Position numbers and translations under genes: made by a program | NCBI GenBank assembly: GCA_027494135.1 | Contig: JAOSJK010000001.1 | Coordinates: 475,378 to 539,377, forward strand | Source: Acidimicrobiia bacterium | Lineage (GTDB): Bacteria; Actinomycetota; Acidimicrobiia; IMCC26256; PALSA-610 | Direction: 5' to 3' | DNA length: 64,000 bases | Shown: positions 1 through 64,000 of the stretch, one piece after another | Numbering within the stretch: position 1 is the stretch's first letter | Layout: every line of letters starts with the position of its first letter | The notes under the pieces: generated by a model | The model's input: the letters and a program-made list of their open reading frames with translations, nothing else | What the model was told of the DNA's origin: nothing | Databases searched by the model: none

Positions 1-471
1 CTCGAGGAGCGACGCGGCTCCGAGGCCCCTACCCGTGCGGTAGGGGATGTTGTAGATCACGATAGGCACGGGGCTCTCTGCCGCCACCGTCCGGAAGTGC
101 TCGACGATGCCGGCCTCCGGCGGGCGCACGTAGTACGGCACCACGACCAGTGCTCCCGACACCGCCGGAACCCCTGCGAGCGCGCTGGTGGCCCCGATCG
201 TCGTCCGGGTGCTGTTGGTGCCGGTGCCCACGATCAGGCGCGCGCCCCGCGAAGCGCAGACCCGGGAGCAGGCCGCGACGACAGCGTGTCCCTCGGACGC
301 GTCGAGCGCCGCCGACTCGCCGGTCGTGCCGAGTGCGACGATGCCCGCCGCACCTGCGGCGAGGTACGCGGCGCAGAGCCGCTCGATTGCGGGCACGTCG
401 ACGGCGCCGGACGCGTCGAACGGCGTCACCAGGGGTACCCACACACCCCTCAGGTCGAGATCGCTGGCCAT
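1..471 (-). CDS. dapA: 4-hydroxy-tetrahydrodipicolinate synthase family (DapA-like), 3' end outside window
   Basis: The first 157 codons of a DHDPS/NAL-superfamily aldolase are present and the gene runs off the left edge. Starting at ATG 471 the protein has the N-terminal LVTPF element, the substrate-binding GTTGES motif (residues 48-53), GTGTNST, and YNIPYRTG (140-147) holding the catalytic Tyr140 and the conserved Arg145. The Schiff-base lysine would lie beyond the window. In the lysine pathway this family condenses pyruvate with aspartate semialdehyde, but paralogues with other aldolase activities (N-acetylneuraminate lyase, KDG aldolase) share these motifs, so the substrate is inferred. 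It is divergent from the TSUP gene at 559, leaving an 87-bp shared promoter region. Confidence 0.85.
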   Translation of the reverse strand, partial: MASDLDLRGVWVPLVTPFDASGAVDVPAIERLCAAYLAAGAAGIVALGTTGESAALDASEGHAVVAACSRVCASRGARLIVGTGTNSTRTTIGATSALAGVPAVSGALVVVPYYVRPPEAGIVEHFRTVAAESPVPIVIYNIPYRTGRGLGAASLLE

Positions 472-558
472 GCCGCCACAGTAGCCCCGCGGGCTCCGGC
501 GTCACCCGTGCGACGGGCCTTCCGGTGATCGAGCGCACCGCGTGTAGCCTCGGTCGCC

Positions 559-1428
559 GTGCCCGATGCGCTCCGTATCGTCCTCACCCTTCTTGCGGGA
601 GTAGTGACGGGGATGCTCTCGGGGACCTTCGGTATCGGGGGCGCGGTCGTGTCGAACCCCTCGATCCGCGCACTCGGCGCGAGCCCGATCCAATCGATCG
701 GCTCCACCCTTCCGTCGATCATCCCGTCGGCGATCAGCGGCGCACTCCGCTACAGGCGCGACGGACTCCTCCACACGCGCGTGGTCCTCTGGACGGGGCT
801 CACCGGAGCAGTGACGTCGATCGGCGGTTCGCTGCTCTCCGACGTGGTCCCCGGTGAGGGCCACGCACTCACCATGACGATCGCCTTCCTGATGGGCTAC
901 ACGGCGATCCGTACCGCTCGGGCAGGGCTCACGACTCCCTCGGACGGGCCGACCGGCATCCGCGCCGAATCGATCCACCTCGACGGCCCGTTGGCCGAAG
1001 CAGACCTGGAGATGGCGGTGCACACCACGGAGGGCGTCTCACCGGCCCCTCACGAGAAGACGTGGCGCCTCGTGCTGATCGGCTCGGTTGCCGGTGTCTT
1101 CTCCGGCCTGCTCGGCATCGGCGGCGGGCTCCTGATGGTCCCGGCGTTCACCGGGTGGCTACGTCTCCCCCTGAAGGAGACGATCGGCACCTCGCTCGCG
1201 TGCGTCGGCGTGATCGCCGTCCCCGGCATGATCACCCACGCGCTCCTGGGCCACATCGACTGGGCTTTCGCCCTCCCGCTCGCGATCGGCGTCATCCCCG
1301 GAGCGCGACTGGGGGCGCACCTCGCGATCAAGACGGCCGACCGCACCCTCCGTCTCGTGGTCGCAACCGGCCTCGCCTCGCTCGGCGCCGTCTACGCGGT
1401 CACGGAGCTCCTCGCCCTGGTCGACTGA
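559..1428 (+). CDS. TSUP (TauE/SafE) family membrane transporter
   Basis: This 289-aa membrane protein starts at GTG 559. It has two homologous halves, each opening with the family's glycine-rich turn (MLSGTFGIGGAVV near the N-terminus and FSGLLGIGGGLLMVP in the second half). About eight membrane segments are expected. A hydrophilic, acidic loop of about 60 residues separates the halves, which is longer than usual. TSUP proteins export or import sulfite, sulfonates or other organic anions across the cytoplasmic membrane; the substrate here cannot be read from sequence. No neighbour points to sulfur metabolism. A second TSUP gene lies at 26333. Downstream is the first copy of the 47-bp palindromic repeat. 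Confidence 0.85.
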   Translation: MPDALRIVLTLLAGVVTGMLSGTFGIGGAVVSNPSIRALGASPIQSIGSTLPSIIPSAISGALRYRRDGLLHTRVVLWTGLTGAVTSIGGSLLSDVVPGEGHALTMTIAFLMGYTAIRTARAGLTTPSDGPTGIRAESIHLDGPLAEADLEMAVHTTEGVSPAPHEKTWRLVLIGSVAGVFSGLLGIGGGLLMVPAFTGWLRLPLKETIGTSLACVGVIAVPGMITHALLGHIDWAFALPLAIGVIPGARLGAHLAIKTADRTLRLVVATGLASLGAVYAVTELLALVD

Positions 1429-1457
1429 TCCCTTCCGACGCGCCGCCTCGCCGGCAC

Positions 1458-1504
1458 GAGATGGGTCAGAACCGCGCACCAGTACCGCGGAAGCGACCCA
1501 TCTC
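1458..1504 (-). repeat. Family A 47-bp palindromic repeat, copy A1
   Basis: The arms GAGATGGGTC (1458-1467) and GACCCATCTC (1495-1504) are perfect inverted repeats around a 27-nt centre. The centre matches the other copies only when read on the minus strand (CTTCCGCGGTAC-type core), so the element has an orientation. It lies between the TSUP gene and the lipid kinase gene, 30 bp after the TSUP stop. Copies A2-A4 have exactly the same length. Confidence 0.9.
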
Positions 1505-1557
1505 GCTCTCCGCGCTGCCTCGGCGGCACGCGTCGTGCGGCGGATACCCTCCGAGTC

Positions 1558-2472
1558 GTGCGGCTGCTGCTGATCGTCAACACCACTGCGTCGGCGGTCA
1601 CGCCGCGCAAGCGGGTCGTGATCCGCAAGGCTCTCGCCGCCGACCACGAGGTCCAGGTCGCAGCCACCTCCCGGCGCGGCCACGCGATGCGACTCGCCCG
1701 CGCAGCAGCCCTCGACGGCGTCGACGTGGTGGCCGTCCTGGCCGGAGACGGCACCCTCAACGAGGCGGCCGACGGCCTCGCGGGCACGTCCACGGCCCTC
1801 GCGCCCCTCCCCCGGCGGCTCGACCAACGTCTACGCGCGCACGCTGGGCATCCCAATGGATGCCGTCGATGCCACTGGGGCACTCCTCGCCTCGCTCGAG
1901 AGGAAGGCGTTCCTACGGGTCGGGTTAGGGGCGGTCGACGGGCGCCGCTTCCTATTCCATGCGGGCTTCGGCTTCGACGCCGCTGTGATCGAGCAGGTTG
2001 AGCGCCGCGGTGATCTGAAGAGGTTCGCGGCGCACCCGATCTTCGTAGCGGCCGCCTTCGACACCTGGTTCCGTCACTACGACCGCTCGCGCCCGAGGTT
2101 CTCGATCCGCCTCGATGGCGACGAGGTGATCGACGGCTGCTACTTCGCAGTCGTCTCCAAGACCACGCCCTACACCTATCTCGGATCCCGCCCGATCCAC
2201 ATCGCGCCCGAGGCAGGCCTCGACACCCCGCTCTCGCTCACCGCGTTCCGCCGCATGGACGCGCTCACCCTGATCGGAGCGGCTGCGTCGGCGATGGGAT
2301 CGGGGAGGTTCCTCCGGCGACGGGCGGCATCGTGCACCGCGACGGTCTCCAACGCCTGACGATCACGGGCAGCGGCGCGTTCCCTTGGCAGGTCGACGGC
2401 GACCACCTCGGCGACGCCACCCACCTGGAGATCCTCCACGAGCCGAGAGCGCTGACCCTCGTCGTACCGTGA
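1558..2472 (+). CDS. Diacylglycerol kinase-like lipid kinase (YegS/DagK family), two frameshifts
   Basis: A soluble DAGK-catalytic-domain protein that would phosphorylate a diacylglycerol or related lipid using a nucleotide triphosphate. It starts at GTG 1558 with LLLIVNTTAS, followed by the nucleotide-binding GDGTLNEAADGL motif (about residues 62-73) and a GGSTNVYARTLG segment in the next frame. The C-terminal half contains the typical FHAGFGFDA and the DG-rich end (WQVDGDHLGD). The reading frame breaks near 1805 (in a cctccccc run) and again near 2310. Joined, the three pieces give about 304 residues, normal for the family, and end at TGA 2470-2472. Physiological substrate is unknown; actinobacterial relatives act in phospholipid or phosphatidylinositol mannoside recycling. 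Confidence 0.8.
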
Positions 2473-2498
2473 CCTCTCGCCGGCGGGCGTGCGCTCCG

Positions 2499-3209
2499 TC
2501 AGCCCGAGACGACTGCGAGCGCGACCTCGGGAACGTTCGTGATGACGGCGTGCACACCGGCGCCCGCGAGCGCGCGTATGTGGTCCTCGTCGTCAACCGT
2601 CCACACGTCGAGCTTCACGCCGTGATCCCGAGCCTGCCTCACCGCGTCGGGCGCTGCGGCCGCCGTGAGGACTCCGCGGTCGGGGTGCAGCCACTCGTGG
2701 CCACGCGCCCGGGCGAGCGGTAGCGTCGTCTTCGTATCTTGTCCCATCGTGAGCCAACCGGTCACGACGCGGGAGTCGAGCGAGCGTACGAAATCGACCG
2801 CATCCAGATCGAAAGACGAGACGACGACGTCGTCGTGAATGCCCCGAGCATCGATCGCCGCGACGACTGCGGCGACGACCGTGCGCTCGTCGTCGGCATC
2901 CGGCTCCCAGGGCAGGCACTTGACCTCGATGTTGACGATCATCCCTGCGAGCACGTCGAGTGCCTCGTCCAGCGTGGGTATGCCGGGCGCTGCCGATCGA
3001 ACGTCGCCGAACCTGCGAGCCGCAAGGACACCGACCCCCTCGACGTCGGAGTCGTGATGCAGCACGAGCACTCCGTCGGAGGTGCGGCGAACGTCGAGCT
3101 CCACGCCATCGGCGCCGTCTTCCCGAGCGAACGAGAAGGCCTCGAGGGTGTTTCCGGGGGCGCGACGACACGAGCCCTGATGGGCCAGGATCAGAGGACG
3201 CGACGTCAC
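2499..3209 (-). CDS. Glycerophosphodiester phosphodiesterase
   Basis: A 236-aa GDPD TIM-barrel enzyme that hydrolyses glycerophosphodiesters to glycerol-3-phosphate and an alcohol. The N-terminus carries the family signature AHQGSCRRAPGNTLEAF with the catalytic His and Arg (usual form HRG; here HQG), then DGVELDVRRTSDGVLVLHHD with the metal-binding Glu/Asp and second catalytic His, then IVNIEVK. The C-terminus has the usual DVWTVDDEDHIRAL and GVHAVITNVPE elements. No signal peptide is seen, so it is probably cytoplasmic. It is convergent with the lipid kinase at 1558-2472, with only 26 bp between stops, and divergent from whiB across a 215-bp intergenic region that must hold both promoters. 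Confidence 0.88.
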   Translation of the reverse strand: MTSRPLILAHQGSCRRAPGNTLEAFSFAREDGADGVELDVRRTSDGVLVLHHDSDVEGVGVLAARRFGDVRSAAPGIPTLDEALDVLAGMIVNIEVKCLPWEPDADDERTVVAAVVAAIDARGIHDDVVVSSFDLDAVDFVRSLDSRVVTGWLTMGQDTKTTLPLARARGHEWLHPDRGVLTAAAAPDAVRQARDHGVKLDVWTVDDEDHIRALAGAGVHAVITNVPEVALAVVSG

Positions 3210-3424
3210 GGGCGCACACTAAGCGCTCTCGCCGCCGCCTTCCGAACCACGGCACGCTGCGCGCCGGGCGCCCCACCGATCACCGATATCGGCCCCGCGA
3301 CCCCTTGTGCGGGTCCCGAACGGCGGTTAGCCTGCACTGCCGATCTCGTGGCTGCCCCTGGCCGGCGGACCCTTGAACGGGCGCGCAAGCGCGACGCTGC
3401 GCGACCCGAGGAAGAGCAGACGAC

Positions 3425-3717
3425 GTGACACTGACCTGGATACGGACCCACGACTGGGACGCCGAGGCGTGGCGATCTGACGCCATATGCCGCGACTCGA
3501 GCCCGGAGCTCTTCTTCCCGATCGGCACCACCGGGGTCGCCCTCGACCAGATCGACGCCGCCAAGTCGGTCTGCGATGCCTGCCCGGTCAACGACCGGTG
3601 CCTGGAGTTCGCGATCGAGACGAACCAGGAGTCGGGAGTGTGGGGGGCGCCACCGAGGAGGAACGGCGACAGATGCGCCGGCGGTTCCTCTCCGGGGAGC
3701 GGGTCGCGGCCATCTGA
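3425..3717 (+). CDS. whiB: WhiB-family Fe-S transcription factor (WhiB1-like by synteny), one frameshift
   Basis: A small Actinobacteria-specific regulator that binds a [4Fe-4S] cluster. From GTG 3425 the four cluster cysteines are visible in their usual spacing: one in AICRD and three in SVCDACPVNDRC. The GVWGG turn and basic C-terminal tail (RRRFLSGERVAAI) follow after a frameshift at the GGGGGG run near 3645; one added G restores the frame. Joined length is about 97 residues, normal for WhiB. It converges on a pdtaS-type kinase 30 bp downstream, the arrangement of whiB1 and pdtaS in mycobacteria, which supports a WhiB1-like assignment. WhiB1 is an NO-sensitive, essential regulator there; that role is transferred by inference only. 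Confidence 0.9.
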
Positions 3718-3746
3718 GCGCCGACCCGGCAGCAAGCGACAACCTG

Positions 3747-5209
3747 TTACAGCTCGACCCTCGGCATCGCCACGGGGACCCTCACGCTCACCATCGTCCC
3801 GCCGACGTCGCGCATCTCGATCGAGCCACCCAGCTCGCCCGCGACCAGGGCCTGGACGATCGAGAGTCCGAGGCCCTTCGACTCCTCCAGCGAGAACCGC
3901 TCGGGGAGCCCCACTCCGTCGTCGGTGATCTCGATGACAACCTCGTCGCCCTCGCGGGCGAGCCCGACGCTCACGTGACCTTCGCGTCGCCCGTCGCCCG
4001 GATACGCATGATCCACGGCGTTCTGCATCAGCTCGTTGAGGACGACCGCCAGCGGCGTCGCGACCTCCCCGGGAGATCACCGACGTCGCCCTCGACCGAG
4101 AAGCTGATGGCGAGATCGTGCGATGAGACGGTCTCCTCGACAACTCTGACCAGAGGTCGAACGATCTCGCTGAAACGAACGACGTCGCCGGCGTCGCGTG
4201 AGAGCGTCTCATGCACGATCGCGATCGACCGGATGCGCCGCTCCGATTCGGCCAGTGCTTCCCTTGCCTCGACGGAGCGCAACCTACGCCCCTGAAGACG
4301 CAGCAGCGATGCGATCGTCTGGAGGTTGTTCTTCACTCGGTGGTGGATCTCCCGGATCGTCGCATCCTTGGATAGGAGCATCCGGTCTCGTCGCCTCAGA
4401 TCTGTCACATCTCGTACGAGGATGATCGCGCCCACCGCGTCACGGTGCTCCAGGAGCGGCATCGCCCTGAGCATCACCGAGACCTGGCCGCGCTCGATCT
4501 CCTCGATGACCGGCATCCGCGACTCGATCGCGTGGCGCGCTACGTCCTCATCGAAGCCGATGTTGAAGAGGCTGCTTCCGGGGGCGTAGGCGTGAATCCC
4601 CATCCGGTGGAGACACGACACGGCGTTCGGACTCGCGAACTCGACGTTCCGTTCCGCGTCGACGACTATGACACCATCGCCGACGCGCGGCGATCCCTCC
4701 GGCTCGTCCGCCTCGTGGTCGAAGGGGAAGGAGCCCTCCGAGATCATCCGGGCGAACCGCCAGAAGGCGGCGTGGTAAGTCCGCTCCATCACGCCGGGAC
4801 GGCGGCTCGTCTCCGTCGACATCTCGCGTGTCACCACCGCCACGAGGTTCGTGCCGTGCCGCACCGGGATGCACTGCAGTCGGATCCGCTCTCCGCCGCC
4901 GAGGGCTCGGGTGTCTCCCTCGAGGATCTCCCCTTGGCGGAAGCACCTCGCGACCAGGGGTCGCTCGATCTCGTCGACAACGGTTCCGACCATGTCGGTC
5001 GGGTAGATCGTCTGACCCGTCGTCGGGCGGACCTGCGCCAGCACGACGAATCGGTGAGCCTCCTCGCCGGAGATCGGCGCGAGCAGCAGGAGATCGGAGA
5101 ACGCGAGATCGGCGATGTGCCGCCAGCTGCCGGCGAGCCTGCGGACGTGGGCGAGATCGTCGCCCGTCAGCGACGTCCGCGTCCGGGCGAGGTCGGAGAA
5201 GATGGTCAC
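3747..5209 (-). CDS. pdtaS: PdtaS-type sensor histidine kinase (GAF-PAS-HisKA_2-HATPase), one frameshift
   Basis: Cytoplasmic histidine kinase. An N-terminal GAF-like domain (about residues 10-140) and a PAS domain (about 175-290) precede a HisKA_2 phosphoacceptor region with IREIHHRVKNNLQTIASLL, typical of the PdtaS family. The HATPase module (NELMQNAVDHAYP, DDGVGLPE, GLGLSIVQAL) continues in another frame after a break near 4060. GTG 5209 is chosen because the N-terminus VTIFSDLARTRTSL then aligns with mycobacterial PdtaS and lies just after the upstream ArsA stop (5235); the longer ATG at 5287 would overlap that gene. PdtaS normally phosphorylates PdtaR, an ANTAR-domain RNA-binding antiterminator, which is not in this window. 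Confidence 0.9.
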
Positions 5210-5234
5210 CGATCGATCGTACCGGTGCCGGCCG

Positions 5235-6464
5235 TCAACGGCGTCCGGGGTCGGGCCCCTCGAAGAGGCAACGCCCGATCTGGACAAGCCCTTGCACGTC
5301 GCCGATGTCCTGCTCGAAGGAGGGGACCCGGGCGATCACCTCGGGCACGCGCTCCAGCTCGCCGCTCAGCTCGGCCTCGCGCTTGGCGACCACGGCGAAG
5401 TTGCGGAACGACTCTCCTACGTTCCTGAGAACCCGCGAGGTGCGTGCGGGATCGTCGAGCGCGGGCGAGTCGAGTGCGGTGAGCGCGAGTGCGATTCCAT
5501 CGGAGTCAACCGACATCGCCGCGGCGGCGTCTTCGCCATCAGTCGCGAGGAAGTAGCCCGGGAGTATGCGATTCAGCACAAGAGCTCCCAGGTGGAAGTC
5601 GCGTGCGCGAAGCTCCGCGCAGAACTCCTCGGCCTCCCGCAGCGGCGCCGCCTCGAGTGTGGTCACAACGGCGAACGTCGTCCGGCGATCGTGTAGCAGG
5701 TGCTCCACCGCGCGGGCGCGCTCGATGAACCCGTCGTACATGGTCTGGAAGCTCAAGAAGAACTCCGCGATGTCCTCCAGGAACTTGCTGCCCAGAATGC
5801 GGTCGGCCAGCTGGTAGAAGGGACGGCTGGCCACGTTGAGCACTCTCGTGCCTCGCCGACCTCCCACCCGATAAGGGAGAGTGAGCCATCGCAGCAGACG
5901 ACCACCGAAGAAGTCGGCCATCCGCTTCGGTGCCTCGAGAAAGTCGATCGCGTTCCGGGTCGGCGGCGTGTCGATGACGATCAGGTCGTACTTGCCGCTC
6001 GCGTGAATCTCGTACAGCCGCTCCATCGCTATGTAGTCGTGGCTCTGCACGAAGCGGCCCGTCAGGTTGTGATACAGGCGATTCTCCAGAATCCGGTACG
6101 CGGCCTCCTCGTCGGGTGCGTGTCTCATCACGAGCGCGTCCCACGACTGCTTCGTGTCGAGCATCGCCGCCCACAGCTCGCCGCGCGGCTCCAGCCCCGC
6201 GTCTTCCAACACCTCTGATGGCACACGGTGCTCGACGTTGCCCAGGCCCTCCAGCCCCAGGGCCGTTGCCAGGCGGCGGGCGGGGTCGATCGTCAGCACC
6301 AGCACCTTGCCCCCGAGCCTGACCGTCGCCATCACGGCGGCGGCGGCCGCGACCGAGGTCTTGCCCACTCCGCCGGAGCCACAGAAGACGACGATCTCCT
6401 TCGCGGCGAGGAGCTTCTCGAAGCTCGCCGAGGCCGTCTCCGGAGGCGTCGCGTCCCGGCTCAG
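5235..6464 (-). CDS. ArsA/GET3-like ATPase, second of a pair
   Basis: A soluble P-loop ATPase of the anion-transporting ATPase (ArsA/GET3) family, about 409 residues. It has the deviant Walker A FCGSGGVGKTSVA near the N-terminus, VLTIDPARRLATALG, the switch-like VIDTPPTRNAIDFLEAP, and a C-terminal VNRILP-type strand. The start is uncertain: CTG 6464 is in frame and overlaps the previous stop, and no better ATG or GTG lies nearby. Mycobacteria carry an analogous adjacent pair (Rv3679/Rv3680) reported to form an ATPase complex; a joint complex with the upstream paralogue is therefore likely. It is followed 26 bp later by pdtaS, so the two are probably co-transcribed. Confidence 0.85.
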   Translation of the reverse strand: MSRDATPPETASASFEKLLAAKEIVVFCGSGGVGKTSVAAAAAVMATVRLGGKVLVLTIDPARRLATALGLEGLGNVEHRVPSEVLEDAGLEPRGELWAAMLDTKQSWDALVMRHAPDEEAAYRILENRLYHNLTGRFVQSHDYIAMERLYEIHASGKYDLIVIDTPPTRNAIDFLEAPKRMADFFGGRLLRWLTLPYRVGGRRGTRVLNVASRPFYQLADRILGSKFLEDIAEFFLSFQTMYDGFIERARAVEHLLHDRRTTFAVVTTLEAAPLREAEEFCAELRARDFHLGALVLNRILPGYFLATDGEDAAAAMSVDSDGIALALTALDSPALDDPARTSRVLRNVGESFRNFAVVAKREAELSGELERVPEVIARVPSFEQDIGDVQGLVQIGRCLFEGPDPGRR

Positions 6465-7424
6465 AAGCCCATCTCCTGCCCGAGCGCCTCGGCGACCATG
6501 CTGGTGACCCGCAGCCCGTGAGCCCGAACGAACTGATACGGCACGTAGAGGACCGGGAGATCGACGGTATCGAGGAGAACCTGCAGATACTCGGCCCTGT
6601 TCCGCCGCAGCGACACCGCCAGCCGGGCGCCGTCGAGCACGGCGCCGGCCCCGACCCGGCGCGCTCCTCGAGCACTGACACCGCGGCCGGCTCTCGCAGC
6701 GCGTCGAAGACGTCCTCGTCGGGCGCGTGAACAGCTCGGGAAGCACGCGGTTGACTATCACTGAACCCAGCGGGACATCGAGCTCTGAGCGCACGCGCGC
6801 GACCAGCTCGATCGTCTCGGCGACAGGCATCTCCTCCGGCGTCGTCACTACGTTCACAGCCGTGATCGCGGGGTCCGCGAGCATCTCCGACATCCAATCC
6901 GTCTGCACTCGCACCGGGCCGACGTCTACGAGCTCGCGGATGGTGCCGGCAGCGCCGAGCTGGGCGACGATGTGACCTGTAGCCGCCGCATCGACGACAA
7001 CGAGGTCGATGTCGCTACGGCCGTCGAGGATCTCGCGCACCTCCCAGCAGATCTTGCCGATCGTGAGGATCTCCTTCACACCCGGCGCCGCGTTGGCGAC
7101 GAAGTCCAGCGCGCGTGCCAGCGGCCCGATGCGCCCGAGCACCGGCACCTTGAGATTGAGCTTCAGGTACTCGCGCAGCGATGCCTCGGTGTCCATCGAC
7201 ATCGCGAGGATTCCCGGCTGCACCTCACGCGGGGTGAAGCCGACCGGCGGTCGCTCGAAGAGGTCGGTCAGGCTCCCCTTCGCGTCGACCGCGATGAGGA
7301 GCACCCGCTTCGCGCGGGACGCAGCCAGGTGCGCGACCGCGGCCGCAACTGTGCTCTTGCCGACACCGCCCTTTCCGGTGAAGAAGAGCAGGCGCCTCTC
7401 TAGCAGGGGCGGGGCAGGCGACAC
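6461..7424 (-). CDS. ArsA/GET3-like ATPase, first of a pair, two frameshifts
   Basis: Starts at GTG 7424. The N-terminus carries the Walker A FTGKGGVGKSTVAAAVAHLA, followed by VLLIAVDAKGSLTDLF and DLVVVDAAATGHIVAQL. The frame breaks near 6720 (after VNRVLPELF) and again near 6650. The recovered C-terminus reads toward MVAEALGQEMGF and stops at 6461, overlapping the start of the second ATPase. Joined length is about 321 residues. The two shifts compensate, so a long chimeric reading frame covering both ATPases exists, but this is an artefact of the errors rather than a genuine fusion. Substrate is unknown; bacterial homologues have been linked to stress tolerance and protein or metalloid handling. 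Confidence 0.82.
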
Positions 7425-7440
7425 GGCGCCAAGCCAGGCC

Positions 7441-7671
7441 CTAGGCCCGGCCGAACCCGACCTGGCGGAGGGCCTCGTCGCTTCCGATCTCGACGTAGGC
7501 GACCTTGTCGGTGGGTACCCCGACGCGCCTGCCCTTCGCGTCGCTCAGCCACAGGACCGGATCTGCGCCACTCATCGCCGCCTCGACCGCCGCCGAAACC
7601 TCGGCAGCAGAGCCGTCGAACTCGAGCGTGAGCTCCCGAATGGTGTGGACGACGCCGATCTTGACTTCCAT
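7441..7671 (-). CDS. DUF3107 family small protein
   Basis: A 76-aa protein of the actinobacterial DUF3107 family, recognised by MEVKIGVVHTIRELTLEFDG at the start and the conserved GRRVGVPTDKVAYVEIG near the C-terminus. The fold is predicted to be a single small alpha/beta domain; no catalytic motif is visible and the function is unknown. It lies 16 bp upstream of the first ArsA-like ATPase and 54 bp downstream of the subtilase gene on the same strand, so it is probably part of one transcript with the ATPases and pdtaS. Confidence 0.85.
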   Translation of the reverse strand: MEVKIGVVHTIRELTLEFDGSAAEVSAAVEAAMSGADPVLWLSDAKGRRVGVPTDKVAYVEIGSDEALRQVGFGRA

Positions 7672-7725
7672 GCGTCGAACCCTATCGCTGCCGGGCGGGA
7701 TCGGCGGGATCGCCCGCGCCGATGC

Positions 7726-10700
7726 TCAGCCGTCGATCGTGCCCGTGTTGCGGGAGTCGTGGCCGAAGCGCGGCCACTCGGTGAGAGACGCCGCCGAGGT
7801 GCCGGTCTCCCACATGATGATCACGCCGTCCCGGCGGGCGACGGCGATCTCCGCAACACCGTCGCCGTCGGAGTCGCCGAGTCCGGGGGTGCCGACGAGC
7901 CACCCGCCGGTGAGCTTCGGCCAGCCGGCAGGCCTCGACCCGTCGGCCTCGAATGCATCGGCGAGGTAGAGACCGCCGCCCGCGATCGCCTCGTTGGAGC
8001 CGTCGCCGTCGAGATCCGCCACGGCGGGCGTCACGAAGAACGCAAGGTCCGAGGTCGCCTGCGGGAACCCCTCCAGGGGCCGACCGGTGTTGCCGTCCCA
8101 TGCGGTCAGCTGATCGTCGTTCGGGGGCTGAAGGTCGCTCGCGAGCAGGTCCAGCAGCCGCGAGAAGCCGAGCGTGGGGGCGACGGGGTTCGCGTTCGAG
8201 GCGTCGAGCCGCCCGATCGAGGGACCCCCGAACCCGATGAGCGACGCGACTATGTCGTCCGAGTTCCTCAGCGCTCCGAACTCATCGGCGTTCTGCCGCG
8301 ACAGCCCGGCCGACCAGACCGCCGGTACGTCCCGGCCGCCCACTGTCCCGTAGACCGAGTCGCCCAGCTCGTTCAGGACATAGAGCGGCCCCGCCGACGA
8401 CGCCGCGACGATCTCGACCCCGGGGTCGGCGGCGAACACGTCTCCGATGGCCACCTGCGCGGAGACGCCGTCGCCGATCGTCGGCAGCACGTCGAGGACG
8501 AGCTGCGGGATGGCGAACGGCCAGCCCGGCAGGTAGGACTGCTCGTGAGGGTGCGCGGCGGCGGACTCCGGGTACCCCGCCTCCGTGCCGTCGGACGAGA
8601 TCGCGTAGAGGCGCGCGTTGCCTGCGGATCCCGCGAGCTCGAGGAGCCCGAGCACGTCTTCGCCCGAACCGGCGTTGACCTCTTCGCGGTACTGCTCCTG
8701 CGCACCGACGACGATCTCGGGCCGCCCGTCACCGGTCAGGTCGGCCAGCGCCGGCGTCGCCAGCAGCTCTCCGCCGAGGTCCACACCTGACCCCTCGGCG
8801 AAGGTCACCGAGTGCGTGGCAGAGTCGATCGCCGCGACCTTGGCCGGATCGACGACTAGCACGGGAAACCCTTCGACGGGCGTCCCGTCGTCGTTCCACG
8901 CGTACACGTGGCGGTCCATCGCGGCGACGACGATCTCCAGCCGGTCGTCACCGTCGAGGTCGCCGAGTGCCGGCGCGCCGGCGATGCCCCGCTTCGTGCG
9001 GTTGTGCTCGTCGTGGGCGTCGGGGTCGTCCGCGGAGTAGAGCGGGTTCACGTGCGCCTCCGAGACGACGCGGCCGTCGAGAGTCGTCGGCGCGAACCCC
9101 TCACGGCGGACGCCGCCGGCACCCCAGACCCACACGTTCCCGTCGAGGTCCGCGGCGACGATCTCCGTGGTGCCATCGCCGTCGAGATCGGCGACCGCGG
9201 GCGCGCCGATCAGGAACGCGCTCCTCGGCGCCGCGATCCCGTCCTCTACAGCGGTACGGGACTCCGACGACCAGTAGGGAGCCACCTCGGAGCTCACGGG
9301 CCACGACGGAAGCTCACTGCCGTCGCCGTCGAAGGCGTGTACGTACCCGTCGTCGGTCCCGACGATCAGCTCGTCGCCGGGCAGGCCGTCGATGTCGGCG
9401 AAGACAGGGCTCTGACCTCCGGCACCGGCGACCCGCAACGGGTACCCGTCGCGCAGGTCGGGGTCGTCGTGCACGAACACCTGCTTCTGCGACTCACCTC
9501 TGAGACCGTCGCCGCGTCCGCCGTGTGCCTTGACGACGACCCGAATCCGTATGGCGAACCGCTCCTCGTCGGGGCGGCCCGTGGCCCGATCGATGGGAAC
9601 GCCGCGGCCCCGTCGAGGCAGCGCCGCCGCGACCGTCTCGAGGTCGATCCGGCCCAGGACGCCTGAGCGCGGCTCGCTCAGCCCACGCCGCCGCCCGGCC
9701 ACGTGCCAGACGTCGCGGTCGGGGTACGGCGGCGGCTGCATGCCCACGGCCCACTCGACCTTGTAGCCGTAGGTACGCGCTCTGACCGCCGCCACCGAGC
9801 CTCGTACGCGCATGGTCCCTCGCGTGCCCCGCACCGCGAACCACCGCGGCCAGGTCAGGTCGGCCTCGGGTGGGATCAGCCGATCACGTACGGCCCGGAC
9901 GATCTCGTACGCGTTGATGCGCCCGTATCCGTGCACGGCGTCCCACCCGCGCGTAGTCGGGTACCGCACCGTGTCGAAGAGCCCCCGGACGCGGTGCCGA
10001 AGTTGTTCGCCGGATCGACGGCGTTCGGAGTGGAGAAGTCGATGTCGTCCGCCGACCAGCGCACGACCTGCATCGCCTCGTTCGCCGAGAGGCGGTTGCC
10101 TCCACGGTCGAGGTCCGGATGGCGGGGGACGCGCGCATCTCGCGCGATCGACTCCAGGAGCCCGACCATTCCCGCGGAGAGACCCGTAGCCTCCGAGGAG
10201 CAGGAGCTCGACGGCACCGAGACGAATGTCCGGCCACCGAAGTTCGTGCAGCCGTTGAGCGCCAGGTAGCCCTCGACAGGCCCGCCGAGCACCGGCTCCT
10301 TCTCGGTGATGGAGTTGACGGCCATCGTGTGCTCGAGCGACGACGGCAGGTTCGGGTGCTTCGACGCTTCGTCCGCCATCGACGCGACCACCACCACCCC
10401 CGCCGGTATGCGGCATCGATCGCCGCTCGCGCCTGCGGCGGGTTGTTCAGCGCACCGAGCGCCTCCTGCACTACGTCGGCGCCGGAGTCGAGTGCGAAGA
10501 GGACCCCTGCGGCGAAGCGGCCACCGTCGGCGATGAAGGAGTCGGAGACGCGCACCGGCAGGAAGCGGCACCGCGGACACGTTCCGACTCCCCCCGTGCC
10601 GTTCTCGGCGGCCGTCGAGTCCTCCGCCTCTCCGGTGCCGTGCCCGTAGTCGACCGTGTCGAGTGGGTTGTTGTCGGCGTAGAGGAGATCCCACCCGGAG

Positions 10701-11341
10701 ATGTCGTCCACCCAGCCGTTGCCGTCGTCGTCCACTTCGTCGTTGTACAGAGGGTCGAGGATCAAGTCCTCGGGGTCGGCGAGGCCGTTTGCGTTCCGGT
10801 CGGTGATGGCGCCGAAGTCGGCGATGTCGAAGACGCCGTCGTCGTTGCAGTCGCCGTCGGGCGCCGCGCACGGTGGTCGGGCCTCGGCGAGGTTGATGTA
10901 GGCCTTGCGCGCGAGGTCCTGCATCGCGCCGACCGAGCGCCAGCGGATCCCCGAGTCGAGCACGGCGATCAGCACGTCGTCGCGCCCCTTGGTCACGCCC
11001 CACGCGAGATCGACGGCCGCGCCCTTCCTGCCGCAGTGGTTCTGGGGTGATCTGCGCAGAGCCGGGTCGCGCCTGCTGGTGAGCTTGTAGCCGTCCCTGT
11101 CGTACTCCGCGGGCAGCACGCCGGGAGCCGGCTCGTCGGCGGGTCCGTAGCGTGCGGGCGAGCAGGTGAGAGTGACCGCCGGCGCACGCTTCGCCGACGG
11201 CGGCGGCGAGCCCTCGCGTAGGCCACGTGCCCCCAGTGCCGCGCCGGGCTCCACCGCGCCGAGGAGCACCAGAGTCGCCACCGATATGACCTTCAGGGCT
11301 CTTCCAGGCATCCCCGCCATCCCGGGCCGGTTCGAGTGCAC
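7726..11341 (-). CDS. Exported subtilisin-like (S8) protease with FG-GAP/VCBS repeats, two frameshifts
   Basis: Roughly 1,200-residue secreted protein. An N-terminal signal peptide (ALKVISVATLVLLGA, start ATG 11341 or 11320) precedes an S8 catalytic domain: Asp in VLIAVLDSGIRW, His in DTVDYGHGT, and a serine-loop candidate EATGLSAGMVG. A calcium-binding stretch resembling a dockerin repeat (DCNDDGVFDIADFG ... DRNANGLADPEDL) is inserted between the Asp and His motifs, and a DDDGNGWVDDISGWD element precedes the His. The C-terminal two-thirds holds many FG-GAP repeats of the form PAVADLDGDGTTEIV, predicted to form a beta-propeller. Frame breaks lie near 10400 and 9990, both at C/G runs. The substrate and surface role are unknown. 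The HGT motif lacks the usual HVAG continuation. Confidence 0.82.
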
Positions 11342-11362
11342 GCACCCTACCGCCGCGAGCTC

Positions 11363-12140
11363 CTACGCCGCCCGACACGCTCGCAGGTCTGCGACCACCC
11401 AGAACTTCTCGGTGATAGACCGCAAGCTCTCACATTCCGCGGGAGTCAGGGGTCGATCAGCCTCGACCTCGAGCATCTTCGCCGCCTCGCCGACGGTCTG
11501 ACCGATCAGATCGCGCGAGAAGTGCCGCTCGCCTTCGATCTCGGTGAACAGGCGGCCGTCGTTCTCGATGTAGAGGACCCCGTCCCAGGAGACGACTTCA
11601 TGCGAGATGCCTCCGGGGTAGTGGGCGCTCTCTTCCGCGCCCATCGGTGAGAGGAAGAGCAGCAGGCGATCCCCGACGTCGGGCATCGATATGCCGTCCC
11701 ATACGAGGCGCATCGACCTCGCCCGCGCCCCCACTCGCCCACGTCCCGCCGTCGGTGATCTCGGTGACGAACGCGTCCCAGGCGATGGTGACTTCGTCGG
11801 TCGGCTCGGGCGCGCCCTTCAGGGTCCGGTCGATGCCGACCGCGAGGCGGAAGTACTCGTCCGCGTTGGGGTCTTCCGCCGCGTCCGGGACGCCGAGCGA
11901 CACCTGCGAGGTGACCTCGCCGATGACAACCAGCTCGGATGCGGCGAGGAGCTCGGCGAAGGTCCGGTAGACCGGCCCGTAGCTGCCGCCGGCCGAGACA
12001 GGAACCTCGGCGCCGAGCACCGCCGTTGCGGAACTACGCGGCTCGCCGTCGGAACCGCAGCCCACCGAGACGCTCGCCACCGCCAAGGTGCTCACGGCTA
12101 CGACTCCGACACGGTTGATGCGCGCACATGCCATCGCCAT
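11363..12140 (-). CDS. Putative lipoprotein of unknown function, one frameshift
   Basis: Starts at ATG 12140 (or 12134). A hydrophobic signal (VGVVAVSTLAVASVSVGC) ends in a lipobox with Cys, so it is probably anchored to the outer face of the membrane. The mature part has the pattern ELVVIGEVTSQ ... IDRTLKGAPEPTDEVTI ... DVGDRLLLFLSP, a beta-rich arrangement common in actinobacterial exported proteins of unknown function. The frame breaks near 11728; the second piece ends at 11363, only 21 bp before the subtilase start, so the two may be co-expressed. Joined length is about 259 residues. I do not recognise a specific family. Confidence 0.65.
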
Positions 12141-12154
12141 CACACTCCCCGGGG

Positions 12155-12238
12155 TTAGTACGGGTCGAACGTGTTGTCGATGTGGTCGATCTCGTGGCAG
12201 GAACCCTGGCGCTTCTGATACTTCGTCTGGGTCTGCAC
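12155..12238 (-). CDS. Possible 27-aa peptide or fragment between mrp and the lipoprotein gene
   Basis: A GTG-started frame of 27 codons ends at TAA 12155. It reads through QKRQGSCHEIDHIDNTFDPY, an oddly non-random composition (paired HE/DH residues, one Cys), and the frame stays open further upstream into the mrp tail. It may be a small peptide or the C-terminal remnant of a gene broken by an indel. No ribosome binding site is evident and I do not recognise it. Confidence 0.2.
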   Translation of the reverse strand: MQTQTKYQKRQGSCHEIDHIDNTFDPY

Positions 12239-12257
12239 CCGACAATCTGCGAAGCGT

Positions 12258-12281
12258 AACGTCGCCGGGTAGCGCGACGTT
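12258..12281 (-). terminator. Hairpin after mrp, candidate terminator
   Basis: Perfect 8-bp arms AACGTCGC (12258-12265) and GCGACGTT (12274-12281) with an 8-nt loop lie about 30 bp beyond the mrp stop. There is no U-run, so it would be a non-canonical terminator of the kind often assigned in GC-rich genomes, or only an RNA-stabilising stem. Confidence 0.35.
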
Positions 12282-12308
12282 CTGGGTTCGTCGCGGATGC
12301 GCCGCCGA

Positions 12309-13442
12309 TCAGACGATCTTCAGCTCCGACCTGTAGACGCGCTTGGGCGCGAGATCGGTCTCCAGGCGCTCGGCGATCGCCTCGAAGACCTGGGCCGCCT
12401 CCGAGCCGGGCTCCGAGACGACGATCGGGGGTGCCCTCGTCGGAGCCTTCACGCAGCGCGGGAACCAGGGGGACCTTTCCCACGAGCGGGACATCGAGGT
12501 CGTCGGCGAGCTCCTGGCCACCGCCCTCCCCGAAGATCTCGTACGCCTTGCCGTCGTCGGCTCGGAACCACGACATGTTCTCGATGACGCCGACGACCCG
12601 GAGGTTCACCTTGCGCGCCATGTACGCGGCGCGCTGGGCAACCTTCTGCGCTGCGGGCTGCGGAGTGGTCACGACGATCACCTCGGCGCGCGGCAGGAAC
12701 TGGGCCATCGACAGCGCAATGTCGCCGGTGCCCGGCGGCATGTCGACGATCAGGTACTCCGGGTCGTCCCAGTGGACGTCGGTCAGGAACTGGTTGAGCG
12801 CTTTGTGGAGCATCGGACCACGCCAGATGATCGGCTGGTCCTCGTTGACGAAGAAGCCCATCGAGATGAGGCGGACGCCGTGTGCCTCGGGAGGGATGAG
12901 AACGTCGTCGATCACGGTCGGGGGTGATCGATGCCGAGCATGCGCGGCATCGAGAAGCCCCAGACGTCGGCGTCGACGGCGGCGACGGAGCGTCCGCGCC
13001 GGGCCAGTGCAACTGCGAGGTTCGCACTGATCGACGACTTGCCCACGCCCCCCTTGCCCGACGCGATGGCGATCACCCGCGTCCGGTTGTCGGTGAACGG
13101 GTTCGGCCTCTGCCCGGCCGCCTCTCCCGAGTCGTCATGCGCGTGCGCGTGCGCCGGCTCGCCACGCAGGCTCGCCGCCAGCGCCGCCCGCTCCTCGTCC
13201 GTCATCACGGTGAGCGTCACCTCGGCGCGCTCCACGCCGTCGAGCGCGGTGACCGCTCCGGCCACCCGTCTCTCGATCTCGGCGCGCAGAGGGCACCCCG
13301 CCACGGTGAGCGCCACCGTCACCGCGACCGTGTCGCCGGCGATAGCGATCGACTTCACCATGTCGAGATCGACGATCGAGCGGTGCAGCTCGGGGTCCTC
13401 GACCGGTCGCAGTGCTTCCAGGACCTCTGCCTCTGTGGTCAT
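12309..13442 (-). CDS. mrp: Mrp/NBP35-family Fe-S cluster carrier ATPase, two frameshifts
   Basis: Cytoplasmic P-loop protein that binds and transfers [4Fe-4S] clusters to apo-proteins. From ATG 13442 it begins with a MIP18/DUF59-type domain (VLEALRPVEDPELHRSIVDLDMV) and a short His-rich linker (AHAHAHDD). The ATPase domain has the deviant Walker A IAIASGKGGVGKSSISANLA, DADVWGFSMPRMLG, and DMPPGTGDIALSMAQ. Frames break near 12915 (a CCCCC run; one added C restores it) and near 12440. The CxxC cluster motif seen in many ApbC proteins is not obvious in the recovered pieces. It is divergent from the SufR-like regulator at 13515, only 72 bp away, and next to a cysteine desulfurase, which supports an Fe-S biogenesis role. 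Confidence 0.88.
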
Positions 13443-13514
13443 CGTGCCCTCTCCGTCGGGGCTGCCAGTCGCAGCCTCGGGCATTTTCACTACGGACGTA
13501 GGTATAATACCCGC
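13443..13514. promoter_or_regulatory. Divergent mrp / sufR-like promoter with near-leaderless start
   Basis: The 72-bp intergenic region contains a consensus -10 box TATAAT at 13503-13508, centred in an 11-bp palindrome GGTATAATACC. The box ends 6 bp before the ATG at 13515, so the regulator mRNA would be leaderless or nearly so, a common state in actinobacteria. Because the palindrome covers the -10 element it is a good candidate operator for autorepression by the adjacent Fe-S-type regulator. This is inference from position. Confidence 0.6.
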
Positions 13515-14222
13515 ATGGCCGCCACAGACCTCAGCCCCGACGAGTTCGCGGCCGCGATCTCCGCGGTCACCAGCGCCTTCGGCGACCCTACGCGCAGGAG
13601 CATCTACCTCTTCGTACGCGCCTCGGGCTCCGGCGTGAAGGCGGCCGAGGTAGCCGAGCAGTTCGATCTGCACCCGAACGTCGCCCGGCACCACCTCGAG
13701 AAGCTGGCCTCGGGCGGCTACCTCGACGTCGAGCTCGCGCGCCTCGAATCGGCCGGCCGGCCCTCGAAGATCTACCGGGCGGTTGCGCTCGACACCAGGC
13801 TGGCCTTCCCGCCCCGTCGTGACGACCTGCTCGGCACGCTCCTCGCCCGGGCGATCGAGAGCCTCCCCCGCGACGCCGCGGCAGCCCTCGCGGAGGAGGT
13901 CGGCTACGACTACGGGGTAGCCCTCGCCTCGCGGATGGAGCCCGGCGAGGGTCACCGCTCCGCGAAGGCCGCCGTCGCCGCCGTCGCCGATGCCCTGACC
14001 GCTCACGGCTTCGCGGCTCATGCAGTGGCGCGTGGGGGCAAGCTGACGCTCATCTCGGAGCAGTGCCCGTTCGGTGCCGCCGCCGAGCGGTTCCCGCACG
14101 TGCTCTGCGCGGTGGATCAGGGCATGATCCGCGGCATGCTCGAAGGCCTCTACGGAGCGACGCAGCCACGGATCGAGGAGAGCCGGCCCGGAGGCGACGA
14201 CCACTGCGTCACACGGGTGTGA
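13515..14222 (+). CDS. SufR-like ArsR/DeoR-type regulator with C-terminal cysteine motif
   Basis: A 235-aa regulator with an N-terminal winged helix-turn-helix (SIYLFVRASGSGVKAAEVAEQFDLHPNVARHHLEKL, about residues 30-66) and a C-terminal sensor domain with the conserved arrangement ISEQCPFG ... HVLCAVDQGMIRGMLEGLYGA plus a third Cys near the end (DDHCVTRV). That pattern matches COG2345 regulators such as SufR, which use C-terminal cysteines to hold an Fe-S cluster and repress Fe-S biogenesis genes. Neighbours agree: mrp is divergent and a cysteine desulfurase follows 7 bp after the stop. Cluster binding is inferred from family knowledge. The start is fixed by the adjacent TATAAT box. Confidence 0.82.
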   Translation: MAATDLSPDEFAAAISAVTSAFGDPTRRSIYLFVRASGSGVKAAEVAEQFDLHPNVARHHLEKLASGGYLDVELARLESAGRPSKIYRAVALDTRLAFPPRRDDLLGTLLARAIESLPRDAAAALAEEVGYDYGVALASRMEPGEGHRSAKAAVAAVADALTAHGFAAHAVARGGKLTLISEQCPFGAAAERFPHVLCAVDQGMIRGMLEGLYGATQPRIEESRPGGDDHCVTRV

Positions 14223-14229
14223 GCACCGC

Positions 14230-15344
14230 GTGACGCGCGCGTACCTAGACCACGCCTCCTCATCGCCGCTGCGCCCGGCCGCGCTCGAGGCGATGCTTCC
14301 GTTCCTGCGCGAGCACCACGCCGACCCCGGACGCCTGCACGCCGAGGGACGCGTGGCGCGGGTTGCCGTCGAGCACGCACGCGAGCAGGTCGGCGCGCTC
14401 CTGGGAGCGCGACCGCGCGAGGTCGTCTTCACCGGGAGTGGGACCGAGGCGGTGAACGCCGCTGTCTGGGGGGCGCTCGCGAAGGCCGGCGGTAGGGGTC
14501 ACGTCGTGACGACCGCGGTCGAGCACTCCGCCGTCCACGAGTCGATCGACCGCGCCGGCGTCGAGACAACCGTGGTCGGGGTCGACCACCTCGGTCGCTT
14601 CGACCCGAGCGAGGTCACCGACGCCGTGCGCGCCGATACCGTCCTCGTCTCCGTGCAGCTCGCCAATCACGAGGTGGGAGCCGTTCAGACGATTCCTTCT
14701 GTCGATGGCCCTCTGCTGCACGTCGACGCCTGCGCCGCCGCCGGGCACCTGCCGATCTCGTTCGCGGAGATGGGCGCCGACCTCTGCTCCGCCACCTCCC
14801 ACAAGCTCGGCGGGCCGAAGGGTGCGGCCGCTCTCCTGGTGCGGCGCGGGCTGCGGGTCCCGCCCATGGTGGTCGGCGGCGCCCAGGAGCGTGCACGGGC
14901 GCCGGGATGGAGAACGTCGCCGCGATCGTCGGGTTCGGAGCAGCCTGCGAGCAGGTAGCGCCCTGCATCGACTCCGAGATCGGAGCGCAGCAGGCGCTCT
15001 CGGCTTCGCTGCTGATGGCCGCTCTAGACGTTGCCGGCGTCCACCTGCTCGGCGACCCGGACCCCGCCGGCCGCCTACCCCACATCGTCTGCCTCGGCAT
15101 AGACGGAGTGGAGGCGGAGCCCATCCTCCTCGCACTCGACCAGAAGGGCGTGGCCGTCCACTCCGGATCGTCGTGCTCCAGCGAGATGCTGGAGCCCTCT
15201 CCCGTGCTGCGCGCCATGGGCGCCGACGCCGACCACTCGCTGCGCATCTCGGTCGGCTGGAACAGCGACGACACCGACGTCACCCAATTCGCCGGCGCCT
15301 TCCCCGGGATCGTCGAGCGCCTGCGCGCCCTCCGCGCCCGCTGA
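14230..15344 (+). CDS. Cysteine desulfurase (NifS/IscS class), one frameshift
   Basis: PLP-dependent class V aminotransferase-fold enzyme that removes sulfur from cysteine as a persulfide for Fe-S cluster or thio-cofactor synthesis. It begins at GTG 14230 with YLDHASSSPLRP; the cofactor-binding GSGTEAVNAAV and TAVEHSAV follow, and the Schiff-base Lys192 sits in ATSHKLGGPKG. After a frameshift near 14900 (a ggg run; one added G gives ARRAGMENVAAIVG) the active-site cysteine loop HSGSSCSSEM appears around 15160-15190, followed by the normal LRISVGW C-terminus. Joined length is about 372 residues. It is directly downstream of the SufR-like regulator and probably in one transcript with it. Confidence 0.9.
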
Positions 15345-15367
15345 CGCGCCCCCACACCGGAACCCAC

Positions 15368-15414
15368 GAGATGGGTCACTTCCACACAACAGGTCTGCAC
15401 TAACGACCCATCTC
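15368..15414 (+). repeat. Family A 47-bp palindromic repeat, copy A2
   Basis: The arms GAGATGGGTC (15368-15377) and GACCCATCTC (15405-15414) flank a 27-nt centre beginning ACTTCC. It lies between the convergent cysteine desulfurase and aconitase genes, and is followed 14 bp later by a second copy in the same orientation. Confidence 0.9.
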
Positions 15415-15428
15415 CGAGGCGCCTCGAC

Positions 15429-15475
15429 GAGATGGGTCACTTCGGCGGTACAGGTGTGTACAACCGACCCATCTC
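15429..15475 (+). repeat. Family A 47-bp palindromic repeat, copy A3
   Basis: Arms identical to A2 (15429-15438 and 15466-15475) with the centre ACTTCGGCGGTACAGGTG and nine further bases. It is a direct tandem neighbour of A2. The centre matches the reverse-complemented A1 and A4 centres better than the A2 centre does. Confidence 0.9.
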
Positions 15476-15501
15476 CGGCCGGGGCGGTGTGCGGGCGGTG
15501 G

Positions 15502-17804
15502 CTAGTGGCGCTTCTGCGCGGCCAGCAGGTTCAGGGCGGAGCCGGCCTTGAACCAGGCGATGTGCTCATCGGACATCGTGTGGTTGACCACGAGCTCGTC
15601 GGCGGTGCCGTCGGCGTGGTGCAGCACGACGCTGAGGGCACGCCCCGGCGCGAGGTCGGCGAGGCCGACAACGTCGACGGAGTCGTCGACCCGCACCTTC
15701 TCGTAGTCGGCAGGGTCGGCGAACGTCAGCGGGAGGACGCCCTGCTTCTTGAGGTTCGCCTCGTGGATCCTGGCGAACGAGCGCACGAGTACCGCACGGC
15801 CGCCCATGTACCTCGGCTCCATCGCCGCGTGCTCCCGCGACGACCCCTCGCCGTAGTTCTCGTCACCCACGGCGATCCACTCGATGCCCTCGCTCTTGTA
15901 GGCGCGCGCCAGGTCGGGCAGCGATGCGATCGAGCCGTCCCGCACGTCTACTCCGTGACCCGGCCGGTCGGTCACGAAGGCGTTGTTCGCACCGAGGAAC
16001 ATGTTCGCGGAGATGTTCGTGAGGTGACCTCGGTAGCGGAGCCACCGGCCGGCGGGCGAGATGTGGTCGGTGGTGCACTTCCCCGCCGCCTTCAGCAGCA
16101 CCCGCAGACGTGTGATGTCGCTCCCGTCCCACGCGGCGAAGGGCGTCAGACGCTCGAGCCGCTCGGAACCGGGGGCCACAACCACCTCGACGGTGGACGG
16201 ATCCGCGGCGGGCGCAACGAATCCCGACTCACCCGGGTCGAAGCCCTCGGCGGGAAGCGTCTCTGCGGAGGGCGCCCCGAGGCGTACCTCGGTTCCGTCG
16301 GCCGCCGCGATCGCTTCGCGTGTGAAGTCGAAATCGAGCCGGCCGGCCAGAGCGAAGGCCACCACCGTCTCGGGTGATCCGATGAAGGCCATCGTGCTCG
16401 GGTTGCTGTCGTTGCGCGCCGGGAAGTTGCGGTTGAACGACGTGACAATGGTGTTCGGCGTCCCCTTCTCCACGTCGTCGCGCTGCCACTGGCCGATACA
16501 GGGACCGCACGCGTTCGCCAACACCGTCGCGCCGATCGACTCCAGGTCGGCGAGGAGCCCGTCGCGTTCGATCGTCGCGCGGACCTGCTCGGAGCCCGGC
16601 GTGATGAGCAGCGGCGACCTGACGGTCATGCCGTGCGCGGAGGCCTGCGCGCGACGTGCGCCGCTCGACCGATGTCCTCGTACGACGAGTTCGTGCACGA
16701 CCCCACCAGAGCGGCCGAGATCTCGAGCGGATATCCCTCGTCGCGCGCCGCTGCGGCGACCTCCGAGATGGGCCGGTCGAGATCGGGCGTGTGCGGCCCG
16801 ACCAGGTGCGGTTCGAGATCGGAGAGGTCGATCTCCACGACGCGGTCGTAGTAGGCGCCGGGGTCGGCGTCGACCTCGGGATCGTTCCTGAGGTGCTCGG
16901 CGTGACGGTCGGCGAGATCGGCGATCTCGCCGCGACCTGTGGCCCTCAGGTAGTCGGCGGACTGGGCGTCGTAGGGGAAGAGGGAGCACGTCGCCCCGAT
17001 CTCGGCTCCCATGTTGCAGATAGTCGCCTTGCCCGTCGCCGAGATGGACTCGGCGCCCTCGCCGAAGTACTCGACGATCGCACCGGTGCCGCCCTTGACG
17101 GTGAGGATGCCCGCGACCTTCAGGATCACGTCCTTCGGCGACGCCCAGCCCGACAGCGAGCCCGTCAGGCGCACGCCGATGAGCTTCGGCACACGCGCGT
17201 TGAACGGCCATCCGGCCATGACGTCGACAGCATCGGCGCCGCCCACCCCAATGGCGACCATGCCCAGTCCGCCGGCGTTGGGCGTATGCGAGTCGGTGCC
17301 GATCATCATCCCGCCCGGGAAGGCGTAGCTCTCGAGGACGACCTGGTGAATGATCCCCGATCCCGGGTTCCAGAAGCCGATGCCGTACTTCGCCGAGGCC
17401 GACCTCAGGAACTCGTACACCTCGGAGTTCGCATCGAGCGCGGCGGCGAGATCCGCCTCCGCCCCCGAGCGCGCCTGTATCAGATGGTCGCAGTGGACCG
17501 TCGACGGCACGGCGACGCTCGGCAGCCCCGCGAGCATGAACTGCAGGAGCGCCATCTGTGCGGTCGCGTCCTGCATGGCAACCCGGTCGGGGCGGTAGTC
17601 GCCGTAGTCGCGCCCGCGCTCCAATCCGAGGGTGCTCGGATCATCGGCGTGGGCGAAGAGGATCTTCTCTGCGAACGTCACCGGACGGCCGAGACGCTCA
17701 CGCGCCGCGGCCACCCGTCCGGGGTACCGCGCATAGACCGACTCGACCAGCGAGATCGGGGTTCCGGGTCCGACCTGTTCACTCACTTCCTGCTCCGTTC
17801 TCAT
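15502..17804 (-). CDS. acn: Aconitate hydratase, one frameshift
   Basis: TCA-cycle enzyme interconverting citrate and isocitrate through a [4Fe-4S] cluster. Length is about 767 residues, close to the mitochondrial-type enzyme rather than the about 900-residue AcnA/IRP type. The sequence shows [41 protein letters not shown], and the cluster cysteines in [10 protein letters not shown] and [10 protein letters not shown]. The C-terminal swivel domain has [22 protein letters not shown] and [14 protein letters not shown]. The frame breaks near 16645 (restored by adding one C to a CC pair, giving [11 protein letters not shown]). ATG 17804 overlaps the end of the GntR gene by 26 bp, indicating co-transcription and probably translational coupling. 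Confidence 0.93.
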
Positions 17805-18629
17805 TGGCACTGGATACGGGATGGCCGGCACGTCGGGCACCGCGCACCGGCTTGTCGGGTGACCGCGCCTCGACGGTGCTGGCTGCGTCGAGCCGATCGG
17901 GAGTGCGCTGGTGGTCGCCGAGGGCGACCGAGGAGAACTCGATCTCGAACTGGGTGCGCGACGCAGGGTACCGGTGCTCCGACACGAGAACCGGAGCGCC
18001 CGCCGCATCGCGGGTCACGCGCGCACAGACGAGCAGCGGCGCACCCTGGTCCACACCGAGCAGGCGCGCGTCGTCGTCGGTCGCGAGGCCGGCCCCGATC
18101 GTCTGGACCACCCTCCCCAGATCGATGCCGCGAAGAGGCAGCAGGTCGTAGAACGTCGCCCCCTCCACGTCGGAACGGCTCAGGGCGACCCCAGCTCTGC
18201 GGGCACCCAGACGGTCACGATCGCGAACGGCTCACCGTCGGCGAGGCTGAGGCGTCGCACTCGCAGCACCTCCGCACGCGGTGGGAGCCCGAGCGACTCC
18301 GACACCTCGGTTGTCGCAGGTTCGAAGCCGAACTCGAGGACCCGCCTCTCCGGGACCGCCCCCGCCGCGGCGAGCGCGGCCTCGACGGTGGTGACCCTCC
18401 CGAGCGGCTGTCGCACCGGGTCGAGGGCGACGAACCAGCCCGAGCCGCGCCGGCTGGAGACGAGGCCCTCGGAGCGCAGGAGCTCGAGCGCCCGGCGGAT
18501 GGTGACGCGGCTGGCACCGAGATCTCTGCCGAGGTCGGCCTCGGACTCGAGGGCGCCTCCGGCGCCGTACTCGCCCGAGGCGAGGCGACCTCTCAGGGTC
18601 TCGGCAATGTCTAGGTAGCGCACGACCAC
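17779..18629 (-). CDS. GntR/HutC-family transcriptional regulator, one frameshift
   Basis: N-terminal GntR winged helix ([20 protein letters not shown] ... [19 protein letters not shown]) followed by a UTRA ligand-binding domain ([19 protein letters not shown], then, after a frame break near 18185, [20 protein letters not shown] and [24 protein letters not shown]). Full length about 283 residues. It is first in the pair with aconitase and overlaps its start codon. UTRA domains bind small metabolites; a TCA-related ligand would be a guess. Two palindromes at 18637-18672 overlap its predicted promoter and are candidate autoregulatory operators. Confidence 0.85.
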
Positions 18630-18636
18630 AGACTAG

Positions 18637-18673
18637 CAACTTGTATTCTAGTTGTCTGCTTGCATGCAGACAG
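18637..18673 (-). promoter_or_regulatory. gntR-acn promoter with overlapping palindromes
   Basis: On the minus strand a -35-like CTGTCT (18673-18668) and a -10-like TAGAAT (18650-18645) are spaced 17 bp apart, placing transcription start within about 10 bp of the GTG at 18629. A perfect palindrome with 7-bp arms TGTCTGC/GCAGACA (18653-18659, 18666-18672) covers the -35 region, and a second one with arms CAACT/AGTTG (18637-18641, 18650-18654) covers the -10. Their position fits autorepression by the GntR protein. Confidence 0.5.
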
Positions 18674-18968
18674 CCCGTTGCGAGACCGCTACCGAGCTTC
18701 TGCCCAACGGCGCCGGCCCGCCCGCTGCAACCGAACATGCGGCCGCGCAGTTCCGCGCCCATCGCCCGGTTCGGGACGCCTCGGCCGGCGGACGGGACCT
18801 ACGGCACGCCAGCTCCGGGGCTTCCATACGTTCCTCTATTGCCCAACCTGAAAACCCCCTTTCGACGCCTGACTCCCTGCCCACCCGTGAGTAGGGTCAG
18901 CACACGGCCGCCGGGATCCGTACCGGCCGGCCATCCAAGGGCAATCGACGGTGCTTCGTCGCACCTTC
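18674..18968. other. Intergenic stretch upstream of the molybdoenzyme operon
   Basis: Between the divergent gntR and molybdoenzyme promoters. I see no convincing gene. Short frames exist on both strands but none has a ribosome binding site or family signature. A run of A and C/T (CTGAAAACCCCCTTTC near 18850) is the only compositional feature. No clear sigma-70 promoter could be fixed. Confidence 0.4.
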
Positions 18969-18990
18969 GTTTGTGAAAAGTCTCACAAAC
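18969..18990 (+). promoter_or_regulatory. Perfect CRP/FNR-family box before the molybdoenzyme operon
   Basis: A 22-bp site with perfect 8-bp arms, GTTTGTGA (18969-18976) and TCACAAAC (18983-18990), separated by AAAGTC. This contains the canonical TGTGA-N6-TCACA half-sites of CRP, and the outer TTTGT..ACAAA also resembles FNR-like sites. The centre is only 29.5 bp upstream of the ATG at 19009, so either the transcript starts downstream of it (activation with a very short leader) or the site is repressive. Confidence 0.75.
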
Positions 18991-19008
18991 CCTCTCCTGG
19001 AGGCGACG

Positions 19009-22000
19009 ATGGCTGACGGTCTCACGAGGCGCCAGTTCCTGACGGGAGGGCCCTCGGTCCTCGCCGGGATCCTCGGCGGAAGTGCTGCACTCGGCGAGGC
19101 CCTCGCCGGCTTCCAGTACCTCACCCCGATCGAGCCGGGTACGAACCCGCTCGCGGAGTACCCGAACCGGGAGTGGGAGAAGGTCTACCGCGACCTCTAC
19201 ACGCCGGATGAGACCTACCACTACATGTGCGGCCCGAACGACACCCACGGCTGCCTGCTGAAGGCGAACGTGAAGAACGGCGTCGTCGTCTACGCGGATC
19301 CGTCGTTCGGCTACAGCAAGTGCACCGACGTGTACGGAAACAAGGCCTCGGCCCGATGGGACCCCCGCGCCTGCATCAGCGGCCTCTCCTACGTCCGCCG
19401 CATGTACTCCGACCGCCGCGTCAAGGGCTGCTTCGTCCGCAAGGGCTTCAAGCAGTGGGTCGACGACGGCTGGCCCCGGGGAGAAGACGGCCTCCCGGAC
19501 CCGAAGTACCGCCTGGGTCGCGGCAAGGAGGAGTTCCTCAAGGTCTCCCTGGACGAGGCCGCGGACATCTGGGCGAAGACACTCGTCAACATCGCCGAGA
19601 CCTACAGCGGCGACGAAGGGCAGAGGCGCCTCGAGGAGCAGGGCTACGACGAGGCGATGGTCGAGGCAGCCCACGGCGCCGGCACGCTAACGGCAAAGTT
19701 CCGCGGCGGCATGCCCTTCGACGCCCCGTTCCGCATCGGCGGCATGTACCGGATGGCCAACATGCTCGCCCTACTCGACGAGGAAGTCCGGGGCCTGCCG
19801 AAGGAGGAGCTCAAGGGCGGCCGCCACTGGGACTCGTACTCGTGGCACACCGACCTACCGCCGGGGCACCCGATGGTCTCGGGGCAGCAGACCCTCGACT
19901 TCGATCTCTACACCGCGGAGCACGCGAACCTCGTGACCCTCTGGGGCATGAACTGGATCGCGACGAAGATGCCCGACGGGCACTGGCTCACCGAGGCGAA
20001 GCTGCACGGCACCAAGGTCGTGACCATCGCCCCCGAGTACCAGTCGTCGACGAGCAAGGCAGACCGAGCGATCGTCATCCGTCCCGGAAGCGACGGTGCG
20101 CTCGCACTCGGGCTCGCCCATGTACTCATGAAGGAGGAGCTCTACGACGTCGCCGCGACCAAGACGCGCACCGACCTCCCCCTCCTCATCCGGACCGACA
20201 CGCGCAAGTTCCTGCGCGCTGCAGATGCCTTCGCCGGGTACCAGAACGCCGCTCTGTCGAACTTCACCACCGTCATCACCGATCCGGCGGAGAAGCCACC
20301 GCCGGCCGCGCTCCAGAGCGGTCAGCGCATCCCGGCCGAGATGCGCGACGAGTGGTCCGACTTCGTGGTGTGGGACACCAACAGCAACAGCGCGAAGGCC
20401 ATCTCACGCGACCAGATCGGCAACAGGTTCCCCACCGACATCGACCCGGCTCTCGAAGGCGAGTTCGACGTCACCCTCGCCGACGGAACCACCGTCACCT
20501 GCCGGCCGGCCTTCGACGCGATCAAGCAGCACGTCATGGACTCCTGCTCGCCCGACAAGATCTCGAAGGTGACCTGGGCTCCTGTCGAGGCGATCGAGGC
20601 ACTCGCCCGGGACATCGCAGCGAACAAGGGCAAGACGCTCTTCGTGACGGGCATGGGACCGAACCACTTCTTCAACAACGACGCCAAGGACCGCACGATC
20701 ATCCTGGTGGCCGCGCTGACCGACAACGTCGGTCACTTCGGGGCACCGTCGGCTCGTACGCCGGCAACTACCGCCTCCCGAACTTCGCCGGATTCGGCCA
20801 GTACGCGATCGAGGACCCCTTCGACATCACCCTCGACCCGGACCAGCCGGCGAAGGTGCAGAAGTTCTACAAGGGCGAGTCGGCCCACTACTACAACTAT
20901 GGCGACCGCCCTCTACGGATCGGGAACAAGCTCTTCACCGGCAGTACGCACATGCCCACGCCCACGAAGAGCATGTACTTCTCGAACGGCAACTCACTCC
21001 TCGGCAACGCCAAGGGTGCCCACGACGTATTCATCAACACGCTGCCGAAGATCGAGATGATTGCCCTCAACGAGTGGTTCTGGACCGCATCGTGTGAGTA
21101 CTCGGACATCGTCTTCGGCGTCGACTCGTGGGTCGACCGGAAGCAGCCCGACATCTTCGCGCCGGTCACCAACCCCTTCCTGCACGCGTGGCCCGTGAGC
21201 CCCGACTCGATTCCGCGCATCTTCGACACGCACGACGACATCGAGGTCTACGCGGCCCTCGCCGGGAAGCTCGCCGAGGCGACCGGCGACCGGCGCTTCG
21301 CCGACTACTGGGCCTTCGTCGGCGAGAACAGGGTCGACGCGTACATCCAGCGGGTCTTCGACGCATCCAACTCAACGAAGGGCTACCAGTTCGCCGACCT
21401 CCACGAGTCGTCGAAGGACGGCACGCCCTTCTACATGATGATGCGCACCAGCCCGAAGATCGTCGGTTGGGAGCAGCGCCAGGAGGACACGCCCTGGTAC
21501 AACCGGACTGGGCGGCTCGAGTTCTACCGCGACGAGGACGAGTTCCTGGAGCACGGTGAGAACCTGCCGGTGCACCGCGAGCCCGTCGACGGAACCGTCT
21601 ACGAGCCCAACGCCATCCTCGGCGTCCCCCATCCCCTCCTCCAGCCGGTCGGGATCGCGGAGTACGGCCTCGACGAGGCGGACTCGATCCACGACACCGA
21701 GGCCCGCCAAGTGCGCAACGTGCTGCGCGACGCCGAGACGCTCGTGGCGTCGGAGCACCCTCTGATCCAGAACGGTTTCACGCACATCCTCATCACGCCG
21801 AAGTACCGGCACGCCTGCCACTCGATGGGTGCGAGCACCGACACCGACACGATCATCTGGGGCCCGTACGGCGACTTCTACCGCCACGACAAGCGGAAGC
21901 CCTGGATGTCGGAGGGCTACATCGACCTCAATCCCGATGACGCCCGCGAGCAGGGGATCGACGACGGGGACTACGTCTGGTGCGACGCCGATCCATCGGA

Positions 22001-22499
22001 TCGCCCGTTCAAGGGCTGGCAGGACAAGCCCGACGACTACCACGTCACGCGCTGGCTCGTGAGGGTCAGGTACAACCCGAGCATCGTGCGCCGGGTCGGC
22101 CGCGCCTGGTTCCACTTCTACGTCTCGACCCACGGAAGCGTGGAGGGTCACGAGACGCGTGAAGACGGTCTCGCCAAGAACCCACGCACCAACTACCAGG
22201 CCGGCTACCGATACGGCAGCCACCAGTCGGTGACCCGTGCATGGCTGCGGCCCACGCTGCAAACGGACAGCCTCGTCCGCAAGGACGCTGCCGGTCAGGG
22301 AATCGGCAAGGGCTTCGAGCTCGATGTGCACTGCACTGTCGGTGCGCCGAAGGAGTCGTTCGTGAAGCTCGAGAGAGCCGAGCCGGGCGGCGAGAGCGGT
22401 GAGGGTCTGTGGTACCCGGCGGCACAAGGCTTCCGTCCGGGACGCGAGAACGCTGCGATGCAGAAGTTCCTGCAGGGCAGCTACATCTCCGGGAGGTAG
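19009..22499 (+). CDS. Exported type II DMSO-reductase-family catalytic subunit (Nxr / periplasmic Nar branch), one frameshift
   Basis: Molybdo-bis-PGD catalytic alpha subunit, about 1,163 residues. ATG 19009 is chosen because GGAGG lies 5 bp upstream (18999-19003); an in-frame ATG at 18973 has none. A Tat signal ([16 protein letters not shown]) directs export. The cluster FS0 motif is C74-x3-D78-x3-C82-x39-C122: Asp replaces the second ligand found in NarG (H-x3-C-x3-C-x34-C), a hallmark of nitrite oxidoreductase and archaeal periplasmic nitrate reductase relatives. The probable Mo-ligand Asp lies in HTDLPPGHP, aligned with DWYCDLPP of NarG. The frame breaks near 20745 (GGGG run; a fifth G gives [13 protein letters not shown]). 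Substrate (nitrate, nitrite, chlorate or another oxyanion) and direction are not readable from sequence. Confidence 0.88.
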
Positions 22500-22505
22500 T
22501 GAGTC

Positions 22506-23644
22506 ATGCCCGACGTCTTCAACTGGCAGCTGGGCCGGAACATGGCCTACCCGTACGAGGAGAAGCGCCCCCAGCGACAGGCCGCATCGGTATTCGACAC
22601 CAACAAGTGCATCGCGTGTCAGACCTGCACCTTGGCGTGCAAGACCACCTGGACCTCGGGCAAGGGCCAGGAGTACATGCTCTTCAACAACGTCGAGACG
22701 AAGCCGTGGGGATCGTTCCCCCTCGCCTACGACGTGAAGACTCTCGACCTCCTCGGCCCGCAGACCTGGGACGGCGACCAGTACACGGGCAAGACGATCT
22801 TCGAGGCCGCGCCCCAGGGCTCGAAGCACGTCGGGTTCACTCCCAATGATCTCGACTACGCATACCCGAACAAGGGCGAGGACGAGACGAACGCGACGAT
22901 GACAGAGGACTCGTTCCACCTCTCGATGCCGCACGACATCTGGTTCTTCTACCTGCCGCGCGTCTGCAACCACTGCACGTACCCGGCCTGCCTCCAGGGA
23001 TGCCCCGCACGTCGATCTACAAGCGGCCCGAGGACGGCATCGTCCTAGTCGACCAGGAGAGGTGCAGGGGCTACCGCGTCTGCTTCGAGGCGTGCCCGTA
23101 CAAGAAGGTCTTCTACAACCACGTGACGCGCATCTCGGAGAAGTGCCTGTTCTGCTTCCCGGCGGTGGAGCAGGGGATCCTCCCCCGCTGCATGCGCAAC
23201 TGCATCGGCAAGATCCGCACCTTCGGCCACGTGGGAACACCGGAGACGGCACGTGAGGACAACCCGGTCGACTTCCTGGTCCACTTCCGCAAGGTCGGGC
23301 TCCCCCTGTACCCGCAGTTCGGAACCGAGCCGAACGTCTACTACGTGCCGCCCGTGCACGTGAGCTCCGAGCCGTTCCTGAAGATGATGTTCGGCCCCGG
23401 CGCCCCCAAGGCGATCGAGACCTACCGCAACGCCATGGAGGGCGGCGACAAGGAGCTCCTAGGGGTCCTGCTCCTGAACGTCTCCTCGGACCGGATCATC
23501 AGCAAGTTCAAGATCGAGAACGATCAGGCGATCGGGTGGGACGACTCCGGCGAAGAGGTCGCCCGGGTCCCGCTCAAGGAGCCGACGATGGTGCGCCCCG
23601 CCTACGACGGTGCGCTCTCCGCCTACCGGTACAACATCACCTGA
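22506..23644 (+). CDS. Molybdoenzyme iron-sulfur beta subunit (NarH/NxrB-like), one frameshift
   Basis: Electron-transfer subunit predicted to carry four Fe-S clusters. Four cysteine groups are visible: [11 protein letters not shown] (residues 35-45), [26 protein letters not shown] and [16 protein letters not shown] with CMRNC. In the third group Tyr stands where NarH has Trp (CRGWRMC), the position that makes that cluster [3Fe-4S]. The frame breaks near 23005; one C added to the CCCC run gives [14 protein letters not shown], which aligns with the NarH PSGAIYKREEDG segment. No signal peptide, so it would be exported with the alpha subunit through its Tat signal. It starts 6 bp after the alpha stop. 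Confidence 0.92.
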
Positions 23645-23654
23645 GGAGCGAGCG

Positions 23655-24656
23655 ATGACCGACTCCGACACCAAGGTGGAGCCCGAGGCCGAGCCAACGG
23701 CCGAAGAGGCATCCAGAATCGACCGGCGCAAGGTGCTCATCGGCGGAGCGGCCGGCGCGGCCGTCGTCGCTGCGGGCGCCTGGGCGCTCACCAACGACAC
23801 CAAGCGCAAGGAAGTCGTCACCGAGGTGGTCGCGAAGCGGGTCGACAAGGTCCCGATCGACGACCCCGACTCCTCCAACTGGTCGAAGGCCTCGGCGGCG
23901 ACGATCGCACTCGACGTCCAGAACATGGCCGCACCGATGAAGGCGAAGCCCTTCGTTCCGACCGTCGAGGTCAAGTCGCTCCACGACGGCACCAGCATCG
24001 CCTTCCGCATCGAGTGGGTCGACACCGAGCGTAACGAGCTCACCGTGCCCTGCGACGGATTCCGCGACTCGTGCGCGGTCCTGCTCCTTCCGAAGACCGA
24101 GAACCTGGGGGCGCGAATCATGGGGACGGCGGCCGAGCCCGCGACTCTGCTCCACTGGAAGGCCGACTGGCAGCTCGACGTCGACAAGGGCTTCCAGGAC
24201 CTCGAGGTCGCGTTCCCGAACACGGCCTTCGACTACTACCCGCCGATCACACAGCCTGGTGATCCGATCGAGCGCCCCGATGTCGTGATACCCGACAGCT
24301 ACGAGGCCGTCGAAGGCAAGGTGCCCGGCACCGTCTGGCTCCCGGGCTATCACGTCGGGAACCCGATCTCGAACGCGAAGAAGACCTCCTCCGTCGAGAA
24401 GCTGCTCGCCAAGGGCTTCGGTACCGCGATGACCCAGGCCACGCAGGACGCCGTCGGCAAGGGAGTCTGGGCCGACGGGAGCTGGAAGGTCGTCCTGGCC
24501 AAGCCCCTCGCTGCCTCCGACGACCTGGAGACCGCTCTGACGCCGGGCTCCACCTACTCGATGGCGGTGGCGGTCTGGGCTGGTGCAGAGAACGACACCG
24601 GCGGGCGGAAGTCGCCGGGCAGGGACCTGCTCACCCTCCGGCTGGAGCGGGGCTAG
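23655..24656 (+). CDS. Molybdoenzyme haem-b gamma subunit (ethylbenzene dehydrogenase gamma-type)
   Basis: A 333-aa protein of the EB_dh haem-binding domain family that in type II DMSO-reductase enzymes passes electrons between the beta subunit and periplasmic c-type cytochromes. A Tat-like signal RRKVLIGGAAGAAVVAAG (R24-R25) marks it for export. Family features are AFRIEWVDTERNE, CDGFRDSCAVLLLP, IMGTAAEPATLLHWKADW and VAVWAGAENDTGGRKSPGR. Met156 and Lys319 sit where ethylbenzene dehydrogenase has its Met and Lys haem-iron ligands, so a Met/Lys-ligated b haem is predicted. It replaces the membrane NarI of cytoplasmic nitrate reductases and predicts a soluble or peripherally attached complex outside the membrane. 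Confidence 0.88.
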   Translation: MTDSDTKVEPEAEPTAEEASRIDRRKVLIGGAAGAAVVAAGAWALTNDTKRKEVVTEVVAKRVDKVPIDDPDSSNWSKASAATIALDVQNMAAPMKAKPFVPTVEVKSLHDGTSIAFRIEWVDTERNELTVPCDGFRDSCAVLLLPKTENLGARIMGTAAEPATLLHWKADWQLDVDKGFQDLEVAFPNTAFDYYPPITQPGDPIERPDVVIPDSYEAVEGKVPGTVWLPGYHVGNPISNAKKTSSVEKLLAKGFGTAMTQATQDAVGKGVWADGSWKVVLAKPLAASDDLETALTPGSTYSMAVAVWAGAENDTGGRKSPGRDLLTLRLERG

Positions 24657-24658
24657 CG

Positions 24659-25402
24659 GTGAGCGCCGTCGCACCCGCCGAGCCGCTCGTGGTCCGAGGG
24701 GTCGCATTCGGGCTCTTCGCCCGCCTCCTCGGGCCCGAGGGTGAACCGATCGCCGAAGGACCCGAGCTCCACGAGCTGCGCGAGGTTCTCACGGGCCTCG
24801 GCGACGACGAGGCGGTCGCGCACCTCGACCGCCTCGAGTCCCTCGGTCCTTTCGACGCCGAGGCCGTCGCCGGACGCCACAGCCGCCTCTTCGACCAGGG
24901 CCGGGTGTCGCCCTACGAGCTCTCACACATCCGCCTCGGGCCGGGTGGGCACACCGCTCGTCTCGCCGACGTCTCGGGCTTCTACCGCGCGTTCGGGTTC
25001 CGCGTGCAAGCGGAGCGCCCCGACCACGTCGTCGCCGAGCTCGAGTTCGCGGCGTTCCTCTCCCTCTCCGAGGCGCAGGCCCGCCGCGACGGCAACGCGG
25101 ACGGCGCCGAGGTCTGCGCGACCGCCATGCGATCGTTCCTGCGCGATCACCTCTGCGGCTGGCTCGACACCCTCGCGGAGAAGCTCCACGGACTCGACCC
25201 GTTCGGGCCGCACTCACCGGTCGCCGCCGCCGCCTCGTGCTTCATCGACGCCGAGGCGAGCCGCCTCGGTGTCGAGCCCGAGATCCGCGGTCCGGTAGGG
25301 CCGTTCGGGTTCACCGGCGCCGAGGATGACGTCGTCGACGACGGGGGCATCGCCTGCGGCGGTGGCTGCCCCGACGGCCTCGACGCCGACCAGACCATCT
25401 AG
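24659..25402 (+). CDS. TorD/NarJ-like molybdoenzyme maturation chaperone
   Basis: A 247-aa, mostly helical cytoplasmic protein of the TorD/DmsD/NarJ family, starting at GTG 24659, 2 bp after the gamma stop. The family signature appears as RPDHVVAELEFAAFL (around residues 119-133), equivalent to the EPDHI motif. Such chaperones hold the alpha subunit while the molybdenum cofactor and Fe-S clusters are inserted and delay Tat export. The C-terminal tail is unusual: acidic with GGIACGGGCPDG, a CxxxC pair of unknown role. Gene order alpha-beta-gamma-chaperone is that of the Ebd-type operons. Confidence 0.88.
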   Translation: MSAVAPAEPLVVRGVAFGLFARLLGPEGEPIAEGPELHELREVLTGLGDDEAVAHLDRLESLGPFDAEAVAGRHSRLFDQGRVSPYELSHIRLGPGGHTARLADVSGFYRAFGFRVQAERPDHVVAELEFAAFLSLSEAQARRDGNADGAEVCATAMRSFLRDHLCGWLDTLAEKLHGLDPFGPHSPVAAAASCFIDAEASRLGVEPEIRGPVGPFGFTGAEDDVVDDGGIACGGGCPDGLDADQTI

Positions 25403-25419
25403 ACCCCCGCAAGGCAGGG

Positions 25420-25456
25420 GCGTCGATAGACCACAATATGTGTGGTCTATCGACGC
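25420..25456. repeat. Family B palindrome, copy B1
   Basis: Perfect arms CGTCGATAGACCACA (25421-25435) and TGTGGTCTATCGACG (25441-25455), extended by a G-C pair, around the AT-rich 5-nt centre ATATG. It lies 18 bp after the chaperone stop, between convergent genes (chaperone and Rrf2). The same core recurs at 47980-48030. It may work as a bidirectional terminator. Confidence 0.88.
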
Positions 25457-25926
25457 TCGTGCCAGGCGCCGGGATCGGAGAGGGGGCGGTGACGGCTTCG
25501 GGTAGAGCTCCCGCGGCGAGGTCGGCGAGCGTCACCAGCTCCAGGACTCCACGCACGGCCGCCCGCACAGCCACCCACACGTCGGGGAGCCTCGCCGCCG
25601 CCCCCGTGTACTCCAGCAGATCCGGCCGCGTGCCCTGCACGGCGGCGAGGGGGCCGTCGACAGCGCGCAGCACGTCGGCGACGGTCACCTCGCCGGCGGG
25701 GGCGGGCCAGCACGTAGCCACCCTCCGCCCCGCGGTATGCCCGCACGATCCCGGCGCGGCGGAGCTCGCGCAGGATGTTCTCCAGGAAGCTGAGCGGGAT
25801 CCCCTGCGCGCGTGCCAGCGCCTCGGCCTTGATCCTGCGACCCGCGTCGTCGCCTTCAGCGGCAGCCGCCGCGAGCTCCGCCGCGGCCCGCACTGCGTAG
25901 TCGGCCTTCGCAGAGACTCGCACCAT
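25447..25926 (-). CDS. Rrf2-family regulator lacking visible cluster cysteines, frameshifted, 3' end uncertain
   Basis: Starts at ATG 25926 with the Rrf2 signature VSAKADYAVRAAAELA, then the winged helix (RIKAEALARAQGIPLSFLENILRELRRAGIVRAYRGAEGGYVLARP). After a frame break near 25710 the sequence continues as GEVTVADVLRAVDGPLAAVQG and AVRGVLELVTLADLAAGALP in another frame. No cysteine is visible in the sensor loop, unlike IscR/NsrR, so an Fe-S cofactor is unlikely unless the frame errors hide it. One frame reads through palindrome B1 into the chaperone gene; the other stops inside B1. A 15-bp tandem repeat abuts its start codon. Confidence 0.75.
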   Translation of the reverse strand: MVRVSAKADYAVRAAAELAAAAAEGDDAGRRIKAEALARAQGIPLSFLENILRELRRAGIVRAYRGAEGGYVLARPRRRGDRRRRAARCRRPPRRRAGHAAGSAGVHGGGGEAPRRVGGCAGGRAWSPGAGDARRPRRGSSTRSRHRPLSDPGAWHERR

Positions 25927-26073
25927 GCCCCCATTCGCCGGGCCCCCATTCGCCGGGCCCCCATTCGCCGGGCCCCCATTCGCCGGGCCCCCATTCGCCG
26001 GGCCCCATTCGTCCGGCCCCGATCTGCCGGGCCCCATTCGTCCGGCCCCGATCTGCCGGACCCCATCTGCCGG
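25927..26073. repeat. 15-bp tandem repeat directly upstream of the Rrf2 start
   Basis: Five perfect copies of GCCCCCATTCGCCGG (25927-26001) abut the Rrf2 ATG, followed by two perfect copies of a 29-bp derivative (26002-26030, 26031-26059) and a degenerate end. Read on the minus strand the 15-bp unit is in frame with Rrf2 and would encode repeats of Gly-Pro-Ala-Asn-Gly; another frame has an ATG in each unit. Copy-number change would alter the 5' leader or an N-terminal extension without shifting the frame. Confidence 0.9.
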
Positions 26074-26332
26074 TCGCCGGCCCCCGGCGGCGCGCGGCTC
26101 TTGACAGCCACCACACTATAGTCTACTTTCTCGATCGATTTAGTAGACATTGACTCCGGTCGGGCGGCGTCGGGTGGTGCCGGACAGCTTCGGACGCCGT
26201 CGCCCCGCAGACCCGGCAGAACCCAGGCACGAGCCGTCGCCCCACGGAGACAGCAGACCCACGGCGGATGTGCCGTCGGGCCAACGTCGGGCGAGGTCAC
26301 CCCGTACTCACCACCCCACCTCGGAGGATCCC
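26074..26332. promoter_or_regulatory. Rrf2 / TSUP divergent region with 28-bp palindrome
   Basis: The AT-rich island 26101-26150 stands out from its GC-rich surroundings. It holds TTGACA (26101-26106), an ACTATAGT -10-like element readable on both strands (26115-26122), and an inverted repeat GTCTACT (26121-26127) / AGTAGAC (26142-26148) centred on TCGATCGA. The palindrome is a plausible Rrf2 operator. From about 26150 to the TTG start at 26333 I see no further signal apart from the GGAGG at 26323-26327. Confidence 0.5.
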
Positions 26333-27255
26333 TTGAACCTCGACACCCCGGTAGCCCTGGCGGGCCTCCTGGTCGGGTTCCTGGTCGGCCTCACCGGCAT
26401 GGGGGCGGGGCGTTGATGACCCCGATCCTCGTCCTGTTCTTCGGAATCGATCCTCTGGCCGCCATCTCGAGCGACCTCGTCGCCTCGTTCTTCATGAAGC
26501 CGATCGGCGGCGGTGTGCACTTCCGCCGGGGCACGGTGAACCTCCACCTCGTGCGCTGGCTCGTGGTCGGCTCGATACCCGCGGCGTTCACCGGAGTCCT
26601 GCTCCTCGACCTGCTAGGTGCCACCGAGGTCCAGGATCGCCTGAAGACGATGCTCGGAGCGGTCCTCCTGGTAGCCGCCACGGCCATGGTCGTGCGGGGA
26701 CTGCTGAGCCGGGGCAAGTCGACGATCCCCGGCGCGCTCACGATCAGGCCCCTGCCGACCGTCTGCATCGGCGTCGTCGGCGGCCTCATCGTCGGGATGA
26801 CCTCGGTCGGGTCCGGGTCCCTGATGATCGTGATGCTCATGCTGCTCTACCCGACGATCTCCGGGGCGGAGCTGGTGGGCACAGACCTCGTGCAGGCGAT
26901 CCCGCTCGTCGGCGCGGCGTCGCTGGGGCACATCTTCTTCGGCGACCTGCAGATGGGGCTCACCGGCTCGCTGCTCGTCGGCTGCCTCCCCGGCGTCTAC
27001 CTGGGTGCCCGGGTCTCCTCACGCGCACCGGACCACGTGATCCGGCCCGTGCTCATCGTAGTGCTCACCGCTTCGGCGCTGAAGCTGCTCGGCGTGAGCA
27101 ACGCCGTCGTCGGCATCCTGGTCGGGCTGTCAGCGGCGGCCGGCCTGATCGTCGCTCTGCGTCATGCGGCGCGATCGCGCTCCTCGATCGCGACCGAGCC
27201 CATCACGTCACCGACCGACGTCGCCAGCGCGACGTCCATTCCAGAGACGACGTAG
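26333..27255 (+). CDS. TSUP (TauE/SafE) family membrane transporter, one frameshift
   Basis: Second TSUP protein of the window, about 307 residues, starting at TTG 26333 with GGAGG 5 bp upstream. The first membrane segment ends in GLLVGFLVGLTGMGAG; the frame then breaks near 26408 in a ggggcgggg run and resumes with LMTPILVLFFGIDPLAAISSDL. The second half has GGLIVGMTSVGSGSLMIVMLMLLYP, matching the family's repeated half. The last 31 residues read antisense through the end of the cyclophilin gene, a 94-bp convergent overlap; the true stop may be earlier if another error is present. The substrate is unknown. The shared upstream region suggests control by the divergent Rrf2 protein. Confidence 0.8.
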
Positions 27256-27641
27256 CCGAAGAGGTTGTACGCCTTCTGGAGCTTGCGGACGCAGTCGTCG
27301 GTGCAGATGAAGAACTGAGATCCGTTCGTGTTCGGACCGGCGTTGGCCATTGCGACCGCGCCCAGCGTGTACTCACCGAGAACCGGCTCGTCGTCGAAGC
27401 GGTAGGCGGGACCGCCGCGGCCGGTCCCTTCGGGGCACCCACCCTGGATGACGAAGTCGGGCACCACGCGGTGGAACGTCAGGTTGTCGTAGAAGCCCTG
27501 TCGGGCCAGTGCGACGAAGTTGTTGACGGACTTCGGCGCCAGATGCGGATCGAGGTCCATGACGATCGCGCCGCGCTCGGTGGTGATGGTCGCGCGGTAG
27601 ATCTTGCTCTCGTCGATTCTCCATTGCGGGGGCTGAGACAC
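27162..27641 (-). CDS. Peptidyl-prolyl cis-trans isomerase, cyclophilin type
   Basis: A 159-aa cytoplasmic cyclophilin catalysing proline isomerisation. GTG 27641 is chosen because AGGAG lies 6 bp upstream; a longer frame to 27689 has no such signal. Core motifs are APKSVNNFVALARQGFYDNLTFHRVVPDFVIQ (with the active-site FHR), GRGGPAYRFDDE, and AMANAGPNTNGSQFFI. The Trp that binds cyclosporin in eukaryotic enzymes is replaced. No membrane or signal segment. Its stop lies 94 bp inside the convergent TSUP frame, and it lies just downstream of the ccm operon, possibly on the same transcript. Confidence 0.9.
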   Translation of the reverse strand: MSQPPQWRIDESKIYRATITTERGAIVMDLDPHLAPKSVNNFVALARQGFYDNLTFHRVVPDFVIQGGCPEGTGRGGPAYRFDDEPVLGEYTLGAVAMANAGPNTNGSQFFICTDDCVRKLQKAYNLFGYVVSGMDVALATSVGDVMGSVAIEERDRAA

Positions 27642-27685
27642 TTGGGCTCCTGGTGCTCGTCGGTCGGGATACGGGCGGGCCGGGC

Positions 27686-28767
27686 TCACGGCGTCGTCGT
27701 CGGCGACTCCTCCACCGCACGGGCGAGCGCCCCGAGGACGACCTCACGCATCGGGTCGTCCTCCGGCGTCAACTGAAGGTAGCGCTGGAAGTAGGGGATC
27801 GCAGACTCGGCGTCGCCCTCGATGTCGTAGAGCACCAGCCCCTTGAACACCTGGGCGTCCGGGTACTCGTCGTCGAGGCGTATCGCACGGTCTATTCGCT
27901 GGTGCGCGCCGTCGAGGAGGAGCCTCCGCCCGCTCCCACGCGTCGCGGACTCGGCCGAGAGGGCGATCAGCCATCCGGCGTATGCGTCCGGCTCGGGCTG
28001 CGCCGGGTCGATCGCAGCGGCGGCGTCGAACTGACGGATCGCCTCCAGACGGAACGTCTCGTCGTCGCTCGCGAGGAACCGTGCGTACGCGATCCGGGCT
28101 GCGTAGTCGTCGGGAGCCGCGTCGACCGCCGCGGACAGCGAGCGCGCCGCTCGTCCCTGCTCGGCACGCGCGCCTCTGATCCGGCACCGCCGGGCGTCCG
28201 GTCTCCTGCCGTGACCGCGATCGCCGCGCCCGACCCGGCAGCGACGATCGTAAGCACCGCTACCGCGATGATGCGGCGCCGCCCGCCCGGTCGGTGCACC
28301 TGGGCTCGTCCTCGTCGGAGGGCGAACGCGATGCCACCGGCTCCGGCAACGAGCACGGCGACCGGCAGCCCCCAGACGATCGCTCCGAGCCCACCGCCCT
28401 CGGGCCTGAGGAGAATCGTCTCGCCGTAGAGCGCGACATAGGAGGCCCGGATCTCTCCGTCGCTCTCGCCTGCCTCGATGCGCTCCCTCACGTCGGCGCG
28501 GATCGCCTCCGACGAGGGATCGTTGCTGTCGGCCACCGAGAGCCCCTGGCAGGTCGGGCACCGCAGCTCGCGGGTGAGGCGGCCGGCGCGAGCCGCCGCG
28601 GAGTCGTCCGGGGCAGATCGGACTGCGACAACCGAGAGCGACAGCGCGAGCAGCGCCGCCAGCGCCAACCAGGGAGCGATCAGGCGCCACCGACGGGAGG
28701 CGCTCCCCGGCGCGGGGTCCGACGGTGTCGTGACCTCGGACGCGGCGGTCACCACCTCTCCGGTCAC
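27686..28767 (-). CDS. ccmH: CcmH fused to CcmI-like TPR domain, one frameshift
   Basis: Last gene of the cytochrome c maturation operon. GTG 28767 overlaps the ccmG stop (GTGA). After one membrane segment the CcmH thiol-redox motif LRCPTCQGLSVADS appears, then GETILLRPEGGGLGAIVWGLPVAVL and a further membrane segment. Following a frame break near 28170 the C-terminus is a TPR array (AARIAYARFLASDDETFRLEAIRQFDAA; YPDAQVFKGLVLYDIEGDAESAIPYFQRYL). CcmH reduces the apocytochrome CXXCH cysteines; CcmI binds apocytochrome through TPRs. The two are separate proteins in alpha-proteobacteria but fused in E. coli CcmH. Joined length about 360 residues. Confidence 0.87.
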
Positions 28768-29303
28768 TGTCCGAGCCCACGCGCCACCGCGAGCATCTCC
28801 TCCAGGCGCGCGACCGAGGCCGGCCCGATGTGCACACCGGTCACGATCCCGTCCGGCCCGACGAAGAACGTCTCCGGCTGGCCCGTTGTGCCGAACGCGA
28901 GCGCGGAGCGGTTCTCGGGATCCAGGGCGACGATCCATTCGACGCCTTCATCCTCGACGTAGTCGCGCGCGGCCTTCTCGGTGTCGTCGCGCACGATGCC
29001 GATCATCTCGAAGTCACGATCGTCACGGTGCCGTTCGTAGAACTCCACCAGCGCGGGGTGCTCTTGGCGACACGGCACGCACCACGAGTTCCAGAAGTTC
29101 ACGAGGTACGAGCGACCCGCGAGGTCGTCGCTGCTCACGCCGGCGCCGTCGAGGGTGGGAAGATCGAAGACCGGCACCTCCTTGCCGAGCAGGCGCCCAC
29201 CGGTCGACTCGTCGTCGGCGCCGACTAGCACAACGAACACGACGCCCAGCAGGAGCGCTACGACGCCTGCCGTGATCGCGATCCAGCGCGTGGGGTGCTT
29301 CAC
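28764..29303 (-). CDS. ccmG: CcmG/ResA-type thioredoxin-like thiol-disulfide oxidoreductase
   Basis: A 179-aa protein with an N-terminal membrane anchor (ITAGVVALLLGVVFVVLVGA) and an outward-facing thioredoxin fold. The active site is NFWNSWCVPCRQEHP (WCVPC), and the cis-Pro loop TTGQPETFFVG follows. It would supply electrons to CcmH/apocytochrome c cysteines before haem attachment. ATG 29303 overlaps the ccmF stop by 4 bp and its own stop overlaps the ccmH start, so these genes are translationally coupled. The electron donor (CcdA/DsbD) is not in this window. Confidence 0.9.
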   Translation of the reverse strand: MKHPTRWIAITAGVVALLLGVVFVVLVGADDESTGGRLLGKEVPVFDLPTLDGAGVSSDDLAGRSYLVNFWNSWCVPCRQEHPALVEFYERHRDDRDFEMIGIVRDDTEKAARDYVEDEGVEWIVALDPENRSALAFGTTGQPETFFVGPDGIVTGVHIGPASVARLEEMLAVARGLGQ

Positions 29304-31345
29304 GAGACGGGCTCCATCGCCCCGCCGGCCGGCGAGTCCAGCGTCGACCGCGCCGGCGATTCCACCGGCGATTCCACCGGTGCCGGCGCGCGTCGCGACG
29401 CGCGCTGAGCCGGCAGCAGGGAGACCAGCACTCCGAGGCCCATGACCGCACCGCCCACCCAGAGCCAGAGCACGAGCGGGTTGACCGCTACTCCCAGCGC
29501 GATGCGGCTCTCGTTGGGCGACGAGACGAGTGTCAGGTACAGATCGCGCAGCAGGCCCGTACGCACCGACGGTGTACCGATCCCGCCCGCGAAGTTCGGG
29601 TAGGTGGAGATCGCCGGCGAGTACACACCGAGGTCGTCACCACCCCTCTCGACCTTGATGTCGGCCTTGATGGTCGTCTTCTGCGCATCGGCATCGACGG
29701 CGCGCCCGAGATAGGTGACCGCGTAACCGGCGACGGTCGCCGACTCGCCCCGATCCAGGCGCACCTCGCGCTTGGTCGAGTACCCCGACGACGCAGCGAT
29801 CGCCACGGCGATCAGCACGACCCCGGCGTGCACGATCAGGCCACCGTAGAGCCGGGGACGGCCGAGCACGGTTGCGGGGATCGCCTTCAGCAGCGGCTCC
29901 CCGTCGGAGCGCCGGCGAGAGCGGACCCCGGCGACCATCCTGTCGACGATCCCGGCGAGAGCGAAGGCGGCGAGACCGAACGTGAGCACCTGTGCCACTC
30001 CGCGCACACCGACCAGCGCCGCGATCGCGATCGTCGAGCCCCCGATCCATGCCGGCACGAGGAGCCTGCGGTTCAGCACCTCGCCGCTAGCTCCTCGCCA
30101 GGGGAGCAGCGGCGCGACGGCCATCAGGAAGAGGATCGCCATGCCGAGCGGCGCGGTCATGCGGTCGAAGTACGGCTCACCCACCGACACCTGACGATCC
30201 TGAAGTGCCTCTGCGAGCAGCGGGTACACCGTTCCGAGGAGCACTACGAGGGCGAACGCGGAGAAGACGAGGTTGTTGGCCAGGAACGCCGATTCCCGCG
30301 ACGCCGGCGACGCAACTCGCCCCTCGCCGCGCAACGCGTCGCCGCGCCACGCGATGAGCCCTACGCCCACCAGCACAGAGACCCCGAGGAACCCGAGGAG
30401 CCAGGGGCCGATCGACGAGCGCGAGAAGGCGTGGACCGAAGCGACGACTCCCGACCGGGTGAGGAACGTGCCCAGGATCGTCAGGCAGAACGTCGCGATG
30501 ACCAGCGAGAGGTTCCACACGCGCAGCATCCCCTGCCGCTCCCGCGCCATCACCGAGTGGAGGAAGGCGGTGCCCGTGATCCACGGCAGGAGCGACGCGT
30601 TCTCGACCGGATCCCAGGCCCAGTAGCCGCCCCAGCCGAGAACCTCGTACGACCACCATGCGCCGAGGATGACACCCCCGGTGAGGAAGCCCCATGCGAT
30701 CAGGGTCGCCCGACGGGTGTCGGAGAGCCACTCCTCGCCCACGCGCCCCGTGACCAGGCCGGCGATGCCGAACGCGAACGGGATGGTGAAGCCGACGTAG
30801 CCGAGGTAGAGCATCGGAGGGTGGAACGCCATCAGGGGGTGGTTCTGCAGAAGGGGGTTCGGGCCCTCACCGTCGAGCGGGATCGCTCCTGCGATCCGCG
30901 TGAACGGGTTGGCCGCGACGAGCATGACCACGAAGAAGAACGCGACCACGACCATCGCTGTCAGCGTCGCCCATCCGACGATCGGGTCGTCGGCGCGGGA
31001 GCGGAATCGGTGGACGGTCCAGCCCGCGTAGCCGGCGACAAAGAGCGTCCACAGGAGGATCGAGCCCTCGAGCGCGCCCCACAGCGCGGTGAAGGTGTAG
31101 AGGCCCGGCGTGGCGCGCGCAACGTTGCCCGCGACGTACTCGATCGAGAAGTCGTGGGAGAAGAGAGCCCACTCCATGACACCGAAGGCCGCTACGGCCG
31201 CGCCGAACGCCAGGGCGACGCCCCGCCGGCCGGCCCGGAGCATTCGCTCGTCGCGCCTCGGCAGGCCTACGGCGAACATCACGACCGCGTAGAGGCTCGC
31301 CACCGCGCCGAGCCAGACTGCGGCAGTGCCGAGCGCGACCCTCAC
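29300..31345 (-). CDS. ccmF: Cytochrome c haem lyase subunit CcmF
   Basis: A 681-aa polytopic membrane protein starting at GTG 31345. It contains the haem-handling WWD-type domain, WSYEVLGWGGYWAWDPVENASLLPW, and conserved CcmF stretches such as NPLLQNHPLMAFHPPMLYLGYVGF and LTRSGVVASVHAFS. About 14-15 membrane segments are predicted and the C-terminal periplasmic loop (IKADIKVERGGDDLGVYSP) is as in other CcmF proteins. It is intact, with no frame error. CcmF with CcmH ligates haem, delivered by CcmE, to apocytochrome c. Its start overlaps the ccmE end by 4 bp. Confidence 0.95.
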   Translation of the reverse strand: MRVALGTAAVWLGAVASLYAVVMFAVGLPRRDERMLRAGRRGVALAFGAAVAAFGVMEWALFSHDFSIEYVAGNVARATPGLYTFTALWGALEGSILLWTLFVAGYAGWTVHRFRSRADDPIVGWATLTAMVVVAFFFVVMLVAANPFTRIAGAIPLDGEGPNPLLQNHPLMAFHPPMLYLGYVGFTIPFAFGIAGLVTGRVGEEWLSDTRRATLIAWGFLTGGVILGAWWSYEVLGWGGYWAWDPVENASLLPWITGTAFLHSVMARERQGMLRVWNLSLVIATFCLTILGTFLTRSGVVASVHAFSRSSIGPWLLGFLGVSVLVGVGLIAWRGDALRGEGRVASPASRESAFLANNLVFSAFALVVLLGTVYPLLAEALQDRQVSVGEPYFDRMTAPLGMAILFLMAVAPLLPWRGASGEVLNRRLLVPAWIGGSTIAIAALVGVRGVAQVLTFGLAAFALAGIVDRMVAGVRSRRRSDGEPLLKAIPATVLGRPRLYGGLIVHAGVVLIAVAIAASSGYSTKREVRLDRGESATVAGYAVTYLGRAVDADAQKTTIKADIKVERGGDDLGVYSPAISTYPNFAGGIGTPSVRTGLLRDLYLTLVSSPNESRIALGVAVNPLVLWLWVGGAVMGLGVLVSLLPAQRASRRAPAPVESPVESPARSTLDSPAGGAMEPVS

Positions 31346-31848
31346 CTCGGCGGCCCCGACGTTGCCGCCGCGGATCCGTCGACGCCTTCGGGGTGCTCGC
31401 CGCAGTCGTCGAGGCTCTCGCTCTCGGGCGAGTACTCCTCGCCGTGCTTGATCAGCAGTCGATCCGAGAGGAAGGCGCCGGCACCCCAGTGCCCCTCGAC
31501 GACCACGGGCGCGCACTCCTCGAATAGGTCGGGCGGATCACCTGAATGGTCCACCTCGGCGGTCGTGCCACCCTCTACGAGCTCGAAGCGCACGCCGGTG
31601 TCGGTCTCGACTATCGAGCCGGGTACGACGGTCCCCCCCATTCGGAAGCGCCTGGTACCGAGATCGGCGCGCTCCTCGACGGCCTCCGACACCGGCTTCA
31701 GGTAGACGAGGTTCTTCGCGAGACCACCGACGAGCATCCACACGATGACGCCCACACAGACGAGCGCCGCCACGACCCACCGAACCCTGAGTCGTCGCCG
31801 CGGACTGCCCGGGTCTGTGGGCGCAGGCGCGGCCGGCACATCAGCCAC
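31342..31848 (-). CDS. ccmE: Cytochrome c haem chaperone CcmE
   Basis: A 168-aa protein with a proline-rich N-terminus, one membrane anchor (WVVAALVCVGVIVWMLVGG) and an outward beta-barrel domain. The haem-attachment histidine lies in LLIKHGEEYSP, equivalent to LAKHDENYTP in proteobacterial CcmE; this is the His form rather than the Cys form known from archaea. GTG 31848 is chosen; it overlaps the ccmD end by 8 bp, and a longer frame to 31923 would overlap more. The tail after the haem motif is extended and acidic. Confidence 0.9.
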   Translation of the reverse strand: MADVPAAPAPTDPGSPRRRLRVRWVVAALVCVGVIVWMLVGGLAKNLVYLKPVSEAVEERADLGTRRFRMGGTVVPGSIVETDTGVRFELVEGGTTAEVDHSGDPPDLFEECAPVVVEGHWGAGAFLSDRLLIKHGEEYSPESESLDDCGEHPEGVDGSAAATSGPPR

Positions 31849-31978
31849 GGGGCTGCTCCGTGCCCGCACCCGACCGGCGGGCACGCCGCAGTCGCACGCC
31901 GAGCCACGCGACGTATGCGGCAAGGACGCCGCCCGTCAGCGCGAATCCGGCGATCACGTATCCACCGTTGTCGTCCAT
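31841..31978 (-). CDS. ccmD: Haem exporter subunit CcmD
   Basis: A 45-aa single-span membrane protein: MDDNGGYVIAGFALTGGVL, then a membrane segment and a basic tail (RLRRARRSG), the expected CcmD layout. Its ATG overlaps the ccmC stop by one base (TGATG) and it overlaps ccmE by 8 bp. CcmD stabilises the CcmC-haem-CcmE complex. It is too short for most gene finders, but its position and topology make the call firm. Confidence 0.85.
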   Translation of the reverse strand: MDDNGGYVIAGFALTGGVLAAYVAWLGVRLRRARRSGAGTEQPRG

Positions 31979-32766
31979 CAGACGGTCACCGCGCTCTCTC
32001 CGGTCTCGATCCGCTCGGCGATCGCGTTCGCCAGCTCGCGCTCCTCCAGCCCCTCCTGCATCTCCGCCAGCTGGGTACGGCTCCTCACCAGGTACACGTA
32101 CAGAATCGTGAACGCGACCACGCTCCACAGCAGGGTCCAGGCCATCGTCCCGGTGATGTTCGTCTCCAGCTTCGGATTGAAGACGGTGGCCTCCTGGTGG
32201 AGCGTCTCCCACCAGGTCACCGAGAAGTGGACGACAGGGACGTCGGCGAACGCGATCAGCGCCGCGATCGCGCACCGCCGACCCCGCTCGTCGGGACTGT
32301 CGCCGGTGCGCCTCAGAGCCAGGTAGCCCAGGTAGAGGAAGAGCAGCACCGCCGTCGTCGTGAGCCTCGCGTCCCACTCCCACCACGTCCCCCACACCGG
32401 CCTGCCCCAGAGCGAGCCGAGGGCGAGCGTGAGAGCTGTGAAGACGACTCCCACCTCCGCCGACGCGCCGGCGACCAGATCCCACTTCACGGATCTGGTC
32501 CGAGGCCAGAGCCACAGAACAGATGCGACCGCCGTCACGGTGAACGCCAGGTAGGCGAGCCACGCCGCCGGGACGTGTATGTACATCAGGCGTTGGGCGT
32601 CGCCCTGGTTGGCGTCGGCCGGTGCGACCCACAGGGCCAGTACGGCCTGCACACCGAGTGCCAGCACCGTCGCCGCCCCCAGTACCGACCAGCGAGGGAC
32701 GCGCGCGGCTCCGGGGCGAGCACCGCCCGAGTGCGCGGACCCGTCGGGCGAGTAGGTGGACGTCAC
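31978..32766 (-). CDS. ccmC: Haem exporter / CcmE holo-formation protein CcmC
   Basis: A 262-aa six-span membrane protein starting at GTG 32766. It carries the tryptophan-rich haem-binding motif WGRPVWGTWWEWDARLT and flanking conserved segments (RLMYIHVPAAWLAYLAF with a haem-ligand His; DVPVVHFSVTWWETLHQ with the second). It loads haem onto CcmE. The start overlaps the ccmB stop by 4 bp. The C-terminus (RSRTQLAEMQEGLEERELANAI) is a soluble helix. Confidence 0.93.
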   Translation of the reverse strand: MTSTYSPDGSAHSGGARPGAARVPRWSVLGAATVLALGVQAVLALWVAPADANQGDAQRLMYIHVPAAWLAYLAFTVTAVASVLWLWPRTRSVKWDLVAGASAEVGVVFTALTLALGSLWGRPVWGTWWEWDARLTTTAVLLFLYLGYLALRRTGDSPDERGRRCAIAALIAFADVPVVHFSVTWWETLHQEATVFNPKLETNITGTMAWTLLWSVVAFTILYVYLVRSRTQLAEMQEGLEERELANAIAERIETGESAVTV

Positions 32767-33437
32767 GATTCCTCCAGCAACGGGCCGAACACCAGGACCC
32801 CGATCGTCGTAGCCATGAGCGCGAAGACTCCGAGCAGCTCGACCCATGGCCACGCCTCCGACGTGACACCGCCCAGAGCGGCCTCGAACGCCCTCGTGCC
32901 GCCGAGCATCACGGGAGCGACGAAAGGGAGCACGAGCAGGGGCACGAGCGTCTCACGGGCCCGGAGTCCCGCCGCCAGCACCCCGTAGACGCTACCGGTC
33001 GCCGCCAGGCCGGTGGTCGCGGCCAGCGAGGCGAGGAGAAGGGCCGGGCCGCCGGTCACCCGCACGTCGTAGAGGATCACCACTCCGGCACCGAGCACGA
33101 CCTCCAGCGCCAGCAGCTCGACCACGACGGCCGCCGTCTTGCCCAGGAAGATCGCCGCCGGGTCGATACCCGAGAGGCGGAGCCCGTCGCGCGCCCCGTT
33201 GTCGGCCTCGATCGCGAACGCACGTGAGACGGCGAGCAACGAGGCGAGCAGCACGGCGATCCAGAAGAGGCCGGGGGCCACCCTGGGGAGCAGGCCGCGG
33301 TCGGGGTCGAGCGCGAATGCGAACAGGACGAGGACGATCCCCCCGAAGGGGAGGACCTGAGCGAACACCACCCGCGATCGCGCCTCTATCCGCAGATCCT
33401 TGCCCGCAACGAGCACGGCCTCGCGCAAGAGCCTCAT
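32763..33437 (-). CDS. ccmB: Haem ABC exporter permease CcmB
   Basis: A 224-aa membrane protein with six predicted segments, starting at ATG 33437. The conserved N-terminal KDLRIEARSR and the FAIEADNGARDGLRLSGIDPAAIFLGK segment identify CcmB. With CcmA it forms the ABC unit that uses ATP to release holo-CcmE from CcmC. It overlaps ccmA and ccmC by 4 bp each. No frame errors are seen. Confidence 0.93.
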   Translation of the reverse strand: MRLLREAVLVAGKDLRIEARSRVVFAQVLPFGGIVLVLFAFALDPDRGLLPRVAPGLFWIAVLLASLLAVSRAFAIEADNGARDGLRLSGIDPAAIFLGKTAAVVVELLALEVVLGAGVVILYDVRVTGGPALLLASLAATTGLAATGSVYGVLAAGLRARETLVPLLVLPFVAPVMLGGTRAFEAALGGVTSEAWPWVELLGVFALMATTIGVLVFGPLLEES

Positions 33438-34099
33438 GGCGCGCTCGACCGGCGAGGCACCGCGGCGACCTCGCGCGTCCGTCCGGCGACGACGGCGACC
33501 TCACGGTGCGCCAGAGCCCTTGCCCTGTCGAGCTCGTGCGACGCGATGAGCACCGTCCGCCCCTCTGCGGGCGCCGCGGAGACGATGCCGTCGAGCACCT
33601 CGCGGCCATCGGCGTCGAGGCCGGCGTGCGGCTCGTCGAGCAGCAACAGCCTCGGCCCACGCGCGAACGCAACTGCCAGCGCGAGGCGCCGCTTCTGCCC
33701 GGCAGAGAGGCGGCTGTGCTGCACCCCGGCGACGCGCGCCAGCCCCAACCTCTCCAGCGACTCGTCACCGGCCGACGCGCTCCTTCCGGCGGAACGCGCC
33801 GCGAAGCGCAGATTCTCCGAGACCGTCAGATCGTCGTAACAGAAGGTCTCGTGCCCGACGAGCGACAACGAGCGACGTGCCCCCCGACGATCGCGGGCCA
33901 GGTCGTGACCGAGAACTGTGGCCGACCCGGTGTGCAGGGGGACCAGCCCCGCGATTAGGCGCAGCAACGTCGACTTGCCGGCGCCGTTCGGGCCGGACAA
34001 CAGCACTATCTCGCCGTCGTCGACCTCGAGGTCGGCGCCGGCGAGCGCCGGGAAGCGGCCGAGCAGACAGACAGCCGACCGAATGGACGCGACGGGCAA
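33434..34099 (-). CDS. ccmA: Haem ABC exporter ATPase CcmA
   Basis: A 221-aa ABC ATPase, first gene of the operon. TTG 34099 is chosen because GGAGG lies 7 bp upstream. Motifs: Walker A SGPNGAGKSTLLRLIAG, Q-loop region SLVGHETFCYDDLTV, signature RLSAGQKRRLALAVAF, Walker B LLLLDEPHAGLD, and the switch His in IASHELDRA. It is divergent from the sortase gene at 34230 with 130 bp between, which should contain the ccm promoter. Confidence 0.9.
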   Translation of the reverse strand: MPVASIRSAVCLLGRFPALAGADLEVDDGEIVLLSGPNGAGKSTLLRLIAGLVPLHTGSATVLGHDLARDRRGARRSLSLVGHETFCYDDLTVSENLRFAARSAGRSASAGDESLERLGLARVAGVQHSRLSAGQKRRLALAVAFARGPRLLLLDEPHAGLDADGREVLDGIVSAAPAEGRTVLIASHELDRARALAHREVAVVAGRTREVAAVPRRSSAP

Positions 34100-34229
34100 G
34101 AGTGCCCTCCGGGACCCGAGTGCGGAACCCCGCGATTCTACGGACGTGCAGCTACCCCCGGCGAACCGGGCACGCTGCGAGCGTTCTCCTCGATCGAAGC
34201 GCCCGGGCACACCGGTAGGCTGACCCACC

Positions 34230-35221
34230 ATGCGCTCGACCATCGCAGCCGTAGGACGGGTGCTCGTGACACTCGGACTGCTGATCCTGCTCTTCGTCGG
34301 CTACCAGCTCTGGGGAACAGGCTTCTTCCAGGCGCGCACAGGACCGACTCGAAGGTGAGTTCGCCGACCTCCTCGACCAGATCTCCACGACCGCCCCTAC
34401 GGACCCGGCGACCACGACGACCACCGCCGACACCACTCCGCCGGACGAGCCGACCACGACGACGGGTGCGCCCCCCGAGACGACCACCACCACTCTCCCG
34501 GGGCTGCAGCTCCCGACCATCGAGCGGGGTGACCCGATAGCGAAGATCCAGATTCCCAGGATCGACATCGACTCGATCGTGGTGCAGGGCACCGACCGCG
34601 ACGACCTGAAGAACGGCCCCGGCCACTACCCCGCCACCCCCTGCCGGGGCAGATCGGCAACGCGGCGATCGCCGGGCACCGCACAACCTACGGCGCGCCC
34701 TTCAACCGCCTCGACGAGCTCGAGGCCGGTGACTTCATCCTCACGCAGAGCCTCGTCGGCGAGTACGTGTACGTGGTGACCGAGCTGCTCGTCGTCGCAC
34801 CGACCGAGGTGAGTGTGGTGGCCGACACCCCCGGTGAGCCATGGCTCACCCTCACGACCTGCAACCCGGAGTTCTCCGCGCGCGAGCGCCTGGTCGTCAA
34901 GGCGAAGATGGTCGAGGAGCGCAGCGATCGGCCCACGCGCCCGACGCCAAGACCGCGATCCGAACCTTCGAACGACACCGACCCCGACGCCGGTGCACTG
35001 CCCGACGAGCAGTCGCTCGAGTCGGGCCTCGCAGGCGACTCCGGCAGCAGGGCCCCCGCCGCGCTCTGGGGGTTCCTGGCCGCCGTATCGGGCCTTATCT
35101 GGTGGTGGGCCTTCCGTCGCTGGCGCCATCCTCTGACCTGGCTCGGCGGCGTCGCCCCGTTCCTGGTGGTGCTCTTCGTCTTCTACATGTACCTGGAGCG
35201 CACGCTCCCCGCCGGCTACTA
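34230..35221 (+). CDS. Class E-like sortase, two frameshifts
   Basis: Membrane-anchored transpeptidase. An N-terminal membrane segment (VLVTLGLLILLFVGYQLW) is followed by a Thr/Pro-rich linker and the sortase barrel: AKIQIPRIDIDSIVVQG, catalytic His in AIAGHRTTYGAPF, catalytic Cys in LTTCNPEFS and Arg in ARERLVV, the TLTTC form common in class E. Two C-terminal membrane segments (LWGFLAAVSGLIWWWAF; FLVVLFVFYMYL) follow. The frame breaks near 34350 and 34640. Joined length is about 330 residues. No LPxTG-type substrate gene is recognisable in the window, so the target is unknown. Confidence 0.85.
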
Positions 35222-35319
35222 GGGCCCGGCGCGGCGTCTCCGTCAGCGGCGACGGACGGTTGCCCGACGACACGATCACACCAACGTGCCGGCCCCTGTC
35301 CCCCGGTACTCTCGGGTCG

Positions 35320-36294
35320 GTGCCGACCACCTTCGACGACGTGTGCGCCGCAGCAGTGCGACTGCGCGACCGCGTACACCACACCCCGGTCCTGACCTCA
35401 CCGCTGCTCGACGAGTGGCTCGGATTCCATGCGTTCCTCAAGGCCGAGCATCTGCAACGCAGCGGCTCCTTCAAGCTGCGCGGAGCGACGAATGCCGTCA
35501 TGACGATTGGAGATGATCTCGCGACGAGGGGTGTCGCGGCGCACTCGTCGGGGAATCACGCCGCGGCTCTCGCGCTCGCGGCGCGCGACCGCGGCATCGT
35601 GGCGCACGTCGTGATGCCCGCAGACGCCCCGGCTGCCAAGCGAGCGGCCGTAGACGGCTACGGAGCGCGTGTCGTGGAGTGTGAGCCGACAATCGCGGCG
35701 CGCGAGAACGCGCTGCGCCGCGTGCTCGAGGAGACCGGGGCCGTCGAGGTTCATCCGTACGACGACGACCGGGTGATAGCCGGAGCCGGCACCGCAGCGC
35801 TCGAGCTGCTCGAGGCGGTCCCGGGACTCGACGTCGTGATCGTGCCCGTAGGGGGAGGCGGACTACTCGCGGGCACCTCGATCGCCGCTCACGGCTTCGA
35901 TCCCGCCGTCCGTGTCATCGCCGGTGAGCCTGCCGGGGCCGACGACGCCGCCAGGTTGCTCGCGGTGGGGCGGCTCATTCCCTCGACCGCGCCCGACACC
36001 ATCGCCGACGGCCTCCTGACGTCGCTCTCTCCCCGGACCTTCGACGTCATCCGGAAGCACGTCGAGCGGATCGTGCCCGTAGGCGACGCCGAGACGATCT
36101 CCGCGATGCGCGTCCTGTGGGAGCGGATGAAGCAGGTGATCGAGCCGAGCTCGGCGGTCGCCGTGGCGGGCGCTCGCCTGGCGGGCCTCGACGGCCTGCG
36201 CGTCGGGATCGTCCTCTCCGGCGGCAACTGCGACCCGAGGCAGGTCCCCTGGGCCCTCGACCACCCGCGGCGCGCCGCACCGGACCTGTCCTAG
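35320..36294 (+). CDS. Threonine/serine dehydratase (PLP fold type II)
   Basis: A 324-aa cytoplasmic enzyme starting at GTG 35320. The PLP lysine lies in SGSFKLRGATNAV, the phosphate/substrate loop is SSGNHAAALALAA, and the glycine loop binding PLP phosphate is VPVGGGGLLAG. The C-terminal GIVLSGGNCD is typical. There is no regulatory ACT domain, so it resembles catabolic threonine dehydratase or serine racemase rather than biosynthetic IlvA. It would deaminate threonine to 2-oxobutanoate or serine to pyruvate; the exact preference is not decidable. It converges on the enoyl-CoA hydratase with a 4-bp overlap. Confidence 0.88.
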   Translation: MPTTFDDVCAAAVRLRDRVHHTPVLTSPLLDEWLGFHAFLKAEHLQRSGSFKLRGATNAVMTIGDDLATRGVAAHSSGNHAAALALAARDRGIVAHVVMPADAPAAKRAAVDGYGARVVECEPTIAARENALRRVLEETGAVEVHPYDDDRVIAGAGTAALELLEAVPGLDVVIVPVGGGGLLAGTSIAAHGFDPAVRVIAGEPAGADDAARLLAVGRLIPSTAPDTIADGLLTSLSPRTFDVIRKHVERIVPVGDAETISAMRVLWERMKQVIEPSSAVAVAGARLAGLDGLRVGIVLSGGNCDPRQVPWALDHPRRAAPDLS

Positions 36295-37063
36295 CGCCCC
36301 TCGAAGCTGGGGGTGCGCTTGTCGCCGAACGCCGCCATCCCCTCGCGCAGATCCTCGCTGGAGAAGGCACGCTCCTCGAGCCCGGCGATCTCTGCCAACG
36401 CATCGGGGGCGAGTGCCGTCGCCGCCGCGACGAGATTCAGAGAGCGCTTGTGACCCTGCACCGTGAGCGGAGCGAGGCCGGAGACCTCGCCCGCGAGATC
36501 GAGCGCCTCCGCGAGGGCGTCGCCTGCTAGTCGCTGCACGAGCCCCATGTGCACGGCCTCCTCGGCGGTCACCGTCCGGCCCGCCAGCAGGAAGTCGCGC
36601 GCCGCCCCCTGACCGACGAGGAGCGCCAGGCGCCAGATGTTCTTCGCGCTCAGGTGTATCCCCAACTTCCCGCCGGGGATCGCGAGAGCGCGCCGAGCGC
36701 GGCGACCCGCAGGTCGCACGCGACTGCGAGCTGCATGCCCGCGCCGATTGCGGGGCCGTTGATCGCGGCGATCACCGGGGAGGGATGGTCGACGATCGCG
36801 TCGAGCACCTTCTCGAAGGCCGGCCGGAACGTGTCGCCGCCGTGTCCTGCCTCGGCGGCCGAATCGGGCCCGAACCGCGTGACGAGGTCGGCTCCCGCGC
36901 AGAACGCGGAGCCGGCGCCGGTGATTACGACCGCCCGCATGCCGTAGCTCGCCGCGACGCGCTCCCTGAGCTCGACGCAGAGAGGACCGCTGAGCGCGTT
37001 GCGGCGCTCCTGACGGTCGATGGTGACGAGACCGACGTGTCCGCGTTCCTCGTAGTGGATCAT
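36291..37063 (-). CDS. Enoyl-CoA hydratase/isomerase family protein, one frameshift
   Basis: Crotonase-fold enzyme starting at ATG 37063, overlapping the previous hydratase stop by 4 bp. Features are VTIDRQERRNALS, the oxyanion-hole element GAGSAFCAGADL, and VIAAINGPAIGAGMQLAVACDLRVAA. The frame breaks near 36690 and resumes at AIPGGKLGIHLS; the C-terminus ends DKRTPSFEGR, as in other crotonase proteins. The acyl-CoA substrate is unknown. Paired with a paralogue (37060-37848) it suggests fatty-acid or side-chain beta-oxidation. Confidence 0.85.
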
Positions 37064-37848
37064 CGGCCCTTCCACTCCGGCTCGCGCTTCTCGACGAAGG
37101 CCCGGACACCCTCGGCGGCGTCCTCGGTCGTGGTCGTGATGGTCAGCATGTTCTGCAGGTACGCGAGCGCGTCGTCGGAGTCGGGCATCTCTAGCACGCG
37201 GTAGAACGAGTCCCGCCCCCAACGCATGATCAGCGGCGACTTCGACACCAACGACGCCGTCAGGTCGTCGACGGCAGCGTCGAGCGCGTCGGCTGGGACG
37301 ACCCGGTTCACGAACCCGATCCGCTCCGCCTCGTCGGCCTTGACGCGCCGACCCGTGGCCATCAGCTCGAGCGCCTTCTTCGGGGGCATCGACCTAAGTA
37401 TCGGCACTGTGATCATGTACGGCCAGAGCCCGACGTTGATCTCGGGAGTTCCGAACTGGGAGTCGTCCGACGCGATCACGTAGTCGCACGCGAGTGCCAG
37501 GCCGAACCCGCCCGCGAGCGCGTAGCCGCGCACCCGCGCGATCGTCGGCTTGCCCAGCCCGTACATCGCTCGGAAGACGTCGGCCAGAACTCCTCGTCCC
37601 TCGTGGACGGTGGCCGCGCCCGCGTTCTCGGCGATTCCGGTGAGGTCGGCGCCGGCGCAGAACGCCCTGTCGCCGGCGCCCGTGAGCACAAGCACCCTGA
37701 CCGAGTCGTCGGCCCGGGCCTCACGCAACGACTCGAGGAGGCCCCGCATCACCCCGTAGGACATCGAGTTGCGGCGCTCGGGGCGGTTTATCGTCACCCT
37801 CGCCACCGCGCCATCGACCTCGTAGAGCACTTCCGGGTTCCCTGTCAT
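37060..37848 (-). CDS. Enoyl-CoA hydratase/isomerase family protein
   Basis: A 262-aa crotonase-superfamily protein, intact, starting at ATG 37848. Motifs: VTINRPERRNSMS, oxyanion-hole TGAGDRAFCAGADL, and ARVRGYALAGGFGLALACDYVIAS. The catalytic glutamate region reads SQFGTPEINVGLWP, retaining the Glu of the GTPEI position while the second classical Glu is less clear, so isomerase or other crotonase chemistry is possible. It forms a two-gene operon with the downstream paralogue (ATGA overlap). Confidence 0.88.
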   Translation of the reverse strand: MTGNPEVLYEVDGAVARVTINRPERRNSMSYGVMRGLLESLREARADDSVRVLVLTGAGDRAFCAGADLTGIAENAGAATVHEGRGVLADVFRAMYGLGKPTIARVRGYALAGGFGLALACDYVIASDDSQFGTPEINVGLWPYMITVPILRSMPPKKALELMATGRRVKADEAERIGFVNRVVPADALDAAVDDLTASLVSKSPLIMRWGRDSFYRVLEMPDSDDALAYLQNMLTITTTTEDAAEGVRAFVEKREPEWKGR

Positions 37849-37912
37849 GCCGGGGCATGGTAGGGCTGGGAGATCCCGATCGCGAAGTCCCCGAGCCGGT
37901 ACCGTCTACCCG

Positions 37913-38734
37913 ATGGCCGTCGTCTTCGACGTGATGCTCGTCGGTGTCCTCGCAGCACTGCTGGTGCCGGCCCTGACGCGGGGCAGCTACAGCCGGCTCA
38001 CCGAGGGATGGAGGGTCTTCCCGCTCCTCGCGGCCGGGTTCGCCATCCAGACGGCGCTCGATGTCTTCGCGATCCCCGAGGAGCGATGGCACGACCTCGG
38101 CTTCGGAGCGCTCGTCGCGTCCTACGTACTCGTCCTCGGCTTCTGCGCAGGGAACCTCTTGAAGCGCGGTATGTCGATCGTCCTCATCGGGGTCGCCTGC
38201 AACGCGCTGGCGATCATCTTGAATCAGGGGATGCCGGTTGCGGTGCCCGACGACTGGGCGCGCGACGGCGGGATCGAGACGACGGTCAAGCACCATCCGC
38301 AGGAGCCGGGCGATCGCCTCACGGCTCTCGGCGACATGATCGTCCTGCGCGCTCCGACCGAGACGGTCCTGTCGTTCGGTGACCTGATCATGCTGGCAGG
38401 GCTCATCGACGTGAGCTTCCACGCGAGCCGGCGCCCCCGTTCGCGCCGCAGGCGCTCAACCGGGCCGGTCCGGCGCCCCGCGCCGGCGACGCATCACGGC
38501 GTTCGCGTCACGTCGCCGGAAGAGCCGGAGACTCCACCGGCAGACGTCGAGGCGATCACTCCCCCGCAGCCCGCGCAACCGGTCAGGCCCGCGATCGACC
38601 TGTCGGCATACGACCTGCCCACCCGCCGTGGCGACCGCGAGCTCGCGCTGGCCGTGCTGCGTCACCCTGCGAACGGACTCCGTGCCGACCCCTCAGGTGT
38701 TGGCCGGAGAGCCCTTCAGGAGAACCCGCTCTAG
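37913..38734 (+). CDS. DUF5317-like membrane protein with long basic/proline-rich tail
   Basis: About 273 residues. The first 175 form about four membrane segments with the DUF5317 pattern: VFDVMLVGVLAALLVP, LLAAGFAIQTALDVF, IGVACNALAIILNQGMPVAV and LTALGDMIVL. The rest is a hydrophilic tail rich in Arg and Pro. The last 14 codons overlap the convergent HD-domain gene, which may mean the real stop is earlier. Function is unknown; the family is widespread in actinobacteria and clostridia. Confidence 0.7.
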   Translation: MAVVFDVMLVGVLAALLVPALTRGSYSRLTEGWRVFPLLAAGFAIQTALDVFAIPEERWHDLGFGALVASYVLVLGFCAGNLLKRGMSIVLIGVACNALAIILNQGMPVAVPDDWARDGGIETTVKHHPQEPGDRLTALGDMIVLRAPTETVLSFGDLIMLAGLIDVSFHASRRPRSRRRRSTGPVRRPAPATHHGVRVTSPEEPETPPADVEAITPPQPAQPVRPAIDLSAYDLPTRRGDRELALAVLRHPANGLRADPSGVGRRALQENPL

Positions 38735-39886
38735 CGCGTCGAGAATCCTGGAGTCGTAGACGTAGCCGGGAGCGGAGTAGAGCTCCTCGATGGCCGATCC
38801 GTAGCGGACTGCCTCACCGCCGGTGAGGTCGTCGAAGTCGCTGGCGGCCTTCAGCACCTGGCTCGCCACGTGGTGCGCGGGCACCTGGCCGCGGCCCGCT
38901 CGGTGGTGTGTGTGCTGCACACCGGCGACGATGTCGCCCGCCGCCGAGAGCGGCGCGATGTTGCGGAGGATACCGGCCGTGACCTCGGCGACCTTCTCCT
39001 CGGCGTGCGGAGCCCCGAGGTGAGCCGGGTCATCGAGGATGACCTCACCCAGATGGTGCAGCAACGCGGCCGTCTCCATCTGCTCGAGCTGCTCGGCCGG
39101 CACATCGAGCTCCCGCCCAACGAGAAGCGCCGTCGCGGCCACGCGTCGCGCATGCCCGTCCCGGACGAGACCGCCGAGCTCGGGCGCCAGGGAGAGCGCC
39201 TCGATGGTCTGCCGGTGCGTCCGGCTGGCCGACTCGAGGCGGTCGAAGGCGTACCAGGCGGCGAGCAGCGGGATCGAGAAGAGCAAGGGGCCCCAGATCC
39301 CTACGTTCGTACCGCCGTGGACTCCGCCGTACCCGACGGCCATGAGCATCCCCGACGAGGTTATGGCCAACCATGCGGTCCTCTTGCGTGCACCGAGGGT
39401 CGTCGGTAGCCGCAGAACGGCTCGCAGGACCTCGTGAACCGTGACGACGGCCGCCGCCGCACACGTGAGGGCGATCAACAGGGTGGCCAGCGACTCCTCG
39501 TCGCTGATCAGTGAGTCCGCGATGCCGTAACCGCCCACGGCGGCGACAGCCGCAACACCGCGTATGAGAGCGCCGTAGAGCCGACGTCTCAGCGAGCGGG
39601 GTCCGGCGGCGATCAGGAGTGCGGCTACCTGTGCAGCGGCGAAGACACCGATCGCCGTCATCGGGCTGAACGATCTGACGAGCACGAGCAGCACGGCGTA
39701 CGAGAGAGGGATCCCTGTGCCTTCGCCGAGGCGCAGCACGAGCATCTCTCCGAGCACTACGCCCGCCGCCAGAAGGACGAGCGAGCCCGATCGACCGCCA
39801 CCATCCGCGATCCCGGCGATGGCGCCACCGATCAGGCCGACGGCCGCCACCAGAACGATGCGGGTGCGCCGCCCGCCGATCCTCAC
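38693..39886 (-). CDS. Membrane protein with degenerate HD domain
   Basis: A 397-residue protein starting at GTG 39886 (overlapping the upstream HD gene stop as GTGA). About eight N-terminal membrane segments precede a C-terminal HD-related domain that reads GHARRVAATALLVGRELD and ALLHHLGEVILDD. The canonical HD metal pair is HH here, and no GYP is visible, so phosphodiesterase activity is doubtful. It is the partner of the adjacent HD protein of the same layout, probably a tandem duplication in which one copy has become non-catalytic. Confidence 0.75.
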   Translation of the reverse strand: MRIGGRRTRIVLVAAVGLIGGAIAGIADGGGRSGSLVLLAAGVVLGEMLVLRLGEGTGIPLSYAVLLVLVRSFSPMTAIGVFAAAQVAALLIAAGPRSLRRRLYGALIRGVAAVAAVGGYGIADSLISDEESLATLLIALTCAAAAVVTVHEVLRAVLRLPTTLGARKRTAWLAITSSGMLMAVGYGGVHGGTNVGIWGPLLFSIPLLAAWYAFDRLESASRTHRQTIEALSLAPELGGLVRDGHARRVAATALLVGRELDVPAEQLEQMETAALLHHLGEVILDDPAHLGAPHAEEKVAEVTAGILRNIAPLSAAGDIVAGVQHTHHRAGRGQVPAHHVASQVLKAASDFDDLTGGEAVRYGSAIEELYSAPGYVYDSRILDALERVLLKGSPANT

Positions 39887-41220
39887 GAGGCTGTCGCCTC
39901 TTCGTGATGGGCGAGGTCGCCCAGCCCGGCCGACCCCAGTCCGGCGTCGGGAGGCGCGACCGCCCAGTCGTGCTCCACCTCCTCGTGGCCCGACCCGTAG
40001 CGCTCGCCTCGGCGCTCGATCGCCGAGATCAGGGACTCCACGCACTTCGTGTTGAACTGCGTGCCCGACTTGTCACGCAGCTCGGCGAAGGCGACTTCCT
40101 GGGAGAGCGCTCTGCGGTACGAGCGCGTCGACGTCATGGCGTCGAAGGCGTCGGCAACGGCAACGATGTGCGGCTCGATCGGGCCGTGCGCGTCCTCTGC
40201 GTCGAGGGCGTTGTGGTCTCCGGCGGACGCCGCGGCCAACGGCGCCAGGAAGTCGATGCGGTCCAACATCTGCACCGACACACCTTCGTGAGCGCGCACC
40301 CTCGCGTACTCCTCCGCCGTCAGCTTGCCCGGCTTGTTGAGCAGGTGATTGGGGACGACGAGCTTTCCTATGTCGTGCATCAGGGCGGCGAACCTGAGCC
40401 TCTCGAGGCGGGCGGGCATGAACTTCATCTCCTCGCCCGCATATCGGGCGAACCGCGCGACACGCTCTGCGTGACCGGCTGTGTACCTGTCCTTGGCCTC
40501 GAGCGCCTGGATCAGGACGTGAACCGTCGCCTCGTTGGCCTCCTTGACCCTCAGGTACGCAGCGAACATGTCGCGAGCGACGAGAATCGGCACGACGAGG
40601 AGCAGCACCACCGCCGGGCCGACGTCGAGGTACAGGCGACCCAGGAAGAGTCCGAGCAGGGCGAACGGGACCTGCTGGCCCCAGGCGGGGCCGATGTCAC
40701 CGACCATCTCGCGGACGGTCCGGGTGCCCTCGATCCTGAACGAGGCCGCGACGAGCAGCCAGTTCACCGCCACGAACGCGACCGTCGGGGGGATCGCCCA
40801 CAGGATCGCTGCGGGCATGGTGTCGGTGACCGCCTGCGGTGCACCTTGGTAGGTCAGCGCGGCGACGACCGTCGCGAGCCCTATGGTCGCCGAGTTGAAC
40901 GGTATCCATCCGCGCCTGCCCTTGTTGAGATGAGGCAGGTAGAGCCCTCCCGCAGCGCCTACGAGGAGCGGGCCGAGCAACGACGCCTGCTCGGCAAAGA
41001 CGACGATCGCCGCCATCTCGAGCATGAAGCCACCCGTGACGCGCATCCCGCCCGGGAGTGTGACGGCCCGGTGCTCGCTGAAGATCTCGAGCGCACCGAA
41101 GAGGGCCAGAGGCAGCAGAGCCGGTGCCGGCTCGGTCAACCCGAGGGCCACGGCAACGACCGCGAGCGCGCCTAGCACGACCGCCGTGAACCATCGCAGC
41201 TGCTGGGGGAAGTTCGACAC
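39883..41220 (-). CDS. Membrane HD-GYP-like phosphohydrolase without the GYP motif
   Basis: A 445-aa protein: about eight membrane segments (a MASE-like sensor region), a helical linker (DMFAAYLRVKEANEATVHVL) and an HD domain with GHAERVARFARYAGEE, ALMHDIGKLVVPNHLLNKPGKLTAEEY and HEGVSVQMLD. In HD-GYP enzymes the next motif is HHExxDGxGYP; here it reads AGDHNALDAEDAHGP, then IVAVADAFDAMTSTRSYR as usual. HD-GYP proteins hydrolyse c-di-GMP; with the GYP loop altered, the substrate is uncertain. It is followed by a degenerate paralogue and preceded by a 29-codon peptide gene. Confidence 0.82.
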   Translation of the reverse strand: MSNFPQQLRWFTAVVLGALAVVAVALGLTEPAPALLPLALFGALEIFSEHRAVTLPGGMRVTGGFMLEMAAIVVFAEQASLLGPLLVGAAGGLYLPHLNKGRRGWIPFNSATIGLATVVAALTYQGAPQAVTDTMPAAILWAIPPTVAFVAVNWLLVAASFRIEGTRTVREMVGDIGPAWGQQVPFALLGLFLGRLYLDVGPAVVLLLVVPILVARDMFAAYLRVKEANEATVHVLIQALEAKDRYTAGHAERVARFARYAGEEMKFMPARLERLRFAALMHDIGKLVVPNHLLNKPGKLTAEEYARVRAHEGVSVQMLDRIDFLAPLAAASAGDHNALDAEDAHGPIEPHIVAVADAFDAMTSTRSYRRALSQEVAFAELRDKSGTQFNTKCVESLISAIERRGERYGSGHEEVEHDWAVAPPDAGLGSAGLGDLAHHEEATAS

Positions 41221-41291
41221 GCTGCTCTCTTATCGGCAGTTCTCGTCCTCGGGAGAGAGGCGGCAAGACCGCGGGCCGTGGTTCTTCAGGT

Positions 41292-41381
41292 TCAGCCGCG
41301 AGTGACGTGGGCGCCACCCGCTAGCAGAAGTGCCATCAGGCTCGTCGCGAGTGCGGCGATACGGACATAGGTCGTCTTCAT
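41292..41381 (-). CDS. 29-aa hydrophobic peptide upstream of the HD-domain pair
   Basis: Start ATG 41381 is preceded by AAGGGGG about 8-14 bp upstream. The peptide begins MKTTYVRIAALATSLMAL and ends LAGGAHVTRG: a short basic N-terminus, one hydrophobic helix and a small polar tail. It could be a small membrane protein or an export-signal-like peptide. It lies 71 bp upstream of the HD-GYP-like gene on the same strand, so co-expression is likely. No homologue is recognised. Confidence 0.5.
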   Translation of the reverse strand: MKTTYVRIAALATSLMALLLAGGAHVTRG

Positions 41382-41842
41382 TGAGCATCCCCCTTGCGAT
41401 TCCACGATTCCGCCGTGTCCGCTATGGACGACGGTCCGCACGCTCCGCTCGGGGTTTGGTCAGGTCACGACCCGGGGCCTTGCCGTCTGCTCTCCCAGGA
41501 GATGGGCTATCTATCCGTCTTCACGCCTCCTGCTCGCCTCGACTCGCCCGCAGGCACCGTTCCCGGCGGGCCGTATCCCAGTAGGCCGTATCCGAGCGGG
41601 CCGGATCCCGGGGGTTCGGACTCCCGGCGCCGCTCCGGACGGCGACGATAGCCAACGAGAGTTCACATCAGCCACACCAGTCTCACGCCTACGCTCTCTC
41701 CGCGCAAGGGGTTCTTGCCGGGCGCCGATTGCCGCGCCCGACGCCGACGGTGGTCGTAGGCTCCGACATAGCCGTAGGTCCTGCCACAGCCCTCGAAGTC
41801 GCCGATGCCCGCGCCGCGGCGACCGGACCACCGGGGAGACCA
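41382..41842. other. 461-bp intergenic region upstream of the HD operon, possible structured leader
   Basis: No supported gene. On the minus strand the leader of the 29-aa peptide gene contains several short GC-rich stems and AACGG/GACGGCAAGG-type purine runs. Direct repeats related to GGGCCGTATCCC occur three times between 41567 and 41612. The length and the downstream c-di-GMP-type HD genes invite a riboswitch hypothesis, but I could not match a known consensus. The plus-strand promoter of the 41843 gene must also be here. Confidence 0.35.
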
Positions 41843-42528
41843 TGGAAGACGCCGAGACCGTTGACAACGGGGAGACCCTCGACGACTCCTACCTGATAGA
41901 GATCGAGCGGGAGCTCTGCAGGCTCGACGAGGTCTCGATCGCGCGCATCGTGGCTGATTCGGTCGGACGGATCACCGAGGTGCATATCCTCGCGAACCCC
42001 GGTAAACACCCAAAGCAGATCGTTCGCGACATACAGTCGATCGCGCTCGCCTCGTTCGGCGTGGAGATCGACCGGCGAGTCGTGTCGGTCGTCCAGCTCG
42101 GTCGCGACGGCGACCCGCTCCCCACCGATCAGCTGTTCCGTCCCACGATCGGCGGCATCACCGCCGAGTCCAGCGGGCTGCGGAGCCTCGTGCGCGTCAC
42201 CCTGAGCCACGACGGCGCCGAGGTCGTCGGGTTCGCCGAAGGGTCGGTGGCCAGCACCGCACGCCACCGACTCGTCGCCACAGCGACCGTCGACGCGCTC
42301 CGCCAGATCGAGCCATCGGCAGCCTGCCTCGATGCGGAGCATGCCGAGGTGGTGCGCGCCGGTGGACGCGACGTCGCGGTGGTCACCATGGTCTTCGTCG
42401 TCCCGCCGCACGAGCAGGTGGTCTCGGGGTCGGCGATCGTGCGGGCCCACCAGGAGGCCGACGCCGTCGCGCGTGCCGTCCTCGACGCGACCAATCGGCG
42501 CCTGGCACGCGTCTCCATCCGCTCGTAG
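41843..42528 (+). CDS. Conserved hypothetical protein with repeated beta-alpha-beta pattern
   Basis: A 228-aa soluble, acidic protein starting at ATG 41843. The first half has RITEVHILANPGKHPKQIVRDIQSIALASFGVEIDRRVVSVVQL, an alternating pattern of strand, helix and strand. The second half repeats a similar layout (RVTLSHDGAEVVGFAEGS; RHRLVATATVDALRQI; GRDVAVVTMVFVVP; VARAVLDATNRRL), vaguely like the regulatory domain of 2-isopropylmalate synthase. I do not recognise a named family. It is divergent from the HD-domain operon and may belong to the same regulatory unit. Confidence 0.6.
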
Positions 42529-42601
42529 CAGCCATCTCGGCGCAGTCGCTTGCGGCACCCCTGCCTCGGACATCTCACCCGGGTGCGGTTATCTTCGATC
42601 C

Positions 42602-43690
42602 GTGCCCCCCGTAGCGACCGTGGTCTCGTACCGTCTCGGCGGCGCCGACGGGGGTGTCGGTCGAGGCGGCCAAGTGGTCGGGGGCGCTGCGCCGGCTCGG
42701 GTTCGAGGTTCGGCGCGTCGCCGGCGAGATCGGGGGGCCGGCCGAGTCGGGCGACACCGTGCTGCCCGGTCTGTCCATCGACTCCGAAGACGGCCCCTCG
42801 ATCGACGTCTCGGTCGTTGCAGCCGCTCTCGAGGGATCCGACCTCGTGATCGCGGAGAACATCTGCTCGCTCCCCCTGAACGTCTCGGCGTCGCGCGCCG
42901 TAGCCGCCGCACTGGATGCACACACGGGTCGCGTCGTGATCCATCATCACGACCTCCCCTGGCAGCGCAGGCACCTCACCGAGTACGAGGCGGAGTTCCC
43001 GCCGCGACCCGATGGAGCCCTGCACGTGACCGTGAACCTCCGATCCCGGCACGAGCTCGAGGGCGCGGCTACGGGCGGGTCGCGACCGTCTACAACCGAT
43101 TCGACCTCGACGTCCCGACTGGTGATCGGGCCGGGACGAGAGCGGGACTCGGCTTCGGCACCGACGACGTCGTCGTCTTCCAGCCCGCCCGCGCGATCGA
43201 GCGGAAGAACGTACCCGGTGGCGTGCGCTTCGCCGGCGCCCTCGCCGAGTGTGTCACCGGCGGGATGGTCCGCTACTGGCTCTCCGGTCCCGCAGAGGAC
43301 GGGTACGGGCCGACCCTCGATCGCGTCCTCGCCCGCGCAACCGTCGACGTGACCCTCGGCCGGACACCCTCGGCGGCCGACGCATACGCCGCCTGCGACG
43401 TAGTCGTCTTCCCTTCGACCTGGGAGGGGTTCGGCAACCCGACCATCGAGTCGGTCGTCACACGTCGCCCCTTGGCGGCTGCTCGCTACCCGGTCCTGGC
43501 CGAGATCACCGCTCACGGCCTCCAGTTCTTCGACCTGGACCAGGTGGCCGAGGTGGCGCGCTTCCTCGAGGAGCCGAACGAGGCGCGACTCGACGCGAAC
43601 CTCCGCCGTGCGAGGACGGCCTTCTCCCTGACCGACCTCCCTGAGACGCTCACGGAGATCTTCGAGACCCACGGCTGGTGGTCGTGGTGA
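42602..43690 (+). CDS. Glycosyltransferase family 4-like, two frameshifts
   Basis: A GT-B fold glycosyltransferase of about 363 residues starting at GTG 42602. The N-terminal domain shows VSVEAAKWSGALRRLGFEVRRVAGEIGG and VVIHHHDLPWQR; the C-terminal domain shows VATVYNRFDLD, FQPARAIERKNV, and the donor-binding ACDVVVFPSTWEGFGNPTIESV with the acidic EGFGNPxxE motif. Breaks occur near 42645 and 43070. The donor and acceptor are unknown. It overlaps the small membrane protein gene that follows by 4 bp. Confidence 0.8.
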   Translation: MPPVATVVSYRLGGADGGVGRGGQVVGGAAPARVRGSARRRRDRGAGRVGRHRAARSVHRLRRRPLDRRLGRCSRSRGIRPRDRGEHLLAPPERLGVARRSRRTGCTHGSRRDPSSRPPLAAQAPHRVRGGVPAATRWSPARDREPPIPARARGRGYGRVATVYNRFDLDVPTGDRAGTRAGLGFGTDDVVVFQPARAIERKNVPGGVRFAGALAECVTGGMVRYWLSGPAEDGYGPTLDRVLARATVDVTLGRTPSAADAYAACDVVVFPSTWEGFGNPTIESVVTRRPLAAARYPVLAEITAHGLQFFDLDQVAEVARFLEEPNEARLDANLRRARTAFSLTDLPETLTEIFETHGWWSW

Positions 43691-43962
43691 GCGACGGAGT
43701 CGACCCGGCACCCGACCCCGTAGCCGCAAAGCGGGCACGGATCGCCGCGACGGTGAAGGTCGCCAAGCGCGCCGGCTACGGCGCACTCCTTCTCTCCATC
43801 GTCGCGTTCGCCATCGCCGTCGCCACCGGGTTCCCGCCGTGGCTGATCGGGGTCGCGGTGGTCGGCCTAGGAGCCTTCTGCGTGATCGCTCCGGTGCCGA
43901 TCATCCTCGGCTACGGGCTCAGGGCGGCCGCCAGGGAGGAGCGTGGCGGGCGCGGGCACTGA
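43687..43962 (+). CDS. Small two-span membrane protein
   Basis: A 91-aa protein starting at GTG 43687, whose start overlaps the glycosyltransferase stop. A basic N-terminal region is followed by two membrane helices (YGALLLSIVAFAIAVATGF; LIGVAVVGLGAFCVIAPVPIILGYGL) and a charged tail. Similar small proteins are common in actinobacteria; no function is assigned. Confidence 0.65.
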   Translation: MSDGVDPAPDPVAAKRARIAATVKVAKRAGYGALLLSIVAFAIAVATGFPPWLIGVAVVGLGAFCVIAPVPIILGYGLRAAAREERGGRGH

Positions 43963-44078
43963 CCCACCGCCTGCTTCCGGTGCCCGCACGCGCCGGGCGG
44001 CGCGCTGCGGCCGCATGCAATCAGACGTCTACGCTGCCAGGCTGTTCGCTGCTGAGCCAGACCGAGGGAGAGCCCGAC

Positions 44079-45188
44079 ATGCCCAGAGCCGCCGTCTGTC
44101 CCGGAATCGATCAGCCCTTGGAAGTGGTCGACGTCGACCTGGACGCGCCGAAGGCGGGCGAGGTGCTGGTCCGCATGGGCGCCTCCGGCGTCTGCCACTC
44201 CGACCTCTCGGTGCAGAACGGAACGCTGCTGGCTCCTCTGCCGTCGGTCCTCGGCCACGAGGGCGCCGGCATCGTGGAGTCGGTTGGCGAGGGAGTCTCA
44301 TCGGTGAAGGAGGGCGACCACGTCGTGCTCTCGTTCGTACCGCAGTGCGGAGCGTGCTACTTCTGCGCGCACGACCAGCCTCAGCTCTGCGAGACCGGCT
44401 TCCTTCCGATGGCCACCGGTTCGCTGCTCGACCTGACCCCGAGGTTCTCGCGTGGCGGGAGCCCCCTCAATCAGATGTCGGCGCTCGGCACGTTCTCCGA
44501 GCAGCTCGTCACTCTCGAGATGAGCATGGTCAAGATCGACTCCGACATTCCGCTCTCCTCGGCGGCCCTGATCGGCTGCGGAGTCCTGACGGGCTTCGGT
44601 GCAGCGGTGAACACCGCCAGCATCCGCAGAGGTGACTCCGTGGCGGTGATCGGCTGTGGTGGCGTCGGACTCAACGTGATCCAGGGCGCCGTACACGCCG
44701 GCGCTGAGCGGATCATCGCTGTCGACATGTTCGATGCCAAGCTCGACATGGCCAGAGCGTTCGGTGCGACCGACGTGGTCAACCCCTCGAGTGGTGACGC
44801 GACAGACCAGGTGCGCGAGCTCACGGCGGGGCGCGGCGTCGACGTCGCGTTCGAGGTGATCGGACTCAAGTCGACGACGGAGCAGGCGTTCGCAATGGCC
44901 CGACGGGGTGGTCAGGCCGTTATCGTCGGGGTGCCGAAGATGGAGCAGATCCTGGAGATCCCCATCGCAATGGAGCTGCTGGTCAACGAGAAGCAGGTGC
45001 GTGGCTGCTGGTACGGCTCCTCCGACGTGCGCCGCGACATCCCACAGCTGATCTCGCTCTACCAGAGCGGTTCCCTGAAGCTCGACGAGCTGATCTCGCG
45101 ACGCATCGGGCTGGAAGAAGTGAACGAGGCCTTCCGGGCCATGGAGGCCGGGGAGGTCGCCCGCTCGGTCATCGAGTACGACCTGTAG
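44079..45188 (+). CDS. Zinc-dependent alcohol dehydrogenase (class III-like MDR)
   Basis: A 369-aa medium-chain dehydrogenase starting at ATG 44079. Catalytic-zinc ligands are Cys in ASGVCHSDLS, His-Glu in VLGHEGAGIVE and a Cys in ALIGCGVLTG. The structural zinc lobe is CGACYFCAHDQPQLC. The Rossmann motif is VIGCGGVGLNVIQGA with a downstream Asp (AVDMFDAKL), indicating NAD preference. It resembles the S-(hydroxymethyl)glutathione/mycothiol-type and Rv-type AdhD enzymes; the substrate is not decidable. It precedes an aldo/keto reductase and TetR gene on the same strand. Confidence 0.9.
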   Translation: MPRAAVCPGIDQPLEVVDVDLDAPKAGEVLVRMGASGVCHSDLSVQNGTLLAPLPSVLGHEGAGIVESVGEGVSSVKEGDHVVLSFVPQCGACYFCAHDQPQLCETGFLPMATGSLLDLTPRFSRGGSPLNQMSALGTFSEQLVTLEMSMVKIDSDIPLSSAALIGCGVLTGFGAAVNTASIRRGDSVAVIGCGGVGLNVIQGAVHAGAERIIAVDMFDAKLDMARAFGATDVVNPSSGDATDQVRELTAGRGVDVAFEVIGLKSTTEQAFAMARRGGQAVIVGVPKMEQILEIPIAMELLVNEKQVRGCWYGSSDVRRDIPQLISLYQSGSLKLDELISRRIGLEEVNEAFRAMEAGEVARSVIEYDL

Positions 45189-45272
45189 CCTCTTCGGAGG
45201 TCCGGTCGAGCACGGACTGTCAGGAACCGGGGGGCTCCTGCGACGAGGCTGCCCCCGCGCGCGGAGGTGCAG

Positions 45273-46281
45273 ATGCGCTACAGGAGATTCGGGCGGAGCG
45301 ACCTGGTCGTCTCCGGAAGTCGGTCTCGGGACGTGGTCGCTGGCAAGCGACTGGTGGGGCCCGACCGACGAACCGCAGTCGATGCTTCACGCGGCTCTCG
45401 ATGCCGGCATCACCTTCATCGACACAGCACCCGTGTACGGAACCGACGGCCTCGGCGAGTCGATGCTCGCCGACCTCCGCTCCGAGCGGGACAACCTCGT
45501 CCTGGCCACCAAGTGCGGCTACGACATCGCAGCGGAGCGCCGCTTCCCGGGGCAGTCCGAGCGCCCCCACGACTGGCGCCCGGAGTCGATCCGACAGCAG
45601 TGCGAGGAATCCCTACGCCGCCTCGGCACCGACCGCATCGACCTCTATCAGCTCCACAACCCTCGCATCGAGCCGATCCTCGCCGACGACCTCTGGGCCG
45701 AGCTCGTTGCACTCCGCTCGGCCGGCAAGGTCCGCGAGCTGGGAGTCGCGCTCGGCCCGGCTATCGGATGGGTCGAGGAGGGCAGCTCCGCGATCGACCA
45801 TCGTCCCATCGCGTCGCTGCAGACCGTCTTCAACATCCTGGAGCAGGAGCCGGGGCTCACCTTCGCGGCGCGACAACGCGTCGAGGCCGGTGAGGTGGGG
45901 TTGATCTCGCGCGTGCCTCATGCGTCCGATGCACTGACGGGCAAGGTCACGCCCGACACCGTCTTCGACCCGAAGGACCACAGAGCCCACCGCAACCGCG
46001 ACAACATGCTCGACAACTTCGAGAAGGCCGAGACGCTCGAGTTCCTCTGGCGGCCCGAGACCGGCCGGTCGATCTCCCAAGCCGCCATCGCAGGCATCCT
46101 CGCCAATCCCGCCTTCGTCTCCGCGCTGCCCACCGTCAATACCGTGGCCGACATCCACGAGTTCGCGGCCGCATCCGATCTCCCTCTCGGCGAGTCGGAG
46201 CGCCGAGAGCTCGAGGCGCTGTGGTCACGGAACTTCGACCACGCCGACCGCTACGAGATGCCGCTGAAGGCGAGCCGCTGA
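45273..46281 (+). CDS. Aldo/keto reductase, one frameshift
   Basis: NADPH-dependent oxidoreductase of the AKR family, about 336 residues. It starts at ATG 45273 with YRRFGRSDLVVS; after a break near 45315 the frame continues into the catalytic region: GITFIDTAPVYGTDGLGESML (catalytic Asp and Tyr), VLATKCGYD (Lys), and IDLYQLHNP (His). The C-terminal half has the ARQRVEAGEVGLISRVPHASDALTGK loop. The carbonyl substrate is unknown. It lies 84 bp after the alcohol dehydrogenase and 40 bp before the TetR gene. Confidence 0.85.
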
Positions 46282-46321
46282 CGAGAGGCGGTCCCGCGGC
46301 CAACTGTTACCCTCCGGGCGC

Positions 46322-46903
46322 ATGCGCCTGCCCGCCGACCAGCGACGCCGACAGCTCCTCGATGTCGCGCGCGACGTATTCGCCGAACGCGGATTCCACG
46401 CGACATCCATGGACGAGGTCGCGGTGGCGGCCGGCGTCACGAAGCCGGTCCTCTACCAGCACTTCCCATCGAAGCGCTCTCTCTACTCGGAGCTGCTCGA
46501 AGACGTGGGCGCGCAGCTCCTCGAGCAGCTCGGGCGCGCCACCGAGGGTGCAACAACCGGTCGCGAGCAGGTCGAGGAGGGCTTCGCCGCCTACTTCCGA
46601 TTCGTCGGCTCGAACCACTCGGCCTTCCGACTCCTCTTCGGCGCTTCCGTGCGCAACGACCCCGAGTTCGCGGTCATCGCCGAGCGGACCGTCCAGGCCG
46701 CGGCGGAGGTGATCTCCTCGCTGATAGCCGTCCCGGCCCCCACCGAGCAGCGCCGGGTGCTCGCGAACGCGCTCGTGGGAATGGCCGAGGCCACGAGCCG
46801 CAGAATGCTCGCCGACCCCGACGCCGAGAGCGACCCGTACGCGCTGGCGCGCTGGATCGCAGAGCTCGCCTGGTTCGGTCTCCGCGGCGTGCGCAGCGGC
46901 TAG
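46322..46903 (+). CDS. TetR-family transcriptional regulator
   Basis: A 193-aa regulator. The N-terminal helix-turn-helix reads [48 protein letters not shown], a textbook TetR motif; the C-terminal helical ligand domain has a TetR_C-like pattern ([17 protein letters not shown]). It follows the alcohol dehydrogenase and aldo/keto reductase and overlaps the convergent coaA end by 4 bp. It could control these genes, or recognise the TAGAAC-type operator at 49013; both are unproven. Confidence 0.88.
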
Positions 46904-47943
46904 GCGACGGCTAGGCGCTTCGCGTCGGCTTCGATCGACAGGGCCCTCAGAGCCTCCGCAGCCTGACCCTTCTGACTGCGTGATCGGACCCCCTTCTCCA
47001 ACACGAGATTCGCCCGGCCCTGCGACGGAGCGATGTTCTCGCGGAGGTTCACAGCGTTGATGTCGTGCCAGATCGACTCTCCGAAAGTCCGAGCCTCTTC
47101 CTCGGAGAACGCCGTGAAGTAATGGAAGAACGATTCCTCGTTGCGGAAGGCCGTATCCCGCAGGGTCATGAACCTGTCCACGTACCACTGCCGGATGTCG
47201 CCCTCGTCGGCGTCGATGTAGATCGAGAAGTCGAAGAAGTCCGATACGACGACGGCGGGATCGCTACCGGGCCGCGGTGTCGGCGTCTGCAACACGTTGA
47301 GACCCTCGATGATCACGATGTCGGGTCGGGCTACCACGCTCTCCGCCCCCTCGACGATGTCGTACGTCAGGTGCGAGTACACGGGGGCACTCGCGCACTC
47401 GGCGCCCGACTTCACATCCGACAGGAAGCGGATCAGGCGCTTCACGTCGTACGACTCGGGGAACCCCTTGCGGTTCATGAGACCCCTGGCCTCGAGCGTG
47501 GCATTCGGGTGCAGGAACCCGTCCGTCGTCACAAGGTCTACACGGGGATGGCTCGGCCACCGCGAGAGAAGAGCCTGCAGGACTCTCGCGATCGTGCTCT
47601 TCCCCACGGCGACGCTCCCGGCGATTGCCACCACGTACGGGATCGGGGGAGCCAGTCCTCCCAGGAACGCCGCCGTCGACGCGTGCAGCTCGCGTGTCGC
47701 GGACACACGCAGGTTCAGCAGACGCGACAGCGGCAGGTAGACGTCGGCGACCTCGGCGAGATCGAGGCGCTCGTTGAGACCCTGCATCTCCGCGAGATCG
47801 CTGTCGTCGAGCGTCAGCGGCGTGGCGGCGCGCAGACGGCTCCACTCTTCGCGCGTGAACTCGAAGAACGCACCTGGATCACCCGCGTCACCGGCCCCGC
47901 CGCGGCCCATCCCGCCGGCCGTGCCGTCGCCTGCGTCGCGCAT
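46900..47943 (-). CDS. coaA: Pantothenate kinase (CoaA, bacterial type I)
   Basis: First enzyme of coenzyme A biosynthesis, phosphorylating pantothenate. ATG 47943 is chosen (GTG 47955 is an alternative); longer frames pass through palindrome B2 and are rejected. After a Gly-rich start come [12 protein letters not shown], the P-loop [62 protein letters not shown] and [11 protein letters not shown], all CoaA hallmarks. Length about 347 residues, slightly long because of the N-terminal Gly-rich segment. Intact. Activity is usually feedback-inhibited by CoA. Confidence 0.94.
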
Positions 47944-47979
47944 CTCTCCGCTCACGTCGCCGCACGCTATCCCCCCACC

Positions 47980-48030
47980 CCCACGAGCGTCGATAGACCA
48001 CAAATATTGTGGTCTATCGACGCTCGTGGG
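47980..48030. repeat. Family B palindrome, copy B2
   Basis: Perfect 24-bp arms (47980-48003 and 48007-48030) around a 3-nt ATA loop. The inner part, CGTCGATAGACCACA and its complement, is identical to copy B1; the outer part adds CACGAG/CTCGTG. It lies just downstream of the SDR stop and upstream of coaA, both on the minus strand. It would form a very stable hairpin in the SDR transcript. Confidence 0.92.
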
Positions 48031-48040
48031 TCTTTGGGGG

Positions 48041-48796
48041 TCAGGTGGTGAGGCCGTCGTCGACGGTGAGGATCGCGCCGGTGATGTGTGTGGCGTCGTC
48101 TGACGCGAGGAAGGTGATGGCAGCGGCGACGTCCTCGGGTTGCGCGAAGGCCTCGTTCGGTGCGACGAGACGGGCGATGAGCGCGTCGTCACCGTCCTCG
48201 GGTGGTACGAAGCTTCCGATCAGCGGGGTCACCACACCACCTGGGCAGATCGCGTTCACCCGCACACCGCTCTTCGCGTACTCGAGCGCGAGGGCCCTCG
48301 TGAGCGAGACGACGCCGCCCTTCGAAGCGCAGTAGGCGGCTGCGTAGGGTGCGCCCTTGATCCCGGCGGTCGAAGCGACGTTGACGATCGCGCCTCCGCC
48401 TGCCGCAAGCAGGTGGGGAAGCGCCTCGCGGCTCATGAGGAAGGGGCCGGTCATGTTCACGGCGACGACCCTGCTCCAGTGGTCGAGCGTCTCCGCCGCA
48501 GTGTGACGGAACCCGCCGATCCCGGCGACGTTCGCCAGCACATGGAGGCCGCCGTACGCCTCGACCGTGGCGGTCACCGCGGCCTTCACAGACTCCTCGT
48601 CGGTCACGTCGGTCTCGACGCCGATCGCCTCGCCGGCGGCGGCGCCGATCGTCGCGACGGTCTCGTCAACGCCCTGCTTGTTCACGTCGAGGCACGCGAC
48701 GCGAGCGCCGCCGGCGGCGAACCGCACGGCCGTGGCCCTGCCGATGCCCGAGCCCGCGCCCGTCACGATCACCGTCTTCGAGTCGAAGGCACCCAT
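48041..48796 (-). CDS. SDR-family NAD(P)-dependent oxidoreductase
   Basis: A 251-aa classical short-chain dehydrogenase starting at ATG 48796: cofactor motif [10 protein letters not shown], Asp after the second strand (ACLDVNKQ) favouring NAD(H), NVAGIGG, catalytic Ser in [10 protein letters not shown], and YCASKGG with the Tyr-x3-Lys pair. The C-terminal [14 protein letters not shown] is typical of 3-oxoacyl-ACP-reductase-like members. It is divergent from the FAD oxidoreductase cluster and could share the regulatory region 48797-49103. Confidence 0.9.
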
Positions 48797-49103
48797 GGCC
48801 GTCCCCTGCGCTGCTCACAGAACACGGTCGGCGCCGATGCGGCCGAACAAGAACGCGTTCCTATTTCTCGGCGACGTTATCCCCGGAGCGCCGGCCGGGC
48901 AACGCCGGCCGGCGCAGTACTGCGCTTCGAGAGAGCCCCCTCCGCCAGAGCAGAGGAGCGCTATCGGGCCTGTTGCCCCCGGTCGAACTCGGTCGTACAA
49001 TACGGACGGTTTTAGAACCTGTTCTATTTTCGTTCCATTCCATATTCACCGTCCATCTCGAGTCTCGGCACGGTCCACGGGCCGGGTTGCGGAGGAGGAG
49101 CCC
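48797..49103. promoter_or_regulatory. SDR / FAD-cluster divergent control region with TAGAAC operator
   Basis: A promoter reading right is visible: TTGCCC (48973-48978), 17 bp, TACAAT (48996-49001). Just beyond the expected start lies a perfect 14-bp palindrome TAGAAC-CT-GTTCTA (49013-49026). This fits TnnAACnnGTTnnA, the operator form of mycobacterial KstR and several other actinobacterial TetR repressors of lipid or steroid catabolism. Its position fits repression by blocking elongation or open-complex formation. GGAGGAGGAG precedes the ATG at 49104. No gene is seen in the rest of this stretch. Confidence 0.7.
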
Positions 49104-50900
49104 ATGGCAGTCGCATCCACTGAGACCCGATCACCGAGGCCGGCGGTCGACGCCGCCACGGGCGAGCGCCTCGCCCGGCGATCGGAGCAGCGATACGACT
49201 TCGTCGTCGTGGGCGGGGGCCCCAACGGGCTCGGCATCGCCGCGTACCTGTCGAAGTGGGGATTCAGCGTCTGCATGCTCGAGGCGCGTCCGGAGATCGG
49301 TGGCGGGGCCGAGAACACCGAGCCGATACCCGGTTACTCGATCGACCCCCACGCCTCCTACTTCTACGGGGCTCCCGCGCCGGCGATCGGCCAGCTCGAC
49401 CTCGCCCGCTACGGCCTCCGCTGGTCGTTCATCAAGAACTTCGGCGGCTGCATCACGCGCGACGGACGCCCCTTCTTCGGCGGCAACTTCTTCCACGACG
49501 AGGTCGGCCGCGACCCGGAGACCTACGTCCGCATGCTCGGCGTCGATCGCGACACGGCGAAGATGTATCTGGAGTTCATGGAGGCTCTCCGCCCCGCTGC
49601 GATCGACTTCTTCCGCAGCATCTACTGGACCCCGCCATACGACGAGAAGTGGGGCGTACCGAAGAACGAGCTCCCCGTGGCACGGAGTGCTCTCGGAGGC
49701 CCTCCCGCTCTGGGACGAGTCGCTCATCGACATGTCGTTCATGGAGATGATGGAGGGCCTCGGCCTGCCTGATCCGGTGAAGGCCGGGATGCTGGTCGGT
49801 GCATGGGGTAACGGACCGCACCCCTACTGGAAGGGGATGGCGCTCCCGGGCTTCGCTTGTACGCAGCTCATGATGTACATGGCAGCCACCCCCGTCGGGG
49901 AATGCACTCGCTGGCCCACTCGCTCGCCAGGTGTGCGCTCGCCAACGGGGCGCGGATCGTCGTCAACAGCCCGGTGTCGGAGGTCATCATCGTCGACGGC
50001 GAGGCCAAGGGGGTCCGCGTCAGCGGTGACTCCCTACTCGACGACAAGACGATCTGGGCCGACCGCGGCGTGATCCTCAACACGCACGTCAAGCAGATCC
50101 CCGACCTCATCAGCCGCGACCACGTCAACACCACCTTCGTGCAGCGGATCGAGGATCTGAGCCTGAAGGGCGGGAGCCTCTTCGTCACGAACCTCATCGT
50201 CAAGGAGCTCCCCGTATACAAGGACGCTCCCGAGGAGTTCAGCCCCGACGACTACCCCGTGGGGATGTCGCTCCACTGCGACACCGACAACGTGATGGAG
50301 CTGATGCGCACCATCCACTCCTTCAGGATGCATCCCGAGCATCCCGACGAGTACGCAGGCATCTGGTACATCGTGCACGATCAACACGACCCCACTCGCG
50401 GGCGCGCGAAGAAGGCCGGCGCCGAGGGTCACGTGATCACCGTCAACCTCCAGGTCCCGGCTCCCGAGTACCACCGCGACGGACCCGACGCGGTGAACAA
50501 GGTCAAGGACGAGATCGTCGACAACATCAAGACCGTGCTGCGGCAGTACGCGCCCAATATGACCGACGACAAGTACATCGCCACACCCACGAACACGCCG
50601 TACGACTCGGAGTTCCGGAACATGGCGTTCGTCGGAGGCAACTGGGAGGGTGCACGCTCCTCACAGGACGAGTGGTGGTCGAACAAGCCGCTCCCCGAGA
50701 TGGCGCGCTACCGGACACCGATCGCCGGCCTCTACCACTGCCACCAGACCGCATACCCCGGAGGTCTCTGCCTCATCGCGGTCCCCTACAACCTCATGCA
50801 CATCCTGATCGAGGACTACCCCGAGATGAAGAAGTCGACGCCCGACTGGTGGTACCCGTCACCGTGGCACATCACCGACGAAGAGGGGGGCACGAAGTGA
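49104..50900 (+). CDS. Phytoene-desaturase-like FAD oxidoreductase 1, two frameshifts
   Basis: About 599-residue NAD(P)/FAD-dependent oxidoreductase (amine-oxidase/CrtI superfamily). The dinucleotide-binding motif FVVVGGGPNGLGIAAYL and following EARPEIGGGAENTE are near the N-terminus; the C-terminal FAD-contacting segment is GLYHCHQTAYPGGLCLIA. Breaks occur near 49690 and 49905; one added G at the second restores GMHSLAHSLARCALANGARIVVNSPVSEV, the product-side FAD segment. No Tat or signal peptide. First of three tandem paralogues; it overlaps the second by 4 bp. The family covers carotenoid desaturases, isomerases and related hydride-transfer enzymes; the substrate is unknown but probably a hydrophobic polyene or lipid. 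Confidence 0.82.
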
Positions 50901-52598
50901 GCGAGGCAGCTTTCCGGCGTCACCGGCCGAGCCCTTCCGCAGGGCTCGAGCTGCCGCCCGAGTTCCCCGAGGAGTCCGAGACCGATGTCGTGGTCATCGG
51001 CGCGGGTCCGAACGGCCTCATCGCCGCCGCGTATCTCACCGCAGCGGGGCTCGACGTGACGCTCCTCGAACGTCGCTACGAGATCGGTGGCGGTCTCGCC
51101 ACCGAGGAGATCCTCTTCCCGCACCACTATGCGAACACGCACGCGTCGTATCACTACATGGTCGACTACATGCCCCCGATCGACGACTTCGATCTCACAG
51201 GTCACGGCCTGCGGTATCACAAGCCGTTCGGGCAGACCGGCGCCGTCATGGGCTCCGACTACGTCTACCTCTGCCGCGCGTTCGAGGACACACGCGACTC
51301 CCTCGCCCGCTTCGGGCTCGACCAGGCCGACGTGTACGGCGCGATGGGCTCACGGTTCCGCACGATCGTCGAGAGGATCCTCGGGCCTGCGACGTACTTG
51401 CCGCCCGACGCTCCGGTCGACCTCACGGAGGCGCTGCAGCGTGACGACGTCGGTCGCGACATGCTCGACCTCTCCGAGCAGAGTGCCTTGGAGATCCTCG
51501 ACCGGTACGAGCTGCGCGACTCCGTCAAGGCGACCTTCCTCTACATGGCATGTCAGTGGGGGCTCTCGCCGGCGGAGAGCGGCATGGGGTTCATGGTCCC
51601 GCTGCTGATCGACCGCGGCATGCAGAAGGCGTTCGTCCACGGCGGCTCGCACAGGCTGGCGTCGGCGTTCGCCCGCGTGATCCTGCGGCAGGGCGGCATC
51701 ATCCTCGACAACGCCGAGGTGGTCCAGATACTCACCGACGGTGAGCGCGCCTCGGGAGTCATGCTCGAGGACGGCCGCAAGATCCACGCACGCAAGGCCG
51801 TGTTGTCGAGCCTCGACCCGCAGACCACGTTCCTTCACCTGCTCCCGGCCGAAGCCGCGCCCGAAGGCCTGCGCGAGTCCGCGCGCGGCTGGAACTGGGA
51901 CAAGTGGTCGTTGCTCTCCGTCTTCTTCGCGACGAAGGGCAAGCCGACGTGGCGTGACAACCGCGACAACTCGATGATCGGCATGCCGGACCCGTTCGCG
52001 ACGATCCTCGGCTTCGAGGGCTCCGACGACGTCGTGAGGTTCCTCGACGGTGTCGAGCGCGGTGAGCTGCCCAAGATCGCGGGTCACTTCACGTGCGAGA
52101 GCGCCTTCGACCCGGCGTTGAGCCAGAAGGAGGGCGAGCACGTCTCCTTCTTCCAGATGCCCGCCCCCTACGACTTTCCTTGGGAGGAGCGTCGCGACGA
52201 CCTCGTCCGCCAGGTGACCGACCTGCTCGACACGCACTTCGGAGGGATTCCGCGACTCGGTCATGCAGGTGGTCGTGGAGTCGCCGAAGTCCATCGAGCA
52301 GCGGATGCCGAACATGGTCCGTGGCTCGATCAAGCACGGCGACTACAACCCGATCCAGATGGGCAACAACCGCCCCAACGCCGACTGCTCGTCGAGTCGC
52401 ACGCCGGTCGAGGGCCTGTACCTGTGCGGCGCCTCGATGTTCCCCGGAGGGATGGTCATCGGTGGGCCCGGCTACATCGCCGCACAGATCGTCTGCGCCG
52501 ACAGCGAGACGAAGTTCCCGTTCGCCTACCCCGACCGCGTACTCCGGTACCTCGACACGTACTTCCCCGACGGCAAGGACGACGTCCTGCGCGGCTGA
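50897..52598 (+). CDS. Phytoene-desaturase-like FAD oxidoreductase 2, one frameshift
   Basis: About 567-residue paralogue starting at GTG 50897 (overlapping the previous stop). N-terminal VVVIGAGPNGLIAAAYLTAAGLDVTLLERRYEIGGGLATEE, central VHGGSHRLASAFARVILRQGG and C-terminal GLYLCGASMFPGGMVIGGPGYIAAQ are the expected FAD-binding segments. The frame breaks near 52250 (DTHFGGIPR then DSVMQVVVESPKSIEQRM). It is of the same family as the flanking genes but clearly diverged, so the three are not recent duplicates. Function inferred only to superfamily level. Confidence 0.84.
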
Positions 52599-52685
52599 CC
52601 GCCTCCGAGATGCATCGAGGTGCCGCAGACGGTGGTTGCCACCCCGTGACCGGCGGTTGTAGAAAGACACGCGAATCGTGACGAA

Positions 52686-52707
52686 GGGCCGCGCCCGGGC
52701 GCGGCCC
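52686..52707. promoter_or_regulatory. 22-bp perfect GC palindrome in the leader of the third FAD gene
   Basis: The arms GGGCCGCGCC (52686-52695) and GGCGCGGCCC (52698-52707) are separated by CG, 4 bp before the GAGGAGAG ribosome binding site of the gene at 52722. There is no U-run. It could attenuate transcription between the second and third FAD genes or set their stoichiometry. Confidence 0.6.
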
Positions 52708-52721
52708 AACGAGGAGAGCGG

Positions 52722-53475
52722 ATGAGTTCGGCCGCCCCAGACCACACAGCACAGACCCGTCGCGGCCGAGCGCGGTCCGAGCGGCCCGGCCCGCAGGGCC
52801 AGGAGCGGGAAGCCTTCGACGTCATCGTGGTCGGCGCCGGTCCCGGCGGGCTCGCCTGCTCGGCCCGCCTGGCGCACCGTGGTCTCCGTGCAGACGATCG
52901 ACATCGCCGACGGCGTGGTCCGCGGCATCACCACGAGGAAGGGCAGCTTCACTGCCCGTGCCGTGATCAGCAACGTCGGGATTCAACCGACCGTCCAGAA
53001 GCTCGCCGGCGCCGAACACTTCCCGGCGGAGTACGTGAAGTACGTCCGAGACCTCGAGCCCGGATGGGGCTGTGCGAGCATCCGCTACTACCTGTCGCGC
53101 AAGGTGCTCGACGCCCCGATGGCCATGATCTACGCCGACGACACCTGGTACACCACCGAGCGCTACGACCGATTACGCCGCGGCGAATGGGATGACGACG
53201 TGACCATCTTCCTCACGGTGCCGGGCAATCTCGACCCGTCGATGGCGCCACCCGGCAAGCAGTGCATCGTCGCCGGGTCGATCTGCTCGCCCGATCCCCT
53301 AGCTGCCGAGATAGAGGAGATCTACCGTCGGATGGACGCCACGATGACCAAGATCTTCCCCGAGGCCATGGCTGCCGTCGAGCGCCGCGTCACCGAGGGC
53401 ATGGGGACCAACCAGGCCGGCGGCTCCGGAATGCGGGTCGCAGCGATGGTGCACGAGCACCTGACGCACGCGTGA
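52722..53475 (+). pseudogene. Phytoene-desaturase-like FAD oxidoreductase 3, internally deleted
   Basis: The first 50 or so codons (ATG 52722) encode the dinucleotide-binding start DVIVVGAGPGGLACSARLAHRG. Immediately afterwards, near 52880, the sequence jumps into what in paralogues is the second half (VSVQTIDIADGVVRGITTRKGSFTARAVISNVG) in another frame and continues normally to the C-terminus (MGTNQAGGSGMRVAAMVHEHL). About 200-250 residues are missing compared with the neighbouring paralogues. Either the gene is a real deletion derivative or the assembly collapsed here. The stop overlaps the next gene start (TGATG). Confidence 0.65.
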
Positions 53476-54830
53476 TGCCTCGGACCGCGGCCGCGGCGTC
53501 GCTTGCCCTGCTCGTCGCGGTCGCCTCCGGCTGCGGAACGCGTGTCGACGGCACCGACACCGCCGGCGGTACCGGATCGCGGTTGAACCCGCCCACGAGT
53601 GCGCCGGACTCCCCGGGCACCAGCGACACTCCGGGTACCACCGACCCGACACTGAGCGACTCGCCCTGCGGGCCCGGCGACGCCGCCGGAGCGACCGATG
53701 TCGGCGTGACAGACGACACGATCACCATCTACACGATCCACGACCTGAGCGGACCCGCTCCGGGGCTCTTCCAGGCCAACCAGGACGCGGTGAAGGCCTT
53801 CGTCGCGTACTGCAACAGCCTCGGCGGGGTGCTCGGTAGAGAGCTCGAGCTCGTGACGCGCGACTCGGGCTTCTTCGAGCCCCGTGCACAGATAGTCGAT
53901 GCATGCAGGGAGGCATTCGCCGTTGTCGGCGGAGCGGTCGTCTTCGACGATCAGATGATCGACGTGGCCGAGGAGTGCGGCATCCCCGAGCTGCCGTCGT
54001 TCTCGTCGACACCGCAGCACAGCATCGCATCGAACGTGGTTCACGCCGTGCCCAACGCCGCCACCGAGTGGCAGGCCGGGCCCGCGTACTGGTTCGCAGA
54101 GGAGTACCCCGACGCGGTGAAGCGCGCCGCCGTCCTCTACGCCGACGCCGGCACCACCAAGAACCGCGCCGAGATGCAGAAGGAGGCCTTCGCGCAGGCC
54201 GGGTTCGACTTCGTCATGGAGAAGGCGATCCCGCTCGTCGAGCTCAACTGGGGCCCGCACGTAGACGAGCTGCGATCGAAGGGGATCGGATACGTCACGA
54301 TCTGGTCCGATCTGAAGGAGCCCGTCAAGCTCGTGAAGGAGCTACGCGCCCAGGGCGTGGACATCGCGATCGTCGATATCGAGCCGCAGTCGTATACGAG
54401 CGACTTCCTCGAGCAGGCCGGCCCTGCAGCAGAGGGCGCGTACGTCGGAGTGAGCACGTGGCCGCTGGAGGAGGCAGACGAGAATGCCGAGCTCCAGCTC
54501 TACGGGGAGTGGGTCGACAGGACCACCGGCGGAGAACCGACCGCTCTGGGCATACACACCTGGTCGTCCGCCCTCCTCTTCGCGACCGCAGCGAAGGAGC
54601 TCGGCAGCGACCTGACGCGCGAGGGGCTGCTCGACCAACTGCACACGGTTCACGAGTGGGACGGCCACGGCATACACGCCCCAACCGACCCGGGAAGGAA
54701 CCACCTCGCCGAGTGCATCGTCATGCTCCAGGTGCAAGACGGGGAGTTCCGACGGGTATGGCCCGACGAGGGCTTCGCCTGCGACCCGCGCTACGCGGCG
54801 AAGGTGCGCGACCCGTCGGCCGGGGGATAG
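53475..54830 (+). CDS. ABC transporter substrate-binding lipoprotein, LivK-type
   Basis: A 451-aa extracytoplasmic binding protein. Lipoprotein signal LALLVAVASGC with Cys as the lipidated residue, then a Gly/Thr/Ser/Pro-rich linker, then a type I periplasmic-binding fold: DDTITIYTIHDLSGPAPGLFQANQDAVKAFVAYCNSLGGVLG, AVVGGAVVFDDQMID, and DIAIVDIEPQSYTSDF. It is fused translationally (TGATG) to the end of the FAD cluster and followed 6 bp later by the permease gene. LivK-type proteins bind branched-chain amino acids but relatives bind amides, aromatics and steroids; the ligand is unknown. Confidence 0.88.
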   Translation: MPRTAAAASLALLVAVASGCGTRVDGTDTAGGTGSRLNPPTSAPDSPGTSDTPGTTDPTLSDSPCGPGDAAGATDVGVTDDTITIYTIHDLSGPAPGLFQANQDAVKAFVAYCNSLGGVLGRELELVTRDSGFFEPRAQIVDACREAFAVVGGAVVFDDQMIDVAEECGIPELPSFSSTPQHSIASNVVHAVPNAATEWQAGPAYWFAEEYPDAVKRAAVLYADAGTTKNRAEMQKEAFAQAGFDFVMEKAIPLVELNWGPHVDELRSKGIGYVTIWSDLKEPVKLVKELRAQGVDIAIVDIEPQSYTSDFLEQAGPAAEGAYVGVSTWPLEEADENAELQLYGEWVDRTTGGEPTALGIHTWSSALLFATAAKELGSDLTREGLLDQLHTVHEWDGHGIHAPTDPGRNHLAECIVMLQVQDGEFRRVWPDEGFACDPRYAAKVRDPSAGG

Positions 54831-54836
54831 CGGACG

Positions 54837-56846
54837 TTGACGACCTTTCTGCGCCTCACGATCTTCGGCCTGGTCGCCGGCGGCAGCTACTCGGTCGCGG
54901 CGAGCGGCCTCGTCCTCACGTACACGACGTCGGGCATCTTCAACTTCGCGCACGGCGCCATCGGGATGCTCGCCGCATTCCTCTACTGGGAGCTGCACGT
55001 ACACCGCGGGTGGCCGACCCTCCTCGCGCTGATTGCAGTCCTGGTCTTCTTCGCGCCCCTCGCGGGAGCGCTCGTCGAACGATTCCTGGTGCGACCCCTC
55101 GAAGGGGCTTCCCTCTCGACGATGCTCGTGGTGACGGTCGGCCTGCTCGTCGGGTGCATCGGCCTCGCCCAGACCATCTGGCCGCCCGAGAGCAGGGTCG
55201 TCGAGGAGTTCTTCGCGCCTCACGGCTTCCGGGTCTTCGACGTATTCGTCTCCTGGCACAAGGCCATGACGATGCTGGTCGCCGTCGGAGTCGCTCTGGG
55301 CCTGCGTCTGCTCCTGCGGAGCACCAAGCGTGGGATCACGATGCGCGCCGTCGTCGACGACCGCGACCTGTCGTCGCTATCGGGGGCCAACCCCGCGCAC
55401 ACGAGCATGCTCTCGTGGGCGATCGGAGCGTCACTCGCGTCGCTCGCAGGAATCCTGCTGGCCCCGATCCTCACTCTCGACGTCGTCCCGCTCACCCTCC
55501 TGGTCATCAACGCATACGCCGCCGCCGTCGTCGGGGGGTTGCAGAGCATCTCGCTCACCTTCGGTGGAGCGATGCTGCTCGGGCTGCTGCAGTCGTACGC
55601 CTCGACCTATCTGCCCAAGGTCTTCCCGGGAGATCGCCTCCCCGACTGGCTGCCCGGTCTCAACGACTCGATCCCCGTTCTGCTGCTCTTCGTCGCGCTC
55701 CTCGCACTTCCGCAGGCCAGGCTGCACGGCACGCGCGTCATCAGAGCCGCCGCCGAGCGGGTGCCGCCGGTACGGCAGTCGATCGCCGCCGCCCTGGCTC
55801 TCGTCGGATGTGCCTACGTGGTCGTGGGCTTCCTGTCGAACCGCGACGTGACCCGCGTCGGAGAGGGGCTCGCCATCGGTCTGATCGGCCTCTCGCTCGT
55901 CCCTCTGACCGGGTACGCGGGGCAGGTCTCGCTCTGCCCACTCGCCTTCGCCGGGCTGGGAGCGGTGATGATGTCGAAGTTCGGCGGCGGCGGCTCGTGG
56001 ATCGGCCTCGTCGCGGCGGTGGGCGTTCCCGCCGCCGTGGGTGCCCTGGTGGCTCTCCCCGCACTCCGTCTTCAGGGCCTCTATCTGGCTCTGTCCACGC
56101 TGGCGTTCGCCGTCCTCATGGACAACATGATCTTCCCGCAGCGCCGCCTCTTCTGGACCAGCTCGGTGACCGTCGACCGGCCGGACATCCCCTTCGTCTC
56201 CCTCGCGAGCGATCGAGCCTGGTTCGTGGTGCTCGCCGGCGCCTACGGGGCGCTGGCAGTGTTCGTGCTCGCCGTGCGCCGTGGGTCCTTCGGCCGCCGG
56301 CTCCTCGCGCTCAAGGACAGCCCCGTGGCGTGCGCAACGCTCGGAATGAGCCTCACGCGCACCAAGCTCGTCGTCTTCGCGCTCTCTGCCGGGATGGCCG
56401 GTCTGGGGGGCGCCCTCTACGCCGCGCTGCGCGTGGGCGTCTCGGCGAAGAGCTTCACGGCCGTCGGCGGCCTGGGCATCCTCCTCATCGCAGTGATCGG
56501 CGGGATCGAGATGGCGAGCGGACCACTCGTGGGAGGCCTCACGCTCGCCGCCATGACGATCGTCTCCCAGGAGATCGCAGCGCTCGACTGGCTCGCCGCG
56601 ATCGGCCCGGCCTTCGTCGCGGTGACGCTCGCGCGCAATCGCGAGGGGCTCGCCATCCGACTCGCCGAGATCGGACGCGGGCTCGCAGGTTGGAGGCCGC
56701 GACGCTCCAAGCTCGAGACCGACTGGCTGGCAACCATCGACGCGACCCTGCCTCCGCACGTTGCTCTGCAGCCCGAGCAGGTCGACGCGCTCGAAGAGGT
56801 CTTCCGGCTCGAGCCCGCGCTCTGCACCTCCGAGCCGGTCCGTTGA
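54837..56846 (+). CDS. Fused LivH-LivM branched-chain-type ABC permease
   Basis: A 669-aa protein starting at TTG 54837 and combining both permeases that are normally separate. The N-terminal LivH half has GLVAGGSYSVAASGLVLTYTTSGIFNFAHGAIGML; the LivM half begins near residue 345 with GLIGLSLVPLTGYAGQVSLCPLAFAGLGA and contains the EAA-like loop GRRLLALKDSPVACATLGMSLTRTKLVVFALSAGMAG. About 17-18 membrane segments are expected. No frame errors. It sits between the binding protein and LivF; the second ATPase, LivG, is 5.5 kb away. Confidence 0.9.
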   Translation: MTTFLRLTIFGLVAGGSYSVAASGLVLTYTTSGIFNFAHGAIGMLAAFLYWELHVHRGWPTLLALIAVLVFFAPLAGALVERFLVRPLEGASLSTMLVVTVGLLVGCIGLAQTIWPPESRVVEEFFAPHGFRVFDVFVSWHKAMTMLVAVGVALGLRLLLRSTKRGITMRAVVDDRDLSSLSGANPAHTSMLSWAIGASLASLAGILLAPILTLDVVPLTLLVINAYAAAVVGGLQSISLTFGGAMLLGLLQSYASTYLPKVFPGDRLPDWLPGLNDSIPVLLLFVALLALPQARLHGTRVIRAAAERVPPVRQSIAAALALVGCAYVVVGFLSNRDVTRVGEGLAIGLIGLSLVPLTGYAGQVSLCPLAFAGLGAVMMSKFGGGGSWIGLVAAVGVPAAVGALVALPALRLQGLYLALSTLAFAVLMDNMIFPQRRLFWTSSVTVDRPDIPFVSLASDRAWFVVLAGAYGALAVFVLAVRRGSFGRRLLALKDSPVACATLGMSLTRTKLVVFALSAGMAGLGGALYAALRVGVSAKSFTAVGGLGILLIAVIGGIEMASGPLVGGLTLAAMTIVSQEIAALDWLAAIGPAFVAVTLARNREGLAIRLAEIGRGLAGWRPRRSKLETDWLATIDATLPPHVALQPEQVDALEEVFRLEPALCTSEPVR

Positions 56847-57645
56847 ACCGCCTCCAGACCCTCGGGGGTCGACCTGCGCCAGACGCGTCCCGCGACACCG
56901 CTCCCGCCGACGACCGTCATGCGCGCCCGCCCGTCCTCGAACTCATGGGTGTCTGCGCCGCATACGGCTCGATCGAGGTCCTCCACGGCGTCGATCTCAC
57001 CGTGGCGCGGGGGAGCGTCGTCGCTTTGCTGGGACCGAACGGTGTGGGGAAGTCCACGACGCTCAAGGTCGCCGCCGGGCTCGTCGCTCCGACGGCCGGC
57101 TGCGTCCACGTGGCGGGCCGGCACCTGAACGGCGCCCCTGCCGACGCGATCGCGCGCGCCGGTGTACGTACCGTGCCCGAGAGGCGAGGGGTCTTCCCCA
57201 ATCTGACCGTCGCGGAGAACCTCCGCCTGCTAACTGGACGCGGCCGGTCGCTCGCGCACGTCCAGGAAAGCGCGTACGCACGTTTTCCCCGACTCGGCGA
57301 GCGACGCCGCCAGCTCGCCGGGACGCTGTCGGGCGGCGAGCAGCAGATGCTCGCGATCGCGCGTGCTCTGGCCACCGATCCGGCGCTGCTCCTGGTCGAC
57401 GAGCTCTCGATGGGCCTCTCGCCGCTGCTCGTCCAGGAGCTCTACGGTCACCTCGCAGTGATCGCGGCCGACGGGGTGTCGATCCTCGTGGTGGAGCAGT
57501 TCGCCCACGCGGTGCTGGGGGTCGCTGATCACGCGGCCCTCATGCTGCACGGTCGCGTTCAGCGTTCCGGACCCCCGCCGAGCTCGCAGGAGATCTGGCG
57601 GCCGCGTACCTCGGAGCCGACGGACACGGCACCAGCACGTGCTAG
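56843..57645 (+). CDS. livF: Branched-chain-type ABC transporter ATPase LivF, one frameshift
   Basis: About 267-residue ABC ATPase starting at TTG 56843 (4-bp overlap with the permease). After a 35-residue polar extension: ELMGVCAAYGSIEVLHGVDL, Walker A LLGPNGVGKSTTLKVAAG, the LivF-typical PERRGVFPNLTVAENL, signature LSGGEQQMLAIARAL, Walker B LLLVDELSMGLSP (Glu of Walker B retained in DELS) and VVEQFAHAVLG. The frame breaks near 57570; one added G gives TPAELAGDLAAAYLGADG and a stop at 57645. Confidence 0.9.
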
Positions 57646-57706
57646 CGCTGATGGCTGGTACGCCAGACTTGATCCACTCGAGTACCGAACGAGCCAGGAG
57701 CACCCA

Positions 57707-58174
57707 GTGACACAGCCTGACCCGACAGAGGAGCTCGAAGGGGCCGGCGACGGCGCCGAGCGCAGGGAAGATCAGCTCGATCGCGCAGTTGCATCCCTAC
57801 GCGTCGCTGGAACACACGGGCCCGAGACGCGCGCGCTCGTTGCGGGCGGCGTGCTGATGCTGGCCGGAGTCGGATTCGTCATCGCGGGCTGGTGGGGGGT
57901 CTCGGGCACGCTCGACGTCGGTCGACAGATGCCGTACCTGGTCTCGGGCGGGCTGGCCGGAATCGCTCTCGCAGTCATCGGCGCGACGCTCTACCTCCGG
58001 TTCTCACTGGCGCGATACCTGCGGTACTGGCTGATCCGACTCGTCCACGAGCAGCGCGACCAGAACGAGCGCACGCTGGAGGAGCAGAGCCGTCAAGGCG
58101 ACCGTATCGTGGAGGCCCTGGCCCGTCTGGAAGAGCTGCTCACCGACGGTCCGCACGAGAAGCCCGGCACCTGA
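57707..58174 (+). CDS. Small membrane protein with two spans and coiled-coil tail
   Basis: A 155-aa protein starting at GTG 57707 with AGGAG 7 bp upstream. An acidic N-terminus is followed by two membrane helices (LVAGGVLMLAGVGFVIAGWWG; YLVSGGLAGIALAVIGATLYL) and a charged helical tail (HEQRDQNERTLEEQSRQGDRIVEALARLEELL) likely to form a coiled coil. No family is recognised. It lies at the end of the Liv-type operon and may be part of it. Confidence 0.65.
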   Translation: MTQPDPTEELEGAGDGAERREDQLDRAVASLRVAGTHGPETRALVAGGVLMLAGVGFVIAGWWGVSGTLDVGRQMPYLVSGGLAGIALAVIGATLYLRFSLARYLRYWLIRLVHEQRDQNERTLEEQSRQGDRIVEALARLEELLTDGPHEKPGT

Positions 58175-58201
58175 CCTCTTCCGCGAGGTCGGAGCCCACC
58201 G

Positions 58202-60394
58202 CTACGCCGGCGGGTCGCCGAGAGCCTCGACTACTTCCTCCTCGAGGACGTGGCGCGCCAGCTCGCTCTCCTTCTCGACACTCACGTGCGGAAGGATCCG
58301 GTCGAGCCATCCCGGAAGCCACCAGTTCGCGCGGTCGAGCAGCTCCATCGCGGCGGGTACGAGAAGCGTCCTCACCAGGATGGCGTCGAGGAGTATCGCC
58401 GACGCGAGGCCGACGCCGAAGAGCTTGAGGACGCGGTCGTCGTTCAGCATGAACGACCCGAAGACGATCACCATGATCGTCGCAGCCGCGGTGATCACAC
58501 GCGCCGTGACTGCGAGGCCGTCTGCGACGGCCAAGCCGTTGTCGCCGGTCCTCAGGTACTCCTCCTGTATCCGGGTCACGAGGAAGACCTCGTAATCCAT
58601 CGAGAGACCGAAGAGGACGGCGAAGAGCCACATCGGCACCATCGAGAGGATCGGTCCGGTGCGGTCGATTCCGACGAGGTCCGCGCCCCATCCCCACTGG
58701 AACACCGCGATCACGAGCCCGTAGGCGGCTCCTATCGAGAGCAGGTTCATGAGAACGGCCTTCAGCGGGACGAGGATCGAGCGGAAGACCACGACGAGCA
58801 GCAGGAACGACAGGACCAGGACGCACCCGATGAAGATCCCTAGGCGCCCGCCGACTACCTCGGCGACGTCGATCGAGGACGCCGTGATCCCTGCGAGATG
58901 CGCCGTGATCCCGGTGCCCGCCAGTGCCGCCGGAACGACGTCGTCGCGCAGCTCCCGGAAGAGGCGGTCCGTGGCCTCCGAGCGCGGCGACGTGCTCGGG
59001 ACCACGGCCACGATCGCGGCGTCGCCCGTCTCGTTGAACTCCGGAGGAAGTGCCACCAGCACGCCGTCGGTCCCGGCGAGCGCATCGACGAGACCGTCGA
59101 GCGCGGTGCTATCGCCGAGCGACTCCGAGGGGATCGCGACGACGACCGCAATCGGTCCGTTCACGCCTGGCCCGAAGCCGTCGGCGATCAGGTCGTAGGC
59201 GCGCCGGGCACTCGTGGAACGGGGCTCGGTGCCGTCGTCGGATGACCCCAGGCGCATCGACAGGACCGGCACCGACATGACCAGGAGAACCGTCGCGCCG
59301 GAGGCGAGCGCCCACCACGGGTGTCGCTGGACGAGGCGGCTCCATCGGAACCAGCCGGTTCGACGGTGACCCGTCTCCCGGCGATGCCTCCCGACAGGTA
59401 GTCGGTCGATGGCGCGGCCCGTGAATCCGAGTGCAGCCGGCAGGAGAGTGATCGACGCGAGCATCGTGAGCACCACCGCGACGATCGCGCCGAGCGCCAG
59501 GCCGTGGAGGATCGGCATCCCCATGAGGAACATCCCGCTCATCGAGATGACTACGGTCGTGCCCGCGAACATCACCGACCGTCCCGAGGTGGTGAGAGCG
59601 ATCGCCGTCGCGTCCTCGGGTAACAGGCCGCCGTGGAGTCCCTGTCGGTACCGCGTGACGATGAGCAGCGCGTAGTCGACACCGACCCCGAGGCCGATCA
59701 TCATCGCTACCTGCGGGGCGAAGTCGGGGATGTCCAGGAGATTCATCGACAGAGTGAGCAGAGCGACGCCCACGCCGAGCGCCGAGAGCGCCACCAGGAT
59801 CGGAAGCCCCGCGGCGACGACAGACGCGAAGGTCAACAGCAGCACCACGACTGCAGCGACGAACCCCACGATCTCGCTCCGCCCGACGTGCTGCGCGCCC
59901 GCGTACTTCAGCGCCTCGCCGCCGACCTCGACATCGACGCCCTCGCCTCTCAGCCCGTCGAGGATGCGGTCGAAGTCGCCCGCGACGGCCGGGGGGACAT
60001 CCGCACCGGCCACGTCGAGCTGAACGGATGCCATGGCGATCGTGCCGTCGGCGGAGACGGCCGGCAGCGCCGCATCGAACGGATCGCTGACAGAGCGGAC
60101 GTGATCGACCTCGCCGATATCGGAGAGGGTCGACTCCACCGCCGCACGAACGTCGGCTTCTCCGACGCCGGCCTCCGCCCTGATCACGATGTTGGCGGTG
60201 TCGCCCGATCGCTCAGGGAAACGCTCGCGCAGCAGATCGACGGCCATCTGGGAGTCGGTGCCCGGGACCGTGAAGTCGTTGATCGGCTCGCCGCCGTACT
60301 GGAAGGCTGCCGTGACCGCCAGGACGACCAGGAGTGCCCAGCCGGCCGCGACGAACCGGCGGTGGCGGTAGCACCAACGGGCTAGGTGTTCCAC
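58202..60394 (-). CDS. MMPL-family RND-type lipid/drug exporter
   Basis: A 730-aa membrane protein starting at GTG 60394 (WCYRHRRFVAAGWALLV). It has the twelve-segment two-repeat MMPL layout: first-repeat segment VAMMIGLGVGVDYALLIVTRYR and second-repeat equivalent WLFAVLFGLSMDYEVFLVTRIQEEY, each holding the conserved Asp-Tyr pairs thought to carry protons. Two large external loops follow the first and seventh helices. MMPL proteins export lipids and siderophores in mycobacteria. It converges on the Liv operon end with 27 bp between stops; a lipid-related role is consistent with the neighbourhood but unproven. Confidence 0.92.
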   Translation of the reverse strand: MEHLARWCYRHRRFVAAGWALLVVLAVTAAFQYGGEPINDFTVPGTDSQMAVDLLRERFPERSGDTANIVIRAEAGVGEADVRAAVESTLSDIGEVDHVRSVSDPFDAALPAVSADGTIAMASVQLDVAGADVPPAVAGDFDRILDGLRGEGVDVEVGGEALKYAGAQHVGRSEIVGFVAAVVVLLLTFASVVAAGLPILVALSALGVGVALLTLSMNLLDIPDFAPQVAMMIGLGVGVDYALLIVTRYRQGLHGGLLPEDATAIALTTSGRSVMFAGTTVVISMSGMFLMGMPILHGLALGAIVAVVLTMLASITLLPAALGFTGRAIDRLPVGRHRRETGHRRTGWFRWSRLVQRHPWWALASGATVLLVMSVPVLSMRLGSSDDGTEPRSTSARRAYDLIADGFGPGVNGPIAVVVAIPSESLGDSTALDGLVDALAGTDGVLVALPPEFNETGDAAIVAVVPSTSPRSEATDRLFRELRDDVVPAALAGTGITAHLAGITASSIDVAEVVGGRLGIFIGCVLVLSFLLLVVVFRSILVPLKAVLMNLLSIGAAYGLVIAVFQWGWGADLVGIDRTGPILSMVPMWLFAVLFGLSMDYEVFLVTRIQEEYLRTGDNGLAVADGLAVTARVITAAATIMVIVFGSFMLNDDRVLKLFGVGLASAILLDAILVRTLLVPAAMELLDRANWWLPGWLDRILPHVSVEKESELARHVLEEEVVEALGDPPA

Positions 60395-60615
60395 GGTGCG
60401 GACTCCGGTTACGCGAGATGGCGGGCGGCTCGAGCAGCCGTCGGCGGTGCAGCCTACCGGCGGCGCTCCACGCCGGAGCTGCTCCGCCGGCCGGTCGCCG
60501 CGGTCGAGGTCGTAGGCTCTGTCGCGCGTGCGCGCCGGGTCTGTATGCACCGTCGACGTCTCGCCGACAACCCGACGAGAGCGACACACGCCTCGCCGAT
60601 CTGCGGGAGTGAACC

Positions 60616-61422
60616 ATGCCCTGGACGGACCACTGGACGCCCAGCGACCGGATGCTGCGGAGAATCGTCGTTCTGCAACGGGACACCTACCTGCTCACCG
60701 GAGGACGGGTCCTGTCCCGGGCTCGCGCGAAGCCGATGATGCTGCTGACGACGACCGGCCGCCGCACGGGTCGGCCTCGCACGACCCCTCTGCCCTTCTT
60801 CCCACACGACGACGGAGTCGTCGTCGTCGCGTCCAACTCCGGGAGCGATCAGCACCCTGCCTGGTACCTGAACGCCTTGGCGGAGCCCGAGGTGCGAGTG
60901 CAGGTCGGACCGCGCACCAGCACCGCTACGGCACGGCCCCTGGAGGGAGAAGAGCGCGACCGGGCATGGGCCCGCCTGGTAGAGACGGCGCCCTGGTACA
61001 CCGACTACCAGTCGCAGACGACGCGCGAGCTCCCCGTCGTCGCCATCACCCCCGACACGCCGGTCGGACACGACGCACCGGTTGTCGTGGATCGCCCGGT
61101 ACTCGGCTGGTGGGTCGCGGTCGTCTCGGGTATGACGGCGCTCGGACTCGTCGCGTACCACGGTCGTGCCTGGAGATGGTGGAGCACCCATGTGACCGAT
61201 GCTGTACCGAGAGGCGCGCTGCGCGCTCTCTTCGGGGCCGCCGTAGTCACACACCTCGTGGAAGCCGCGACCGCCGTCCGCATGGCGGAGAGCGACGGCC
61301 GTCACGCGTCGGCGCTCAGCTGGGGGACCCAGACGACGATCCTCGGGTACCCCTCGCTCGCAGTGCTGCGTCGCTCGGTGCGCGAGCGGTCGACACGGAG
61401 CAGAACTCAGCCCGACAAGTAG
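60616..61422 (+). CDS. Deazaflavin-dependent nitroreductase-like domain fused to DUF4499/TMEM254-like membrane domain
   Basis: A 268-aa two-domain protein. The N-terminal half is a split-barrel of the Ddn family (F420-dependent): MLLTTTGRRTGRPRTTPLPFF, VVVVASNSGSDQHPAWYLNALAEPEVRVQVG and the Trp-Tyr pair APWYTDYQ. The C-terminal half has about three membrane helices with the pattern THLVEAATAVRMAESDGRHASALSWGTQTTILGYPSLAVL, which resembles DUF4499 (TMEM254) domains. The combination suggests a membrane-tethered F420 or flavin reductase acting on a hydrophobic substrate. Domain naming of the C-terminal part is from memory of the pattern and less certain than the N-terminal one. Confidence 0.78.
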   Translation: MPWTDHWTPSDRMLRRIVVLQRDTYLLTGGRVLSRARAKPMMLLTTTGRRTGRPRTTPLPFFPHDDGVVVVASNSGSDQHPAWYLNALAEPEVRVQVGPRTSTATARPLEGEERDRAWARLVETAPWYTDYQSQTTRELPVVAITPDTPVGHDAPVVVDRPVLGWWVAVVSGMTALGLVAYHGRAWRWWSTHVTDAVPRGALRALFGAAVVTHLVEAATAVRMAESDGRHASALSWGTQTTILGYPSLAVLRRSVRERSTRSRTQPDK

Positions 61423-61448
61423 CCGCGCCCCTTTGCTCGCCCCCGGTA

Positions 61449-62094
61449 TCAGGCTTCCCGAATGAGCAGTATCCCGCCGACAAGTGTCCAGAGAATCAGC
61501 ACCAGGAACGTGAAGAGACCTGCGGTAGCCACGCCCGAGCTCAGAATCCCCAGCGAGCTGATGGCCATAGCCACCCCGAGAACGACGGTCGACCACGAGT
61601 ACCAGGCCTTGGCGCGCTCCGACCGCAGGGCTGCCGACCCGAACGCGACCAAGGCCGCTCCCAGCGTGACGAAGCCCACCATGTACAGCACGTAGCCCAT
61701 GTCCCACCCGAAGCGGAAGACGTCGGCGCCGGCTGTTGCGCGATGTCCTCGTCCCACGCGGGAACCCAGAAAGCCGCGCCGCCGATCACGCTCATCGCCA
61801 TCCCGATCGACCCCGCCAATGCAGCCGACGCCGCGAGTACCCCGCTCGCGCCGCTGAACCGGCGTGCGATGCCGACCATGAACGCGACGAAGAACGGCAG
61901 GGCGACGGCGTAGACCAGGACCTGCAGCAGTCCCCGGATCTGTTGTCGAGGGCATACCTCTTTATCTCGTCTGCGGGCGCTCCGAGATCGGGCGGCGCCT
62001 TAACGACCATGAAGCTCACGCCCAGGAAGACGGCCGCTGCCACACCTGCCCAGCCGCCGATCCTGGTGTCGGGCCCTGCCTGCATCTCGTCCAT
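61449..62094 (-). CDS. Hypothetical polytopic membrane protein, two frameshifts
   Basis: From ATG 62094, MDEMQAGPDTRIGGWAGV leads into a membrane helix and a conserved-looking linker (PPDLGAPADEIKRYALDNR). Breaks near 61945 and 61735 split the remaining helices (LVYAVALPFFVAFMVGIARRF; VFRFGWDMGYVLYMVGFVTLGAALVAFGSAAL; GLFTFLVLILWTLVGGILL). Joined length is about 215 residues with seven predicted helices. Similar proteins are frequent in actinobacteria; no function is assigned. It converges on the nitroreductase fusion gene. Confidence 0.6.
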
Positions 62095-62319
62095 GCCTGA
62101 CCTCCCGTACGCCGCATCGGAGCATCCCGATGCTCGTGCCAGCGCCGCGGAACGTAGCACCGGTCCCTCGCCGCGAAACGGATCTCCTGCAAATCGCACG
62201 TGACTCAGATAGTGGACCGTGTTATCACTGCGGGGTTGCGGCTCGCCCGTCCGCATGGCGCGCCGACCTCCGACCGCCGATCCCAGAAGGGCCCGCGCCC
62301 CGAGTTAGGAGTGTCCGAC

Positions 62320-63060
62320 ATGCCGCTGCTCGCAGCCGAGGAGATCGGAGTCCGCTTCGGCGGCCTCCAGGCGCTCGACGGAGTGAACCTGGAAGTCGAG
62401 GCCGGGAGCATCACTGGCCTGATCGGCCCCAACGGCGCCGGCAAGACGACCCTCTTCAACGTGGTCTGCGGGCTTCAGTCGCCGACGCACGGCTCGGTAC
62501 TCCTCGAGGGTCGCGACATCACCCGGCTCTCCCCCGCTCGGCGTGCACGCCTCGGCATCGGACGCACCTTCCAGCGACTCGAGATCTTCGGCTCGCTCTC
62601 GGTGCGCGACAACGTACTGGTCGCCGCCGAGGCGCGGCGCGACTGGTCACGAGAGATGTTCTCACCCGGACGCGTCGCAGACGAGGTCCTCGATCGGACG
62701 GGCCTCCGCGACCTGTCCTCCGAGCCTGCCGGCGCGCTCCCCACGGGAACCGCCCGACTCGTAGAGCTGGCCCGCGCGCTCGCGACCGCGCCGCGCGTTC
62801 TCCTCCTCGACGAGCCGTCTTCGGGCCTCGACGAGTCGGAGAGCTGCGCCCTCGGCGACCTGCTCACCGATCTCGTCGCCGACGACGGACTCGGGATCCT
62901 CCTCGTCGAGCACGACATGGCCGTGGTCATGCGCGTCTGCTCGGAGATCTACGTCCTCGACCTCGGCGCCGTCGTCGCCGCGGGACCACCCCTGACGATC
63001 CAGAGCGACGCCCGGGTGAGAGCCGCGTACCTCGGCGACGCGGTCCCCGCTCACCTCTGA
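62320..63060 (+). CDS. livG: Branched-chain-type ABC transporter ATPase LivG
   Basis: A 246-aa ABC ATPase starting at ATG 62320 with AGGAG 8 bp upstream. Motifs: VRFGGLQALDGVNL, Walker A LIGPNGAGKTTLFNVVCGL, the LivG-typical LGIGRTFQRLEIFGSLSVRDNV, Walker B LLLDEPSSGLDE and HDMAVVMRVCSEIYVLDLG. The ABC signature is atypical: ALPTGTARLVELARAL replaces LSxGQ, so ATPase competence at that site is questionable. It is the missing partner of the Liv-type importer encoded 5.5 kb upstream. Its stop codon overlaps repeat copy A4. Confidence 0.9.
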   Translation: MPLLAAEEIGVRFGGLQALDGVNLEVEAGSITGLIGPNGAGKTTLFNVVCGLQSPTHGSVLLEGRDITRLSPARRARLGIGRTFQRLEIFGSLSVRDNVLVAAEARRDWSREMFSPGRVADEVLDRTGLRDLSSEPAGALPTGTARLVELARALATAPRVLLLDEPSSGLDESESCALGDLLTDLVADDGLGILLVEHDMAVVMRVCSEIYVLDLGAVVAAGPPLTIQSDARVRAAYLGDAVPAHL

Positions 63061-63105
63061 GATGGGGCGGAATCGCGCACCCCTGCCGCCGAACTGACCC
63101 ATCTC
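63059..63105 (-). repeat. Family A 47-bp palindromic repeat, copy A4
   Basis: Left arm GAGATGGGGC (63059-63068, one T-to-G change) and right arm GACCCATCTC (63096-63105) flank a 27-nt centre that matches the others on the minus strand (AGTTCGGCGGCAGGGGTG). The left arm begins inside the livG stop codon. It separates convergent genes (livG and a GNAT protein). Confidence 0.88.
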
Positions 63106-63132
63106 GAGCCCCCGGCCCGCCGCGCCCTGCGG

Positions 63133-64000
63133 CTACAGGTCGATCGGGTCGACCCGCACCGGCCTCTCGCCGAGGCGCTCGGCGCGGCCGGTGCGGAGCA
63201 CCTTGGCGAGCAGGCGGTACGGCTCGGCGACGGCCGCACGATCGCCGAACCACGCCGGCTCGGCCCGATCGTCGTAGCCCATGAACACTGCGTGCATGCC
63301 CCGAGCCGCCGCCCGCGCGAGCGCCTGTGCGAAGAGGCGACTCAGCACCGCCTCTTCGCCGACCCCACCGAGCAGGAGCCCGGCACGGAGTCCGGCGGCG
63401 GACGCCTCGGCACCCGCGGCGTCCGCGGCGGCCGCGTCGGCCGCGTCGATGGGCACGTAGCGCGCAACCGCCGAGTAGTCCCACAGGCCGAGCAGCGCCC
63501 CACCTTCCTGCCACACGTCGTCGGGGTTCCATCCGGGAAGCCGCGTCCACTGGTCGCGCAGGGACTCCGCGTCGAGACCCTTTCCGAGGTCGAAGCCGCT
63601 CTCCGCTCCCACCACCAGCTCCGCCGCCTCCTCCCAGTCGTGCTGCGCGCCGCTCGGCATCACTTCCGGCTCCAGCTCGGGCTCGGGGTCGGCTGCGAAG
63701 ATGCTCGCGACGACGCCGGCGTGCTGCTCGTAGCCGGCGCGCGCGAAGGTGCTGAGCGAGGCCTCGTTACCGCTCATCACGTGGGCGTACAGGAAATCGG
63801 CCCCCGCCGACGATGCGAGCTCGTCGGCCTGCCGTAGGAGCCGTCCCGCAAGACCACATCCCCGCGCCTCGGGCCTGACCGCAAGGTCGAAGACGTAGCC
63901 GGCGACAGACCTCCGGCCGGCCACCAGGACGTGCTTCATCGCTACCGTGACCGTCGCGTCGACCGACGCGCCCGAGCCGTCTACGGCCAGCACCCATGAC
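63133..64000 (-). CDS. GNAT-family N-acetyltransferase, 5' end outside window
   Basis: The frame stays open to the right edge (codons reading SWVLAVDGSG), so the start lies beyond 64000. The acetyl-CoA-binding core is visible: VFDLAVRPEARGCGLAGRLLRQADELASSAG, with the R/Q-x-x-G-x-G/A pattern. The following region has GYEQHAGVVASIFA. The C-terminal about 150 residues are not part of the core fold and contain an Ala/Asp-rich stretch and FMGYDDRAEPAWFGDRAAVAEPYRLLAKVLR. It may be a two-domain GNAT protein; the acceptor is unknown. Confidence 0.75.
   Translation of the reverse strand, partial: SWVLAVDGSGASVDATVTVAMKHVLVAGRRSVAGYVFDLAVRPEARGCGLAGRLLRQADELASSAGADFLYAHVMSGNEASLSTFARAGYEQHAGVVASIFAADPEPELEPEVMPSGAQHDWEEAAELVVGAESGFDLGKGLDAESLRDQWTRLPGWNPDDVWQEGGALLGLWDYSAVARYVPIDAADAAAADAAGAEASAAGLRAGLLLGGVGEEAVLSRLFAQALARAAARGMHAVFMGYDDRAEPAWFGDRAAVAEPYRLLAKVLRTGRAERLGERPVRVDPIDL

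Follow-up and report, generated by a model that had tools for sequence, protein, structure and literature searches.

The 14-bp sequence TAGAACCTGTTCTA at positions 49013-49026 of the window, the 64-kb stretch of DNA analysed here, is very probably a KstR-type operator, judging by its sequence and its setting. It precedes a set of genes for FAD-dependent oxidoreductases and a Liv-type ABC importer, and it is the 14-mer to which KstR binds at a Mycobacterium tuberculosis promoter. The distribution of further sites and the nature of the neighbouring genes indicate that the source genome carries a KstR-like regulon, in which this operator would control a gene cluster with a candidate lipid importer.

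The palindrome and its promoter

The operator of M. tuberculosis KstR (Rv3574) was defined as TnnAACnnGTTnnA by Kendall et al. (2007), and the palindrome in the mycobacterial kstR promoter is TAGAAC(N2)GTTCTA; the site GTTAGAACCTGTTCTACTCG at Rv3520c/Rv3521 was bound by KstR in EMSA (PMC1995591). A perfect TAGAAC-CT-GTTCTA palindrome had been reported at 49013-49026 by the sequence-only reading and is located exactly there (unstranded). It corresponds to the TnnAACnnGTTnnA operator in its ideal form and is identical to the Rv3520c/Rv3521 operator. On both strands of the window, it is the sole match to the pattern TNNAACNNGTTNNA, for which dinucleotide-preserving shuffles predict 0.05 matches.

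The core promoter of the oxidoreductase/importer operon, TTGCCC-17-TACAAT (48973-49001, plus strand), is the only sigma-70-like promoter detected in the 501 bp between 48700 and 49200 (0.0 in shuffles), and a similar geometry of hexamers and operator is found at orthologous promoters. The operator begins 11 bp past the end of TACAAT at 49001, as measured from consensus matches and not from mapped starts. This agrees with the roughly 12 bp given earlier and supports the proposed repressor position just beyond the core promoter.

A second, weaker operator, AAGAACGCGTTCCT (48849-48862, unstranded), is separated by 52 bp from the start of a divergent gene for an SDR-family oxidoreductase (48041-48796, minus strand), which has homologues beside the first oxidoreductase gene, ox1, in relatives. 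A promoter-like TTGCCC-15-GATAAC (48876-48902, minus strand) is positioned 13 bp before this operator, and both operators share the single 307-bp gap between the SDR and oxidoreductase genes. With a position weight matrix derived from 12 sites of the same genome outside the window, the 49013 site ranked first in the window with 21.7 bits and the 48849 site second with 17.2 bits, and the third rank had 13.2 bits. In 40 Markov versions of the window, the maximum score averaged 12.8 and none reached the score of the 49013 site; these bit scores are descriptive only, because the training sites had themselves been picked by pattern.

Candidate regulators and the sites across the genome

Two KstR homologues were found in the source genome with the profile NF033703, at C12:188485-189012 (142 bits) and C12:820471-821013 (130 bits), and one of them matches the M. 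tuberculosis KstR structure in the PDB with an E value of 7e-23. All other TetR proteins of the genome score at most 38 bits with this profile. Because neither score reaches the equivalog cut-off of 280 bits, we call the two homologues KstR-like. An operator is present in front of each, TGCAACACGTTCTA at one and TAGAACGCGTTCAT at the other. The site TGCAACACGTTCTA is kept ahead of the KstRb orthologue in four relatives (G002, G003, G008 and G013) and occurs as TGCAACCGGTTCTA in a fifth (G001); its conservation at the same place in five relatives reads as a phylogenetic footprint of autoregulation. The likely regulators of the 49013 operator are thus predicted to be encoded on another contig, C12, and not in the window.

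The second KstR homologue (L018:17442-18063) has no in-frame ATG, GTG or TTG before the methionine of MALAAEGGYD, and a frameshift error near its N-terminus is likely because the operator overlaps an out-of-frame ATG and an in-frame start is missing. A family of 373-amino acid proteins without Pfam match has one member beside a KstR homologue of this genome and another beside an ox1 copy of the relative G021; the two (L018:18182-19300 and L064:18887-19966) are 45% identical.

The source genome (G000, from an uncultured Acidimicrobiia-related actinobacterium) comprises 3.93 Mb on 80 contigs and is 77.5% complete. Throughout the genome, 20 matches to the operator pattern were counted versus 5 for the reversed pattern, these statistics being based on pattern searches and on selected stretches of the genome. 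The TAGAAC half-site is present in 12 distinct sites, most of which are on C12 at 180-207 kb and 808-834 kb. The sites are found approximately 30-250 bp ahead of genes for a FadD-type ligase, CYP125, an EchA19-type hydratase, FadA5 and FadE, and also ahead of genes for a Liv-type binding protein and permease and for FAD oxidoreductases. The site-bearing CYP125 matches CYP125 structures with a phmmer E value of 4.5e-153. The divergently encoded EchA19-type hydratase reaches 360 bits (cut-off 400) and exceeds the cut-off of the broader model PRK07799. FadA5 scores 675 bits with the steroid 3-ketoacyl-CoA thiolase model NF005889 (cut-off 515), and the site-bearing fadE gene is followed by genes for a lipid-transfer thiolase and an acyl-CoA ligase. 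Sites at genes for a Liv-type binding protein and a Liv-type permease occur in L018, and sites near binding-protein genes are also found in G021. The prediction that a genome search would find the motif at sterol and fatty-acid beta-oxidation genes was thus borne out (CYP125, FadA5, EchA19, FadD, FadE). Two matches, C1:752111 within a long coding frame and C1:1285809, were set aside, as they look like chance matches or have no assignable target.

The similarity to the Mycobacterium KstR regulon extends to individual sites: TGAAACGTGTTCTA at CYP125/EchA19 equals the 14-mer of Rv3545c/Rv3546 and TGTAACGTGTTCTA at FadA5 equals that of Rv3525c/Rv3526 of M. tuberculosis. Both systems share the 14-bp palindrome, its overlap with core promoters, doubled or divergent sites, autoregulatory sites at the repressor genes and targets of the CYP125, EchA19, FadA5, FadE and FadD types. 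In contrast to mycobacteria, the site-linked importer is of the Liv type (Peripla_BP_6, LivHM, LivF) and not Mce4, CrtI-like FAD oxidoreductases are prominent targets, and there are two KstR homologues, which are divergent and score under the equivalog cut-off. The marking of CrtI-like FAD oxidoreductases and branched-chain-type (Liv) ABC importers by such sites is new compared to mycobacteria; no paper linking KstR with Acidimicrobiia or Ilumatobacter was found in the incomplete collection that was searched.

That the operator belongs instead to a local regulator had been suggested for the TetR protein encoded at 46322-46903 (plus strand), which is a TetR family member only 2.1 kb away; we consider this highly unlikely, and the protein is very probably the wrong partner. 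Its best PDB matches are the FasR structures 6o6n/6o6p (E 1e-28), and it reaches 133 bits (133.5) with the FasR profile versus 25 bits with the KstR profile, although it stays below the 330-bit cut-off of the FasR equivalog NF053731 and can only be called FasR-like. Its recognition-helix region differs from VAVGTLYNYF and VALGTLYRHF, its gene is not adjacent to the cluster, and a matrix scan found nothing operator-like upstream of it (best score -1.5 bits). FasR of M. tuberculosis, its closest characterised relative, is an acyl-CoA-responsive activator of fas-acpS that acts via three inverted repeats (PMC7382501); nothing ties the FasR-like protein of the window to the 49013 site. A mere chance palindrome in a GC-rich window is more improbable still. 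The loose pattern did occur at least once in 5 of 100 shuffles, but the site is a perfect full palindrome at an exact promoter position with a second site in the same gap, and chance is contradicted by orthologous sites and by the genome-wide regulon. The shuffles, the genome-wide excess of 20 versus 5, the Markov versions and the counts at orthologous loci, described below, led us to reject it, and leave a KstR-type operator served by the KstR homologues on C12 as the preferred reading.

Homologous loci in relatives

Relatives of the ox1-ox2 gene pair with an adjoining SDR gene are present in Acidimicrobiia MAGs. SDRs with 56-59% identity adjoin the ox1 homologues of G021 and G030, and in G030 the SDR homologue has TGGAACGCGTTCCA 69 bp ahead of its start. 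Three copies of ox1 homologues with sites exist in G021, two of them with TGAAACCGGTTCTA and the third with TGGAACCGGTTCTT. The ox1 homologue of G030 has TGGAACGCGTTCTA upstream and a second site 18 bp further on; that of MAG SJ788 has TAGAACGCGTTCTA directly after CATAAT, again with another site 18 bp further along, and in MAG nzgw87 TATAACGTGTTCTT overlaps TATAAC. At these related ox1/SDR promoters, the operator is found between -6 and +13 bp from a -10-like box, which was recognised by consensus match only. Across 25 homologous loci, the upstream interval contained 7 sites, whereas the remaining DNA of these loci predicts approximately 0.5 and the reversed pattern gave 0. The exact 14-mer of the window is also found in G021 ahead of another FAD oxidoreductase, and of the 8 TAGAACNNGTTNNA (TAGAAC-type) sites in this relative, 7 cluster within a single 63-kb stretch that also contains ox1, Liv and FadE genes, the control giving 0.

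The expectation that the motif precedes orthologous clusters holds for G021, G030, SJ788 and nzgw87, but fails for the closest orthologue, ox1a of G021 (77-79% identity, same divergent SDR), and for the Microthrixaceae FR_25 locus L086, neither of which has a good site upstream. No site was found at ox1 homologues outside Acidimicrobiia (Chloroflexi, Desulfobacteraceae and others).

Several features of these loci were recorded in addition. In two different MAGs (L065:12139-12170; L076 ~126-157), ox1 is preceded by tandem operators with a spacing of exactly 18 bp, which suggests binding by cooperative dimer pairs. A small gene without Pfam match (VKLKSRGLGRKELVMDFREY...) lies between promoter and ox1 in relatives (L065:12248-12817; L062 ~14870-15240; L075); no such gene was seen in the window, and the operator there directly precedes ox1. 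At L020:14708-16001, there is a near-identical tandem pair of small toxin-antitoxin-like genes that start with MTKQTTVRLPEALADQAEAVARVQGK and VTRYVSLAEYFWLAEQVTGIEAAVL.

The oxidoreductases, the Liv-type importer and its possible substrate

All genes of the cluster behind the operator are encoded on the plus strand. The first, ox1 (49104-50900), encodes an FAD-dependent oxidoreductase of the CrtI/CrtO-like superfamily whose frame is broken by two compensating frameshifts; no close relative of ox1 was found among solved structures. It overlaps by GTGA with ox2 (50897-52598), which encodes a second FAD-dependent oxidoreductase and has a frameshift near the C-terminus; the intact orthologue of ox2 shows DAO/amino-oxidase Pfam matches and scores 154 bits with the CrtO profile (cut-off 1000). 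Like ox1, both ox2 and ox3 are assigned to the CrtI/CrtO-like group of FAD oxidoreductases. A third, short and frameshifted FAD-dependent oxidoreductase-like gene, ox3 (52722-53475), is followed by the genes for a Liv-type solute-binding protein (Peripla_BP_6; 53475-54830), whose start overlaps the ox3 stop, for a fused LivH-LivM-type permease (54837-56846), which begins 6 bp further on, and for a LivF-type ATPase (56930-57577, homology interval). The LivG-type ATPase (62326-63060) is set apart by a gene for an MMPL-family transporter (58202-60589, minus strand). The unit thus comprises Peripla_BP_6, a BPD_transp_2 permease and both LivG and LivF ATPases, as is typical for a Liv/HAAT-type ABC importer. 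The PDB relatives of the binding protein name only a putative branched-chain amino acid protein (3hut) and no lipid ligand.

The ox1/ox2 overlap, the ox3 stop/binding-protein start overlap and the 6-bp distance to the permease gene suggest one transcript, and co-transcription of the whole cluster is plausible from these overlapping genes, with LivG separated by opposite-strand genes. The gene content and function of the cluster are uncertain because the genome is 77.5% complete and all three oxidoreductase genes contain frameshifts. These frameshifts (49104-53475) are of the indel type, with the protein sequence carrying on in another frame, and are probably consensus errors of the metagenome assembly. 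A small membrane protein (57872-58174, plus strand) is kept in related importer clusters: three such clusters contain a copy (the window, L018:9929-10288 and L064:15037-15378), the window copy being 54% identical to that in L064, and the L018 homologue has no Pfam match.

We infer KstR-homologue binding, the ligand, the operon structure and a role in lipid or steroid import from the arrangement of sites and genes. In uninduced cells, one or both KstR homologues (C12:188485-189012 and/or C12:820471-821013) would bind 49013-49026 immediately past the -10 box and prevent transcription of the operon from ox1 through ox2, ox3, binding protein and permease to the ATPase, while the site at 48849-48862 would likewise block the divergent SDR gene. 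By analogy with the sterol side-chain acyl-CoA that acts on mycobacterial KstR, an intermediate of lipid breakdown may release the repressor, and the operon would then be induced together with CYP125, FadD, EchA19, FadA5 and FadE. The earlier idea that the cluster responds to a lipid-, steroid- or acyl-CoA-type ligand via a TetR regulator is supported in part: the KstR-type site stands at a repressor position, marks beta-oxidation genes as well and recurs at orthologous clusters, but the TetR protein proposed for binding tests is FasR-like.

Which lipid is concerned is less clear. The KstR-type site could well belong to a regulon for other branched or isoprenoid lipids, such as fatty acids, or for the breakdown of hopanoids or carotenoids, and the importer would then transport one of these lipids, or even a solute resembling an amino acid; we regard this as a serious possibility, though not as the probable one. 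It is favoured by the resemblance of ox1-ox3 to carotenoid desaturases and ketolases and by the generic roles in lipid metabolism of most enzymes in the regulon (FadD, FadE, thiolase, SDR). Moreover, a steroid-ring set is not established: Rieske and FAD_binding_2 searches for genes of the KstD and KshA/HsaC types returned a broken KstD-like gene far below the cut-offs and an extradiol dioxygenase that fits BphC better than HsaC. On the other hand, sites are carried by a FadA5 above the curated steroid-thiolase cut-off and by a close CYP125 relative. Aromatic-ring dioxygenase subunits and a BphC-like extradiol dioxygenase are encoded at C23:14-18 kb (L155, L157), the latter with 355 bits at a biphenyl-diol dioxygenase cut-off of 366.

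According to PMC4810484, the Mce4 steroid importer occurs only in mycolic acid bacteria and steroid importers other than Mce4 are unidentified, which makes the Liv-type unit a candidate substitute. Like Mce4, it would import lipids under the control of KstR, its lipid substrate being a candidate only; Mce4 contains an MlaD/Mce domain, whereas a domain search found no MlaD/Mce-domain protein in the source genome (77.5% complete), G021 or G030, and such a domain exceeded the cut-off in only 4 of 61 relatives. Tentatively, and with some doubt, we propose that KstR-marked Liv importers and CrtI-like oxidoreductases constitute an Mce4-independent route for uptake and first-step processing of steroids or isoprenoids in non-mycolic actinobacteria.

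These findings carry the KstR operator code beyond mycobacteria into Acidimicrobiia-related bacteria, with some 14-mers even being identical. The conserved KstR-type operator at a Liv-type importer provides a concrete and testable candidate importer for a lineage that has a gene set of the CYP125/FadA5 type and in which no Mce protein was detected.
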